From Aurantiochytrium sp. KH105 (taxonomy: Eukaryota > Sar > Bigyra > Thraustochytrida > Thraustochytriidae): a DNA stretch of 64,000 nt. The notes under the pieces are model-generated. The model saw only the letters and a list, made by a program, of their open reading frames with translations. It was not told the DNA's origin and ran no database searches. Positions 1-64,000 of this stretch are shown piece after piece; position 1 is the first letter of the stretch; the number at the start of each line of letters is the position of its first letter. Location of the stretch: positions 124,001-188,000 of the forward strand of contig BGKB01000067.1 of assembly GCA_003116975.1 (NCBI GenBank), given 5' to 3'. The position numbers and the translations under genes were made by a program.

Positions 1-527
1 GCACTCCGAAGAAGACGGGAAAGAAGATCTGGCGCCGCTCAAGTCAAACTCTGCCCATCCCCTTTAACAACGAGCGTGAATCTAAGCCCCCGATGTAGGA
101 AACACAGGACGGCGACGGAAAGAAGCGACGCATTCTGTCCTTTCTTCCAAGCGGGTGGTCGCCGTCGCCCGCTTCTGACTCCTCCGCCTCGGAGTAAAGA
201 GCCTTTCTCCCTGGCTAGCCACATAAAACGGGACGAAATTGGGACGAAATCTCTGCTCACGTTATCCGTCTGGGCATGGTCAGATCTACACCGCGTGTTA
301 TGAAACTGAGCGCAAAGCTAGGTTTCGGTGTCTAGATTACTATACCAAGGTTTGAGATTCTGAAAAGTATTTTTGATTGAGATTTAGATGAAAGACTGAT
401 TTGGCGGCTGCGAGTATAAAGTGGTCTATTTGGTCAGAATAGGTCTCGTCCCGAAAAGCGGGACGAAATTTAGCCAAGGAAAAAAAATAAAATGTTGTTG
501 TTGTTTTTACCCAAGTACTCCTTCTTC
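1..527. other. Non-coding flank with short repeats
   Basis: I see no supportable gene here. The stretch holds three copies of the short motif GGGACGAAAT (near 230, 241 and 461), a perfect hairpin at 446-466, and a GTTGTTGTTGTTTTT run near 493-508 that also occurs near 4782-4798. The base composition becomes AT-rich towards the pseudogene that follows. The segment near 345-425 weakly resembles a repeat unit near 9746-9810. Confidence 0.5.
446..466. repeat. Perfect 8-bp inverted repeat (hairpin)
   Basis: TCGTCCCG at 446-453 and its exact reverse complement CGGGACGA at 459-466 flank a five-base loop. The right arm belongs to the GGGACGAAAT motif repeated near 230. It lies about 60 bp beyond the 3' end of the AAA pseudogene, so it could be a 3' processing hairpin or the remnant of an element end. 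The function is unknown. Confidence 0.6.
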
Positions 528-1697
528 TTATTCCACGTAGGCCTCTCGCGCGCCTTTGAAGTCAGAAGCTTGCTTTTCGTGATAGCCTGACAGCTTTCTG
601 ATAGCTCTCTTTTTCTCTGTACTACCTAAATTCAAGGCTTCCTCAAGAGCGATTTTGATGTGGTCCGGTAAGTTTGCGATTGAGCGCAAGTTAGTTTGGT
701 GATGGCTACATTGGGTCAGGATCTCCTTAAAATATGCTTCATCCACCGAAAGGTGACCCAAAACTCCGCTTGCGACGTTAACTCGCGCACTAACATCCGG
801 GCTATCCACGGGCTTTAGCGTTGAGAAGCGAGTGAGAAGTGCGTTCAGCACACCCTTTCCCCGAAAATCAGATAGCGGGGCGTTTGTATTGATAGCAATA
901 GATGCGTTCGGGTGTGTCGATTCGGCCCGTTTGAAAACGGCATGTTCTTCTTTTAAGATCTCGTCTGCTTCGTCAAAAAGCAGAACAACCTTTCGCCTTG
1001 AGCCATGAGTGCGTCAGCGATGGCAAAGAAGCTTTCCATAGATCTTTCACCACCGCCCTACATACTCGCATTCAGCGTGCTCGCATTAACTCGCAAAACA
1101 ATCGTCCCTTGTGTCTCTTGTAGGTAATCATAATAAGCGGTTTTACCGGTTCCGCCTGGTCCATATAGGAAGATTGTCTGGCGGTTTTCAGGCGTTCCAA
1201 GATCATCCGGAATCTCAGTAGCCCAGGCGGGCTTCATCGTAATCGATTTTGATGCAGGCTGATAAATTCTTCTCATGATATTGAGGAACTCAAACCGTTC
1301 GATGGGCGTTAGAGCAGTAGCCCCTCCTGTCATTTTCTTTGCTTCATTTGAAATTACACGAAGCAGCTCTTGGTCTGAAAATAAAGCTGGATTGCTATTC
1401 TGTAGAACGAATTGTTCCACTTCTGCATTATAACGTTCAATCATTTGACTGAAGTCATTCTTCTCATAATTTCGCAAAAGATCGATCCTAGTTGACGTTT
1501 CTCGGAATTGTTGGCGTAACATCTCGAGCTGATAGGCCTTAGCAAACTCATTCTGCCCAAAAGGTACGTTTTGTTTCTTACGAATTGCTGTCTTTCAGCT
1601 CACTTAACTTTAAATTCGTTTTGATCTTTTCGAGCGCCGCGAGGTGATCAAGTATGTCCGAATCGCCTAGCTCGCGCTCGTGCATTACGAAGTTCAT
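528..1697 (-). pseudogene. Broken AAA+ ATPase gene
   Basis: Three reading-frame segments together resemble one AAA+ ATPase. The first runs from ATG at 1697 to about 1580. The second holds Walker A GPGGTGKT and ends at an in-frame TAG at 1058-1060. After that TAG the frame continues with an AAA-like GGGERS segment, then shifts near 995-1001 into the frame carrying Walker B (VVLLFDEADEI) and the C-terminal part that ends at 528. The first and third segments share a frame, so two opposite one-base indels plus one nonsense codon explain the damage. No GT-AG intron fits the breaks. The codons use more A/T-ending triplets (TTA, AAA, GTT) than neighbouring genes, which suggests foreign origin (viral or bacterial). 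The substrate cannot be inferred. Sequencing error is an alternative but would need three separate errors. Confidence 0.75.
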
Positions 1698-1718
1698 TGT
1701 CCTTCCTACTTCTTGGCT

Positions 1719-1823
1719 CTAAATAATCCAATATGCTCCTTGAGACCCTTTCTGTTTCTCCGCCAAACATTCTGAACCACAGTCGTTCAAGAACTTTTCT
1801 GAAACCACCTTTGGCTCGAATGT
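1719..1823 (-). pseudogene. 3' fragment of an unknown ORF
   Basis: About 34 codons on the minus strand end in TAG at 1719-1721 and read like ordinary protein (for example SEKFLNDCGSECLAEKQKG). The composition is as AT-rich as the AAA gene. The frame continues past 1823 only as antisense of the WD40 repeats, so the fragment probably ends at a rearrangement junction near 1820. Its stop lies only 21 bp before the ATG of the AAA gene, a spacing more like a bacterial or viral gene pair than the surrounding eukaryotic genes. I do not recognise the family. Confidence 0.4.
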
Positions 1824-1825
1824 GA

Positions 1826-4747
1826 ATGTACTACAGCGTTGCCGCCCACGAGAACCTGCTCGTGGCCGGGTTGAGCGACAAGACCGTGCGCGTCTTCGAC
1901 CGGGCCAGCGGCGGCCCACGCCACGTCCTCACGGAGGCGACAGGCGAGGTCAACGCGGTCGCGATCGACGCGCAGCGCATGGTGAGCGGGTCCAGCGACT
2001 ACAAGGTGAGGGTCTACGTCATGCCTTCCTTCCAGCTCGTCCGCGTCCTCGAAGGACACACTGACTTGGTGCGCTCTGTCGCGCTTGAGGGAGAGCGCAT
2101 CGTGAGCGGGTCCTACGACAAGACTGTCAGAGTCTGGAACGCGCGCAGCGGAGACGCGCTGCACGTCTTGCAAGGACACGCGAACTTGGTGTACTCGGTC
2201 TCTCTCTTGGGGTCGGAGATCGTGAGCGGATCTTGGGACAACAGCGTGCGCATCTGGGACGCGGAGACGGGCGCCTCGACGCTCGCGCTGGACGGCACGG
2301 AGGCCGTGCGGCCCATCGAGGACGTGCTCGGCGGCCCCGCGACGACTGCGGCGGCGAAGGAGGCGCTCCAGGCGGCGCTGGCGAACGGGGACCCCGCGGA
2401 GCTGGGCCGCTGCAAGCTCATGGTCGTCGGCCAGGGCGCCGCCGGCAAGACGTCCACGGTGCGCTCGCTGCTGGGCATGCCGCCCGTGGCGGAGCACATC
2501 TCGACGGTGGGCGTCGAGCTCAAGCGCACCGATGCAGAGTCGTGGCGGGAAGAGGAATTCGACAGCGGATTTGAAAGCCAGGCCTACCGCGTGGCGGCGC
2601 TACGCATGGCCGCGCAGGAGCAAGCGGCGAGCAAGAAGCGGCAATCGCTGTCCAGGCGCGTGTCTCGCGGCATTGCAAATGCCGTTCGTCGACGTTCCTC
2701 TGCGGCGCGGCCCTTCGTTGCAGCGGAGCAGGTGGAGCTGGTGCCCGAGGCCGAGATGGCGCAGCGGTTCGAATATGCGGAGATCGAGGACATGGCCGGC
2801 AAGACGCAGTCGGGCCAGAAGATCAAGTTTACAATCTGGGACTATGCAGGTCAGGACGTCTTTTACGCGCTGCACCACATTTTCCTCACGCGCGAGGGCG
2901 GCGTCTTCATGCTCGTCTTTGACATGCAGGAACTTCTCACCGAGCAAAAGAACGCTCTGGGGTATCTGCATTTTTGGCTCAACTCAATCAAGCTGCACGC
3001 GACCAAAGCTCCTGTTCTTTTGGTCGCAACGCATTACGATCAGGCTTCCAGCAGCCTTGAAGCTGTCGAGAGAATTCTGCAGTCCCTCTTTCGTAAGCTG
3101 CGCGGAATCAAACTGCCAGCTGATGAAAAATAGTGGGGCTCGGTTGAGTTTTTCCCCATTGACAACATGAGTCCCGCAGCGAACCGCGCTGCCGATCTGC
3201 GCGCTGCTGTGGAGAAAGCGGCATCCAAGCTTGAGGCTGTGTCGCAAAAGATCTCGCTGCGCTGGCTCAAGGTCTTGGACGATCTCATGAAATTGAACTG
3301 CGACCACGTTCCCTTTGCCAAAGTGCAGGAATACGCGACCAAGTACCACGCTGGCGACCAGACAGATGAGCTGCTCAAATTTTTTCACGAGCTTGGCATG
3401 CTTGTGCATCTACGCGCCACCGACATCCTGCACGACAAGGTCGTGCTGAATCCTCAGTGGCTTTTGGACAAGCTGGCCCGAGTCATTGCGGACGAGATCC
3501 ACGTCCAAGACATTCTCTACGACGAGCGGCTTTCCGACCTCGAACTCGAGGACGACTTTGCGCTCCTACGTCACCAGGGCATTGGTTCACGCGCCTTGCT
3601 CGAGTTCCTCTGGGACGATGAAGAAGTCGAATATCTCGTGGAGTTCATGCGCGGCGTCATGCTTCTGTCAAACTGGGATTTCCCGGAAGATGCCCTTGCA
3701 TCGGGCCGTCAAGGCGAGCCGCTCTATCTGGTGAGCAGTCTTCTCAAGAACTCGACCGACGCTGATCTCGACGCAGAGATTGCGGACATGGATCCCGGTC
3801 TGACATGCGTTTTGGGCTTTTCCGAGTTTTTCCTTCCGGATGGCGTCTTTGCACGTCTGCTCTAGCTTTGCGCTCAGCATAGCGGAGACCATGGAACTTT
3901 AGCGCGCGCGCCTCGCCTTGCGGGTAACAAGGCCATCATCTTTTTCGGCCTCTCCGTGTTCGCGCTTGAGCAGACCCAGGACAAGATCTGGATCCGTGTC
4001 GAGCGTGACTCCAAGAAGCCCGCGAGCACGCTCAAGACGCTGGTGAGCATGTTCCGAGGCGCACGCGACGCGGTGTTTCGGGATTTACCTTGGGGGCTTC
4101 TTCTCCAGTCGCCAAGAAACGCGTCCATCTTGGTCTCGTACGACGATGCGGTTCGGGCGCGTACATCCGGCGTAGATTCTGTCTTATCTGTGAGCACCAA
4201 AGTCGTGAACGTAGGAGACTTCGAGCCCTTCTTCCAAGACGGCCCGCTCAAGGAGGACGAGCACGATACGGGCCATGTTGAGCGGGCGCCAGTTCGACAG
4301 CCGGGTGCCGGTCTCGAGTACCACGTCTTTTTGAGCCACCGACAAGTAGACGCCGGCGACACATGCAATCTCATTGCTGAAAAATTGCAAAATCGAGGTC
4401 GCAAGGTGTGGTTTGATCAGGAGAGTCGGGACAACCTGGCAGAGGACGCCATGCGTCGTGCGATTCGCGCGTCAAAGTGCTACCTTCTTTTTCTCTCCAA
4501 GACAGTGTTCGTGGGCGCGGTGCGCATGGAGCTCGAGACGGCACTTCAGGAGGAGAAGCCTATCTTGCTTGTCCACGAGAGCGACCCGAATCGACTCGGC
4601 TTTGACACTTTTTCCAGCTACATTGAGTCGGCCCCGGATGCTGCCAAGCACCTCTTCCGCGAGACGGAGTCCATGCCGTTTAAACGTCGCTTATACTTGG
4701 CCGAAGCGTTTTACGAGGAGCTCATCGCACGGATTGACACCATCTGA
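1826..4747 (+). pseudogene. WD40-ROC-COR-TIR ROCO gene with two in-frame TAG stops
   Basis: One frame runs from ATG 1826 to TGA 4747 (973 positions), interrupted only by TAG at 3131-3133 and 3863-3865. In order it encodes about four WD40 repeats (residues 5-155, with VSGSxD...VRVW cores), a ROC GTPase domain (P-loop GQGAAGKTS at 202-210, DYAGQ at 339-343, and ATHYD at 401-405 in place of NKxD), a COR domain, and a C-terminal TIR domain (starting YHVFLSHR near 4319, followed by KVWFD, then YLLFLSK and RMELETAL). ROCO proteins are GTP-regulated signalling scaffolds, and TIR domains mediate assembly or NAD cleavage. Sense coding resumes directly after each TAG in the same frame with no splice sites, so these look like nonsense mutations. 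Four blades are too few for a seven-bladed WD40 propeller and a TGA sits right before the ATG, so the 5' end is probably lost at the AT-rich junction. Readthrough cannot be excluded. Confidence 0.8.
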
Positions 4748-5470
4748 TCATTGACTTGCAAGTCGTTATTCTAAAGTAATGTTTGTTGTTGTTGTTTTTC
4801 TATAATCTGCGGCATGCGCCAACGTAGATTAGGCTCTTCAGACAGGAGAAATAAAAAAAAGAATACGAACGTTTTGCGGCCGAACGAAGAAGACCCTTCT
4901 CTCGGTCCAAGCTCAGCACGATGATAAATGGAAGTTGAGAGAATCAGATTCTGCCAACTGTTGAAAGCAAAACATTGCTTGTACAAGAAAGAGATGCAAG
5001 GATAAAAAAAGAGATGGAGTGAAAAAAGAGTCACGAGACTCGTCGATGTCTTGTTATAGATCTGTGCTAAGTAGCGCCCAGTGTCCGCGTCCAGTTCAGT
5101 GCACCGAGAGCGATGTGCACAGGGGGAGAAGCACTACACGCAGGAAACAATGGTAAACAAGAACGAACAAAGCTATCCCAACCAACGGGCCGGCAAATGC
5201 TGATGATGGCCTTTCCGAGGAGGCGTGATGACTCGATCGCTCGCCCTCACGACTCCACTGTGCTGTAACGCATCTGCCTTGATCGCCTTGCTAAGCGTCG
5301 TCAATGTTTTAGGGGAGAGGCACGAGAAGCAGGGAGAAATGCGGGAGAGACGCCACAAGGGAGGGGTGAAGCAGCAGCCTTGAACTCTATTGCTGCAGCT
5401 ATTGAACATCTCGCAATCCATTCTTCTTTTCAATTCTTCCCGCTCTCTCCTTTTCTCTTTGTTTCCTTTT
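4748..5470. other. Non-coding 3' flank
   Basis: This lies between the end of the ROCO gene and the end of the Hsp40 gene. It holds GTTGTTGTTGTTTTT and A-rich stretches, and I see no convincing gene. It probably contains the two convergent 3' UTRs. Confidence 0.5.
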
Positions 5471-6730
5471 TTAAGACTGCTGGCACTGCACGCGCTGGCC
5501 GCCGTGGCCGTCCTCATCCTCGGAGTCGTAGGCGCTACCGTGCGAAGCAGATGCGGCAACCTGACCGACCTGGTTCGCCGAAGCTTCCATCATAGAGACC
5601 TCCTCGACCTCCTCGCCCTCGGGGAGGGTGCCGGTCTCGACGTCAGGTCCCGGGAGAGCCGACTTGAGGGCGGTCATCTGAGGAGCGCTAAGCTTTTCGG
5701 GAAATTCGATGCGGAAAACAACAAAGAGACGACCCTTGGTGAAGGGACGCTTGTGCACAGACATACCGCCATCCGTGATGGACTTGATCATGTTTGGCTT
5801 GATGATCTCGCCGGGAGCGCTCTTGATGATAAGCTTGCGGCCGTCCGGGTGCTCCTGCACAAAAGTGAATCCGCAGAGAGCCTCCTGCAAGGTAATTTCC
5901 TTTTCCATGATGAGGTCCGCGCCCTTGCGCTGGAAGACATCGTGCTCTTGTTGCTCAAGGACAAAGACAACATCACCGGGAAGCTGGCCGGGGGCCTCAT
6001 CAGCCTCACCCTTGAAAACGATCTTTTGGTGGTGACGCATGCCCTTCTCCACGTAGACCTCGAGGATCTTCTTCTCCTTGACAACCTTGACACCCTTCTT
6101 GTAAGACTTACCGGCGCCGTTGCACGAGGGGCAACGCGACTGCATGCGCTGGATCATGCCGGGTCCAATTTGCGCGGTGCGCATGACCACACCTCGGCCG
6201 TTGCAAGTTCCACACTCGGTCACAGCGGACTCTGCGTCGAGGCCGGCAGGGTACTTGACGCGCTGACGGTTAATGGCCAGCTTGACAGTCTTGCCAAGGC
6301 AAAGGTTTTCGAGGGTGACCTTAAGTGGGTGCACGACGTCCTCGCCCTTTTGGGGGCCGCGCGGACCGCGCCCACCGCCGCCCCCGCCAAAGAACATGCT
6401 AAAGATGTCATCTGCAGACCGTGCGCCGCCACCGCCGCCCTCAAGACCCTCCTTGCCGTACCTGTCGTAGAGTTCGCGCTTTTCCTTGTCGGAAAGCACA
6501 TCGTAGGCCTCCGAAATTTGCTTAAAGGTAGCCTCATCGCCACCCTTGTCTGGGTGGTGCTTCATGGCCAGCTTGCGGTACGACTTGCGAATGGTTGCAT
6601 CGTCGGCATCCTTGGCCACACCCAAAAGTTCGTAGTACTCGTCGTTGTCGACCTCGCCGCCGGGGCCGCCGGGGCCGCCGGGGCCACCGGGAAAGCCGCC
6701 GCCAGGGAATCCACCACCGCCAAAGAACAT
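5471..6730 (-). CDS. Type A Hsp40 (DnaJ) lacking zinc site I
   Basis: A 419-residue DNAJA-type co-chaperone that would stimulate Hsp70 ATPase and deliver unfolded clients. A Gly/Phe/Pro-rich leader precedes the J domain (residues 30-95, HPD at 59-61), followed by a Gly-rich linker, a cysteine-rich region, two substrate-binding beta domains and the C-terminus CQQS, a CaaX box that predicts farnesylation as in animal DNAJA1 and yeast Ydj1. Only two of the usual four CxxCxGxG motifs remain (C173/C176 and C200/C203). The positions of motifs 1 and 4 hold no cysteines. In known homologs motifs 1+4 and 2+3 each bind one zinc ion, so exactly one site has gone. The frame is open upstream to 6832, but MFFGG at 6730 is the better start. 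The preceding bases end in AG, so a 5' leader intron is possible. Confidence 0.93.
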
Positions 6731-7764
6731 CTTGCACGCCCTGACTTTCTCGTTAGAGGACTTGCGTCTCTGTTTCGAGACCTCCTGGTCGTAGTTGTTC
6801 TTCTTGGCAAAAAGATTTCTGTAGCGAATCAAGCAGGCAGCAAGACAACGTCAGTCAACTGGTTCCATTCAAATTTCCGGCAAGACAAGGGAGGGGGCCT
6901 CCGGGACCGCCTGCCTTCCGTGCGTGCAGCCTCTTTCCTCGCTCTCCGCCTCCCCCTCCTCCTCGGCGCCTTCGCCCTCCGCTCCCCTGTCGCGCGCACG
7001 CCTTTCCGGGCGCGTCGGCTCGACGTCTGGCGTTGCGTCGCGTTGCGTCGCGTTCGTTCGTTGGCCCCTTCATTCATGCCCCTCGCCGCATCCATCCCCC
7101 CATCCGGCAAACCAGCGCCCCCGCGACGCGGCGCGCGGGGCGCAGGTTTCCGGCCGCGCGCGGACGGGGTCCGCCGCCGCGCCTCCCGCGGGCGCCACTT
7201 ACCGCGAGCCTTCGGTGCCGCGCTCCCCCTCGAAGAACAAGTTCTGGCTGCCGCCTTCCCTCCTTCTTTCCTCCTCCCCCTTCCCTTCTTTCTTCTCTCC
7301 TTCTTTCTCTCCTGCTTTCTCTCTTTCCCTCTCCTCTCCTTCCGCCTGCTTTCTCCCCTTCACTCCCGCCCCTTAATCTGCGCCCCATCCTTCGCGAACA
7401 ACTGCCGCCGCTCTCAAACGCGCGTTCCGGTGCCGCCGCGCCGCCCCGGGGGAGCCCGCACGAGGGGAGGGTCGGCCCCGCGCGACGCCCACCGGACCCG
7501 GCGGAAGGTGATGGAGGGGGCACGGGTCCGGTGTGAGGTGCAGAGGGCGGGGAGCAGGGGGAGAGGATACGGGAATGGAAAGGGGCCCAAGAGGCGGGAA
7601 TAGGCCGCTTTGCGAGGCCAATGGTTGAAGGACAAAAGACGCTCGAAGACGACGCCCTTGCCGAGAGGGACGGGGTCGTTTGTAGCCAAGGCAGACGCGA
7701 GCGGCGAGAACAAAGTCGGCGGGCAAGGACTTCTTGCGCGGGAGGATACCGAGGAGCGACGAAG
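6731..7764. promoter_or_regulatory. Divergent upstream region (Hsp40 / OGFOD1)
   Basis: A shared 1-kb upstream region between two divergent genes. It is GC-rich with a C/T-rich run near 7250-7370 (plus strand) and contains CGTTGCGTCGCGTTGCGTCGC repeats near 7032. I cannot identify defined promoter elements. Several overlapping frames here are low-complexity and not supported. Confidence 0.4.
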
Positions 7765-9345
7765 ATGGCGTCGGAAACCACGGCCGGAGACGCCAAGCGC
7801 AGGCGCGTGGAGAAGGAAGGGGCCGCCGCGGGGGGCGCAGAACTGCTCAATCTTGCGTGGGTCGGCGAGGACCGCAGCGGGCTCGAAGCGCTCAAAACCT
7901 CGTTCGAGAACGCCTTGCCGTTTCCTCATGCGAGCTTGGATAACTTTGTCAAGGATGAGGCCGTACTGGAAAAGCTGCAAGAGGAAATCATGAAGGATGA
8001 GCTCTTTTTCCCAAAGGAGAATGATCTCTTCTCGTTCATGCAGACCAAAGACCTCGCCGAAAAGCGCGCAGAGCGCCCAGGCGCAATCAAAGACTTTGTG
8101 GACGCCTTGTACAGTCGCGAAATGCGCGACATCCTCACGGAGCTGACGGGCGTCCAAGGTCTCACGGACCACTTCGATCTGACGAGCTCCGTGTACACGG
8201 AAACCAACAACCTCTTGTGCCATGACGACGAGCTATCGAGCCGACGCATCGCGTACATTCTCTATTTGGTCCCCGAAGATTGGTCCGAGGCTGATGGCGG
8301 CACTCTGGACCTTTTTACGGTTGACGCAAACAAGCAACCCAACGGGATCATGAAACGAATCGTCCCCAAGCGGAACTCGCTCGTCTTCTTTGAGGTCAGC
8401 GACCGCTCGTATCACCAGGTTGCAGAGGTGCTCAAGGACAAACCGCGTCATTCAATTGGTGGATGGTTTCACGGCCCGCCCGTAACAACTCCTTCTGACT
8501 GGAAACCGTGCTCACCCGAGTTTGGGGCGGTAGATACGAGCTTGAAAGCGCCCACACCCGTGGCCCCACTTGAGTCCGAAGGCGATGCTGCCACGCTTGC
8601 TGAGTGGATTGCCCCCATTTACCTCGAAAAGTCGACGCAAAAGAGTGTGCGGGAGCAATTCGAGGCGGAGTCGTGCATTGAGCTGCACGACTTTTTCGTA
8701 GCCGACAAGGCAAAAGAATTGCGCAAGGCACTTACAGAGAGCCCAGCCTCTAGCTGGCGTGCACTAGGGCCATACCAGAAGCGTCATTTCGACGTTCTCG
8801 AGGCACCAGAGTCCGGCGCGCTGCTCGCGCAGTGGGGCTCGTTGCTGCGGTCAAAGGCGTTTGCGTCACTGATTGCCGACTTGACGTCTCTCTCGGTCAA
8901 TACCGTTGTCGCACAAATTCGGCGATTCGCATGTGGAAACTACTCGCTCGTGCACGACCGAACGGCGGCGGATAAAGCAGCCATCAAGGAGGAACTCGAT
9001 GTATTTTGGACCATGGTAGACAAAGACGATGCTTGGGAAAGCGAAGACGATCCCACGGGTGGCCAGGTCGTGTATGCGGTTGAGGGCGAGGAAGAGCCAC
9101 TTGTAACGGTCATTCCTCGAGGCAATATGCTGGCCATGGTCTACCGCAGCGACGCTGACTCGCAAGCCTTTGTGAAATATGTCAACAAGCGCGCCCCGTC
9201 GCCGCGCTTTGATGCTTGGCTCACGTATCAGGGTGAGTTTGCAGACGATGAGGGTGATGAAGGAAAGGAAGAGGTCGAGGCCGAGGCCAAGGCTACCGAG
9301 TCAGAGGTTGCCAAGGCTGCTTCAGATGCCGAGACTTCTGCCTGA
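7765..9345 (+). CDS. OGFOD1: OGFOD1/Tpa1-type prolyl hydroxylase
   Basis: A 526-residue 2-oxoglutarate/Fe(II) dioxygenase of the OGFOD1/Tpa1 family, which hydroxylates a proline of ribosomal protein uS12 (RPS23) and affects decoding accuracy. The N-terminal catalytic double-stranded beta-helix carries LLCHDDEL with iron ligands H153 and D155, the distal histidine H217 in SYHQVAEV, and R228 of RHSIGGWFHG to bind 2-oxoglutarate. The second, non-catalytic helix domain covers roughly residues 290-500, and an acidic/alanine-rich tail follows. The length is close to the human protein. A short basic segment KRRR at 11-14 may be a nuclear signal. The frame is open upstream to 7621 but the ATG at 7765 (MASETT) fits the family best. 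It is divergent from the Hsp40 gene. Confidence 0.95.
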   Translation: MASETTAGDAKRRRVEKEGAAAGGAELLNLAWVGEDRSGLEALKTSFENALPFPHASLDNFVKDEAVLEKLQEEIMKDELFFPKENDLFSFMQTKDLAEKRAERPGAIKDFVDALYSREMRDILTELTGVQGLTDHFDLTSSVYTETNNLLCHDDELSSRRIAYILYLVPEDWSEADGGTLDLFTVDANKQPNGIMKRIVPKRNSLVFFEVSDRSYHQVAEVLKDKPRHSIGGWFHGPPVTTPSDWKPCSPEFGAVDTSLKAPTPVAPLESEGDAATLAEWIAPIYLEKSTQKSVREQFEAESCIELHDFFVADKAKELRKALTESPASSWRALGPYQKRHFDVLEAPESGALLAQWGSLLRSKAFASLIADLTSLSVNTVVAQIRRFACGNYSLVHDRTAADKAAIKEELDVFWTMVDKDDAWESEDDPTGGQVVYAVEGEEEPLVTVIPRGNMLAMVYRSDADSQAFVKYVNKRAPSPRFDAWLTYQGEFADDEGDEGKEEVEAEAKATESEVAKAASDAETSA

Positions 9346-9784
9346 ATAGGGTCGAATTGGCGCACCACAAGCAAGGGCGTCCGTGGTCCCAATAGTCTTG
9401 TCAGCCATCTCTAGCTAGAGGATACTCTTGTAGGAGGGAATTTCTGTCATAGTTGTCGTTTTTTATTGTTGTCGTGTATAGACATGGAAAATTCCTTCGC
9501 TTCCGACACCCCGAGTGGCCACTGGATCCGATGCTCGGGGCCTGGTTGGATCCCACACTCAACATCTTGATGCATGTTTTGTTCTCATACATGCATGTCC
9601 TTGAATTCCCATTGCGAAGTGGACATTTCCGCACGTTCTGGTGCGGGAAAGACTAAGAAATTCGCGGCTCCTCCGAGCTGCAAAGTGAACCATACCATCT
9701 CAAGTTGATGGAGAATGCAAGAAATGCAGCTTACAGTGCGCAAACCCTAAAAGTTCGAGGTTTTGAAAAGGTATTTTTCCCGGG

Positions 9785-9836
9785 CGCGGAAGCTATAAAG
9801 CACTGTGGCCGCCGGACGGACTTCGGCCGGGTCACT
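9785..9836 (+). repeat. Direct repeat copy A (TATAAAG + GC hairpin)
   Basis: The unit reads CGCGGARGCTATAAAG, then YACTGTGGCCGCCGGACGG, then ACTTCGGCCGGGTCACT. A second copy begins 99 bp downstream. It contains a TATAAA-like box 20-30 bp before a GC-rich segment with inverted GGCCG/CGGCC arms. Confidence 0.7.
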
Positions 9837-9883
9837 CGGGTACCTCTCGATAGCCTTGCGACCATTAATAGCGCCAGGCAGGT

Positions 9884-9939
9884 CGCGGAGGCTATAAAGT
9901 ACTGTGGCCGCCGGACGGACTTCGGCCGGCCGGGTCACT
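9884..9939 (+). repeat. Direct repeat copy B
   Basis: Nearly identical to copy A at 9785-9836. It differs by a C/T change after TATAAAG and by a four-base GGCC expansion before GGGTCACT. The intact TATAAAG and hairpin arms in both copies suggest a recent local duplication or a constrained unit. Confidence 0.7.
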
Positions 9940-12015
9940 GTCAGCTGCACATGTATCCGAATGACCCGGAGTAAACGACATCCAATCATTTGCGTCGCGC
10001 CGTGGTCGCGGAATGGAGAAGTCCGTGCGCCCTGAAATGCTTCCCTTGAAGGATGGAGCGAGAGAAAAGGGGGAGGTACTACATCTCGCGAATAGTGGCC
10101 ACGAGTCTGGGCCTATCTTGCTCCGCGGTGGCAACGGCGACAAAGCTCGTTACCGACCGGACGACAGAAGCAAAAGACGAGGGCAAGACTTGTTTGTTTT
10201 TCCTTTCTTGGCCTTGTGTTTACTTGAGAATTAAAGTCGGGCTCAGTCGGAATGGCTCTGTCGGACGGACCAGCTTGCAGTTCTTCTCCAGGGTGAGTCC
10301 GGAAGTGGAATTGGGAAAGTCTTCGGGACATGAATTTGAAGGCTATTCCCGAGCAAGCAAGCAAGTACTACTACATGCACGCGTCGATCGACGGCGTTGA
10401 TATTCTCATGTGTTCACGATGTATAGTCCTGCGCGGCACGCCTAGGCTTAATCGATGTCTATATCTAATAATGCCAGTCGTGCATTTGCATGTTGGCGAT
10501 TCGGACAGGGCTTTCAGCAGCAGCAGCAGCAGCCAGCTAGCTGACTGTGCCGCCGACGAGTGCAAAAGGGCAGAGACTTCCGCTCCAATGCTTGCGATTA
10601 TCTCTCTCCAATTCTCCTTGCGTGCAGCGGAGCCGGCATGGCTGACGAAGTCGCCCTGCGCACGAAGCGGCAGCGGACTTCTCCCATCCTCCGCCTCCGG
10701 TCTTGACCAAGCCTCTGGGCCTACTACTAGTACAGGCCCAGGTCCCGAGGCTAGTTAGCAACCAAATGCACACTGCCGAGTGCACGCAAACTCTCAGGAC
10801 GTCGAGGAGTTCTGTGCTCCTTGAAGTTATCCGCAGCCGCGGACGCTCTTCGTTCCACGGGCGGTTCGTGCCAAAGTTGCGCCGCGCCGCGCCGCGCCGT
10901 TCTTCTGGCGAGCGAGGGCTGCGCTCGCGAGGGATGCAGGAGGAGTCTCGGCGACGCGTGCGCACATTTTCAAATGTCCGGCCTCGGCGTCATCACCCTA
11001 CACGCGCCGGTGCAGGAAGCGGCGGGAGGGGCGACATTCCCTCTTTCTCCTGCTTCCGCGTCTGGTATTATGCCAAAAACACACAAAGCCCCGTGCGAAC
11101 TGCAGCGGATATGGAGAGAGCGGGTACGGGCGAATCTAGCGGCCGGCTGCACTGTGGGGTATTCTTACCGATGAACGTGGAAATGCGAAAGTGGGGTTGC
11201 TGCACGAGAAGCGCGCGGTGCGGCGCGGGAAAAGCGACTTGCGCCTGCAGGGAACGAAGGCGGAGGGCGTCGAGGACCGCTGCTGCGGGGCCCGCAGGGG
11301 AGTTGGCTGGCTGGCTGCCTGTGGAGGACACCGAGACGGAGACCTTGCGAGCCCACGGGGTCGAAGGCGCGAAAGGAGAAAAACTAGTGTGAAAAGAAAA
11401 AGTTTGAAAAATACGAGAATAAAAGAAAAGAGAAAAGCGTGTAGGTCCTGCTTTGACCGCCGCCAGCCAAGGCGAGGGAAGAAGCTTGTTGGCCAGCGAA
11501 GTTGAAGGCGATAGAGCGCTGGCATGGACAGCTTACCTAGCCTCGCTGGCCGCAGCTGCCAGATGCGGCGACCCGCAGCAACCGGCCCCGGAAGATGTAG
11601 GCTCGCAGCCGCGTCGCGGCTGCGAGTCCTCGTCTTCTCGTACGTGCAGGAGCCATGCCACAGACAGCTGAGAGAGCCAGGAGGAGGAAGCGTGGAAAGC
11701 TTTTACTTGTTTTCTTTCCATTTCTTTTCTTTCGTTATCCGCGAAAGCTGCTACGAGCTTCCAGCGTTGCTGCCTTTACGTGGCCGGGCTCGACTTGTCG
11801 CCACCGCGTTGCGTGAACAGGCCCAGCGAGGAGGAGCCCGGCAGCGGTTTTCCACCCTCGGAGAGGTTGAATCACCCTGCGAGCGGGGCTCTGATCCTGG
11901 CAGTCATGTCCATAGGTGAGGGAGAGCATTTTTGGCCTGATCCCTTGCAGCGGGTTTTGCGTTCGAGTCCTTCTTTTCCTCGTTTTCCAGCCCGCCCGGT
12001 TTTGAGTTTCGTGCT

Positions 12016-12079
12016 ATCCATCCATCCACTGCCATCCATCCATCCCTGTATCCATCCATCCATCATCATCCATCCCTCC
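12016..12079. repeat. CATC tetranucleotide tract
   Basis: An imperfect array of CATC/CCAT units interrupted by ACTG and CTGTA. The same motif family recurs at 17261-17305, 29597-29622 and 60195-60212. Confidence 0.8.
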
Positions 12080-12470
12080 AACCTGTTTCGTCTCGCTCGT
12101 TCCATCGCATCTAGACCAGGCAGCGGCAGGTTGAGCGCGACACAAATTGCGGGCAGCACCAGGGACGCTGCGGTGCAGAGCTTACGAGCAGGCAGGTGCA
12201 GCTGCAGCGTGCAGCTAGAAGGTTGGGTCACGGTTAATTCGCTCCATCCACCCTCCCTCCCCACGGGGCAATCTCGGAGCGAAAGCTCGGCAGCGGCGAC
12301 TATACAGCGCAGGCTGCATCTGCCATGGTATAGACACGTCCACGATGTCATCCAAGCCCTCCGTACCGCAGAAAAAAGCAACCTGCGCCAGAAATGCGCA
12401 CGCCAACTGCAACTTGAAGCGCCGCACGAGCGGCGGCCGCCGGCCAGTCGAAGAGAGAGATCTTCTGGCC

Positions 12471-12530
12471 GAAAAAGAAAAGAAAAGAAAAGAAAAGAAA
12501 AGAAAAGAAAAGAAAAGAAAAGAAAAGAAA
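12471..12530. repeat. GAAAA pentanucleotide microsatellite
   Basis: About eleven GAAAA units in a purine-only run that continues as GAAA units to about 12595. A shorter relative (GAAAGAAAAGAAAA) occurs near 14860-14890. Confidence 0.9.
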
Positions 12531-12816
12531 GGAGAAAAATTCTCCAAAAAGAACGTCGAAAAATTGAAAGAAAGAAAGAAAAATTGAAAGAAAAATTGGT
12601 GCGTCAACTTTGGGTGGTCGCGGCCTCGCACCTTGCGACCTGGCGATCTCCTCCCCGCGGCCGCGGCCGCGTCCGCTCCGCTCCGCCCGCGCGCCGCGGC
12701 CCGGCCCGCTCCGCTCCGCCCGGCCTCGGCCCGCCTCCTGCGCCGAGCCCGGCCCCGCGCAGCAGCCCGGCCCGGCGCAGGGCCCGGCGTAGCTGCAGCA
12801 GGCGGCGGCTCTGCAG

Positions 12817-12818
<2 letters not shown>

Positions 12819-12850
<32 letters not shown>
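12819..12850. repeat. TC dinucleotide microsatellite
   Basis: About sixteen uninterrupted TC units within a GC-rich stretch upstream of the carbamoyltransferase gene. Confidence 0.9.
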
Positions 12851-12852
<2 letters not shown>

Positions 12853-13605
12853 GAGAAGCAGAAGCAGACAGACATCGAGCGGCCGAGAGCGACGCACGCG
12901 ACGCGAGAAGGCGAGGCAGCGCGCGGCGCAGGCGCAGGCGCGGAGAGCGGAGAGCGGCGCAGAGCGCGGCGCAGCCCCGCGCAGCGCAGCGCAGCGCAGC
13001 CCAGCGCAGCCCAGCGCCCGGCCCGCGGCGAGAGCGCGCGAGCGCGAGCGCAGCCACGCAAAGGCGGCGGGCGGCGGTAAGCAGCAGCAGCAGGGCGCGC
13101 AGAGGGACGCGCAGGGGGAGGGTAAGGAGGAGGAAAAGGACCACCACACCGGCGTGCATCAGGACTTCTTCCTGGGCCCGCATCTTGGTGCGCATCGCGC
13201 CGCACTTCGGGCAACGCCACAAAGCTGAAGCGCACATTGCGAAGCAGGGCCGTGCCAATAGAGTCGGGAGCGAGCGAGAGAGGGGCGAGAAGGCGAGGCG
13301 AGGCGAGCGGGGCGGCAGACCGTGAACTGCCGCACGCGTGCTGACGAGCACGCGCGAAGTCTGGCTTCGCGTGAACGCAGCGGCAGGGACAACTCCGATT
13401 CCGCGCGAGGAAGCAGGCCGGCCGCGGCCGCTCGGCGCGGGGAGAGCCCAAGGGCCGCCCGGCGAAAGCAGCGGCAAGAGCAACAAGCGGAGGAGAACCG
13501 CCACAGCGAACGGGCAGAGCGAGAAGACCGCCTTTGCGGCGTCCCCGCCCAAAGAACTCCCCAGGCAAGGCCAGGAAAGGCACGTGGGAGAGAGCTACGA
13601 GTCGG

Positions 13606-13624
13606 ACCTCTCATTTCTGTACAG
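13606..13624 (+). other. Probable 3' splice acceptor of a 5' leader intron
   Basis: A pyrimidine-rich CTCTCATTTCTGTACAG ends one base before the chosen ATG of the carbamoyltransferase gene. This would place the end of a leader intron at the start codon. The matching donor upstream is not determined. Confidence 0.45.
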
Positions 13625-13625
13625 C

Positions 13626-14570
13626 ATGTCGTGGAAGGGCCACCACGTGCTCTCCGTGCACGACTTCACCCGCGAGGGCATCCAGTCCCTCTTTGAGGCC
13701 GCCGACAAGTGCAAGGCCGCCGTCAAGGACGAAGATGGCGCCGACAAGAGCGTCCTCGACTGCTGCAAGCACAAGGTCCTCGGTCTCGTCTTTTACGAGC
13801 CCAGCACCCGGACGAACTGCTCGTTTGCCACGGCCATGCTCCGTCTGGGCGGCACCTACATCAACGTCAGCGAGAACTCTTCCATCAAGAAGGGCGAGAC
13901 CCTCCAGGACACCATGCGCTGCATCGAGTGCTACTCGGACATCATGGTCCTGCGCCACCCCGAAAAGGGCAGCGTCCAGGCCGTGAGCTCCTTTTTGCAC
14001 AAGCCTCTGCTCAACGCTGGCGACGGCGCCGGCGAGCACCCCACCCAGGCGCTCCTCGACCTGTACACGATCATGCAGGAACAGGGAGGCAAGATCGAGG
14101 GGCTCACCATCACCATGCTCGGTGACCTCAAGTACGGTCGTACCACCCACTCGCTCGCCATGCTGCTCGCCATGTACGGCGTGCGCATCAACTACGTCAC
14201 GCCGGCGGGCCTCGGCATTCCTGACTCGGTCAAGGAAGTGGTCGAGTCTCTCGGCAAGGTCATTTCGCAGAACGAGTACCTCGACCTTTCCGAAGTCATT
14301 GCCGAGACTGACGTGCTCTATGTGACGCGCGTCCAAAAGGAGCGCTTTGAGTCCCTCGATGAATATGAAAAGGTGCAGGGCTCCTTTATTGTCAACCACG
14401 AGACCTTGGCCAACGCCAAGGACACCTGCACGATCATGCACCCGCTCCCGCGCGTCGGCGAGATCTCCGAGAGTGTCGACTCGTACCCGAGTGCCGCCTA
14501 CTTTCGCCAGATGGAGAATGGCATGTATGTGCGCATGGCCATCATCGCCAAGGTCCTCGGGGCTTTGTAA
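13626..14570 (+). CDS. Aspartate carbamoyltransferase (monofunctional)
   Basis: A 314-residue ATCase that joins carbamoyl phosphate and aspartate to N-carbamoyl-aspartate, the committed step of pyrimidine synthesis. The carbamoyl-phosphate loop YEPSTRTNCSF (STRT at 60-63), GEHPTQALLD (H138) and MHPLPR (272-276) are intact, as is the mobile SxxKGE-type loop (SSIKKGETL, 86-94). The length matches stand-alone bacterial PyrB (about 310) and not the animal CAD fusion. The start at 13626 lines up with family N-termini. The frame is open upstream to 13338, but that part is low-complexity and is preceded by a likely splice acceptor. It converges on the monooxygenase gene. Confidence 0.95.
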   Translation: MSWKGHHVLSVHDFTREGIQSLFEAADKCKAAVKDEDGADKSVLDCCKHKVLGLVFYEPSTRTNCSFATAMLRLGGTYINVSENSSIKKGETLQDTMRCIECYSDIMVLRHPEKGSVQAVSSFLHKPLLNAGDGAGEHPTQALLDLYTIMQEQGGKIEGLTITMLGDLKYGRTTHSLAMLLAMYGVRINYVTPAGLGIPDSVKEVVESLGKVISQNEYLDLSEVIAETDVLYVTRVQKERFESLDEYEKVQGSFIVNHETLANAKDTCTIMHPLPRVGEISESVDSYPSAAYFRQMENGMYVRMAIIAKVLGAL

Positions 14571-15191
14571 ACTCCAGTCGACTTCCTTTTCTCCTTTCCC
14601 TTTCCCGACGTCAATTTCCAAGCCATTCACCGTTTCGCTGTGTCTCGAGGAGGTGCTCGTTCAAGGAGAGAATGATACAAATGTCGCCACGTCAATGACA
14701 TCATCTTTTCTGCGTCTCTCGGCAACGCTTCTTCCGCAGGCTCGTCATCTCAGCTGTGGCTCTTCCTCGCGACGTCATTCCATTGTGGTAAATCAAGAAA
14801 GGCGGGACAATCAATCAATCGATCAATCAAATCCATATCCGATCCGGGAAGACAAATCGAAAAGAAAGAAAGAAAAGAAAAGAAAGAAGATCAAAAGAGA
14901 AGGGCGTTTCTTTAGCAAGGACGTTTTCAATCCGTATTACGTAATGAACCCAAATAAAAATATCCCTCCCCTGATTGATTTGACTCGTGCTCGATTTCCC
15001 AAAGTAAACAAATAGATTTTACTGGCTTGCAATCTAAAACTTGACGGTGAATGTTGGCCGTTCAACTAGCTCTTCCTTTTGTTTTGACAACGACCGACGT
15101 GGGCGAAGATGCCTATGGTATCCTTTTACCTTCACTCTCGTGCATCGACAAACTCGCTTTATGTGCGTCTGTGTGTAGTGCTGTTCTATGG
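14571..15191. other. Convergent intergenic region
   Basis: Holds the 3' flanks of the carbamoyltransferase and monooxygenase genes. It has an ATCA repeat near 14806-14830 and a GAAA/AAGA-rich run near 14858-14890. No gene is seen. Confidence 0.45.
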
Positions 15192-16859
15192 TTATGTCAC
15201 AAGTCGACTTGCGCGCTCTTCAATGGCCTTTGACGAATGCAAGATCTCAGCCGCCTCGGCAGACTTTTCTACCTTTTCGCGGACGCGGTCAACCATCTCC
15301 GTCTCAAATACGCGAAGCGCATGCTCGAGCGGCTTGGTGCTTGCAATAAGACTTGCTAGCGACCACGCGTCCATGAGCGCCTGGTTCGCACCCTGGCCCT
15401 TGAAGGGGCTCATGGGATGCAATGCATCCCCCAACAGCGTTACTCGCGCATCCACATCGTCCGTGGGCGCACGCAGTCTTGCCGACGTCTCGTCCACATC
15501 GGCGGGGGCGCGATCATATGCAGGATAACCAGTCACATCGCAAGACCGGGTCGCCGATAGCAAGTCAGGAACCGGATCGTGCCAGCCCGAGCAGCGACGC
15601 TGCGCTTCTTCCAGCAAGGCCACTGGACCAGCCGCACTCAATGCCTTAGCCTCCTCCAGAGGCATTGGGAAGCTAAGCTGCCACATCGTTACTCCGCGCG
15701 TAAAAGGCATGGTGTAGATGCGCGTCTCCCCGCCCAAGGTCTGAAACATTTTGTCATCCGTGAGCAAGTGTGAGCATGGCGCTCGGCCCAAGATCACAAT
15801 GAGACCCAAGTATCGCGGCGCCTCCTCACCAAGCTTTTGTCGCCGTACGCGGGACCAGATTCCGTCACATCCAACAACAAGGTCCGCATCAACTTCGAAA
15901 CGACTCGTCTCGTTCCCATTCTCAGCGGTGCCCTTGACGTCGTCAAATGTCACGCGCAGAGCAGGGCCCGAAGAAGCCATGGAGGTATCGTCTCCGCCAC
16001 CTTCCGCTACAGGACGGTAGGCATTAAAGTTGGCACCCCAGCGAATCGTACCTGGAGCTAGCGCATCGTGCAACATTTGCCGCACAGCCTCGCGCGGCAG
16101 CTGAATGTTGAACCGCTGCTTGTCAGGCGGTTTCCCGTTCGACATGGTCTTTCGCGTTGTCGAGTGACATTTGCGCCCATATTCGTTGACAATCGTCCCG
16201 TTGGGCAAAAGCGACGCGTGCGAGACCGGCATTGCACCGAGGTTGACCAAATCCCGGAATCCGAGTCGCCGTAACGTATTCGATGCTTGCTGCATGGTCA
16301 ACGCGTAGCCCTGCGCCCGTGAGCTAAAGCCTGGATCTCTCTCGTACACTGTGCACGGGATCTTGCGTTGCTGCAGCGCTAAAGCCAACGCGCACCCGCC
16401 GATCCCTGCGCCTACAATGACCACGCGGGGGCCGTTCTCTGGCACAAAGTCATCTGGGACCTCGGCCGCGTGGCCCACGGTGACCCCGAGCCCATTACAC
16501 TGTCTGCAGGGCGTCAGTGGTTGCGCCAGCCAGCTCCGGATTTGGCTCGCGAGCGCCTTTGCACTCGAGCCCTGCTGCTGCTGTTGCTGCTGCTGGTCGT
16601 GATGCGCCGTCGCGTGCGGACTTGCGAGCGTCTCGCTTGTAGCGGCGTCGGCGGCGGCCGCGGCGGCCTCCTCCAGTCGTCGCTTCTGCAGGTGCGCGAT
16701 AGCGCCCGGGTTGCCGGCCTCGGCCGCCTTGAGGAGCGCCTCGTCGCGAGCCTCGCGCTGCTTGCGCTTGCGGTTGCGCGAGGGGTTCTGCGCGCTCACG
16801 CGAAAGCCGCGCGAAAGGCACGCCGCGCACGCGCGCACGCCTCGCGGCGGCGTCGCCAT
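15192..16859 (-). CDS. FAD-dependent monooxygenase with N-terminal split zinc finger
   Basis: A 555-residue class A flavoprotein hydroxylase (PF01494-like), expected to use FAD, NAD(P)H and O2 to oxidise a small aromatic or related substrate. It shows the dinucleotide motif VVIVGAGIGG (GAGIGG at 150-155), the DG motif VVGCDGIWSRVR, and the GD motif GDALHPMSPFKGQGANQAL. The N-terminus is unusual: CxxC at C11/C14 and CRQCNGLG at C118/C121, separated by about 100 residues that include a basic helix (RNRKRKQREAR), poly-Ala and poly-Gln. The two halves resemble CxxCxGxG zinc motifs of DnaJ. The ATG at 16859 was preferred to an upstream open frame reaching 17045, which is Arg/Pro-rich. The substrate is unknown. 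Confidence 0.88.
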   Translation of the reverse strand: MATPPRGVRACAACLSRGFRVSAQNPSRNRKRKQREARDEALLKAAEAGNPGAIAHLQKRRLEEAAAAAADAATSETLASPHATAHHDQQQQQQQQGSSAKALASQIRSWLAQPLTPCRQCNGLGVTVGHAAEVPDDFVPENGPRVVIVGAGIGGCALALALQQRKIPCTVYERDPGFSSRAQGYALTMQQASNTLRRLGFRDLVNLGAMPVSHASLLPNGTIVNEYGRKCHSTTRKTMSNGKPPDKQRFNIQLPREAVRQMLHDALAPGTIRWGANFNAYRPVAEGGGDDTSMASSGPALRVTFDDVKGTAENGNETSRFEVDADLVVGCDGIWSRVRRQKLGEEAPRYLGLIVILGRAPCSHLLTDDKMFQTLGGETRIYTMPFTRGVTMWQLSFPMPLEEAKALSAAGPVALLEEAQRRCSGWHDPVPDLLSATRSCDVTGYPAYDRAPADVDETSARLRAPTDDVDARVTLLGDALHPMSPFKGQGANQALMDAWSLASLIASTKPLEHALRVFETEMVDRVREKVEKSAEAAEILHSSKAIEERASRLVT

Positions 16860-17642
16860 GGTCGCGCCCCGCGCTTGGACGGTCGGGACGTCCGGACCGC
16901 AGGTTTGTCGCGCCTCGAGGCCACGCTCCGACTGCTGCTGCGAGCGTCGCAGGCACGCTCGCGCGGGCCTCTCCCGCGCGGGCGCCGGACTCGCGAGACT
17001 GCGAACGGGCGGCGCGCGCGGAGGGTCTCGCGGGCGAGGTCTCATGCCGGTCTATCCATGGTCGAGGCGCGGCTGACCTGCCTCGCTCACTTCTTCTTCG
17101 CCGCCGGCATCTCTTCTTCCCTGGCCACGCCACGCCGCGCAGAGCTCGACGCGATCCCGTCGGCACGCGCGGCAAAAGGGAGACCGCGGGGCGTCGCAAG
17201 TTCGCGCCGCGCGAGGGCGACTCTCCGGTCCGGGTTCGTGGCGCCCTCGGCGCGCACGATGGACGGATGGATGCATGGATGGATGGATGGATGGATGGAT
17301 GGATGTGATATGATGACCGACTTTGGGGTGCGAGGCCATGGCGCTCGACGCGGCGAGACGCGCGCGCAGATCGAAGAGAGGCGAAGAGACGACGCGTCGG
17401 GCGCCCGGCGCCGCGCTGGCCTGGCCTGGCGAGAGGGAGGTCCACTTGGGCTGCTGAGCGAGGGCCCTCGCGCGTCGCAGGAGATCGGCCATGGCCGGCA
17501 TCCGCGACGTGCGAATGATACTTTGTGAATGCAACAAGCAGCACGAGGTAGATGGTGCAGCAAACCCGGAACGTGCTGCTGCGTCTTCTTGCTCTTCTTC
17601 TTCGACGTCCGCGCCGAGTCCGCGGGCGGAGCAGACGCGACC
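16860..17642. promoter_or_regulatory. Divergent upstream region with GGAT microsatellite
   Basis: The shared upstream region of the monooxygenase and APH-like genes. It contains a GGAT array at 17261-17305. No reliable promoter elements could be assigned. Confidence 0.4.
17261..17305. repeat. GGAT tetranucleotide microsatellite
   Basis: About ten GGAT units, one interrupted by ATGC. It is the reverse complement of the CATC-type tract at 12016-12079. Confidence 0.9.
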
Positions 17643-18899
17643 ATGCGCGGCACCCTCGCGTGGGCGCGCGCGGTGTCCAGCGTAGCCTGGCACTGGTTCC
17701 GCGTGGCCATCCTCGAAGGCGGCATGGTGAAGAAGCTGACGCTGCAGGCGCTGCCGACGCCGCTGAGTGTGCCTTTTCTGCGCGCGACGTGCCGCGCCGA
17801 CATCAAGGACAACGAGCTTGCCGAGACGCAGAGCGCTGACGAGGAGAACCTCGACGATGGATCAAGGGTTGGCGTCAAGGGCGTTAACGGCGAGACCTCG
17901 AGACTGCTCGTGGTGTCCGGCAAGAAACCCGACGAAACGCTGCGCTATATCGTCAAGCGCCCACCGCCCGAAGGGTCGAAGGTGCGTGAGGTCGCGGGGC
18001 TGCAACGCTGGCCCGAACGCGAGTGCAAGTTTTACACCGAGCTCGCGCAATTTGTACCGTGCAAAACACCTCGTTGCGTTTTGGCTGAGCGACGCGACTC
18101 CATTGATTTCGTGCTTGTGCTCGAAGAGCTCCAGCCCGCCGAATGGTTCACGCACGACGATGCGCAAGGATTGACTTTTCGCCAGGCTCTTGCTGCCGTT
18201 TGCGCGATTGGAAAGGTCCACGCCGCCTTTCGTTCAAGCCCGCATCTCGACAAGTCGTGGCTTCCGATCCTCCCTGTGCAACTCCCGCTCGTCCCCTTCT
18301 TGGTCAGCCATTTGGAGACCGTGTGGCCCGCGGTTGAAAAGATTCACCGTGACGACATTCCTGAGGATATTCGCGCCAAGGTGGGGGCACTTGCCTCACA
18401 ATACGAGGCCCTCTCGGAGCGCCTGGCCGCAGCGCCGCGCACGCTCGTGCACGGCGACTTTCGCGCAGAGAATATGCGTTTCCGGATCGCGACCCCGGGC
18501 CTTTTCTCGCCGACGCCCAATTCGATCTCCCCTTCCACACTCACGCCCGGTGATCTTGCTGCTGGAGGTGAAGTCGAGGTGGCTGTCTTTGATTGGGCCA
18601 TGTGTTCTCAGGGAAATGGCGTCTACGATTTCGTCTACGTTCTGGTTCTCTCGCTCACTCGAGATACGTTACGGAAACACGAGCAAGCACTTGAGGATGC
18701 CTACTGTCACGCCGCAGGTATCACCAATGATGCACAACTTCGCGAACTCAAACAGGCGGCACTTTTGATCATTTTCGCATCGTATATTTTTGGCGCGGTT
18801 GCTGGCGTCGAGGACGAGTCTGCGCGGCCAACGCACGCAATTGGCTTTCAACGCCTCTGCGCTGCCATTGAAGAGTGGGATGCGATGCGCCTCCTGTAA
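17643..18899 (+). CDS. Aminoglycoside phosphotransferase-like small-molecule kinase
   Basis: A 418-residue protein of the APH/ecdysteroid-kinase-like fold. Visible motifs are a nucleotide-binding lysine in RYIVKRPPP (K105), the catalytic loop LVHGDFRAEN (270-277) and the metal-binding VFDWAM (D317). These kinases phosphorylate hydroxyls on small molecules such as choline, sugars, steroids or antibiotics. The true substrate cannot be inferred. About 20 residues between the catalytic loop and the metal motif form a Ser/Pro-rich insertion. The ATG at 17643 was chosen over an upstream open frame beginning at 17529. The gene is divergent from the monooxygenase and convergent with E1. Confidence 0.85.
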   Translation: MRGTLAWARAVSSVAWHWFRVAILEGGMVKKLTLQALPTPLSVPFLRATCRADIKDNELAETQSADEENLDDGSRVGVKGVNGETSRLLVVSGKKPDETLRYIVKRPPPEGSKVREVAGLQRWPERECKFYTELAQFVPCKTPRCVLAERRDSIDFVLVLEELQPAEWFTHDDAQGLTFRQALAAVCAIGKVHAAFRSSPHLDKSWLPILPVQLPLVPFLVSHLETVWPAVEKIHRDDIPEDIRAKVGALASQYEALSERLAAAPRTLVHGDFRAENMRFRIATPGLFSPTPNSISPSTLTPGDLAAGGEVEVAVFDWAMCSQGNGVYDFVYVLVLSLTRDTLRKHEQALEDAYCHAAGITNDAQLRELKQAALLIIFASYIFGAVAGVEDESARPTHAIGFQRLCAAIEEWDAMRLL

Positions 18900-19217
18900 T
18901 TATTATACGCTAGTGCAAGTTAAAATAAGAAAAAGAAAGAAAAAGAATGAAGATAAGACGTGGTGCTCGCGTCGCAAAAATATGTATTATTTTTAGGTAC
19001 AATTTACCCCCCGGTAAGCAAAGTGGGATCTTCCTTAATCAACCGATCCATCAGATCTTTTTGACAAATTCGCTTTTCTTTTTGCACGCTCAAAAAGAAA
19101 GAGACACAAGATGGAAGCTAGGTAAAGAGGAAACAACCGATTTCATATCATCTTTATTCATTTCGATTCGATTCGATTTGATCCGATTCTCTCCCTCGAG
19201 TGGGAGACGATGCAAAG
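18900..19217. other. Convergent intergenic region
   Basis: An AT-rich 318-bp stretch between the ends of the kinase and E1 genes, with a GATTCGATTCGATTTGATCCGATTC repeat near 19166-19190. No gene is seen. Confidence 0.45.
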
Positions 19218-22200
19218 CTAGTCTTCGTCCTCTCCGACTTGAGCCTGCCAGTCAATACGACAAGCAGGCGGAACAATCTCGTCCTCATCCTCGTCAAAGT
19301 TCCCGTCTTCGTCGTCGTCATCCTCCTCGTCGTCGTCATAGTCCTCGTCAAAGTCGCCATCTACATTGAGCATGATAAAGTACGGGGGCTCTTTGCCGAC
19401 AACCGTCCGGTACAGATCTGCAATCGGGGTCTCAAGACGATCCTCCTGGCCAAACAGGTCATTGTACAAAGTCACGTCTCCATCTGTGGAAATGGTGTTG
19501 ACCTCAAAGGAGTACTCGTCCATAAAATAGTCCAAGATTTCCTGCACGCTGCGGTTGCCTCGAAGATTGACCATTGTCCAAAGAGAAATCTCATGCTCCT
19601 TGCCAAACTTGCGTGTTTTGCAAGGCGTCGGCTCAAAGGATGCATACGAGTTCGTCGCCAGATTCATGTTCATGGCCCGAAAATGCTCGATTGATGGCGA
19701 ACCCTCGTGCGAAAACTTGTACAGCTCCAAGGCTACCGCGCCAGTGGTGGCCGCCGTGGTGGTTGCGATGGCCGGAATGATACGCCCAACGATACGTTTT
19801 GCCTCAAGCTGGTCTACGAGGGGAATGCTGTACGAGCGCGCACGAATCGCGGCTGCTGCGTACACGACGTCCATGTGCAGGTCAAAGTCTTTCTCAAAGA
19901 CTTGAGGGTGCACGGCCTTGGGCAGCTCGACACTGCTCGAGGTCAACTTGGCCAACTCGGCCTGAAAAAGATCTGATGTAGACGCCGAGGCGGCCTTGGC
20001 GCGTTCCTCTTCTTCCTTTTGTAGTTTTTTGGCTTCTTCGTCGTTCTCCGGCACAGCGACCGAGTCATCGGCTTCGTAAGACGGCAGCGGGTCCAGTCGC
20101 GAGAGAATCTCACGGACCTCGGCAACCTCGAGCGGCGGGTCCACACCTCCGTACACTTGTGCAAAGAGGCTGGCTGCAGACAACACAAATTTAATGTGCA
20201 GGGGATCTTCCGGCGTAAAGGCTTCCAACTTGGGGGGTCTTCGCTTGCCGGACCAAAACAGGGTCCCCTGGTCGTCGACCGTCTTGTCAAGAGGATGCGC
20301 GTGCAGCAATTGCGCAATTTTGTTCACAAAGAGCTCCTCAAAACGCATGCGCGCCAATTCAACACAGGTGCGACGTAAAGGTTTGTCGTTCCCAGCTTGC
20401 AAAGCCTCGAGCGCAGGAGATAGGTCCACGTTGTATGGAAAGAGCTTTTCTGGATGATCGTCTTCATGTGGACCCCTCAAGACGGCTCGTGCCGTGCGCA
20501 CGCGCGCCAGCTTGGTGTTCGGCTGGCGATTCGCCTCGGCGGTGTAAGCCTCCACGGATCCAGCCTCGAGAAACTCGCGGCCCTCCGCGGGTTCAAGGTT
20601 GAAGAACTTTTCAAAGACAGCATCTCGTGCCCAAGCGAGAGTATGCTCGATCAAATTCGGATAAGCATGGAGCGTGCAAGCAGGAATATCCTCACCACCC
20701 TCGTCCTGGACCGGATCAGACCCATACGACTCGGTGAGATTTGGCACCACAGGCAGCGTGTTGGCCTTGGTGCCCAGCGTACCGCTCTCCAGCAAAGGTT
20801 TGCCATGGAAGACGCATTTGGAGTCGACGTAGAGGCGCGCGGTGACATTGTCGAGAGCATTGACTACAATGTCCATGCCAGCCCAAAAGGCATCATTGAA
20901 AAGATTTTCTGTGTCGGGTGCGACCTTGCTCTCCATGGCCTTGACCTCAAAGTCAGGGTTCATGTTCCGGGCTTGATCGGCAGCCACCACGGACTTCATC
21001 TTGCCAATGTGCTGCGAGCGAAAGAGGAACTGACGATTTAGATTCGAAAGCTCGATGGCATCCATGTCCGTCACAGTAAGAGCGCCGCCCTTGCTCTTGC
21101 AGGCCACGCCCATGAGCGCCATATTTTTGAGCGTCTCGCAGCCCAACGCTCCGGCGCCAACGACAAAGACCTTGAGAGCTCCAAGACGAGCCTGAAAGTC
21201 CCAGCCAAAGACAGCCGCTTGGCCGCAGTAGCGCGCGTCGGGGGTCTCCAAGGCGTGTGCGCTCAAATCTTCGAGCGAAGGAAAACCTGAGCCCATTTGT
21301 TCTGGCACAGGAAGCGACTCGGGCGACGCCACGTGCAGCCACTGCTGTAGGGGGGTAAATTTGCCCGAGCACGCCTTGAGAACTTCCTGAGCAGCCACGC
21401 CTCCAAGAAACGCGGCCATTGGATTGATCTGCCCCGCTGCTCCGCGGCCGAGCAGTTCGCACAGCTCTCCATCTTGCGCCTCGACAACGCTTGCGCCGGC
21501 CCCTGCAGAAGCAGCGTCGATTGCTGCGAGCTCGCTGGCATCTGTTTGGTCCCCAGGTCGCGGCAAGCGGCCCTTTGCGTTCTGAAAAGCCCAAAGCTTG
21601 AGGAGGAAGGCGTGCAATTTGGCGGGCCGGGAAAAATCTGTCCAGTCGTTCTGCACGCAGGGTGGGTCAGCCAGGGTCTCGGCCAGAGGCGCAAACGCGA
21701 CAACGCGGGGCGTCTTGACCTGTTCAAAGTGGCCTCCGCCGGTGTATGCGTCTGCGTCGAGGCTGTCTGCGCCCCGCTCGATGGCGAACGCAAGACCATC
21801 GACGGTTTTGCCGTCGGCATTGGGGATTTGAACGGCGCGCACGCGACGGGGCTCGCCATCGTTGAGCGCCTCGAGGCCGCCGACGCCACGAAAGCGTACG
21901 AAATCGCCATCCTCTAGGCCGTGATGCCTATCGTCCGCAGTGAGCACGATGAGGTCATTGCCGTCTTCTGAAGCTTTGACTTCGAGAACAATGCCTTGGC
22001 GGTTGAGCTCGCCGTCCGGGTCAACAACGGTGAACTCGGGACCAAAGTCGCTAAAGGTGTAGCCATAGACGCCATAAGATCCTGCGGCGATAAAGGCGAT
22101 AGCCTTGGGATCGTGCGTATGACAGAACGAAGAGTATGCCTCGGCACGCGCGCGTGTGCCGTTTACAAGAATGACAACGTCAAAACGGCCCATGCCAGCA

Positions 22201-22562
22201 TCATCGAGAGTGAAATCAGCGACTGGCATTGTCTCTAGCGACACGAGTGCGTTGAGCTCGCGAAGTTGCTCGACCACGGCCTCCACGCGGCCCCGCTTGG
22301 TGCGCACGTCTTCCTCGGACACGAAAAAGTTTGCGGCCAGGTCGCCGGCCTGGCACGCTGCGCCTTCGTCGACGAGAGTGAGAGCGTTCACGCCGGCGAG
22401 CATGACATTTTTGGCAATCTCCACCGCAAGGCCGTTCATCTCGCCAGCCAAGGCGACACGGCATGACTGCAGCCTCTCCTGCGCCTCGCGGCCCAGCACA
22501 AAGAGCTGCCGCGAGTAGAGCTGCTCGTTCATGGCCCCCTTAGCCTCGCCAGTCTGGCTCAT
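19218..22562 (-). CDS. UBA1: Ubiquitin-activating enzyme E1
   Basis: A 1114-residue E1 that adenylates ubiquitin with ATP, forms a thioester and passes ubiquitin to E2 enzymes. It has the inactive adenylation half (EQLYSRQLFVLG near residue 13), the active half with VVGAGALGCE (469-476) and DMDAIELSNLNRQFLF, and the catalytic cysteine C629 in IPACTLHAYPN, next to EHTLAWARD. Human UBA1 uses C632 in the same context. The C-terminal ubiquitin-fold domain is present but an Asp/Glu-rich stretch of about 35 residues lies near its end before PPACRIDW. The stop is TAG. The start ATG at 22562 leaves a 10-residue leader before the conserved region. Confidence 0.96.
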   Translation of the reverse strand: MSQTGEAKGAMNEQLYSRQLFVLGREAQERLQSCRVALAGEMNGLAVEIAKNVMLAGVNALTLVDEGAACQAGDLAANFFVSEEDVRTKRGRVEAVVEQLRELNALVSLETMPVADFTLDDAGMGRFDVVILVNGTRARAEAYSSFCHTHDPKAIAFIAAGSYGVYGYTFSDFGPEFTVVDPDGELNRQGIVLEVKASEDGNDLIVLTADDRHHGLEDGDFVRFRGVGGLEALNDGEPRRVRAVQIPNADGKTVDGLAFAIERGADSLDADAYTGGGHFEQVKTPRVVAFAPLAETLADPPCVQNDWTDFSRPAKLHAFLLKLWAFQNAKGRLPRPGDQTDASELAAIDAASAGAGASVVEAQDGELCELLGRGAAGQINPMAAFLGGVAAQEVLKACSGKFTPLQQWLHVASPESLPVPEQMGSGFPSLEDLSAHALETPDARYCGQAAVFGWDFQARLGALKVFVVGAGALGCETLKNMALMGVACKSKGGALTVTDMDAIELSNLNRQFLFRSQHIGKMKSVVAADQARNMNPDFEVKAMESKVAPDTENLFNDAFWAGMDIVVNALDNVTARLYVDSKCVFHGKPLLESGTLGTKANTLPVVPNLTESYGSDPVQDEGGEDIPACTLHAYPNLIEHTLAWARDAVFEKFFNLEPAEGREFLEAGSVEAYTAEANRQPNTKLARVRTARAVLRGPHEDDHPEKLFPYNVDLSPALEALQAGNDKPLRRTCVELARMRFEELFVNKIAQLLHAHPLDKTVDDQGTLFWSGKRRPPKLEAFTPEDPLHIKFVLSAASLFAQVYGGVDPPLEVAEVREILSRLDPLPSYEADDSVAVPENDEEAKKLQKEEEERAKAASASTSDLFQAELAKLTSSSVELPKAVHPQVFEKDFDLHMDVVYAAAAIRARSYSIPLVDQLEAKRIVGRIIPAIATTTAATTGAVALELYKFSHEGSPSIEHFRAMNMNLATNSYASFEPTPCKTRKFGKEHEISLWTMVNLRGNRSVQEILDYFMDEYSFEVNTISTDGDVTLYNDLFGQEDRLETPIADLYRTVVGKEPPYFIMLNVDGDFDEDYDDDEEDDDDEDGNFDEDEDEIVPPACRIDWQAQVGEDED

Positions 22563-25253
22563 CTTGTGCCTTCCCTGAATCTGAACGGGCTGCGAGCAGC
22601 GCCGCTAAATGACGGTGTCCTCTACTCGCTGTGGTCCTTATCGCGCCGGTCAGGATGCTCGCTACGGTGCGCGTCGCGTTCGTCCCGCTGTCTGTCTGTT
22701 TGTCTGTCTGTCGGCCGCTTTGCAAACTCCGTCAGAGACCCTTTCTGGAGCGAAACTTCTATCCAACGTGGAACGTTCTGTTCTCTTTCGATCATTCTTC
22801 TGCGGCAAGTTCAAGCGCTGGATCAGCCAGGTGTCAAGAGCAGAGCAAGCTTTAAAGATGCTGCGATAAACGTATGAACTCTTTTGACTTGATCTCTTGA
22901 TTGGTTTCCTTTTTCGTTTCACACTAAAGGTAAAGGGAGAGAACGGCCAAGACACCGAAGTGATCCTTGGCGAAGAAAATGTTCAGGTTTGGTCACCGAC
23001 ATTCATTCCGAGTCTGACAAAGTCGATGACGACAATTCTGTGATTGATCGCATTGTAGGAGGCTTACGAACTGAAGAACAACAGGCCGACAGACGACGCG
23101 TGTGATAGTATCCAGCAAAAAAAAGAAAAAAAAGAAAAAAAGGCTTCGTGTAGCTTTTTGCAAATGCTGCTAGACTTGATCACAGCTTCAGGAGACTGCA
23201 GCGGAAAGATTCAGCCTAGACATATTTTTAAACGGTCGACGGTGACAAGGACGAAGGGTCGTCCGTAGTACTACTTGAACCGGTAATAAGGCCTTTGCCA
23301 AGTCAGAGGCTCTTTGCGCAGTTATGCCAAGTACCGCTGATGATGAAGCTAGCATGTTCGTCTACGAGTGTTCCCGTGTTGATTGAAAGCGAAGAGGAGT
23401 GGGGCCTTGTTTCGCTCTTGCGGCCCTAGATCGTCCATTCGTGAAGTTTCTCAACTCGTCCTTCACCGTCCTCCCGAATCAGACCTCTATAAGACCTCAA
23501 TGGACTTGATTTCTTCAGTCCACTAGGCAGCCTTCTCTGATAGCTTTGACTGCACGCATCGACCTTGACTGATGAAAGCAACCATCCGATTGTCGGTCAA
23601 ACATTGTCAATCCTCATCGTGACGCAAGCATGAGCAATCACCTTTTCCCAATCACTAGTACTACTGGCTTGTTGAGAAGCTTTTTTGCGTTGCGTCCAGC
23701 CACCGCCGAGTGTGTCGAAGGACCCATCGCCAATCACGAAACAGAGATGAGGTGTAAAGTGAGATGAGATGAGAAATCCAGAGGCAAGCAAGTCGAGACG
23801 CGATGAGGCGATCAGCATACCCACCTGCCCACCGCTCGCCCACCGCCATTCACTGCTGGAAGAAAGGAATCACTCTTCCCGCGCGTGCATTCAAGTTCAT
23901 TCAGGCTGCTTGGTCTTTGCTGGCGTCGAACGACGTGCTCTAGCTCCAGCACAGGCGGCGGAAAAGAAAGGCAGCCGTCTTGCCTTCGCGTGCGTTCACA
24001 TCAATCACAAGTATAGCCCAGACGCGCGACGATGGTTGGACGATAATGATCAAGGAGCACCACCAATCGAATCTACATCGACTTTTTCTCTGCTCCCCTT
24101 TTCTCCCATTTCCCCCTTGCTTCATCCCACGCGCGAGACCTTTAAAGAGGTGTATACAAGACCATTTATTTCCGCTTCCGCACCCTCACATCAACCCTGC
24201 CATATTGTTCGGACGTCGCTTTCGTTCACTCCACCACAGCTCTCGCGAGCCCTTCTTAACGAGAAGCGGTCCCTCTACGCACGGCAGAGAAGCGCAACAG
24301 CAGTGGAGGCAGAGGAAGAAGGCGCGCAGAGTCGGGGCAGCGAAGATTCCTTTTCAGGAACAGGCGGCCCTCACAGGCACCCCCCTCACACACTGAGCCG
24401 GGGGGCACCCTCGGAGTCCGCTCCCTTGCGTGTTCTTCCTGGGCGCCCGCGGCCTCTGGAAACTCGCGGGCGACTGCGCGCGTGCGGGCAGGCGCGGAAG
24501 GAGGGCGGAGAAAAGAACTGCGCTGAAGGCAGAGATACGAGTTTTGCGCGGAGGGGCCCCCGCCGGGGAGAAGTGGCCACGCGCCAAATAGGCGGGTTGC
24601 GGCGCTGAATAGCGCACTTGCGGGGCGCGATAGGCGACTTGCGGCGGCGCGGATAGAACAGTGGCGAGGGGCGCCGCGACAACTCGTCTCGCCGCTCCTC
24701 ACAAAGACCAAACAAAGACCAGGGACGAAGCAGGAGCAGCAGCAGCAGCAGACCGCGGCCCTGCGCCCGCGCGGCAGCCCTGCGCTTGCTTGCGTGCGTG
24801 CGTGCGAGCGAGCGAGCGTCCGGCCCCCATCCTTCCCCTTCTGCCCCGCCACGCTCAGGCGGCCGTGCTCTGCCGCTGGCTGGCTGGATCGAGGCGTCGA
24901 GGCGACGCTGGAAGGCGGGGAAAAAAGAAGAAGAACAAGGAGGAGACGGAGGAGGCAACAACTCGTAACCATCCCGAGACGCGGCGGCGGACGACGACAC
25001 GTGGAGACAGCGCCGCGGAGGCGCTAGCGACGCAAGGAAGGGCAGCTTACCCGGTCGTTTCCTTGTTTCCTTCTCCATCGTATCGGACCGCAGTGCGCCG
25101 TGACGCGACCAAGAGGGGTAGCTCCGCGAGTTTGAGGTGATTAGCAGAGGGCCTTCAACAAATTAGCTGGAGTGCTCTGCTCGCTGCCGCAAACGGTCAG
25201 CGTCAGGACGAAAATCTCGTCCTTAAACCTGGTCGGGCTGCCTTTACTTAAAA
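22563..25253. promoter_or_regulatory. 2.7-kb divergent region (E1 / SHAQKYF factor)
   Basis: No gene could be supported. Close to the E1 start (22686-22712) is a CTGT-type tract that reads CAGACAGACAAACAG in the sense of E1. An A-rich run lies at 23118-23141 and a GC-rich block at 24400-25030 precedes the SHAQKYF gene. Open frames at 23769-24608 and nearby are low-complexity. Confidence 0.4.
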
Positions 25254-26678
25254 ATGCATCAGAACCAAGGCGGCACGGCCGTCAGCACCATGCTTAAACC
25301 AAGGACGAGCAGCAATCTCGAGGCGCTTGGTCCTCTCTACGCGGAGCTGAACAAAGCTGGAGAGACCAAGACGAGCGTGGATAGCACCCTCGGCGCGGGA
25401 ATGATGAATGGCATTGACACAGATACGCCAGCAGCGCAGTTGGCACACAAAAATCATGGCCCCATCAACAATACCCATATTATGGAGAATGATGGCGCGG
25501 GCCGCGACGTGGAGGAGCAGAAATCGAGCGCCCCCGCCAAACGCAAGACTGTGAAAAAGAAACGATCATCCAAAGATGCCACGCCAGACGGCGAGACCCC
25601 GACAGGAAAGCGGAAGCGCTTCACGTGGTCGGACGACCTTCACAAACAGTTCATGGCGACCATCTTTGATATTGGGCTCATTCACGCCAAGCCAAAGTCA
25701 ATATTGCAAAGTATGGCGCACGTGCCTCCAAACCTGACCACGGAGCACATCAAGTCGCATCTCCAAAAGTACCGAGCGAACTCAAAACGGACGCAGGAAC
25801 TCTTTCAGCAGCAATTCGAATTCGCCAAACGCCAGGCCGAGCAGTACAGTGACGGCAAAGCCCTCAATCCTGTCTTTCATGCATATCCCATGCCCATTGG
25901 AAACTTCCCCATGGGCGACGTAAGCTTTCTCGAGGACAATGCAGGGCCGAACGCTGGGGCAATCAATGGCTATGGCGACGCGCGCCAAAATTATGGTGGC
26001 CACGGCGGCATGCATACAAATCTCATGATCCCTGGAGGTGGCAGGATGGGGTATAATCAAGCAAACAACAATCAGGCCATGGGGTCTCCCGGAAACTTTC
26101 AAAACACCGGAAGGCCCCCTGCCGGCTACAGCCATGCCGCTTCGACAGTCCAGGGCCAAATGGGTTCGCCGTCCCATGCCCCATCTCATCAGCCAGGCAT
26201 GCACATTTCCGCTGCCGCCAACAACAATAACAACAACAAAGGTATGGTGTTTGAGCAAATGGAGGCGCAAATGCGCATCCATGCTCAAATCCAGCAGCAA
26301 CACGAGATGCAGCAATCGCAGCGCAAGTCGATGGCCCGCACGGACGCAGGCTCGGACATGGGCAGATCGGCTGCCACATCTGCTGGCACGGCGCCTGGAG
26401 ACGCAAACTCTCCCCACCACCAACAACATTCTCAGATGCCGCAAGCGCAGCAACAATCGCAACACCAGCTCGGGCGTTTGCCGCAAGCCCATGCCAATGG
26501 GGGCAAGATGGGTCTTGGGCTTGACCAGGACAACGTTGACATGGAAGGCATGCCATATCCCTCGCCCTTTTTGGGCGCCTTACCCCCGGACAAACCTCTC
26601 ACGCCGCTCTCGCTCAATGATGCGGACAAAATTGATGACGTCGTTCTCAACGAGGACCTCTTTGACTTTCTGTACTGA
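25254..26678 (+). CDS. GARP/MYB-SHAQKYF-type DNA-binding protein
   Basis: A 474-residue nuclear protein with one MYB-like helix-turn-helix domain at residues 119-175. It starts KRKRFTWSDDLHKQF and ends TTEHIKSHLQKYR, the signature of plant GARP (ARR-B, G2-like) and SHAQKYF-class factors. A lysine-rich nuclear signal (KRKTVKKKR, 96-104) lies upstream. The C-terminal two-thirds are Gln/Asn/Met/Gly/Pro-rich (QQQHEMQQ, NNNNNN), typical of activation regions. No receiver domain is present, so it is not a complete response regulator. Target genes are unknown. It is divergent from E1 across a long upstream region. Confidence 0.85.
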   Translation: MHQNQGGTAVSTMLKPRTSSNLEALGPLYAELNKAGETKTSVDSTLGAGMMNGIDTDTPAAQLAHKNHGPINNTHIMENDGAGRDVEEQKSSAPAKRKTVKKKRSSKDATPDGETPTGKRKRFTWSDDLHKQFMATIFDIGLIHAKPKSILQSMAHVPPNLTTEHIKSHLQKYRANSKRTQELFQQQFEFAKRQAEQYSDGKALNPVFHAYPMPIGNFPMGDVSFLEDNAGPNAGAINGYGDARQNYGGHGGMHTNLMIPGGGRMGYNQANNNQAMGSPGNFQNTGRPPAGYSHAASTVQGQMGSPSHAPSHQPGMHISAAANNNNNNKGMVFEQMEAQMRIHAQIQQQHEMQQSQRKSMARTDAGSDMGRSAATSAGTAPGDANSPHHQQHSQMPQAQQQSQHQLGRLPQAHANGGKMGLGLDQDNVDMEGMPYPSPFLGALPPDKPLTPLSLNDADKIDDVVLNEDLFDFLY

Positions 26679-27233
26679 CCAAATGGGCCACACCAGGGTA
26701 GACGGGACACGTTTTATGTTTTGGCGGGAATGCTTTTCTGTCTTTTTCTTCTTCTTCTTCTTCTTCTTACCACTTCTTTTTTTTCTTCCCGAGTAGATCT
26801 CGTGTACTGCACGTCGTTAGTTTTGATGCAGCAGACGAGTCTTTTAGGATTCATTCATTCCGCCTTACGTTCCTCATGTGTCTCATTTTCTTTTTTCTGT
26901 AAGCAATAATTCTTTTGGTACCCGGAAAAATCTTTGTTCGTCTCGCGTCTTGCGCGCATGGAAGCTCCGAAGCCTAGACTTGGGCATAGGCGACGGTGAA
27001 GTAGCTGTACTTACCACCAAGCCAATGACTCATACTCGGCTATTCACAGATCAAAATCGTGTGTTGCGCGACAAATAATAACAAAAAATAGGGAAATCTT
27101 TCCATCATGATTGTGCATACTTACGTAACGCAGATACCTAGATATTTGTTCTCAAAAGTGACCTGACGCCCTCATCATCATGTTTCTCTTGCTCCTTTCC
27201 TTGATTGCAGTGGACTGACTCTGTCTCCCAATT
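26679..27233. other. Convergent intergenic region
   Basis: The 3' flanks of the SHAQKYF factor and sorting receptor genes. It has a TTC-repeat run at 26744-26768. No gene is seen. Confidence 0.45.
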
Positions 27234-29075
27234 CTAAGAAAGCTCCACGACAGGCTGATATCCAGAGTTGTTATTCGCGCGCCTGGGCGCCGTCTCCACG
27301 TCCACGTCCGTCTCATCTGCGGCACCGACCCGTGTTGAGCGACGGCCCAAAAAGTCGCCTTCGCTCGAACCCTCGTCCATGCGCACGTACTCGCCGACGA
27401 TGTTACGTACATCTTCGTGAAATTCGGCCCGCATACGTGCACGTTCACGACGACGGTACACGGCAAAGCCGGCAATAAGACTGCTCACCACAAGCACGAG
27501 GATAAAGAGGAGTGTTGCCATGGATACGCCATTGTTGCCACCAGCATTGTCACTATCCGACGAGTGGGCACTCTCCGGCGCATACTGGAGGCAGGTCTCC
27601 ACGAGCGCCGCGTCTAAATAAAGACCAACATCAGTGCGCTCGACGCAAGGGCAAAAGTCTGGCGCAGTGCTATCGATAAAACCGGCACACAGAGCCACGA
27701 GGATGTCCTTGAGCCCCGACTCGAACTCGATGAATTTGCCGTTGACAATAATCGTCGGCAAACGCACAATGTCGAACTCGGACCGCTTTGCCAGTTCGTT
27801 TTCAAGAATAGTGTTCGTGCCAGTGTTCTCGTCTGCGTATCCGCCGCTCTGAGAGACGCAGCTCAAGGTGTCATCAAAGCTAAAGCCCATCGACTCGTGC
27901 ACCTTCTTCGAGCATGCCTCCGAGTACGGATCCATTTGCTCGGGGTCCTCGCCAGTGCATTCTTCGGCAATCTTGGAAATATACTTCCACCACTTGACCT
28001 CGTTGTCATTACGCACCGACTCTGCCGCATCATCCACGAGAATCTTCCACAGGCAAAGCTGCCGCAGGTTCTCGCGTGAAATGTCTGCGCCGGAAATGCG
28101 TCCTTCGCCAAGTCCGTCAGGATCGTAATGGCAGTATCGCCCGCTGTTGTGACAGGCATCTTCACAGTGCGAGGCAGTTCCGCTCGAGGTGCAGCCCAAT
28201 GCTTTGCCATCGTAAACAAACATGTGCGGGGTGAATTTGGTCTTGCCCACGAGCAGAGGGACGACATTTTCATACCAAATCTGCTTCGTGAAGATATCCG
28301 CGTTGAGAATGGAGCTCATCCAAATATGGTACTCGACCTCGGACTCTTGCGGAAGGTTCCACTTGAGGTTCACCAGCACCTTTTGGTCATCCGGTGCTTG
28401 CGGGGTGCACGCGACACCAGTGACGTGTTTGTTAAGCTTGGTGAGAGTGCCCTGCGCGAGGCCGCGCTCCAGCTCCAGACACTCGAGCATGCGCAAGCCG
28501 TCCCAGCGAGAGATAATCATGCTCGGGATGTGTACACTATGCTGCACACCTCCCATGTAGCTCAGCTTGTCAATGCCTCCGCAGTAGCCGTTGTCACAGA
28601 GCGATCTGCAGTGCTCGACAAAGGCAGCAGAGGTGGTGCTAGCATCCATGTTGGATGCGAGGCACCTGTTCTCAACCACAATAAGGCCCTTGGCTCCTAC
28701 CATGTCCTGCGCAAAGATTGCCTCCTGGACGAACCTGCACTGCGACCATCCCATGAGCAGGATCACCTCATCCTTGGAGGAGTCAGATGCAGGGAGCTCC
28801 ATGGGACACGGGTACTTGGGGTTGGATGAGTTGGTGTCCTCCACGAGCACGGAGATGCGCGCGATTTCCTGGTTGTGCGGCCCGAAGTTCGCGCTGCCAA
28901 AGAGTGCGCTGCGGTGCTCAATGTCTCCCTTGAGCGCCGCAGGATACGTCACGTACAACTCGCTGGCGCTCGTGACATCGCCCTGCGCCGCCGCTGCTGC
29001 CGCGCTCCACACGACCGCGGCAAGAGTCGCCGCGAGAGTCGCCGCTCGCAGCAGCGTCGCCTTCGCCGCCGGCAT
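27234..29075 (-). CDS. Vacuolar sorting receptor (plant VSR-like)
   Basis: A 613-residue type I membrane protein resembling plant VSR/BP-80 receptors that carry soluble proteins from the Golgi to the lytic compartment. A hydrophobic signal peptide (residues about 6-30) is followed by a protease-associated domain, then the Cys-rich central region with features shared with plant VSRs (GRYCHYDPDG, SRENLRQLC, VKWWKY, RLPTIIVNG). A transmembrane helix (MATLLFILVLVVSSLIAGFAVY) lies near residue 520-545. The cytosolic tail contains YVRM, which fits a YxxPhi sorting signal like the YMPL of plant VSRs. I see no EGF repeats beyond the short CPC region before the membrane. The frame is open upstream to 29354, but the ATG at 29075 begins a proper signal peptide. 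Confidence 0.9.
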   Translation of the reverse strand: MPAAKATLLRAATLAATLAAVVWSAAAAAAQGDVTSASELYVTYPAALKGDIEHRSALFGSANFGPHNQEIARISVLVEDTNSSNPKYPCPMELPASDSSKDEVILLMGWSQCRFVQEAIFAQDMVGAKGLIVVENRCLASNMDASTTSAAFVEHCRSLCDNGYCGGIDKLSYMGGVQHSVHIPSMIISRWDGLRMLECLELERGLAQGTLTKLNKHVTGVACTPQAPDDQKVLVNLKWNLPQESEVEYHIWMSSILNADIFTKQIWYENVVPLLVGKTKFTPHMFVYDGKALGCTSSGTASHCEDACHNSGRYCHYDPDGLGEGRISGADISRENLRQLCLWKILVDDAAESVRNDNEVKWWKYISKIAEECTGEDPEQMDPYSEACSKKVHESMGFSFDDTLSCVSQSGGYADENTGTNTILENELAKRSEFDIVRLPTIIVNGKFIEFESGLKDILVALCAGFIDSTAPDFCPCVERTDVGLYLDAALVETCLQYAPESAHSSDSDNAGGNNGVSMATLLFILVLVVSSLIAGFAVYRRRERARMRAEFHEDVRNIVGEYVRMDEGSSEGDFLGRRSTRVGAADETDVDVETAPRRANNNSGYQPVVELS

Positions 29076-29603
29076 CCTGGCCGTGCTCACGTCGATCGAG
29101 GCCGAGGCCGAGTTCCCCGCTGCGCCTTCGCTCCCCTCGGTTCCGGGGGCGCGCCCGCGCGGAGGGAGAGCAAGGGGTCGCGCGCGCGGACGCGGGGCCC
29201 GTCTTCGCGTCGCGGCGCCTGGCGAGAGCGGGCGATCGAGCGCGCGGTAGCGGCGGGCGGGCTCCGTTGCGTTTCGGATATGGATGCGACGACGAACAAC
29301 AAGAAGGAGGACAACAAGAACAACAACAAGAAGGAGGAGATTTGAAATCTCCAACTGTAAAGCACGCTATAGCGCAGTGTACGGGGAGCGAGAGACGGCA
29401 GCGAGGCAGAGATCGAACGTTCTCCCGCCGCTCCGACGTGCCCGGCGCAGGGCCCGAGCCCGAGCCCGCGCGCGAGGCCGGCAGGCAGGCAGGCTGGCCG
29501 CGCCGCGCCGCGCTGCGCTGGCCCGGCCTGCCCGCGCCGCGCGTCCGCGCGTCCGCGCCCTCGCCCCGCGCTGCGCGGCGAAGCGTCGTGCGCGCGTGGA
29601 TGG
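29076..29603. promoter_or_regulatory. Divergent upstream region (VSR / glycosyltransferase)
   Basis: A 528-bp shared upstream region, GC-rich, with AAGAAGGAGGACAACAAGAACAACAAC near 29300 and a GGAT run at its right end that reaches the glycosyltransferase start. No promoter element could be assigned. Confidence 0.4.
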
Positions 29604-31232
29604 ATGGTGGATGGATGGATTGATGTATACCCCGCGCGGGGGGAAGAACGAGGAGGAGAAAAAGGGGAAGCAGCAGCAGAGCTCGCGAGGAGGTCGCGGA
29701 GATGGAGGGTCGGGGCCGCAGGCCTCGTGGCGGGGACGGCGGTCCTCGTGGCGTGGGGAGGGTCAGCGCTGTATGACGGGACATACGCAGGATTCGGAGT
29801 GCAATTTGCGATCCTGGGCGTGCTGGGCGCAGGTTTGGTCGCTGTCGAGCTGAGAGCGCTCTTCGACAGCATCAACAAGAAGCCCGACGTCGCGCAAAGT
29901 GGAGCTGCAGAATTCGTGCAAAAACGGAATGGGGAAATTTGCAAGGTGGTCATCCTTGCGCTTGGCACACGTGGCGATGTGGAACCTTGCTTGGCTCTCG
30001 CAGCAGCAGCACCGAGAGGGGTAAGCGCGCTTGTTTGCGGCCCAGGGGATTTCGCGCCTCTTGCCAAGCGTTACGGCGTAATGTTCAGATCATGCGGCGT
30101 GGACCGCCTCGAGCCGACACGCGCGTGGGCAGAAGCCAAAACCATGCGCGACTTTATTCTGCACGCAGCCGAGCCGTACAGCACCAAGTTCGCCCCGATT
30201 GCATCTGCATACTGGCAAGCTTGCCGTGAGCACGAGTCCGAAATGATCATAGCCAGTACTTTTGCGGTTCATTTCGGTGTCCACATGGCCGAGGCCTTGG
30301 CGTGCCCGTTTTGGGCTCTCAAGTTTGCGCCTGAAACCCCATCCGGCCAAATGCCACCATTCGGCGAGGCAAGCTGGACGCGCTGGCCTTGGAACACGTC
30401 TATCGTCACAAAAGGACGCCATTGGGCTCGCCTTTTGGCTGCTTTCCAGGCCACGCAGGCCGTCGACTTCTCAGGCAAGCAGAACAAGTTTCGCAAAGAG
30501 GTTCTCGAGCTCCCAGACATGACGCTCGAGATTCTCGATAGATTGGGGTCCAAACTCAAGACGCTGTACGCATATTCTTCGATTGTAGCACCCCGTCCCA
30601 CAGATTGGCCCGCGTGTCATTATGTTGTGGGATTTTTCATGAGCGACGTCTCTGTCACTCTTGCGGAGGAGTTTGAGGCACTGCAAGATTTTGCGAGGAG
30701 TGCAGCCGCACCTCCGGTCTGCGTATGCTTTGGCAGCATGCACGCGGCCGCTGACGCGGACCTTGTTAGATCCTGTATATCCTCCACATTGCAAATTGGA
30801 CGGGCCTGCGTTGTTATTGCCCCACGTTGCGACCATGCGGACATCACGCGAGGTTTCGACGCGAGTGCATTGAGTCAAGTTTTCCTCCTTGAGAGCGTCC
30901 CGCATGATCTCCTTTTCCCTTTGTGCGCTTGCGTTGTACATCACGGTGGCGCAGGGACGACGGCGCGCGCGCTAAAGTATGGTCGTCCTTCGCTTCTCAT
31001 TCCCGCGCTCCAGTTTTATGATCAGGTGGGATGGGCCAAGGCCCTTGATGTGGGCGGGGCAGGAATTCATCTGCAAGCTGAACATGCGGACGAGACATCT
31101 ATTCAAGAAGCTCTTTCTCGCCTTTTAGATCCAACAAATGGCTTCGAGGGGAAAGCTGACGCCATGCGCCGCGACATTTCCCAAGAAGACGCTCTCGAAC
31201 GAGCATGGTCCCTTTTACGGGCATCATCTTGA
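29604..31232 (+). CDS. Sterol glucosyltransferase-like UDP-glycosyltransferase
   Basis: A 542-residue GT-B glycosyltransferase of the GT1/GT28 group, closest in appearance to sterol 3-beta-glucosyltransferases, which move glucose from UDP-glucose to sterols. The acceptor half starts with ICKVVILALGTRGDVEPCLAL. The donor half has the signature VHHGGAGTTARALKYGRPSLLIP followed by FYDQVGWAK. Two hydrophobic helices near residues 37-75 suggest membrane anchoring before the catalytic domain. The PH/GRAM modules of fungal enzymes are absent. The start ATG lies inside a GGAT run. No later in-frame methionine occurs before the catalytic domain, so this start or an undetected upstream exon applies. 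Confidence 0.88.
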   Translation: MVDGWIDVYPARGEERGGEKGEAAAELARRSRRWRVGAAGLVAGTAVLVAWGGSALYDGTYAGFGVQFAILGVLGAGLVAVELRALFDSINKKPDVAQSGAAEFVQKRNGEICKVVILALGTRGDVEPCLALAAAAPRGVSALVCGPGDFAPLAKRYGVMFRSCGVDRLEPTRAWAEAKTMRDFILHAAEPYSTKFAPIASAYWQACREHESEMIIASTFAVHFGVHMAEALACPFWALKFAPETPSGQMPPFGEASWTRWPWNTSIVTKGRHWARLLAAFQATQAVDFSGKQNKFRKEVLELPDMTLEILDRLGSKLKTLYAYSSIVAPRPTDWPACHYVVGFFMSDVSVTLAEEFEALQDFARSAAAPPVCVCFGSMHAAADADLVRSCISSTLQIGRACVVIAPRCDHADITRGFDASALSQVFLLESVPHDLLFPLCACVVHHGGAGTTARALKYGRPSLLIPALQFYDQVGWAKALDVGGAGIHLQAEHADETSIQEALSRLLDPTNGFEGKADAMRRDISQEDALERAWSLLRASS

Positions 31233-31570
31233 CGATTATGACAATTTCAAGAATAAGAAAAGCAACCGATATTTATCCAGACTGGCTTGCATTGTGGTAC
31301 AAAAGGACAGTGGCGGCATGGGCGCCGTTTTCTATCCCAAGTTTCCACAATTTGTTTGTTCAAAAAAGGAGGGATCTGATCACACGCACTCTGGTATCGA
31401 AAGGTCAACTCAGGTTCTTGTTGAAAGAGTGAGCAAGAGCATTGAAACCGTGTGTGCTGTCGCTTTTCTTTTGTCCTCGTTCAAAGCATGAAGAGTAGCG
31501 AGCTCCGAGAAATGTAACACGTAATTTCTTACTTCATAAAGGATGCAGACAGGCAAACAAATAAACAGCG

Positions 31571-31630
<60 letters not shown>

Positions 31631-31661
31631 CGAGCCCAGGATCTCAAAGTAGTCTTCCGAG
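31233..31661. other. Convergent intergenic region with CAGG array
   Basis: No gene is seen. It carries the CAGG array described separately. Confidence 0.45.
31571..31630. repeat. CAGG tetranucleotide microsatellite
   Basis: About fifteen perfect CAGG units directly beyond the stop codon of the beta-hydroxylase gene (minus strand), so probably in its 3' UTR. Confidence 0.95.
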
Positions 31662-32879
31662 CTACTTGTGACTCCCCGGGTCTGGAAAAAGCCCGAGAGA
31701 GGCTTCGTATTGTGCAATGAACTCGTCGAGCTGCTCCGTGTGTCCGCCAGATGCAAGTCCCTTGGGAAGCTGATCCGGACGCACAACGTCAAAGATGAGA
31801 ATGATACGTTCCTCCTCCGAGGCATTGTATGCCTTGTGCATCTTGCTGTCATCAAAAACGAGGACGTCGCGCTCCTTGTGCTTTTGAATCTCACCTTCTA
31901 CCCACATGCCACAGCTACCACGGAACTTCTCGTCGGTGGGGAGAACCAGAGGGAGGTGGCAGCGAAGCACGTAGTTGGCAAGGTCCGCCCAGCCCTGATG
32001 AGATGAAAGACGCGTTCGCGGACCAAGACGAGAGTAAAGTACAGTGCGCAGTCCTGGTATCTTCTTTAGAAGACTCATGGTCAAGGGGCAAGCCTTGCAA
32101 TTGCCCTCGATCAACTTCGTCCGTTTCGAGTCCCAGGCGGGGAAGGTATGCATGAGCGGAATAACTTTCCAGTCGCCAAATTGGTCCTCGGCTTGATACA
32201 ATTTGTACTCTGGCCACGGACACCAGCGTCCGCTTGTGAGAGTCTTCATCTCCTCGACGAGCTCGTCAAAGTGATCCAAAAGCCCTTGCACTTCAGGAAA
32301 GTACTCGCGCCAGTCATAGTATCTTGGAGCGACGGGGAGATCTCCGTACTTTGCAAACGACTCGTTGTCAGATTCCTCTTCCTCCTCCTCCTCGTCGTCG
32401 TCGTTGTCAACGTGGTCGTTGTTGTAGTGGAAAGAGGCAGCGTCAAGGCTGTCGGAGCCTATCTTCCTTTCCCCTGCGTCCGTGTCCAGGTTTTGCGCAG
32501 CTGCGCTCTTGCTGAGGTCTCCGCCCACTTGCACAGCGGCAGCAGAACTTGCGCCAGACTCGCCAGCCTTGCTGCTCTCGAGACGCAGCCGCTCAAGCTG
32601 TTCACGGTAGTATTCGCGGTATTCCTCGTCCTCCTCGTCGTCTTCCTCCTCATCACTGTCCTCCACGTCGCTTCCGTCCACCCACTCTCGGTTCACCTCG
32701 CCATCCTTGAAGAGGCAGAGCTCCGCGACCTGCCCCCAGCCCGTACCCCCCTCGTCGTACGCAGCGCCGCCGCCGCCGCCGCCGCTGCCGCCGATGCCGC
32801 CGATGCCGCTGCCGTCGCTGGAGTCCATTGTGTCCGCGATTGCAATTTTGCGAGGCTCCGTGCCTGGCGCTTTGCACAT
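31662..32879 (-). CDS. Aspartyl/asparaginyl beta-hydroxylase-like dioxygenase
   Basis: A 405-residue protein. The C-terminal half (residues about 185-380) matches the Asp/Asn beta-hydroxylase family (PF05118), Fe(II)/2-oxoglutarate enzymes that use only two histidine iron ligands. The ligands would be H294 in SSHQGWAD and H348 in DSKMHKAYN. Other family blocks are TVLYSRLGPRTR, CHLPLVLP and CGMWVEGE. The N-terminal half is acidic and Gly-rich with no signal peptide or transmembrane helix, unlike animal AspH in the ER, so a cytosolic or nuclear role is likely. The ATG at 32879 was used. A second ATG at 32828 is also possible. The stop is TAG. Confidence 0.9.
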   Translation of the reverse strand: MCKAPGTEPRKIAIADTMDSSDGSGIGGIGGSGGGGGGAAYDEGGTGWGQVAELCLFKDGEVNREWVDGSDVEDSDEEEDDEEDEEYREYYREQLERLRLESSKAGESGASSAAAVQVGGDLSKSAAAQNLDTDAGERKIGSDSLDAASFHYNNDHVDNDDDEEEEEEESDNESFAKYGDLPVAPRYYDWREYFPEVQGLLDHFDELVEEMKTLTSGRWCPWPEYKLYQAEDQFGDWKVIPLMHTFPAWDSKRTKLIEGNCKACPLTMSLLKKIPGLRTVLYSRLGPRTRLSSHQGWADLANYVLRCHLPLVLPTDEKFRGSCGMWVEGEIQKHKERDVLVFDDSKMHKAYNASEEERIILIFDVVRPDQLPKGLASGGHTEQLDEFIAQYEASLGLFPDPGSHK

Positions 32880-33472
32880 CGTAACAAGCAATACGAGGAG
32901 GAAGGAAGGAAGAATGCAACTTCAGAAGCAATCTTTTACTAACTTACGGTCAAGATGCTGTGGCGAGAGCTTGCAAAGTCGTCATGAGCCTATGTTGTGC
33001 TTGGATCTCGGATGGCTTGGGTCATGCACCACGACATGTCGGCGCAGGCTAGGGATTACGTCGAACACCTGCCATTCCGCGCGAGGTTTATACCACCCAC
33101 TTTGTTGGTGCGCAGGGAATGAGCTTGCAGTTTCTCGGAGAAATGCTCGGTAGTATAGTTTTCCAAGCCATCGCGGGCGCGACGGTTTTGTATCGACGAG
33201 GCTACAGCCAACCCAGCCAACCACCAGACACGCAGACAATCAACTGCTGGTGGACGTGAGTGACATATTTGTAAACAAAATATAGAACGCTACGTGGTGA
33301 GATGATCGACGCTGCAGTGACAATCTTATAGCTTGGCTAAGTGGGGAAAGAAATAATCGAAAAGAGAAAGACAACTCGATTCTGCGGCTGGATGCTGCTG
33401 ACTGCTGCACCGCAGTCCGAGGAAACGAGGACATGATAATGACTCGAGCAAAAAAAAATACTCCTACGCAGA
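32880..33472. other. Intergenic region
   Basis: Lies between the beta-hydroxylase start and the carrier stop, both minus strand. It probably contains the promoter of the former and the 3' UTR of the latter. No gene is seen. Confidence 0.45.
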
Positions 33473-34414
33473 CTACTTTGCGAGAATCTTTTCATACAAA
33501 GTCCAGGTAATGCACATATTGATTGGGCGGCGCAGAATACGGGCCATAAGTCCTTGTGCAAAGCCGGCAGCGCCCCGGGCTTGCCAAAGCATAATTACGC
33601 CTTCCCTGAGAGAAACATTGTTGAGTTGAACCGTAGTGCGTACCACATCAAAAGGATGCGTGAGCAGCGTAGCGAGCACGCCAGCAGCAAGGGATGCCGG
33701 CACGTTAATGACACTTGAGGAGTCGCTATGGTTCTCAAAGTGTGCGCGCAAGCGGGGTTGGAAAACGCTCTGGTAAAACATGAGGTAGAGCCCTGATGAA
33801 GGTACATCGCGGATTAGCGTGGGCACTGCGCCTCGAAAAAGCCCTGGCAGACGCTCCTCGCGAGCAATAGTGACTAGCGTGGACCACACAGACGGCATTT
33901 TCGCGTCGCGTGCATACTCGAAGCGTGTCTTGACTACGGAGAGAGGACACAGGAGCGTTCCAGCAATCGCACGCGCTACGGCGCCTTCCACAAACACCGT
34001 GAGCTTGCGGTCTGCATTGCTACGATTCCTCCCCTGCATCATGTCGAGCATGACAAAGTATACGCCCGGCCCAAGGGCTGCCCGGGCGATCGTGGGACGC
34101 AAGCCTCGCCACAGGCCACCAGGTCCATCTTGCGCAAGAATCTCACTCACGGCGTGCTTTGCGCTTACGCGCGAGGCATTGTGGCCTGCATGCTCTGTGA
34201 CAGTTCTACCGAGGCCAGCGCTGTGCACGTGCGCCGCAACGAGGCCCTGCTGCCGGGTCTTGACCACGTCGAGCGGCTGCAAGACGAGCGCCGATGCCAT
34301 CCCGCTGAGCGCGCCTTTTGAGAAGGCCTCTGCACCCCGCGAGGCCGCCGACGAAGCCGCTGCCGTCGGTGCCGGCCCTGGCGCCGCCACCGCCGTTGTT
34401 GATGTGTCTGCCAT
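33473..34414 (-). CDS. SLC25A38: Mitochondrial carrier, SLC25A38/Hem25-like (glycine)
   Basis: A 313-residue mitochondrial inner-membrane carrier with three repeats, carrying the signatures QPLDVVKTRQ, CPLSVVKTRFE and HPFDVVRTTVQ. Several blocks match SLC25A38/Hem25, the glycine importer that feeds 5-aminolevulinate synthesis for heme: GPGVYF, PTLIRDVPSSGLYLMFY and the C-terminal ILRRPINMCITWTLYE. The substrate assignment rests on that similarity and is an inference. The start was set at the ATG at 34414 because the longer frame begins with GTG. The N-terminal 40 residues are Ala/Thr/Pro-rich. Hydroxymethylbilane synthase, another heme enzyme, lies about 8.5 kb away. The stop is TAG. Confidence 0.88.
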   Translation of the reverse strand: MADTSTTAVAAPGPAPTAAASSAASRGAEAFSKGALSGMASALVLQPLDVVKTRQQGLVAAHVHSAGLGRTVTEHAGHNASRVSAKHAVSEILAQDGPGGLWRGLRPTIARAALGPGVYFVMLDMMQGRNRSNADRKLTVFVEGAVARAIAGTLLCPLSVVKTRFEYARDAKMPSVWSTLVTIAREERLPGLFRGAVPTLIRDVPSSGLYLMFYQSVFQPRLRAHFENHSDSSSVINVPASLAAGVLATLLTHPFDVVRTTVQLNNVSLREGVIMLWQARGAAGFAQGLMARILRRPINMCITWTLYEKILAK

Positions 34415-35393
34415 TGCCGCAGCGCTTTGCGCGCGGCGCGCCCTGCGAGAGAAAGCCGCAGCGCAGCCTGAGAGTGTTTGGGCCACCGAGACGAGACATC
34501 GCCGTGAGTCCTAGGCCGACGCCTAGGAAAGAGCTTAGCTCACGGCTCTCTTGGCTGCAGCTAGAACGTGCTCTCCTGATCGCAGTCATACTAACACTGC
34601 AGCGGCATCAGCAGGCTGGCATCTTTCTTCTGTTTGGACAAGAAGTCCGGCAAGTGCGGCAAAACGGCTTGTCGTGCGGCTGGCGTTGATCTAGCCTCTC
34701 GACTGTTTCGTTGGGTCATTTGGAACCATGTCCGTGGTATGGTATACCCATCAATGCCAGTGCTCTCGCTTGTTGATTATCAAGAGCATACTGGCCTGGA
34801 AAAGAGAGTCTAGACCAAGGATGCGTGTCGCTGAGGTCGATATGTGGTACTACCGAAAGCTCAAGGCAGACTCAAGTTCATCAAGAAAATGAAAAGAAGC
34901 ACTCTTGCCGCTTTGGTATCGTTTGGACATCGAAGCATGGCGAGTTTTTTATGGGGGGGGGGGGGTTCTGCCGCTACTCTTTCCTTGCCCAGATTGAGAA
35001 TCTTTCCCATAAACAAAGCGTTTGGAAGAGTTCTTAAATATTTTCACAGGTGCAGCTGCAGCAGGGTGGCTTCTTGTATCAACCAATGTATTGCAAAAAA
35101 AATTGATATAAAACCTTGTAAGTATACAGGCCTGGCCTTGACTATCAAAAGGCCATCCGGTTCTAGAAAATCTCAGTAGTCTCACTTGTAATAAAGACAT
35201 CGCCTCGGCCGATTTGGTCAAGGACAAAGTTTCCGATTAACGTTCTTGCGTCGGTCTATTGACTACTAACAGTAATGAATGCACGAGCATCGGAAAGCAA
35301 CAAAAGTCAATAAATCAAAAATGTGTTCCGTGTTACAAGCATTGCGCAGCCGTAGTGGACCGCGGAATGACTCACAATACTCACGCCATCAAC
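34415..35393. other. Intergenic region with poly-G tract
   Basis: 979 bp upstream of the carrier gene. It holds a homopolymeric G run near 34952-34966 directly after TTTTTTAT. No gene is seen. Confidence 0.45.
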
Positions 35394-35594
35394 TTATTCG
35401 GAGGCGCTGTTCGAGGGGCCGTGCACGTTGACGCTGTGGCCGCAGGTGCAGGTGGTGACCGAGTTCTGGGCGTGGCACTTGTCGCAGTGGGCGTTGCTGC
35501 CGTTGTGCGCGTCGCACTTGGCGCCGCCCATCTCGCCCTGGGTCTTGGTCATGTCGGCAAAGTAGTCCTTGCAGTCGCACTTGGTGCAGGTCAT
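35394..35594 (-). CDS. 66-residue Cys/His-rich putative metal-binding protein
   Basis: A small protein with eight cysteines (C3, C6, C8, C27, C37, C40, C49, C51) and five histidines (H30, H36, H41, H53, H58). They form CTKCDC near the start, then CDKCH and CTCGH. This spacing suggests binding of zinc or copper, but it is not a standard metallothionein or a zinc-finger class I recognise. There is no signal peptide or membrane helix. The ATG at 35594 follows the purine-rich AAAGAAAGGAAAG, a plausible leader. The frame is open further upstream to 35702 without cysteines. The high Cys density over a short frame that ends in TAA supports a real gene. Confidence 0.6.
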   Translation of the reverse strand: MTCTKCDCKDYFADMTKTQGEMGGAKCDAHNGSNAHCDKCHAQNSVTTCTCGHSVNVHGPSNSASE

Positions 35595-36461
35595 CTTTCC
35601 TTTCTTTTGTTTTGAGGTTCTCGAGCTAGGCTGCGATGTAGAAGCTTTAGATTCGAAGTTGCGGATCTGCTGATGCGATGCCCGAGGCCTCGCCGCTCCC
35701 ATCTCCCTTTCCCGTCCCGAGCATCTTCATGCGAGAACGCGACAGCTTCAAGGTGAAGCCGCGCGCCGGCGAACGCCCGCTCCGGAACCGGCTGGGCTCA
35801 TCTTCATCGGTCGGGTGCGCGAAGCCGAGACTCTCCCTGCAGGACCTTCACCGGCAGCGGTCGCCGCGGTTGTTCCGCGGCGGCGCGCTCTTGCTGCCGC
35901 ACCGCTGCTGCTGCTGCTGCTACGGGCGGCCTCGTTGTTTGTTTCGCCGGAATCGACTCAACTAGAATCGTCGCGCTGCGAGCTGGAGTCAGACCTTGTT
36001 CTTGCCACGGGCCTTCTTTCATTTCACACGAGAGAGAGAGCGCGCCCGCGTCCCCCACATGTAGGAGGTACCAACGGGGAGTCACAAGGTGCACCGAGTG
36101 ACGCTGAGAGCGTTCGCTTTGCGTTGCCTTTACCTTCTCCTGCCTTGCTTGTTGCCTTGCTTGTTGCCTTGGCTGCACTTGGCAAGTTCATCGCCTATTC
36201 GGCTGCTGTTGCTGCAGTGGTCAGTGCAGCTGGCTGTAGCAGGGAAGCCAAGCTGCAGCGACTGCAAATTGTTGCGTCCGGGACACAAGGCTAGGCCTCG
36301 TCAATGACAACGGTGTCCATCGGTCGCGACAGCAGCCATGGCAGCTGCACTGCAGCGACTCTAAGAAGAAGAGGATCATCGGGATTGTTCCCTGCACAAT
36401 CTGCAACCGAACCTTGCAGCGACCGACTGCAGCTGCTGGCTGCTCGCAGCAGTCATCAAGA
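35595..36461. other. Intergenic region
   Basis: 867 bp upstream of the Cys-rich gene and downstream of the IQ gene. A 159-codon frame at 35815-36294 (+) lacks an ATG start and is Ala/Leu-rich, so I do not call it. CTGCTG runs near 35905-35921 and CAGCA/AGCATCAGC repeats near 36495-36530 are present. Confidence 0.4.
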
Positions 36462-37892
36462 TCATGGCGGAGATTCTCCGCCGTTGCCTGCAGCGTCAGC
36501 ACGAGCATCAGCACGAGCATCAGCAGCAGCTGGCCCAGCGCGATGATGTTGATTCTTGTGACGAAGGAGATCGCCGTGGTCGGTAACGGCGGAAGCGACC
36601 TCGGCCTCGATCTCTTGCCTTCGTAGCTCGACCGCAGAAGCGCAAGTCTTGGAGGTACGCCACTGCGTCCGACGACGCGTCGCAGTGCCCCGGTACAAGG
36701 ACTGCAGCTTGGTGGCGGCCTTGGAGGAGTCGCGGATGGACTTGCGCGTGCGACGACCGCGCTCTATTGCTTGAATACGTCGTGCGGCCGTCGAGGAGGC
36801 CGCACTCTTCTTGCGAACCGCATGTCCGCGATACGTCGCTTGGAGTTTGGCAACAGACTGGAGACGATCACGGCGGCGCTCGTCGATACTGGCGCGAGAG
36901 ACGTGGCCTCTATAGGTAGACTGCACGAGTACCGATGCTTTTTCCATGCGCTGCTGGATCACTCGCTGTCGCGCGATCTTGGTACGAAGCATTTTTTGCA
37001 ATTTAAGTGCAGCTTCTGTCTCTTGGCACGCCACGCGCAGGTGCTCGCGAATCATCACGACGAATTTTTGGTCAAGTCGACGGCGCACATATGACTGTAT
37101 CTTGGTCGCTGCCGCGTTACGCGCAGCACTCGCCTGACTTGCTAGCTGCTTCCGATCTAGGTGTGCTCTTAGACGTGCCTGAATGATGACCACGGCCTCG
37201 CGCTCTTGTTCCTCCCGACGATATGTTTGCAAAATGTGCACAGTCTTGCGCGCCAAGTAGCGTCGCGCAAAACACTGCAGACGCACCACGAGAGCGTGCG
37301 CTTTTTGCACGGACATTTTCTTGGCGAAAGGGCCATTTCCAGCACGGGCTCGACGAGACGCCGCGACCCGCGCAATGCGGTTGGTGAGCCGAAGAAGCTG
37401 GCCCAGCTGTCGGCGCACGAGGGCATCGGGTTTCGGCGTCGAGCCTGCATGCAGACTTCCACGTTTTAATGTTCCCCCTCTCCCTCCTCGTCTCTCTCCT
37501 TCGCGCGAGGTTTCTGGCTTCATGCTGGCGCGCACGAGATGGCCACGCACCACAGATTGAGCCCGCGTCGCTGCAGTTTGTTCGAGTTCTGCACGAAGTC
37601 TACGCTCATGATGCAATCGATCTAGAAAGAGCTTGCGCTCCACGGCAAGCTCTCTGTTGAGCTTGGCGGCGGGAATGGAGATGCTCAAGGGTCCCGGGCC
37701 GCGCGGTTTCGTCGCCACAGATTGTCTTCTCCCGTTGGCATCCTCTGCGCGTTCTTGATCGGTAGGGCCATGATAGGCAACGTTTGTTCTCGGTAGCAGC
37801 GACGTTGCGGCGGTCACCACGTCAGATCTCGTTGCGCGATTTGCCGTCACATAGGTGAGCGAGAGCGCAGCCGTCGGCTTGACGGTCGCCAT
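36462..37892 (-). CDS. IQ-motif repeat protein
   Basis: A 476-residue basic protein. About nine IQ-type helices fill residues 105-430, for example TKIQSYVRRRL, VLVQSTYRGHVSR, AKLQATYRGHAVR and TKLQSLYRGTATR. IQ motifs bind calmodulin or myosin-light-chain-like proteins. There is no motor or other catalytic domain. The first 100 residues are uncharacterised and the tail is rich in Ala/Asp repeats (ADARADARADA). It may act as a calmodulin-binding scaffold, possibly in cilia or the cytoskeleton, which is an inference. The start ATG is at 37892. Confidence 0.82.
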   Translation of the reverse strand: MATVKPTAALSLTYVTANRATRSDVVTAATSLLPRTNVAYHGPTDQERAEDANGRRQSVATKPRGPGPLSISIPAAKLNRELAVERKLFLDRLHHERRLRAELEQTAATRAQSVVRGHLVRASMKPETSREGERRGGRGGTLKRGSLHAGSTPKPDALVRRQLGQLLRLTNRIARVAASRRARAGNGPFAKKMSVQKAHALVVRLQCFARRYLARKTVHILQTYRREEQEREAVVIIQARLRAHLDRKQLASQASAARNAAATKIQSYVRRRLDQKFVVMIREHLRVACQETEAALKLQKMLRTKIARQRVIQQRMEKASVLVQSTYRGHVSRASIDERRRDRLQSVAKLQATYRGHAVRKKSAASSTAARRIQAIERGRRTRKSIRDSSKAATKLQSLYRGTATRRRTQWRTSKTCASAVELRRQEIEAEVASAVTDHGDLLRHKNQHHRAGPAAADARADARADAAGNGGESPP

Positions 37893-38385
37893 CGCGGTCG
37901 CGGACTCTATGTGACGGACCCCGGTTCGCGTTTCGAGGCGCCAGCGTCAGCGCCCCAGGACGTGCGCGAGGTGGCCGAAAGCCAAGACGAGTTTGTCTGC
38001 CGGTCTATCTGTCTGTCTGCCTGCCCGCCTGCCGATGCGCGGCGCTGTGCCGCCTTGTCTGTCTTCTCCAGTGCAAGCAAACGTTTGTGTAGCATCCTAG
38101 TAGTACTACAAGCAATAGTATCGAGTCCACCTAAACGGATAGCCTCTCTCTAAAAATGGGTTGCGCAAAAATATGGGATTCACAGTCACAGTCGCACGTG
38201 GAGAAAGAGAGGAAATTCCGAGAATACACAAGGAAGCAAGCGACATTCCAAGAACGACCAAGACATAGCAAGTGACTGCGAGCTCTAGCAACCATGGCTA
38301 CTACGTGGTTCCTCTCTTTTCTTTTCTACTCTTTTGAATTTTGCATGTTTAGTTATGGTGGGTTTGTATGTATGGTGTGTTCGTT
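37893..38385. other. Intergenic region
   Basis: 493 bp upstream of the IQ gene, with a CTGT/CTGC tract at about 37996-38033 (CAGACAGACAGA in the gene's sense). It also holds the 3' end of RTF1. No gene is seen. Confidence 0.4.
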
Positions 38386-40395
38386 TTACTGTGATACCTT
38401 GGCATACTCGGCAAGGCTGAGAGCCTTCTTAGTCTTGCGGACCTGGCGGCCCGACACAGCGCCAGGAAGCTTGGCAAGACCAAACACTCCAAGACCCTTC
38501 TTGCGCGTGCCGGCGTGCAGGGCGCCGCTCGAGGAAGCTGCACTGTCGGCGCCGAGGTCAATATCAATGGAAACCTGAGCGTGCACTGTGGCCGCATCCG
38601 CATTGGCAGAGGGGCGAACCTGCGGGTTGCCCGGGCGCAGGCCGAGTTCGTCCGCAAGTGAGCGCGTGCCCCCGTTGGCAGCATCTCCATTCGCCGCACT
38701 GGCACCGGACGCGTCTGGCAAGCCAGCCTTGTCGACGGCCTCTTCCAAGAGAGCATCGCTCTTTTTGGACTCCATCTCAGCGCCATCCTCCACACCCGTA
38801 GACCACAAGTTGACGGGCCGCGTTGGCTTGCGCGCAAATGGATTCCAGATTGCCTCGCCAGAAGCGTCGACCAGGCGCGCAGCGGCACTGCTCTTGGCAA
38901 TGCGGTTTTCGCGCGCATTCTTGGCATTAATCGTTGCCGTCGTCATAAACTTCTTGTTCACCCTGGCGTTTCGCTCACGTTGGATTTCACGCACTTCGAG
39001 GATGCGTCGTTCGACTTCGGCAATTTGGTCCTGGTTCCCTTCGGCCCGTGCCAGGTCTAACTCGCGGTTCAGCTGCGTCAGTTCGGCGGCAAAGTTGACC
39101 ACCTTGGCCGCGCGCATCCTGCGCATCTTGTTCTTCTCTACCATTCGCCTAATGTCCTCCGCAGACAGCGTGGTGTTATTGACAAGATTTCGCAGACGCT
39201 GCGCCCAGTCCTGCGCGTCCCTTTTGCTGGGCGCTTTGCGCGGCCAAAGTCGATCCTTCTTCATGGAATTCACCCAAAAGTCATACTCTTCGGAAGTGAT
39301 GAGCGAGTTAGAGATGCGATCGAGACGCCACGACTTGCTGCTTTTTCCGTGCGCGAGGCGCAGCATCTTATCCACGCCCTTGGCCTGGTCAATATCGTAC
39401 TCTGCGCAGTCATCCACGCCCAAAATTTTGCATAGACGATATGTCCTCCGATTTTGACCAGCACCCAAAAAGAGCCGCACAAAACCGGACTCGACCAAGC
39501 GATCGAAATGCGGCTCCGCGTACCACCGCAAAAGGACTGTGCGCGTCAGTTGCATCGAAACGATGTCGCCCAGGTCAGCCGGGGTGTTTCGCAGCTCGTC
39601 GTCTTCTTCATCTTCTTCGTCGATGCCGCGCCCGCGCCGCCCGCGAGGCCCACGCCGACCGTAGCCGCCTTCGTCGCTATCGATCGACATGTCATCATCG
39701 TCGTCATCGTCGTCGTCGTCATCGTCATCGTCGTCGTCGCTTCCGAACACTGTGTCTGCCTTGCTCTTTCGACCCCGCGCGGCATCTTTGCGCTTGTTCT
39801 TGAGTCGTTTCCCACCCTTTTTCGACAGAGCCTTCTTCTTCTTTTTGGAGCCGCCGCCCCCATCTTCATAGTCGTCGTCGTCGTCATCATCTTCGTCATC
39901 GTCCTCGCTTGAGTCGGAAGCCTCAGATTCGTCCTCGGACTCAGACTCTGAGATGGCCGCCTTGGCCTTTTTCGGCTGCGACTTCATTTTCTGCAGCTTG
40001 TCGATCTCCTTTTGGCGCTCTTCTTTTTCACGCTTCTCGAAAAGGTACTCCTCGCGCTCCAGCTCGGTCATCTTTGAGACATCCTTTTCTTCTTCTTTCG
40101 CCTTATCATCGTATTCATCGTCGTCATCGTTATCGTCGTCACCACCTTTGTTGCCGCTTGCGCCAGCCTTGCCTTCGTCGCCATCTTTCTTTGGCTTGCT
40201 GGCCTTGCCGTTGCTGCTCTTGCCGGCGTCGTACTCGACTTCAGAATCCGAGTCCGAGCCAGACGAGCTGTCTGACCCGGACGAGTACGAGTCCGACGAC
40301 TCGTCGTCGTCGTCGGCGGCGTTCTTCTTCTTCTTCTTGCGCTCGTTGGCGGCCTCGGCGTCCAGGCCACGCTTCGTGGCGCCGTTGCTGCTCAT
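38386..40395 (-). CDS. RTF1: RTF1, Paf1-complex subunit (Plus-3 domain)
   Basis: A 669-residue nuclear transcription-elongation factor. The N-terminal 260 residues are Lys/Asp/Glu/Ser-rich, including a run of about 14 Asp before MSIDSDEGG. The Plus-3 domain follows (residues about 290-400) with DIVSMQLTRTVLLRWYAEPHF, FVRLFLG, YRLCKILGV and SEEYDFW. This domain binds the phosphorylated Spt5 C-terminal region and helps recruit the Paf1 complex to RNA polymerase II. A coiled segment (QLNRELDLARAEGNQDQIAEVERRI) and the NPFARKPTRP block match RTF1 homologs. The start ATG at 40395 (MSSNGATKR) was chosen over an upstream open frame to 40467. Confidence 0.92.
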   Translation of the reverse strand: MSSNGATKRGLDAEAANERKKKKKNAADDDDESSDSYSSGSDSSSGSDSDSEVEYDAGKSSNGKASKPKKDGDEGKAGASGNKGGDDDNDDDDEYDDKAKEEEKDVSKMTELEREEYLFEKREKEERQKEIDKLQKMKSQPKKAKAAISESESEDESEASDSSEDDDEDDDDDDDYEDGGGGSKKKKKALSKKGGKRLKNKRKDAARGRKSKADTVFGSDDDDDDDDDDDDDDDDMSIDSDEGGYGRRGPRGRRGRGIDEEDEEDDELRNTPADLGDIVSMQLTRTVLLRWYAEPHFDRLVESGFVRLFLGAGQNRRTYRLCKILGVDDCAEYDIDQAKGVDKMLRLAHGKSSKSWRLDRISNSLITSEEYDFWVNSMKKDRLWPRKAPSKRDAQDWAQRLRNLVNNTTLSAEDIRRMVEKNKMRRMRAAKVVNFAAELTQLNRELDLARAEGNQDQIAEVERRILEVREIQRERNARVNKKFMTTATINAKNARENRIAKSSAAARLVDASGEAIWNPFARKPTRPVNLWSTGVEDGAEMESKKSDALLEEAVDKAGLPDASGASAANGDAANGGTRSLADELGLRPGNPQVRPSANADAATVHAQVSIDIDLGADSAASSSGALHAGTRKKGLGVFGLAKLPGAVSGRQVRKTKKALSLAEYAKVSQ

Positions 40396-41251
40396 CCTTT
40401 GTCGCGCGCTCGCGCTTGCGCTCGCGACAGCGCGCGAGCTCCGACCGAGCCCGAGCCTTCTTCCCACGTGTGCCTCGCCTGCGCCCGCGCCCCCGCGTCC
40501 ACGCGCGCGCCCGCTCGCGCGTCTCTCCGGGCTAGATCGATCAGCCCCTCGCGAAGTGGGATTTGCCAGGCGAGCTCAACCAAAAAAATAAAAAAAATAA
40601 TGGGTGTTCTTTTCATCAGTGTTCCATTGGGAGAAGCATGCAGGATCGTTCCAAAACAAACTGGCGGCCAGCCAGCCTCATGAGTCTTCCTGCCAGTGCC
40701 TGCCTGCCTGATCTGACCTCGAACGAGCACGAGCCTGACAGGACTGTAAATCCTGAGGCGAGGACCCTCGGTTTGGTCGGTGCTTCTACAGAATGCATAA
40801 GTTTTATTGGGAGTCAAATCATCGCTTTTAAGCGGGCGACGCTGCGGGTCTCTCTGGCGTGGGTGGAAATGAGAGGCCCCCCAATGATAAATAATCTGCG
40901 CAACCCGTTTCTGTAACGGATATCTCACGGGAAAAGCTGCCAGTGTTGTTCTTTGCTTTGCCACACGGTGCACATGCGGGCAAGCTGATGCTTTGTGGCG
41001 GATGGAAAGCGTGCGCAAAGTGACGAGGACTGAAGCAAAGAACACAAGGCCAGGTTAGGGTAATGCAGAAAGACGAGCATTGAAGCATAATCTCTGAAAG
41101 CAGGGGTCGATTGCGAGCAAATCGCTCGCTCGCGTGCGTGCGTGCTCGCGTGCGTGCGTGCGGGCGGGCGTACGGACGTGCGTACGGACGTGCATACGGA
41201 CGGGCGTACGGACGTGCGTGAGGTTGCGTCTAAACTCTTGTTCTTTAAATC
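40396..41251. promoter_or_regulatory. Divergent upstream region (RTF1 / LRR gene)
   Basis: 856 bp with a GTGC/GTACG-rich tract at 41125-41222. No gene is seen and no promoter elements could be assigned. Confidence 0.4.
41125..41222. repeat. Compound GCGTGCGTGC / GTACGGACGT tract
   Basis: Alternating purine-pyrimidine units (CGTGCGTGCG) merge into repeats of GTACGGACGTGC. Such sequence could adopt Z-DNA. It ends about 30 bp before the first ATG of the LRR gene. Confidence 0.8.
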
Positions 41252-42472
41252 ATGGCCAAAGGCAAAGGGGATGCCAAGGCTGCTGCAGATGGTACGTTGC
41301 AAAGCGTGTGCTCGAATTGTACAGACGTGGAAACTAACTCGACTCGCGTGTGTTCTCTCATACTCGTGCTATTTGAATGTGCGACTGAGCAGATGGGAGC
41401 GCCGATCCTGCTGTACTCTTGAGGAATTATTCGCTCGTGTGCAAGTACGTCATGGTGTCAAAGACGAAAACAAATAACATTCGTTCTTTACGAAAACAAA
41501 AAGGACTGACGTATGTGCCGCTTTTTCTTCTTCTTTTTCGCAAAACACAGAATCTATGGCATTAAACCCCATGAAGACGTGGTGGAGGCCATCGAAGCAG
41601 AAGGCACGCTAGATCATATTTGCGTGGACGCCGAGCTTGGACCCATTGGTACTCGCGCCGTCATTACAGGACTCACAGGCCAGGCCGAAGGCCTCGGCGC
41701 GCCGTACAAGCAACTTACCACGCTGCGACTCTTGCGATCAAACGTCGGAGAAGAGGGCGCGCGCGCGATTGGCGAGTATCTTGCATTGGGAAATGGTCCC
41801 GAGGCGGACCGAATTTGCATCTTGCAGTTCCTTCAGCTTCTCGACTGTAATATCACTCCCCTGTCATGCAAGTACATTGGGGAGTCCTTGGCCATGGGGT
41901 CAAACAAGACTTTACTGACACTGAACCTCGATTACAACGTCAAGCTCGGCACGGCGGGTCTCCGTGCCCTCACAAATGGTCTTTGCTCCAACTCCATCAT
42001 TAAACGGCTTAGTCTTTCCTATTGTGGCATTGACGATACGGGCGGACGCGCTGTGAAAAACGTCTTGCTCACGATTGGTACTCAGCTTGAAGAGCTTAAT
42101 CTCAAGGGAAATCGCCTTGGCGCGCAGGGTCTCATTGCTTTTTCCAAGGCGCTCGGCAATAACAAAGTCTTGCGTTCTCTGGACTACAGCGACAATGCCG
42201 TCGGCGTCGAGATCCCGGCCTTGATGGCCCTTGCGGAAGCACTCAAGATCAACGATACCTTGATCGAGCTCAAATTTGATGAAAATCACATCGAGGAGGC
42301 CGGCGCCCAAGCTCTCTTGGATTCCGGCGCTCTTGATAAAAAGGAGGGCAATACCTCGCTCAAAATTTTCACATGTGACGTCAAGATCCCGGAAGCACTT
42401 TTTGAAGCTCTTTTTCGCGGAGGCGGAGGCGGAGGCAAAAAGGGCGGCAAAAAGGGGAAAAAGAAGAAGTAA
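41252..42472 (+). CDS. Two-exon leucine-rich repeat (RNI-like) protein
   Basis: Exon 1 starts at ATG 41252 and encodes about 13 residues (MAKGKGDAKAAAD). A strong donor GTACGT follows at 41292. A pyrimidine-rich acceptor ends in CACAG at 41550, and the main frame runs from there to TAA at 42472. It encodes about 300 residues of ribonuclease-inhibitor-type repeats (LTTLRLLRSNVGEEGARAIGEYL, LLTLNLDYN, IKRLSLSYCGIDD, LEELNLKGNRLGAQG, LRSLDYSDN) and a Lys/Gly tail. The GTACGT donor and 41550 acceptor give a phase mismatch. A donor at GTTGCA four bases later gives an in-frame joint, as does GTACGT with an acceptor at 41576. Such repeats are protein-interaction scaffolds and the partner is unknown. 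Confidence 0.75.
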
Positions 42473-42943
42473 AGCCAGTCAGACAGCTAGCATGCCTGCC
42501 AGCCTGCCAGTCACCATGGTCGAGCCGCATACGATCCAGTGACCGATTCGCCAAAACAGACCCTTGGTCAAGGCTGGCCTGGGCGTCGCCAACACTGCTT
42601 TTAACGTTACTGCTTTGGCATTATACATTACAATGCGCAAGCAAACTTATGAGCAGACCAGATGATAGGGAATAAGGAAAGAAAAGAAAAGAAACAGACC
42701 ATCTATGTTCATTCATGCGGCATAATTCAACTATTTCCCCCAAGAGCTTACTTTTGTTTCACTCGTAGGACTTGACACATGAGTAAGCAACCATTGAGCC
42801 AACAGACAAAAAAAAAGGCCTGATAGGAACCATTCACGGAAAGACCCAAAGTCAAGTGACATTATTCCGAACGAACAAATGGAGAGCGTGAAAACTGCAC
42901 CCGCGCCATAGACAGACTAGCTCGTCGGGAACGAAATGCCAGC
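42473..42943. other. Convergent intergenic region
   Basis: 471 bp between the LRR and hydroxymethylbilane synthase stops, with short GAAAA runs and an A10 run near 42809. No gene is seen. Confidence 0.45.
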
Positions 42944-44152
42944 CTACGAGCGACGCGCCTCAACATGGGGCTTCTCCGCGCTTCCGTAGGTGAGCGGACG
43001 AGGGGCGTCCCCTGCCTTGAAGCTCTCGAGAAGCTTTGACGCACCTCCGGTCAGCAGATCGTTGGCCAAAGTCTCGCCGAGCTTTTCCGGCTCGGCCTGC
43101 GAGCCCTGAAGGGTACGTTCGACGGACTCCGAACCGTCTTCCTTGAGAATAATGCAGGCTAGTTCAAGCTTGCCACCGGGGAGAATCTTGGTCGCCACAC
43201 CAAGCGGGACCTGACAACCACCCTGCAAGGTACGGAGCAGCGCGCGCTCTGCCTTGCAGCGCGCGGCTGACTCCGGGTGTTCAATGGACTTGAGCATCTT
43301 GATGGTGCGCTCGTCGTCGGCGCGGCATTGAAGACCAAGCGCACCCTGGCTTACGCCATACATAAACTTTGGCGGCGCAAGAACCTGCTCTATCCGCGCT
43401 GCAAACTCCTTACCGAGACGTTTCAGGCCGGCCACGGCAAGCACAATCGCGTCGTATTCGCCGCTGTCGAGCTTGGCGAGACGTGTGTTAAGGTTTCCAC
43501 GAATAAGAACGATCTGGAGCGAAGGGTAGTCCCTACGCAGAATGGCCTCGCGACGTACAGAGCTCGTGCCGACGCGGGCGTCGGCGGGAAGGGCCTCGAG
43601 ACCACCCTTGCCGCGGTACTTTTCGTGCACAACAAGAGCATCTTCTGGCTCTTCGCGCTCGGTAATACCAGCGAGAACGAGACCGTCAGGAAGTGTCGTC
43701 GGCATGTCCTTGAGCGAGTGAACGACGGCGTCGTACTGGCCATCGAGCAGGCCTGCCTCAAGCTCCTTGGTGAAAACTCCCGGGGTCTTGGCGGCCAGGG
43801 CCTTGAGCGACTCTCCGAGCTGGTTGTCTCCCATCGACATGACGCCCTTTTGGACCTCGATGCACAAGTCCGGGTACTTGGTTTTCAAGAGACTCTCTAC
43901 ATGCCGCGTTTGCACCATGGCGAGGTCGCTCTTGCGGGATCCGATGCGCAGAACATGCGATTTCCCAGCCTTATCCTTCTTCTCGCTTGTTCCCTTGTCA
44001 TCACTGCTCGAGACGCTGGGACTGGACGTCGTTGCCACGAGCTTGTCCACGCCGGGGGCAGCCGACTTCCCCGCGCGTATGCGCACAGCTGCTAGCGCCG
44101 CAAGCCCCGCGCACGCCCAGGCAAAGGCAAGTTGCGGCTCTGGAGGCGCCAT
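42944..44152 (-). CDS. HMBS: Hydroxymethylbilane synthase (porphobilinogen deaminase)
   Basis: A 402-residue enzyme that polymerises four porphobilinogens to hydroxymethylbilane in heme synthesis. The catalytic part begins at residue 66 and shows all family blocks: RIGSRKSDLAMVQT, VVHSLKDMPT, VGTSSVRREAIL, IRGNLNTRLAKL, VAGLKRLG, GALGLQCR and GGCQVPLGV, whose cysteine holds the dipyrromethane cofactor. Residues 7-24 form a hydrophobic helix followed by RIRAGK, then a Ser-rich spacer, so the enzyme may be membrane-anchored or organelle-targeted. An upstream in-frame ATG at 44452 would add a 100-residue leader with another hydrophobic helix and an Asp run. I favour 44152. The stop is TAG. Confidence 0.93.
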   Translation of the reverse strand: MAPPEPQLAFAWACAGLAALAAVRIRAGKSAAPGVDKLVATTSSPSVSSSDDKGTSEKKDKAGKSHVLRIGSRKSDLAMVQTRHVESLLKTKYPDLCIEVQKGVMSMGDNQLGESLKALAAKTPGVFTKELEAGLLDGQYDAVVHSLKDMPTTLPDGLVLAGITEREEPEDALVVHEKYRGKGGLEALPADARVGTSSVRREAILRRDYPSLQIVLIRGNLNTRLAKLDSGEYDAIVLAVAGLKRLGKEFAARIEQVLAPPKFMYGVSQGALGLQCRADDERTIKMLKSIEHPESAARCKAERALLRTLQGGCQVPLGVATKILPGGKLELACIILKEDGSESVERTLQGSQAEPEKLGETLANDLLTGGASKLLESFKAGDAPRPLTYGSAEKPHVEARRS

Positions 44153-44675
44153 CTCACGCAATCTACTGCGCGGACAAAGGCCGGGTGATGCTGTCGGGCG
44201 CAAGCGCAGCTGCGCCAAGCGTGCGCGCTGCCTTTCTTTGAGCGCGCGTCTCTCCGCGCTTCTTCGGTCCCTCTCGACGTTGAGGTTGTCGTCGTCGTCG
44301 TCGTCTCGTCGTCGCGCAGTAGAATCAACTCGGTCTGCAGCGCCGTCTCTGTCAGCAGCGAGTCGCCGTCCAATAAGCGTGATAAGCGCGAGAACATATA
44401 GAACTTTGGTGACTTCAAGAACATGGGAAACCCATCTACCTGGCGCGGCCATGTGAGTGGTCGGGGTCGCGAGAGCAGAGCCCGCGCGACGCCTTCGCGA
44501 CAGCGACGCCGGCAGAGGGAGCCGAGCCTTGACCGACGCCGAGCGAGCGAACGGGGAGGGCCTGGCACGTCTGTGCTGTGTGCGCATAGACGAACAATCA
44601 AGGAAAGAGCTCTGAAAGGAAGCTTGCGAGATCTCGGTGGCCGAAGGCAAGAACTTGCACGAGTTCACAGCCACA
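44153..44675. promoter_or_regulatory. Divergent upstream region (HMBS / NOL8-like)
   Basis: 523 bp that may hold the HMBS leader (an open frame to the ATG at 44452) and the shared promoter. A GTCGTCGTCGTCGTC run lies near 44287-44303. Confidence 0.4.
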
Positions 44676-46208
44676 ATGGCGCGCGTCTACGTGGGCGGCT
44701 TGCGGCTTCCTGTGGAAGAGGACAAGATCGTGGCGCTGCTGGAACGCGCTCGTGGCGTGGAAAAGGTCCGCGATGTCGAGGTCCACAAAGGCGGAAATCC
44801 AATCGAGCAAGACTGCTTCATGTTCGCCGTCATCGAGCCTGAGGAGGCTGCAGATGCCTGCGTCAAGGCCTACAACAAGTGCAGGTGGCGCAAGCTTACG
44901 CTCAAAGTTGAGAGAACCAAACGAGGTCCCTTCACGCTCGACATGCTCAAGACACCGGCTGGCTTTGACGCTCCGCGCAAACGGAAACGACCCGAGGCAG
45001 AGATCCGTCCCACGTTGTCTAGCAAACCGCTTCGTCTTCGGCGTTGCGAAGGCAAGCGCGAGATGGTGCAAGTGCTACCCAACAAGTCCAATCACTTCGG
45101 AAATCTGAGCGACGACGAGAACAGCGACGACGACGACGACGACAGTGATAAGCGAAAGAATGGGGCCGACACATGGACTGTTGATTTTTCCGAAATCAAG
45201 CAGCCGGAGCGCGTTGCGCCAGCTTCGGACAAGCCGCCACCGCCGCTTGCTGCCGAGCGTGCAGCTGCTGTGCGCGCACGGCTTGAGGCCTTTGAGAATG
45301 GAACGCAGCATCTTTCCAGCGCAGACTCTGATGACGGCGAGACCCAGCGCGCACTCGATAACGAGAACACCCAGCTTCTTGGCGTCCTCTCGTCACTTCT
45401 CCAAGAGCAACAGCAAGCATCGCAGTCTGGGAAAACAGAGGAAGAGGAATTTGCTGCTGCGTATGGCATTAGAAAAGAGCGAACTGACGGCAACTCTGCT
45501 AGTGCTGATCATGGAGGAGGCATTGTTCAATTCATGGATGATGACGACGACGACAACGAAAAAGGGGGAGCTGCCAATGAGGGCGGCGAGAAAACATCCG
45601 ATAAGATGAGCAATTCAGATCAAGCGGATGACGCAGATGAAGATGTCGTCGATGACGAGGACAATGAGGAGGAAGAGAACGCCGAGGACGATGAAGAAGA
45701 GGACGAGGAAGAGGAAGAGGAAGAGGAAGAAGAAAAGGAGGAGGATGACGACGAAATGAAAGATGACATTGTGGGAAATGCCAATGAAAACGGAGCGCCG
45801 GAAGAAGCTCCCAAAACGCAACTCCGCGGCATCTTCGAAGAATTTCTGAGCAACAAAGAACAGGCAAGCTCTTTCTCCCTATTTGGAAGCACTTTTGCTG
45901 GTAATGCTGGCGCCGACGCCGAAGATTCTGCCGAGACGAAAGACCAGGATGCTCCGGATTCTTTGAGCAATGCTAATTCTACATTTGCAGCTGCAGAAAT
46001 TGTACCTTCCTCACACACCTTTCACGTTGCGGACATTTTTGCTGCTGTTGACCGCGTAGCTGCAAAGCGCTGGCAAAAGGACCCTGCTGACCTCTTTCAA
46101 CGCCGAGAAGGGTACGAGGAGGAATGGCTCGAGACCCAGGGAGAAATTTCCCGCATCTTCAAAAGCAAGGCGAAGCTGGCGAAGCGGCATGGCTTGGGGC
46201 GCGCCTGA
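44676..46208 (+). CDS. RRM protein, NOL8-like nucleolar factor
   Basis: A 510-residue protein with one N-terminal RNA-recognition motif (residues 2-82, starting RVYVGGLRLP with the FMFAVIEP RNP1-like strand). A basic patch RKRKRPEAE and the block KPLRLRRCEGK follow. The middle contains very long acidic runs (more than 40 Asp/Glu near residues 330-375). The C-terminal segment around FQRREGYEEEW resembles the tail of NOL8-type nucleolar proteins involved in pre-rRNA processing. That assignment is an inference from architecture. The open frame begins upstream with GTG, so the first ATG at 44676 was taken. Confidence 0.75.
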   Translation: MARVYVGGLRLPVEEDKIVALLERARGVEKVRDVEVHKGGNPIEQDCFMFAVIEPEEAADACVKAYNKCRWRKLTLKVERTKRGPFTLDMLKTPAGFDAPRKRKRPEAEIRPTLSSKPLRLRRCEGKREMVQVLPNKSNHFGNLSDDENSDDDDDDSDKRKNGADTWTVDFSEIKQPERVAPASDKPPPPLAAERAAAVRARLEAFENGTQHLSSADSDDGETQRALDNENTQLLGVLSSLLQEQQQASQSGKTEEEEFAAAYGIRKERTDGNSASADHGGGIVQFMDDDDDDNEKGGAANEGGEKTSDKMSNSDQADDADEDVVDDEDNEEEENAEDDEEEDEEEEEEEEEEKEEDDDEMKDDIVGNANENGAPEEAPKTQLRGIFEEFLSNKEQASSFSLFGSTFAGNAGADAEDSAETKDQDAPDSLSNANSTFAAAEIVPSSHTFHVADIFAAVDRVAAKRWQKDPADLFQRREGYEEEWLETQGEISRIFKSKAKLAKRHGLGRA

Positions 46209-46474
46209 GACTTGTTAGCGGCGTTTTGTTTTGCGCCTGGCATCAGGACCTGTTCCTAAGTACGTATACGGTGGCAAGCGGTCCAGCATATGCGCTGGGA
46301 TGTTTCGCCTTTACAGCGATGCTTTCCGCTGCCTGTGCCTCGAGACGCACGATGTGCTGTACAAGATCAAAGCAAAAGCCGACGAAACGGCATGTCTTTT
46401 TCAAGTTGTAGGGAAGCGGCCAGGGTGAAGGCACCTTCGCGGTTTATACTTTTGGTTTCTTTTTACAGTTGCCA
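46209..46474. other. Convergent intergenic region
   Basis: 266 bp between two stops. No gene is seen. Confidence 0.4.
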
Positions 46475-48316
46475 TTATGATTCGTTCTCAAGTACAATGG
46501 CGTGCGGCCCAGCACATGCGCGCACACATATGAGATCCTCGATGCTTCCGGCGGCAAATGCTTCAAGTAGAATCCCACACACCGCGTCAGCACGCGATGC
46601 CTTTGTTGCCGTACTTTCCATGCAGCTGCGATAAAAACGTGCAAGAGGGTTGACGACCCCGTGCAGCCCCGGAAAGCGAAGCGAAATGTCAGACCCAGTT
46701 AGAATCTCGTCACGAGTCGCACGGTATTCACACGTAAGCTGGGCGTCAACGCCGGCGAGCGAGATCTCTTTTTGCAAGATCCAATTTTGAAGTAGACCAA
46801 GTCCAGGCCAGATCCTAAGCGTTCCCGAGAGGCGCTGCACCCAAAAGTTGTCTTCCATATCTGTTGAAAAAAACGAAGTGATACGTAACGCTCCCTTGTC
46901 TTTGTCGGTAAAGCCTACCTTGGTGACAATGTAGCCCGGGACTTGCTGCAGTTCTGGATCCAGCACAATGTCCACTGCTTCACGGAGCACGTCGCGTAAC
47001 TCGAGCGCCTCGAGTGGCTGCGGAATAGGCTCCTTTTCCTTTTTCTCCTCCCCCTCCTCGTCTGAATCATCGTACGAGCCGCTTCGCGCAGACGGCGGCC
47101 TCACGGGATCTCTTGGCATTCGAACGTCCACACTCACACACGCCAAAGGTTTGGGAGCCACTGCGCGAGCTCCGACCTCACGCAGCAACTCTGGGCCGCC
47201 ATCTTCAATGGTGTGAAGCTTGAACAGTAGAGCATCTGTGGTGTTGACGCGAGCCCATGACCCAAGCTTTACTCGGAAACTCGCTTTGCGGAGTGGCTCG
47301 TCCGGCGCCACAGTCTTCCAAAGCCAATTGCGATGCTCGCGCAAGTAAGCCAAAGCATGAATCTTAAATCGGAGAGGCCACAATTTCCATAGTGGCCAGT
47401 CTACGGTCCGGAGACTGCACTCATAGACGATGTTCTCTTTGTTCGTCGTCTCATCTGTGATTGGATTGTCCTCGTTAGAATCCAAAATTCCGCATCCTTC
47501 GAGATTAGCCACTTGATTTTCTTTTGAGGCATTCTCTTGCATTCCATTTCCGTTTGTAGAATTGGTCGTCTCTTGCTTTATAGGCTCGCGAGACTCTGTC
47601 GTGGTGGATACTTGCCCCTCTGTGCTCAAATCTCGACTTCCATCGGTGACTGGTAAACTGTCGGAGAGTTCCTTTGACGCATTTTCATGGCTTTCCTTTT
47701 TGTCGTATTCGTCGATTTGTGTGGATTCGCCCGTTTCTGCATTGGGTTTATCGGTCCGGACAGCATTTTCGGGCGTAGTACATGATGTTTGCGTCTGTCG
47801 GGGGGACTCGGGCATACCTTCCGAGTCCTCTACAGTTATATCATCCTGTTCGCCCTGCTCAATCTCAACGACCTGAACTGGAAAATTCGATCGTACCCAT
47901 GCAAGAAGCCAAGACTTGGTGACTGTTGCACGGAAATTATCACGCATTGCGTCTTCGACAATTCGCTGAATGGCTCGATTTTCTCGGCTTACAAAGACAT
48001 TGCGCAATTTGAACAAGAGTACCTGAAGCCAGCTGCGTTTTAGCGGCCAATTTTCCTCGAGCGACTCGACATGATCGAGGTCTCCTCCCATCTCTTGAAT
48101 GCCTTCAAGTAGCTGGGCCCGGCGCTGGGCAATTGCGGCGGCTTCTTCTTCTGCATCCTCGTCACGCGGTGGCGATTCGTGCAAGAAAGCATCCAAATAT
48201 TCTGTATGGTCGACACCGGACTCGGCAAGCGTCAAGCTGGCGTCGCGCAGGGCCTCAATGACCTCGTCGCGTTGCCGCAAGAGTGTTTTGATCTTGGCCT
48301 CCAGACCCGCGGTCAT
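46475..48316 (-). CDS. Uncharacterised 613-residue protein
   Basis: I do not recognise the family. The first 80 residues are helical and charged. Residues 88-152 are Trp- and Leu-rich (NWPLKRSWLQVLLFKLRN, DAMRDNF), followed by about 150 disordered Ser/Thr/Glu/Asn-rich residues. A second block near 295-360 is again Trp-rich (VDWPLWKLWPLRFKIHAL, NWLWKTVAPDEPLRK), and the C-terminal 180 residues look folded (PGYIVTKVGF, LRIWPGLGLL, SDISLRFPGLHGV). There is no signal peptide or transmembrane helix. The length, lack of stops and compositional structure support a real gene. It is divergent from the LMBR1-family gene. The amphipathic Trp-rich segments could bind membranes, which is speculation. Confidence 0.75.
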   Translation of the reverse strand: MTAGLEAKIKTLLRQRDEVIEALRDASLTLAESGVDHTEYLDAFLHESPPRDEDAEEEAAAIAQRRAQLLEGIQEMGGDLDHVESLEENWPLKRSWLQVLLFKLRNVFVSRENRAIQRIVEDAMRDNFRATVTKSWLLAWVRSNFPVQVVEIEQGEQDDITVEDSEGMPESPRQTQTSCTTPENAVRTDKPNAETGESTQIDEYDKKESHENASKELSDSLPVTDGSRDLSTEGQVSTTTESREPIKQETTNSTNGNGMQENASKENQVANLEGCGILDSNEDNPITDETTNKENIVYECSLRTVDWPLWKLWPLRFKIHALAYLREHRNWLWKTVAPDEPLRKASFRVKLGSWARVNTTDALLFKLHTIEDGGPELLREVGARAVAPKPLACVSVDVRMPRDPVRPPSARSGSYDDSDEEGEEKKEKEPIPQPLEALELRDVLREAVDIVLDPELQQVPGYIVTKVGFTDKDKGALRITSFFSTDMEDNFWVQRLSGTLRIWPGLGLLQNWILQKEISLAGVDAQLTCEYRATRDEILTGSDISLRFPGLHGVVNPLARFYRSCMESTATKASRADAVCGILLEAFAAGSIEDLICVRACAGPHAIVLENES

Positions 48317-49280
48317 TTTGACGTTTCAACCACCTCTGTCTCGCTCGCTCGCTCATGCGTAAAAGACGCTCGTTCACCCGCAGCGTGGTTTGCTTGCAGA
48401 GCCTCTGTGCTCACGCACGACGCCCGTGTCTGCTCACTCTTTGTACAGTATCGTCCGTCAGCCCTTCGTAATACTACTGCACTAACATCAAGAGCAAGAC
48501 GAGACCCGTTTCGACGTCAGAGCCACCCGGGCCAGACTCGTCAGTGGGTCCTGCTCCGAGCCCTTGTCCCGCCCGACGAAGTCCCCGCGCGAGTTCTTTC
48601 TTTCCTTTGCACGCGAGTTCTTCTCGCGCGATGCCGACTCATGCCGAGCCGACCGACCACTCGGCGTCGTGCCTTGCCGGCCGGGTTTGTGCTGTGCCCA
48701 AAGCGACCAAGAGGAAGGAAGATAGGGTGTGCGAGGCGGCTAACGGCCCACTGCGGCGGGGCTCGCTGGCGGGCGAGCGCGCGCTATCCGGGCAGCGTCG
48801 AGCACGCAGCTCAGAGCGCGGAGCAGACCAACAGCCGCGCGAACTCGAGCCCCGACGCCAGCGCGCGCGGCGAGCGAGCCGGCGACCGGCGCCCCACGCG
48901 GCCCGCGCGGAGAGCCTCTGCGCGGCGCGCTCGTCCGGGCGGCGGCGGCGAGGCCCCGTCGAGGCAGAGAGGCGGGGCGACTGCGACGACGCGGCTCGCT
49001 CGGGCGGCCAGTTTTGCTTGCTAGCTTGCTTGCCTGCTTGCTTGCTCGCAAAGGCGACGCCCTCTGACCCTCTCGGCTACGAGCGAGCGAGCGGACGGCC
49101 GGGGGAGCGAAGGGTTTCACGGGCGGACTGGATAGATCGCGAGCGGTCAACTGCGAGCGAGTTTGCACGCAGAAGTGATTGCAAAGAATATCACGGTTCG
49201 GCCTGATCCCGATCCGGGGAGGAAAGGCCAGCAGGAAGTTGACTGCCTTGTAGACAGCCAGACAGACAAACAGCCAGATC
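48317..49280. promoter_or_regulatory. Divergent upstream region (unknown / LMBR1 family)
   Basis: 964 bp, GC-rich in 48780-49120, with GCTTGCTTGCCTGCTTGCTTGC near 49018-49045. Immediately before the LMBR1-family ATG is CAGACAGACAAACAG, the same string found upstream of E1. No gene is seen. Confidence 0.4.
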
Positions 49281-51044
49281 ATGGTGGATGTTTGGCTTAT
49301 TGTGCTGGCCGTCGTGGTCCCCGTCGTAGTGCTGGTCTTCAATTACTACATCTTGGTGTACTACCAACATCCCGACGACCGGAACACATCATGGTTCTCC
49401 AAAATTGTCGTCCTCTTGGGCATGACGATTGGAATGGTGACAGTGCTCATTATCCCTTTTGACGTCGCCAATCAGGGCACAGAGTTCGGATGCGGTGTCA
49501 TTAGCGACCTTGCATGCGGCGGCCTGGACTTGTTTTGGGTTTGGCAGGCCGCCTTCCTCATCATTGGCGCGTGGGTCCTGCTATTCATTCCGTACACCAT
49601 CTTCTTTTACGAGTCATTCGACTTTGAGACGAAGACCACGTGTGCGGCCTGCGCGGCGGCGGCGTGGCCCAACTTTGCCATCACCATTATCTTTGCCGGC
49701 GCTTTCGTCGTGTGCTACTTTTTCCTGCGCTACACCGCTCCGCCCGTGCAAAACTACACGGTCACGGAGTTGAGTTTTCAGGATTGCCCTGGGGGATCCT
49801 GCGAGCTAGCGGGTCTCACCGTGAACCCGAACCAGGAACTCCTGGCCTCGTCGCAGGAACGGATCAAGTTCGGGACACCGGTTCTCGTGTTCCTGCCCGG
49901 ATTCCTGAGTTTCATCGGCTGGTTCCTCTTTGCGCTCTACGTTGGCATCGGGCTTGCAGCGCTCCCTGTAGACTTGGTGTATGGGTACATTTACAGGCCC
50001 AAGTACATGAGCAACAAGGTTTACGCCGACACCAAGGTGAGCATTCAGAAGCAGACTGCAGAACTCATCGAGGCTGGCGTCAAGCTGTTAGACCAGGCAC
50101 ACAAGGAGGCGGACGGCGAGCAAACGGTGGGGGCTTCGGTTCGCAGCACCTTCAATTTTCGCAAGTTCAAGCGCAAGCGCGAGGAAAAGACGCTCTTCAA
50201 CGAGTTCAAGCAGTCCGTTGTGGAGCTCGAGGAGGAGTACGAGGCGCTCAAGCTGTGCCACGAGAACTGGAAAAATTTTAACCCCTTTATCCCGTGGTGC
50301 AAGCTAATCGGCGGCATTCTGGCAGCCATCCTTTCGCTGCTTTGGGTGTTGCAGATTATTTTGTACAACCTCGTGCGCTCGCCCTACGGTCCAGAGGGCG
50401 TGCCGGCCGAGTACTTTCTCAACGTCATGTTCAACGCTGCGAGCAAGGAAATCCATTTTGCGCTGGTGGGCACCATTCTTATTGGTGTCTTTACCTTTTA
50501 CCTGCTGTTTTGCGTCATGAAGGGCAACGAACGCTTTGGTCTACGATTCTTCATTATTGAGATCCACCCAATGAAGTGGAACGGGACGTACATGAACTCG
50601 TTTCTCATCAACACCTCGCTCATTCTTTTGTGCATTGCACCCCTCATTCAGTTCATTGGCGCCACACTGTCCGAGTACGTGGTGCTCACCGAGATGGACG
50701 CCATTTTCGGCCAACAGATCACCTACATGTTGTTTTTCCGTTGGTTCTACGAGAACAATGTCTTTATCATTGCCATGCTGGCGATTGCGCTGATCACCTC
50801 CATTTGGCTCATCTTTTTCCCGCAGAGCAAGCACATTCGCCAAGCCAAGTTTCTCTCCAAGAAAATTGAGCAGTTCAAGCTTCAGACCGCAGAGCGCGAG
50901 CGTGAAGCGAAGCTTCTCAAGAAGCATAAAAATTCCGCGGTTACGGGCGACGAGGCCGAGGCTGGGGATAAGGCTGCGAGCATCCGCGAGGGGGAGGGCG
51001 CTACGGGGGCCTCAGCCTCGACGCAGGCCCTGCAACAGACGTAG
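49281..51044 (+). CDS. LMBR1/LIMR-family multi-pass membrane protein
   Basis: A 587-residue polytopic protein with about nine predicted transmembrane helices (near residues 5-27, 40-60, 82-108, 131-152, 200-226, 335-357, 390-410, 440-465 and 485-510). The IPFDVANQ, GLAALPVDLVYGYIYRPK and C-terminal helix patterns fit the LMBR1/LMBD (LIMR) family. Members include the lysosomal cobalamin-export partner LMBRD1 and lipocalin receptor LIMR. The exact role here is unknown. A large cytosolic loop with charged helices (EFKQSVVELEEEYEALK) separates the two membrane halves, and the tail is Glu/Ala/Gly-rich. The stop is TAG. The start ATG at 49281 begins the first hydrophobic helix. Confidence 0.88.
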   Translation: MVDVWLIVLAVVVPVVVLVFNYYILVYYQHPDDRNTSWFSKIVVLLGMTIGMVTVLIIPFDVANQGTEFGCGVISDLACGGLDLFWVWQAAFLIIGAWVLLFIPYTIFFYESFDFETKTTCAACAAAAWPNFAITIIFAGAFVVCYFFLRYTAPPVQNYTVTELSFQDCPGGSCELAGLTVNPNQELLASSQERIKFGTPVLVFLPGFLSFIGWFLFALYVGIGLAALPVDLVYGYIYRPKYMSNKVYADTKVSIQKQTAELIEAGVKLLDQAHKEADGEQTVGASVRSTFNFRKFKRKREEKTLFNEFKQSVVELEEEYEALKLCHENWKNFNPFIPWCKLIGGILAAILSLLWVLQIILYNLVRSPYGPEGVPAEYFLNVMFNAASKEIHFALVGTILIGVFTFYLLFCVMKGNERFGLRFFIIEIHPMKWNGTYMNSFLINTSLILLCIAPLIQFIGATLSEYVVLTEMDAIFGQQITYMLFFRWFYENNVFIIAMLAIALITSIWLIFFPQSKHIRQAKFLSKKIEQFKLQTAEREREAKLLKKHKNSAVTGDEAEAGDKAASIREGEGATGASASTQALQQT

Positions 51045-51298
51045 CGAGACACGGCTGACAAAGAACAAATAAACCATCATGTAAGTACCTACGATCATCA
51101 TCATCATCATCATCTCAGTATACCATCGTTCTTGTGAATTTTAGAAAAGGCATGCATCTTCTGCATTGCACCTTGTTCTTACATCATCCATCGTTTCCTA
51201 AAAAAATCTGAAAGTCGTTGTTGGCAGCAACATTCTGCGACCAGCGAGAAAATCCAAGGCAATCAGGCGAGCATTACGTGGAAGTCTTGGCCCTGTTG
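51045..51298. other. Short convergent intergenic region
   Basis: 254 bp with an (ATC)n run at 51093-51114. No gene is seen. Confidence 0.45.
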
Positions 51299-51997
51299 TC
51301 AAACGCAGGCGCATGCCCCAAGGCCCGCGAGTGCAAGCATGACCGCCTGCGTGGCGCGATGCGACGCCTTGACGAACCAACGGTCCTCCGCTCCCGTCAA
51401 TTCTACCTCTGGAAGGAAAAATCCATATGGACGAGAATCATCATTGCCACTGTGATGATACTTGACGTGTGCATGAGCACACGAGCTAATGTATTGTGGA
51501 GCCAAGCGTGCCAGGGCGTCAGCAAGTTCGGGACCGCCACGCCGATGAGCTATTAGATCGTGGCCAATGAAGTACATGATGCCATAAAATGTGAACCCAA
51601 TAGCCGTCCCAAAGGCAAGGTCTTTAATGAGCGCCGGTGGTGGCTTGTATGACGCCTCCAAGGTCAACGTGGCCGCAACCGCAAAGATGGCTGCAAAGAC
51701 ATCGTTTGCTTCAAGCACACCCTTGATGACTCGTTTGGGCTGGAAGCCTTTGGCATTGTCGCCAGGGATCGAGTACAAGGGCGCCGATAGACCGTGGTGA
51801 CTTGCGTGAATCCACCACAGCCACTTGGCATGCCATAGATCACGATGCATCCACCTCGCCATGAGCTCCATGTCCACTGCGACAACGATGGCCACGAGCA
51901 CGCGAAGCAGACTCCACTCGCCTACAAGCAGCGCCAGAAAGAGTCCCATAAACGAGCAGGCCAGTCCCGCCAGAGGAAACAGCACGCGCAGCCGCAT
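51299..51997 (-). CDS. Beta-carotene hydroxylase-like di-iron enzyme (CrtZ family)
   Basis: A 232-residue membrane protein of the fatty-acid hydroxylase superfamily that matches the CrtZ/plant BCH type, which hydroxylates ionone rings of carotenoids to give zeaxanthin or astaxanthin precursors. The histidine clusters are HRDLWH (51-56), HASHH (64-68), GHDLIAHRR (146-153) and HAHVKYHH (175-182). Hydrophobic helices occupy residues 3-24, 30-46, 98-115 and 130-145. EANDVFA follows an insertion of about 25 residues after the HASHH cluster compared with bacterial CrtZ. No clear plastid transit peptide is visible. The ATG at 51997 was chosen because the longer frame starts with GTG. Confidence 0.88.
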   Translation of the reverse strand: MRLRVLFPLAGLACSFMGLFLALLVGEWSLLRVLVAIVVAVDMELMARWMHRDLWHAKWLWWIHASHHGLSAPLYSIPGDNAKGFQPKRVIKGVLEANDVFAAIFAVAATLTLEASYKPPPALIKDLAFGTAIGFTFYGIMYFIGHDLIAHRRGGPELADALARLAPQYISSCAHAHVKYHHSGNDDSRPYGFFLPEVELTGAEDRWFVKASHRATQAVMLALAGLGACACV

Positions 51998-52970
51998 GGT
52001 TCTCGCTCGACCCCTGCCCCGTTGCGCTGTCACTCTTTCCCCGGCTGCGTCTCGCCGCCTTGCCTCGATCCCAATTGCACTTTGCTTTGACTCTCACGCA
52101 CGCAGGTGTCTTGCGGCGACTTTGACGGCCGCTTTGTCTTGGCAGCCTTGTCTACCAGGTGTTCTCAACGCGAAGCTCTTCGTGAAGACGAAGGCGAGAA
52201 TTCCTCGGCCGCCTCCATTGGTTCCAGAGGTTCTGGAACAAACAATGCCATCATTGAGAACCTGTGATCTTCGGCTTGAAGCTATTTTTGCTATACAGTG
52301 CTGCTGCTGCTGCTGCCACAGTGTCACTTTTCCATCGCACGGATCACCTTGCCATCGTCGTACGGATCACGTCGTCTCCAATGCAGGCAGCTGACCTTTC
52401 TCCGCTCCCCCTTTAAGGAAAAGATCTCCGGGATGTGTTATACTACTACCCTGCCCCTCGACCAAGCCGGGCAGCCCACACGACTGGCACTCACTTTCGA
52501 CAAAGACCAACCTTCATTTCAGCTCTATGCTGGATCGCCTTCGTGTCAGAAACGTCTGCAACGCGTTAAGCAAGCGTCTCGCGTTGTAAAATTTCTCCTA
52601 TCGTCTTACCTTACCTCCCCGAAGAGACGTACCTCAGATGCCTGCCACTGCGAGCTGCATCAGATCCGCTAATGCGCTCGAGGTCTCTCGTTCGCGACGA
52701 AGACTCTGCCCTCTCGGCGCAGTCCTCCGCATGCAGCTGGCTGGGTCTGGCGCCTGCGAGCTCCGTTACATGCATATACTCCTACCGCCATCGACTCCCG
52801 GCCCTACTCGGTCCAGTAGGCCTCGAATAGCAAGCAATGAGTGCACGCTCTTGGTGATGATCTCATCTTGCCGACGCAAAAAGAGCAAAGCAAACCTCGA
52901 CGCGGCGGCGCACGTGGCAGACCGTCATCGGCGCGGACCTTCTCTCTTCAGCCGGCGCGGCGCCGGCAGC
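51998..52970. promoter_or_regulatory. Divergent upstream region (carotene hydroxylase / COG8)
   Basis: 973 bp between the two starts, with CTGCTGCTGCTGCTG at 52301-52315. The frame of COG8 is open upstream to 52638, but that part is Arg/Ser-rich and not conserved-looking. Confidence 0.4.
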
Positions 52971-55361
52971 ATGGCGGCAGCCCTGCGCGTGCGCGCGGAG
53001 GAGGGGCCGGAGGCGGCGGCCGCGGAGGCGGAGGCGAAAGATGGCGAGGCCGCAGGCTTCCTTGCGAGCGCCATCGGGCGGCTCGGCATGGGCGAGCTCA
53101 ACGCGGAGCCGCGGCGCCTCCAGGCGTCGATCGAGGCCATCGACGCGGAGATGAAGAGCCTGTCGGTGAAGCACTACGGCGTGCACATCCAGAGCGCCAA
53201 GGGCGTCGCCGCCGTGGCGAACGGCTGCAAGCGCACCGCAGGGAATGCCGCCAGGATACAGGAGAGCCTTGGCCAGCTGTCCACCTCGCTCGAACAATTC
53301 CGGAGCATCGGCCAGCGTGTCGCTGATGCGCACGCCCGTAATCGGCAAACGCTCGACAAGCACGTGCAGTTGCTCGAGTTGCTGCAGATTCCGCAGCTCA
53401 TGGATACCTGTTCGCGCAACAATCTCTTTGACGAGGCCCTGGATCTCGCTTCATTTGCCAATACTCTCCAGTGGCGACACCGTGCCCTCGCCACAACACA
53501 TGCTGGGCCCGAAGCCGATGCGGACCCTGCAGCACAGAGATTTGCTAGCGGTGATGTAAGTGCAAGCGCACGGCAGTCGAAGCGCGAGGCGCCCTTTTCC
53601 GGTGGAACGGCCATCATCGACATGATTGCGGGCGATGTAAATGCCTCGGCGCAGCACATGCGCAAGCAAATGCTGCAGCAATTGCGCCAGCAAATCAATC
53701 TGCCCACCTGTCTGCGCATTATCTCTTTGCTCAAGCGCCTCGACGCGCAAGAACGCGTGCGCCGCAACGCGGCCCAGAATCAAGTTTCCGAAGGTCCGGC
53801 GGCGACAGTGGCAGGGGCCACTGCTGCTAGCACTAGTGGTAGCAGCAATGGTGAGTCAGCACACACAACCCGCCCCGGCGCTTCGGCGCAAGCAGACGAG
53901 ATCCACCTCCGCTTTGAATTTCTCGATTGTCGTGACGCCTACATTCGTTCGCTCGCCACAGAAGACATGGCGGCGTACACGAGCCGACCTTATCAGAGCT
54001 CACTCAAGCTCATCGAGCGCTGTCGCGTCAACTGGTTCGATGCTATTACCCAATACAAGGCCATTTTCGCAACGGGAGACAACATTCTGCAGGAACTTGA
54101 AGAGGATGGCGGTATTCTCGCACGTTGGGTGTCCGGCAAGATGACGGACTTTTTGTTAATTCTCGAGAGCGCGATAAGCAACATTGAGGACTTTGGCTCT
54201 TTGGCAAATGTGCTCGAGCAGGCCATGAAGTTTGGGCTGAGTCTCGCGCGCGTAGGCGCGGACTTTCGACCTCTTCTCATGGAGCCTTTTAAGCGTCGTA
54301 TCTTTGATCTCATGATTAATTATTGGCAGCAAGCTCTGGAGCGCGCTGTTCCTCTCCTCGAATCAGGCGACTGGGGCAAGCCTCTTCCCTTGCCTCGAGC
54401 GAATGCTGCAACTTCCAATGGCGTCGCGGGTGATGCACGCAAGCAAAAGCTTAGTAGCGATCAAGGTGATGAGCGCGACCAAACGAACGGCCCTGGCAGT
54501 GAACTCGAGGAGAATGCCGACGGCGCAGAAGTTGATTTTTCGCTGACCCCTCCACATGACCTGCTCGAGTTCCCCGTTGCCGCAGAAGCCATGAACATTT
54601 TTCTTACTTCGTTTAACGAGCTTCGTCAGTGCGCAACTCCCGTCGTAGCTGTGGATCTCGGTCGAACGCTCGCGGAGCAGCTCGCCAAGCTAGCAGATGC
54701 TGCTCAAAAGTTCCACGACGAAAATGCCGCGCGCTTGGCGGAAGACGCCGAGCTGCAGGAGCGATTCAATCGTCTCTGTGAAGTGATGGGCCGAACTTTT
54801 ATGGCCCACATTCAAAGGTGCTTTGATGCTGTTTTCGACCGGGCCAAACTCACACGCTCAATTCGGACGTTTGTATCCATTTCCGAGACGCGCGACGCCT
54901 TTCTCGCCCTCAAGCTTGCTCCGTCTGCACCGCAACAATCTACAAAGTTTTCAGGGCTCGCGCCTCCGCGTCCTGAAAGCCAACAGCGGCAACACCTAGA
55001 CCAAGACTTTGACATGGAGGAGCAAGTCCAGACTGAGCCTACCGACGCAGCAGCAGCAGCAACAGCAGCGTCAACAGACCGCAATGTTATTGCTGACCAT
55101 GGCGAAACTCACGAGCTGGATCATGAGGCGGAAGAGGGTGAGGGGAAGGAAGAGAAGGAGGATACAAGTGAAGATGCCGATCTAGAAGAGAACGACGACG
55201 ACGATGATGAAGATGAGGCTGAAGATGTCAGCGAAGGCCACGGGCAAGATGATGATCAGGAGGCGGAGGAGGACGCGGACGATGATGAGGACGATGATGA
55301 GGATGAAGATGAGGATGAGGATGAGGATGGCGACGATGATGATGAGGGCGATGAAGTATAA
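52971..55361 (+). CDS. COG8: COG8 (Dor1), Golgi tethering complex subunit
   Basis: A 796-residue subunit of the conserved oligomeric Golgi complex, which tethers vesicles for retrograde transport. The family pattern is clear: LLELLQIPQLMDTCSRNNLFDEALDLASF, QMLQQLRQQINLPTCLRIISLLKRLD, LRFEFLDCRDAYIRSL, NWFDAITQYKAIF and MKFGLSLARVGADFRPLL. The N-terminal 60 residues are Ala/Glu-rich, followed by coiled-coil. The C-terminal about 150 residues are an Ala/Gln/Glu/Asp-rich tail ending in a nearly pure Asp/Glu run (about 65 residues), not a normal part of COG8. The start ATG is at 52971. The gene converges on PMS2 with 66 bp between stops. Confidence 0.93.
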   Translation: MAAALRVRAEEGPEAAAAEAEAKDGEAAGFLASAIGRLGMGELNAEPRRLQASIEAIDAEMKSLSVKHYGVHIQSAKGVAAVANGCKRTAGNAARIQESLGQLSTSLEQFRSIGQRVADAHARNRQTLDKHVQLLELLQIPQLMDTCSRNNLFDEALDLASFANTLQWRHRALATTHAGPEADADPAAQRFASGDVSASARQSKREAPFSGGTAIIDMIAGDVNASAQHMRKQMLQQLRQQINLPTCLRIISLLKRLDAQERVRRNAAQNQVSEGPAATVAGATAASTSGSSNGESAHTTRPGASAQADEIHLRFEFLDCRDAYIRSLATEDMAAYTSRPYQSSLKLIERCRVNWFDAITQYKAIFATGDNILQELEEDGGILARWVSGKMTDFLLILESAISNIEDFGSLANVLEQAMKFGLSLARVGADFRPLLMEPFKRRIFDLMINYWQQALERAVPLLESGDWGKPLPLPRANAATSNGVAGDARKQKLSSDQGDERDQTNGPGSELEENADGAEVDFSLTPPHDLLEFPVAAEAMNIFLTSFNELRQCATPVVAVDLGRTLAEQLAKLADAAQKFHDENAARLAEDAELQERFNRLCEVMGRTFMAHIQRCFDAVFDRAKLTRSIRTFVSISETRDAFLALKLAPSAPQQSTKFSGLAPPRPESQQRQHLDQDFDMEEQVQTEPTDAAAAATAASTDRNVIADHGETHELDHEAEEGEGKEEKEDTSEDADLEENDDDDDEDEAEDVSEGHGQDDDQEAEEDADDDEDDDEDEDEDEDEDGDDDDEGDEV

Positions 55362-55427
55362 TCTAGTTTGTTACCAAACAAATCAAAAGACATTTTCCAT
55401 TTTGCTTGTTGTGCTCGTCTCTAGAAA
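55362..55427. other. 66-bp convergent spacer
   Basis: The shortest spacer in the window. The 3' UTRs of COG8 and PMS2 must overlap or be very short. Confidence 0.6.
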
Positions 55428-58400
55428 TCAGTGTGAGAACGACGTGTACGTGTTCGCTGGTTGCGCATCACGATTGGCGTAGAGTTCACCGAGATCGCTC
55501 ATGTAGCGCATGGTGGGCCGGCCATGCGGGCAATTCCAAGGTTGCTTGAGCTGAGGCATGTTCCGCAAGACCTTGTACATTTTCGTGCGATCCAAGTCGG
55601 TTCCAATCATGATGGCGCGGCGACAGGCTCGACTCGCAAACATGGCCCGGGTGCGCGGCAGCTGAGGAGGCACATACTTGAGCTGGTCGCGCATGTCTTT
55701 TGGAGGCGGAGGATTCTCGCGCAAAACCGAGGCCAACTCACGCACGTCCTCTGGTCCGAACTCCGTCTTGAGGCTGTGAGGGATGCCCACAAGCCGCAAG
55801 CGCTGCGTGGCAGGAGTCACGACATCATCATCACCGTCCGTATTCGCGTTGTCGCTGGACTCGCCCGTCGCCGCATCCAAAGCAATCGCTTCTGGCGCGA
55901 AGCGGAACCCATTGTACTCGAAGATGTCGAGGTTGTCTCGAACAACTTGGGCGTCCGTGGCGCTAAGCTCGACTGGAAACGGTCGCATGAGTGGCTGGTG
56001 CTGGATCTTGGTGGTGATCTGAAGAGTCTCAAAAAGATACTTTTCATCGCACGCATGCTGGTCAAAAATGAAGAGATCCCTGTTGCATCGACCGATTATG
56101 AAGCCCTTGTTGAATTGACCAATCACCTCGACCTTGGCAAAGTCCCGCTTGCCAAACACGCGCTCGCTCCCTCGGCCTTCCTGGCCTTGCTTTCCGCCTC
56201 TAGATGCTGCTGCTCCTGCTGTTGCTACTGTTGCATTAGTGGCGCTCGCGCTCGCGGTTGCCCTAGATGCCTCGAATTCCTCATCGACGCCAACATCGTC
56301 GTCGAGCCCGGGAACAGCGCGACGACGACCGCTACTAAGACTTCCCTGTGTGCTGGTTTCAATGTCAGCACTCCTTTTTTCGAGAATGCTCGCATTGTCA
56401 CTTTCACCAGTGCGACTGCTTGCTCCGTCGGCAGGTTCCACGTCAATGCCCCGAAGAAAAGGGGCCATCTTGGCCTCGTCTTGAAGCTGAGCAGCAATAC
56501 GAGTCATTGAGCTGGTGCGCATGGCCACGTAGTCGGTGCGGAAGCGTTTGAGGTTCGGTAGCTCAATCACATTGTCATCGCCGTGCGTCAAATCGAGGAG
56601 CGTACCATCCTCGAGATGCAGCTGCGGGGACGCCGCCGTGACTCGTTTCCTCGGACGGGATCTCGGTGGTGGCATGGACCGGTCCACACGCGGAGAACTC
56701 GACGTGCGTTTGGCCTTTTTCCCCGGCGAGGATGGCGATCCCGGTGGTGGCGTCGCTTGCGGCGTCCGAACACGCTTCCTGCCTTGCGGAATGTGCGGGC
56801 TTTCCTCGGTGTCAGATTCGACACCGAGTGCATCTTCGTCGTGACCACTTCGTTCGTGTCCAGCTGCGCGTTTCACGGCGCACTTGCCTTTCGCTCGGGA
56901 TATCGACCGAACTCCCCGTTTGCGTGCTTGGGCTTGTGCTCCTGCTCGTTCTCGCACATTGGCCTCGGAACCATCCATGGCCTCATCATTGGCATCGTTT
57001 TGCTCGCTTTTATCATCACCGTCGTCGTCGTCGCCGCCGCCGCCGCCGCTTTCGTTGTCTTCGCCTTGATCTCCATCAATCGCAACTTCGTTGTCATCCT
57101 CATCTTGATCGTCGCCAACAAGCGCGCGAATACGTTCGATGCGGTTTCTCGATGTTGAGTTTTCAAATAATTCGCGATCTAAACTGCCAAGTGAACCTGT
57201 GGAATGCTGCTGACTTTCGGGTCCCCCCGATGCAACGGATGTTCGTTTCTTGTGGCTCTTGTTGCCGGCATTGTCGTTGTCGACATCTCCTTCGCCGACG
57301 GCATCATCATCATCATCAGCATCATCATCAGCATCATCATCATCAGCAGCAGCAGAAGCGGAGTTATCATCACCCTTCTCTCCACGATGACCCAAAGTGA
57401 CGCTTGTGCTTGCGTCGACATTGCGATCTCTTACAGGTAAAGCATCCATTTGGCTTGCAGAGACAAGCATTTCCTCATCGTCGCTAATATCGCCAGAACG
57501 ATGGCCACTTGTTTCGCCGCCACGCTGGGCACTTCCTGCGCCTGCACGGATAGATAGACCACCTGTAGAGGCAGGCGTTGGCGGAGGAGCCGCTGGTAAT
57601 TTTGACTCTGTAACCTCTAATGCAAAGGCCTGCGACGACATTTTCTGCTTTGCTGGAGTACCAAGACCAGACGCGAGGTTGCCGCCAAATGCGGCAGCGG
57701 CAGCTGCAGCTGAAGTAGAAGCGGAAGAGGTGTTCCACAAGTCGCGCACGGTCTGCGACTGAGTCATGATGTTATCGTCCCGTTTCCACAAGTCTTCGAA
57801 TTGTGTTTTGAGCTGCGCAAGAAGAACCTCCTCGCCGACGAGAAAGACTTCGCGCTTGTCCGGCGTCACATTGATGTCATACGATCCGGGTGGGACGATC
57901 CAATTGAGGAAAATTGCAGGTTTGTGTTTCATCTCGTGCTGTCTGTACACACTGTTGATGATGCGCGATCCTTTGGAAAAGTCAACAGGCCGCCCATTCA
58001 TGTACCAGAATTGGCGGTCACTGCTCCCGAGGCCAATGCCTCCCCCAACTTTGGAAACGAACCCTTGGAGCTTGATTTGGTTCGAAGAAGCACCGTTGCC
58101 CATGTCGTTCTTATCGTTGTCATCGTCGTCGTCGTCATTATCGTTCTCGCCTTCAGCATCGATCGCGATCCTTTTTCCAGTCGCTCTTTCCTTGACATTG
58201 TCGCCATCGCCATCGCCGTCACTATCGTCGTCTTCTGCCCCCGCAGCGTCTGGGTCGAAGCCCGCCTGTGCAAAAGGACGTGACTTTGGCCGTTTGCCTG
58301 TGCGTGAATCCGTTGTTCGTGGCTGCTTCCCCGCGGCAGTTCTGAGCGCGTCCTCCGACTGGAGTTGCATATCAATGGGCTCGAGACTGTTTGCAAGGCT

Positions 58401-59387
58401 TACACCGAAAAGGGAAGTGATACTCGCCTTGATTGTCTTGGCCCCGGTGGTCTGTAACATGATCTTTTTGTTGGTTGCAGAGGTGTGGTGTGTGCAAGAG
58501 ATGCGCACTCCTGAGCACATGACGGCGTACGCCTGGAGCAATAGCAGCATGCGAGAAAACTGCGTTTTGATTGTTCGTTGAAATTCGCGACGACGTACAG
58601 GCAAGGTGCTAAAGAGCTCGCTGATTGTGATTTGCGTGCCGACCGTTCGCTGTTGCGGCGATTCGTCGAGCAGGGTGCCGTCGCGTCGAAAGGTGGCACG
58701 CAGGCCAGCAATGTCATTTTCGGTGCGCGTAAAGACCTCAATGCCGCCTTCGGGGCAAAGGTCGCACAAAGACGAGAGGGCCTCGCCACGGAAACCAAAC
58801 GAGCGCACGCCCGCAAGATCGTCAAAAGACGATATCTTGGATGTCCAGTGTTTTTGCATCATCTTCTCAAGGTTATCGCGCGACACCCCTGACCCATTGT
58901 CGGACACAGAAAACTTGGCAAGACCTTGTTTCCAAAGCGCGACCTCGATGCGCGTCGCGCCGGCGTCGAGGGCATTTTCCACGAGTTCCTTGACGGCTGT
59001 CGCAAGATTCGTGACGACCTGGCCTGAGCACATGCGCCGCACCACGGTCGCATCCAACGAGCCAATTTGTCTACCAGGAAGCTGCGATTCGTCGACATCC
59101 TCTTGCCCGTTGCTTTCTTCGATGTCGTCCGCGTCCCCGTCCCCCTGTGGCTTGCTCTTGTTCTTCGCTTCATTGTGGTCGTTAGACGCAGAGGCTGTCG
59201 GTGGTGGAACAGCAGCGCTATCGTCAACAGTGTCCTTGGACTTGAGATGGACGTCCGCACGACTCGAGACGTCGCGGCCCGATTCGCTCTCCCCGGCGAC
59301 TTCACTAGCTTTCCCATCCTCCGCGCCCGCAAGGTCGTCGCTAGCGTTGGCGGCGTGCTCGCCACGTTTTGCGGTTCCGCCAACCAT
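55428..59387 (-). CDS. PMS2: PMS2-type MutL mismatch-repair endonuclease
   Basis: A 1319-residue MutL homolog, partner of MLH1 in mismatch repair. The GHKL ATPase has [11 protein letters not shown] (residues 134-144), DNGSG (163-167) and FRGEALSSL (199-207). The transducer domain includes [19 protein letters not shown] (57990-58013) and [12 protein letters not shown]. The C-terminal domain has the endonuclease motif [12 protein letters not shown], fitting DQHA(X)2E(X)4E, plus [13 protein letters not shown] and [17 protein letters not shown] for metal and MLH1 contacts. The linker between the two halves (about 600 residues, residues 480-1100) is acidic and Ser-rich and far longer than in human PMS2 (862 residues in total). 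The first 105 residues are a disordered extension. The ATG at 59387 was used because the frame opens with TTG. Confidence 0.95.
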
Positions 59388-60417
59388 GACAGCCAAATGC
59401 GCGATGCCTCGCGCAGCCGAAGGCGTCTTCGTGCTCCCCTCTTTTCTTTGTTTCTCCTCCTGCGCGTACTTGCTGCCTCAGCGCGCGCGCGTGTGGAGCA
59501 GCAGCAGCGGCTTCTGCGCCGCCAGGCGGCCCCGCAACGCGCTCTGCCCCAACGTCAGCTTGATCAAAATCTGAAGCGCGATTTTGCTCTGCTCGTTTTG
59601 GGCAGAACAAAAGCTGAGATTTCATTTCTCGAGCACAAGCGCTAAACTTTGTAGGCCAGCCCCTTTTCGAGGTTGTTCACCACCGGATTCGCTTGGGGGA
59701 AGTCGTCCACATGTACGTATACTGAAGAAGAGGAGAGGGTGAGTTTGCGCGTGACGAGACCTTTGATGTGCTGGAACAAGCAAACTGCACTGCAGGTGCC
59801 CCCCCCCCCCCCCAAAAAACTCCCAACCCGTTTCCCGCGTTTTTCGTAGAGGACCCGTCGAGAGGGAACGGCCTTTTTGCAGATTGCGTAGCGAGCGAGA
59901 ATAAGAGTTCTACTTTGTAGCGACTTGCGCTGGCTGAGCCAATTTGTGACGTGAAGAGAGGCGAAAGAATGATCATATCATCGCAGACACCGACGGTAAG
60001 CCGAGGGCTGAGGTACAAAGTAAAGTTCGTGTCTTTGCTACAGGAGAAAGAGCCTGATGCCATTTGCCCAGCTCTGTACATGTCTCTCTTTCTCTTTTTC
60101 TTTTCCAAATGATTGTTTTACTCTTTAGGTCGAGGCCCAAGCGAAGCCAGAAAAGGCCAAGGCCTGTGCGAACGCAAAAAAGTGGGTTTCCATCGATCCA
60201 TCCATCCATCCATTCATTCATTCATTCATTCATTCATTCATTCATTCATTCATTCATTCATTCATTCATTCATTCATTCATTCATTCATTCATTCATTCG
60301 TTCATTCATTCATTCATTCATTCATCGAAAACCTTGCAGCAGCCTAAATTTCATCGAAATGTGTTGACGCGGGAGGCACGCAAACTGCTCGATCGTGAAA
60401 AGTCGTCGCAACCGTCG
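59388..60417. other. Intergenic region with poly-C tract and TTCA array
   Basis: 1.03 kb between the PMS2 start and the stop of the CLC gene. It contains a C run at 59799-59814 followed by AAAAAA and the long TTCA array at 60195-60326. No gene is seen. Confidence 0.5.
60195..60326. repeat. TTCA tetranucleotide microsatellite
   Basis: CCAT units change into about 28 nearly perfect ATTC/TTCA units, with one TTCG variant. It is the longest simple repeat in the window and lies beyond the 3' end of the CLC gene. Confidence 0.95.
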
Positions 60418-62583
60418 TCAACTTGATGAAGGTGATTTTTGCCGCAGCGCCGCAAGCGCACGGAGGCCAAAGGCGAGACCGCAGGATGTGAGATGTGCCG
60501 TGATGCAGGCCATAAAAATTGGCGTTGCCTGCGAAGGACCAAGATTGAAGGAAAAGGCGATCATGAGTAAAAAGGTGAGTGGAACAGGAGCAACCGCAGC
60601 TGGCACGGCAGCCGTGAAGCAGGTGTCAGCCAACAAGAGCGGGAGAATATCTTGATCATCGATGACTCGCGCAAATCCGAGACCTACCGAGGATCCAATG
60701 AAAATGAGCGGAAATATAGCGCCGCCGATGAACCCAGAAGCGTTCGAGACGCCAAAGGCAAGTGACTTGAGAATTGCAGAGACAAAGAGTGTCTCGGGGT
60801 CGATGAGATGGACCGCTGCGAGCTTAGAGAGACCGGCCGTTTGCGTGCTGCCACTGCCGATGGTGAGAGGCGCAGCAATGGCAAGAAGACCAACGAGTGT
60901 ACCTCCTAGTACAGGAAGAATGACGTTTGCTGTGCGCGGATTCCGAATCACCTTGGTCTCGAGAAGCCCAAAGCATAATTTGGGGATTCCAGCGAGGAAA
61001 ATGACATGGACAAAACCCACAACGCCAGCCACGATGCCAATGATGGCGCCTCGGAATTGATCGCCAGCTTCGAACTGATGGGAGAGCTCGAGCGGATTTA
61101 AGGGAAGATAGGTCTTTCGAGCTAGGGCAAAAAAGACAGCAAAGGAAGTCGAAGCAGCAACTGTCATCATGCAGACTGCGCGCATGTACTGCAAGTGCAT
61201 TGTCTCCATGCGGCCGACTTCGAGCATGGCGACTACCGAAATGATCGGACTCGGAAAGAGCCCGCCCATTGCTCCAGCCATGCCATTGACGACATTTTGT
61301 TGAGTCATTTCGGACGAGAGGCCGCGATATTCGGACCACGCCTGACCGAGTCCGCCCCCAAGAGATCCCATGGCCGCTTCGGGCCCCAATGAAACTCCGC
61401 CGCAAAGAGATAGGAAAGACACGAGGACAACTTTGGCCGCCTCTTTGGGATCCACATGCTGCGCCTTGACCTCGGCGAAAAATCCACTCGTCTCGGCAGG
61501 AAAGTTGACGCCCAGCCGTAAAAGGCCAACAACAAGTCCCATGCCCGAAGTGAAGGCCAGCCAGAACCATTTGCCCGTTCCGAGCCCAACGGCCTCGGCC
61601 TCCGTAATTGAGGGGACGATAACATCTTCCCCAAATACGGCTGCTTGTACCTTTTCGATGGCCGTCAAGTACGCATAGGCAATCAGGCCCATGACGGCAC
61701 CAATGACGAGGCAAAGGCCAACGTGCTTCCAGAACGATGCTTCACCTGCGTACTTGGGAAACAGATTATCAAGCGGACGTTCTTTCGGAGCGTTGGACTC
61801 GTCTGCACCTGCCTCTGCAGGTCCCTCTGAACGTGAACTAGTTCCTTTTGCGCGATCCTCGTGATGATTCCCAGCATCGACGATGACCATGTGTGTATCA
61901 TCGATCGAACGGACGAGAACGCCGCTCGTGTCTGTGCTTGGCAGCGTCTGGGAGACAATGCTTGTATCACTCGCTGGTGAAAGGCGCACTTCTTCATTGT
62001 CCATCATTTGCCGCGGTGAAGTGTCCAAAGGTTGTGCCTGCGATAAAGCATGCGCGTCTTTCGTTTCGACTGACTGTGGATGCGAATCCTGGGCCGCAGC
62101 CCAATGGGTCTCAAGATGTTTCTCGATTTGTTTGGAGAGGGCGATCTTACCCTCCTCAGAGTTGATGATGTCGTCCTTGCGATCCTCAGGAATGTCGAGG
62201 CTAAGGAAATATGTAGGCTCGCGCGCGTCTTTGACAAAGGCAGCGTTTTGACGTTGGTACGCTTCGTGGAGAAGACGTGAAGCGTGGCCCAGGCTCTCTT
62301 GACGACCATTCACATACCAGAACTGCGCGGCTCTCTCTGGTTCTTCTTTGGAGCCGCCGTGGCTCTCTGACTCTTTGGCAGCGGAAGAAACGAAGCCTCC
62401 AAGTTTGACCTCGCATGGATGTCCTGTTTTTCGAAGGTCAACCTGAAAAGTCGCCTTGACGGGCGTAAGCTTGTGTGCCTGCTCCAAAAGGTTTGCGACT
62501 GCTCCTGGGTCTGTGTCTTTGTGTGTCTTTTGCAGGGGCGATGCTAGGTCGCCAACGCTGCTTGTGCGCGTCTTCGTCGGCAT
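60418..62583 (-). CDS. CLC-type chloride channel/transporter with MutL-transducer-like N-terminus
   Basis: A 721-residue protein in one uninterrupted frame. Residues 284-715 form a CLC membrane domain with about ten hydrophobic helices. Typical CLC positions can be aligned: PAETSGFFAEVKA (usual GSGIPEV), GGVSLGPEAAMGS (395-407, usual GxEGP), and SGFIGGAIFPLIFIGSSVG (selectivity helix N). The gating glutamate of GxEGP is displaced, so gating or coupling is probably not the standard type. There are no CBS domains. Residues 35-161 are not channel sequence but resemble a MutL transducer domain (separate entry), followed by a disordered linker (165-280). The start ATG at 62583 (MPTKTRTSSV) was chosen because the frame opens with TTG further upstream. 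A paralog lies immediately upstream on the same strand. The transported ion and membrane are unknown. Confidence 0.87.
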   Translation of the reverse strand: MPTKTRTSSVGDLASPLQKTHKDTDPGAVANLLEQAHKLTPVKATFQVDLRKTGHPCEVKLGGFVSSAAKESESHGGSKEEPERAAQFWYVNGRQESLGHASRLLHEAYQRQNAAFVKDAREPTYFLSLDIPEDRKDDIINSEEGKIALSKQIEKHLETHWAAAQDSHPQSVETKDAHALSQAQPLDTSPRQMMDNEEVRLSPASDTSIVSQTLPSTDTSGVLVRSIDDTHMVIVDAGNHHEDRAKGTSSRSEGPAEAGADESNAPKERPLDNLFPKYAGEASFWKHVGLCLVIGAVMGLIAYAYLTAIEKVQAAVFGEDVIVPSITEAEAVGLGTGKWFWLAFTSGMGLVVGLLRLGVNFPAETSGFFAEVKAQHVDPKEAAKVVLVSFLSLCGGVSLGPEAAMGSLGGGLGQAWSEYRGLSSEMTQQNVVNGMAGAMGGLFPSPIISVVAMLEVGRMETMHLQYMRAVCMMTVAASTSFAVFFALARKTYLPLNPLELSHQFEAGDQFRGAIIGIVAGVVGFVHVIFLAGIPKLCFGLLETKVIRNPRTANVILPVLGGTLVGLLAIAAPLTIGSGSTQTAGLSKLAAVHLIDPETLFVSAILKSLAFGVSNASGFIGGAIFPLIFIGSSVGLGFARVIDDQDILPLLLADTCFTAAVPAAVAPVPLTFLLMIAFSFNLGPSQATPIFMACITAHLTSCGLAFGLRALAALRQKSPSSS
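62101..62481 (-). other. MutL/PMS transducer-like segment inside the CLC gene
   Basis: Codons 35-161 of the CLC gene. The order LGGFVSS, then QFWYVNGR, then ASRLLHEAYQR, then PTYFLSLDIPED, then DDIINSEEGKIAL matches the order in the adjacent PMS2 ([52 protein letters not shown]). The underlying DNA for QFWY-NGR differs at 3 of the first 20 bases. No GHKL ATPase motifs are present in this gene. Homology is inferred by eye. Confidence 0.65.
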
Positions 62584-63173
62584 TTGTCTGTCTCTGACGT
62601 AGAAGCGACTGCAGCGAGGCCGAGTCTTGCTTGCGTGCGTCCGGCGTCCGGCGTCCTTATCGCGTGCCAAAACGATCGATTCGGCTTTTGCCTTTGCTTC
62701 GTCTCGCGCTCGGAGAAGAAGGAGAGAAGAAAGAGAGCGAGCGAGGGAAAGCGTGGGGCCGTGTCCACAGCCGCGCGCAGCCAGGCAGAGAGCGATGGCA
62801 CGCTGAAAGGCGGCAGTGATTGCAACGCCCTCACCTGCGCGTTCGACTCGCTTTTGCGTCGCGCTGGATCTGGGACATCACACCTTCACCTTGCCATAGC
62901 ATAGGCAAAAAGAGTCAGCGAGCGCTGAAAAGACGGCAAGTCTGTAGTGTAGCTCCCACCTCACTGTCGGCCAAGCGCGTGTGATACTACAACCGAGCTC
63001 CGAGTCATCACTGTTTGTTTGTGAAAAAGAACACCGCAAGAGAGGTTGCATCCCATCCTCACAATCGACGTCAGGATGACGCGAAGATGTGCTCCTCCCT
63101 CCCCCCCCCCCCCCCACCGAAAAAAATTGTCACTTTTGTTTGATTTTGATTTTTGACAACCTTTACCACGAGC
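62584..63173. promoter_or_regulatory. Spacer between tandem CLC genes
   Basis: 590 bp with a C run at about 63099-63114 followed by ACCGAAAAAAA. It should contain the promoter of the downstream CLC gene and the 3' UTR of the upstream one. No gene is seen. Confidence 0.45.
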
Positions 63174-64000
63174 CTATCGACGCGAACGTGCAGTGACGCC
63201 TAAAAGACTGAGCACCAGCCCAAATCCACAGGTGACAAGGTGCGAAGCAATGCAGGCGACAAAAATAGGCGTAGCTTGCGATGCTCCGAGATTGAAGGTG
63301 AAAGCAATCATGAGCAAGAAAGACACCGGCATTGGGGCCACCGCAGATGGCACTGCAGCTGTAAAACAGGCGTCCGCCAAAACAAGCGGGAGCTTCTCGT
63401 GATCATCGATCAGGCGAGCAAAGCCGATGCCGGTGGCCGATCCGACGAAAATCAAGGGGAAAATGGCGCCTCCTACGAAGCCACTCGCTTTGGCGATGCC
63501 AAACGCAAGCGACTTGGCAAAAGCAGAGGCAAAGAGTGTTGACGAATCTATTTCGCGAGCGGCTGCAAGACGCACAATACTGGCAGTCTGCAAACTGCCA
63601 CTGCCCACGCAGAGCGGTGACCACACGAGAATGCAACCAGTGACGAGCCCACCGAGCAATGGAGATGCCACAGTGGCAAGTTGCGAGCGACCACGAAGAA
63701 TACGTGCTTCGAACACGACAAAGATTCGTTTGCAGATACCCGCAATGATAATGTGGCACAATCCCAAAAGACCCGATAAAAGACCAATGGCAAGACCCTT
63801 GATCTGATCTCCCGAGTGAAACTGGTACGTAAGAGTGAGCGGGTTTAAAGGCAGGTAAGACCCTCCTTTGATAGCGAAAAACACGCCAAAGGAAGTGGAA
63901 GCCGCGACCGTCATCATGGCCACTGCCCGCATGTAGTTGTGATGCATCGTTTCGACGCGCCCAATCTCGGTCATGGTCGTCACAGCGATGACAGGGCTAG
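63174..64000 (-). CDS. Second CLC-type channel (partial, 5' end outside window)
   Basis: The C-terminal 274 codons of a paralog of the CLC gene at 60418-62583, in the same orientation and ending in TAG at 63174. The frame runs unbroken to the window edge, reading SPVIAV and then TEIGRVETMHHNYMRAVAMMTVAAST, against SPIISV and EVGRMETMHLQYMRAVCMMTVAAST in the neighbour. It contains SGFVGGAIFPLIFVGSATG, matching the selectivity helix, and no CBS domain. Whether it also carries the MutL-like N-terminus cannot be seen here. This is a tandem duplication. Confidence 0.9.
   Translation of the reverse strand, partial: SPVIAVTTMTEIGRVETMHHNYMRAVAMMTVAASTSFGVFFAIKGGSYLPLNPLTLTYQFHSGDQIKGLAIGLLSGLLGLCHIIIAGICKRIFVVFEARILRGRSQLATVASPLLGGLVTGCILVWSPLCVGSGSLQTASIVRLAAAREIDSSTLFASAFAKSLAFGIAKASGFVGGAIFPLIFVGSATGIGFARLIDDHEKLPLVLADACFTAAVPSAVAPMPVSFLLMIAFTFNLGASQATPIFVACIASHLVTCGFGLVLSLLGVTARSRR

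Follow-up and report, generated by a model that had tools for sequence, protein, structure and literature searches.

A putative chimeric gene of Aurantiochytrium sp. KH105 joins a homologue of the MutL/PMS2 transducer domain to a CLC membrane domain

The window analysed here is a stretch of 64,000 nucleotides from contig BGKB01000067.1 of the thraustochytrid Aurantiochytrium sp. KH105 (assembly GCA_003116975.1, positions 124,001 to 188,000), in which three genes follow one another on the minus strand: PMS2 (55431..59387) and two members of the CLC family, here called CLC-A (60418..62583) and CLC-B (63174..63998, extending beyond the window). PMS2 codes for a GHKL ATPase, a transducer domain with an acidic insert and a MutL_C domain, and lies downstream of CLC-A across a gap of 1.03 kb. 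CLC-B, the upstream tandem paralogue, encodes 483 residues that are 61-62% identical to CLC-A over the CLC part and include no transducer-like domain. The CLC-A frame runs from an ATG at 62583 to a stop at 60418-60420 and specifies 721 residues, with no internal stop in either haplotype; the original prediction of a single open frame joining a transducer-like segment to a CLC protein, with PMS2 1 kb away on the same strand, is thus borne out. Three parts can be distinguished in the product: a domain resembling the PMS2/MutL transducer (residues 28-161, with an approximate start; 62101..62502), a linker of ~109 residues rich in serine and acidic residues (162-270; 61774..62100) and a CLC membrane domain with no CBS match (271-721; 60421..61773). 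No strongly hydrophobic segment occurs N-terminal of residue 282. The second haplotype carries a copy (C145:7535-9688) that is 96% identical with unchanged architecture, and on its contig, C145, all three genes recur together with the fusion. MutL and CLC genes are found on two contigs each, as expected of a diploid assembly (genome 76.0 Mb, 367 contigs), and an assembly artefact is ruled out as the source of the fusion by its presence on two contigs. Between PMS2 and CLC-A lies a long ATTC repeat (about 60205-60326), the length of which differs between haplotypes: the comparison interval at 60200 contains 51 gap columns. A scan of the window against Rfam returned nothing at the gathering score.

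Examination of the N-terminal segment indicates that it is a homologue of the MutL/PMS2 transducer domains (S5-like, PF01119), with which it has in common the predicted order of strands and helices, the QF.(Y/F).NGR block (QFWYVNGR in CLC-A, residues 87-94; 62302..62325) and the invariant asparagine, arginine and aspartate. In an alignment of 42 sequences, assembled for structure work with 40 of the 80 MutL rows, N92, R94 and D137 are invariant and are retained in CLC-A. The QFWY-NGR motif and the order of the flanking blocks are indeed common to PMS2, as originally noted, at an overall identity of 23-27%; within the proposed extent of residues 35-161, clear alignment to PMS2 begins only at residue ~59 (KLGGFVS), with a looser block preceding it. 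Pfam, suggested earlier as a check on the 721-residue product, recovers the CLC part readily (Voltage_CLC, E 7.1e-29, 101.5 bits against a cut-off of 24.8, residues 377-700) and leaves the N-terminal segment borderline: PF01119 (DNA_mis_repair; curated cut-off 26) matches the whole protein with E 0.008 and 16.2 bits over residues 79-137, and residues 1-165 alone with E 5.7e-4 and 19.9 bits over residues 59-137, still below the cut-off.

Several controls offset these weak scores. A profile made from 83 MutL transducers detects it with E 2.4e-5 when 5756 sequences are searched, and the PMS2 transducer, used as a query against 59640-64000, finds it with E 7e-9 (25% over 110). The pairwise score with PMS2 is 93, against a shuffle mean of 37 and maximum of 62 (0 of 2000 shuffles reach 93; z 10.9), and with a human PMS2 fragment none of 2000 shuffles does as well; one pairwise comparison with PMS2 left out its acidic insert. 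The real score was equalled by 154 of 2000 shuffles against MLH1 (z 1.6), 536 against the third MutL (z 0.5), 349 against the PMS2 ATPase and 1692 against the PMS2 C-terminus. The segment scores 22.7, 16.5 and 21.7 bits with profiles of the 83 MutL transducers, the 80 prokaryotic ones (80 of 456 confirmed MutL loci) and PMS2 on its own, respectively; its counterpart on the other haplotype scores 17.1, 11.5 and 22.7 bits, whereas the best of 5000 shuffles reach 6.6, 6.3 and 8.9 bits. Only two frames, those of PMS2 and CLC-A, beat the shuffles among 754 ORFs taken from the window and from two further loci. A genome-wide search with the N-terminal 271 residues gave, apart from self-matches, the adjoining PMS2 genes alone up to E 0.05, one per haplotype (E 0.02 and 0.04), and no other CLC gene was matched; in a genome scan with PF01119, CLC-A was the only match outside the three MutL genes with their two copies each (E 0.023), the C145 copy not being among the matches. 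Chance or convergent likeness could be argued from the low identity and the sub-threshold Pfam scores, from a phmmer search of the PDB that found no MutL to E 10 (only low-scoring protein A and SdrD matches), and from a poor single-sequence structure model (pLDDT 46.9) that gave no meaningful match in a fold search (best E 2.0, unrelated). Given the shuffle, decoy and profile controls, the match to the adjoining PMS2 gene and the retained invariant residues, this explanation is rejected as very improbable. A better model, built with the MutL alignment and so leaning to that fold, is predicted to superpose on PMS1 (3h4l). A pattern search for relatives in viral_contigs gave seven matches, none of them a relative.

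In PMS2 and MutL the transducer accompanies a GHKL ATPase, which is lacking from CLC-A as originally reported: Pfam finds no HATPase match to E 10 in the protein, and 59640-64000 contains no convincing remnant of the PMS2 ATPase or C-terminus (best E 0.33 and 0.75). MutL_C is likewise absent, its place being occupied by the CLC domain. In MutL transducers a lysine within an xPxK motif, Lys307 of MutL, contacts ATP and completes the ATP site. This lysine aligns with Glu144 of CLC-A (62152..62154), and a deletion of six residues follows shortly after, the two alignments placing the gap slightly differently; the HPTK motif of the organism's own MLH1 aligns with HPAK of MutL 5akb. Lys307 of MutL is named in the literature (PMC8179424). 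Unlike PMS2 and MutL, CLC-A joins the domain to a membrane transporter, with no ATPase and with a glutamate in place of the lysine, and given these losses a PMS2-style role as an ATP transducer is unlikely for it; the idea of a retained coupling between ATP binding and DNA contacts is not supported.

The membrane part shares the Voltage_CLC domain with CBS-less CLC proteins such as PRK03655 and the CLC-F fluoride/proton antiporters, but the similarity is weak and CLC-A adds an N-terminal domain foreign to the CLC family. The PRK03655 ion channel protein model matches with E 2.3e-13, but with only 50 bits against a cut-off of 312; a profile of CLC-A, CLC-B and CLC-C retrieves CLC-F as its sole match in the PDB (E 0.001), and the CLC part alone retrieves none at E <= 0.01. 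Glu402 of CLC-A (LGPEAA; 61378..61380) falls opposite a glutamate of the CLC-F antiporter 6d0j, in a weakly aligned stretch (9.7 bits, i-Evalue 3.5), and 6d0k has Q there. Given a glutamate at this probable gating position, transport by CLC-A is plausible. CLC-B has the same LGPEAA, and CLC-C has serine (LGPSAV). There are ten CLC places in the genome, equal to five pairs, of which two genes are long and three (A, B and C) are short. CLC-C (L014:3804-5483 and L015:3306-4985) is, like CLC-B, devoid of a transducer-like domain, which fits a gain of the domain in CLC-A after the duplication that separated CLC-A from CLC-B.

The source of the domain was examined by score and by phylogeny. The organism's own PMS2, at 93, is the top scorer of the 83 transducers compared (the prokaryotic rows being 80 of 456 loci), the next reaching 71; the human PMS2 fragment, compared apart, scores 65. 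In a tree of 26 rows (19 of the 80 MutL rows, hand-picked for spread; 100 of 149 columns) the CLC-A domain groups with the own and human PMS2 (UFBoot 92, SH-aLRT 63, node not starred), and its branch is very long, at 2.65 changes per column. At the DNA level the best likeness to PMS2 is 28 bp at the QFWY block (82%, E 0.07), a similarity so limited that the copy must be either old or fast-evolving. MLH1 and the third MutL were rejected as sources on the pairwise alignments described above. Because of the tree grouping, the top score of the adjoining PMS2 and the faint DNA match, a partial, local duplication of PMS2, the simplest explanation offered in the original prediction, remains the simplest origin, and we consider it likely. 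It is distinctly unlikely that the MutL-type domain came from elsewhere, whether from a more ancient paralogue of PMS2 or by gene transfer: the sister group in the tree is own plus human PMS2, rather than own PMS2 specifically, and the PMS2 acidic insert is lacking from CLC-A, but the closest scorer adjoins the gene, and grouping the domain with own PMS2 only, though not recovered, is tolerated (p-AU 0.40). The PMS2 insert itself is an acidic low-complexity stretch of roughly 88 residues (~347-434; 58086-58349) inside the transducer domain, and it differs between haplotypes.

Whether the segment is translated was assessed with codon scores, trained on a set that included the CLC part and PMS2 and excluded the N-terminal segment. 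In frame, the segment scores 0.236 bits/codon against 0.144 for the CLC part, and both remaining forward frames score below zero and contain 1 and 6 stops. The codon score alone is weak evidence, however: a reverse frame with 2 stops reaches 0.243 over the domain, and the presumed 5' leader reaches 0.112 in the segment's own frame (linker 0.100). The frame stays open for 98 more codons upstream of the ATG with no second Met. Comparison of the two haplotypes of this one genome, which are not independent species, gives a dN/dS of 0.49 for the domain (7 amino-acid-changing and 4 silent differences), 0.85 for the linker (11 and 4; no sign of constraint) and 0.17 for the CLC part (9 and 18). The PMS2 transducer (residues 436-534) has 0.27, on four differences only (2 and 2); for CLC-B the allelic dN/dS is 0.06, below the 0.17 of CLC-A's membrane part. 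A direct test finds no significant shortage of amino-acid changes in the domain (7 of 11, p 0.21) or in residues 1-270 (20 of 30, p 0.13); tested against synonymous change, the domain gives p 0.023 within CLC-A and p 0.003 against pooled local synonymous sites (one-sided, uncorrected), and the linker 0.40 and 0.22. Together these tests suggest that constraint on the domain is probable but weak.

An alternative is that translation starts at Met193 (or Met232), leaving upstream either a fragment of a pseudogene or a small gene of its own. Met193 shares its three preceding bases with M1 (CAA-ATG), CLC-B copes with a short N-terminus, and the codon scores separate the segment poorly from the leader. 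This is nevertheless improbable in light of the open frame throughout the segment in both haplotypes, the lack of any ATG in the 294 nt preceding M1 (six occur further up before the CLC-B stop), and the low divergence of the domain between haplotypes (2-4 differences per 100 bp, where 11 of 16 flanking 100-bp windows have at least 5). Translation of CLC-A as one protein is likely, and that it is a chimeric, translated gene, a statement about the gene and not its function, is in our estimate somewhat better than an even bet.

We propose that a tandem pair of CBS-less CLC genes received, at the 5' end of its downstream member, a duplicate of the transducer-only segment of a PMS2-type gene, that the copy then diverged far, losing the ATP-sensing lysine, and that it is now translated with the CLC part, forming a soluble domain at the N-terminus on a tether of ~109 residues. 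CLC N-termini are generally cytosolic, and by that token the domain would be cytosolic too. It could regulate a dimeric CLC anion transporter, or dock partners to it, independently of ATP, such a folded module being potentially able to bind a partner or itself. The odds between a function for the domain and a tolerated appendage are about even. Under the same origin, and differing in function only, the PMS2-like segment might be a degenerate in-frame duplicate that is translated and idle, near-neutral to a CLC protein that works without it. The higher dN/dS of domain and linker than of the CLC part, the lower value of PMS2's own transducer on its four differences, the long branch and the lost lysine favour such an appendage; the shortage of amino-acid changes relative to local synonymous sites, the freedom of both haplotypes from stops and frameshifts and the three retained invariant residues speak against it, and we regard it as a serious possibility that falls short of an even chance. 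Less probable still, and offered tentatively, is the full reading: the lineage domesticated a mismatch-repair transducer that had lost its ATPase and its ATP-sensing lysine and put it to work on an anion transporter, in regulation or in docking; in that event the module may couple the two CLC subunits or bind MLH1, the former partner of PMS2.

Literature text searches found no description of a CLC protein fused to a MutL/PMS2 transducer. What CLC-A adds to the CLC proteins is an N-terminal domain of a new type, seen in one genome and missed by Pfam at its curated cut-off. According to a published study (PMC10942593), CLC-2 is gated by an intracellular N-terminal ball-and-chain, a 15-residue hairpin; this offers a precedent for N-terminal control of a CLC protein, although there it is a hairpin and in CLC-A a long-tethered homologue of a repair-protein domain. 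If the CLC-A domain is functional, this transducer domain can work without ATP; if it is not, the gene would be an instructive chimera formed by local partial duplication, with its likely source and an unfused sister gene adjoining. The genome has polyunsaturated fatty acid synthase-like genes that score under the family cut-off, in keeping with a labyrinthulomycete such as a thraustochytrid, and the window includes, at 17529-18896, a gene matching the ecdysteroid-kinase-like (EcKL) and APH phosphotransferase families in this protist genome.
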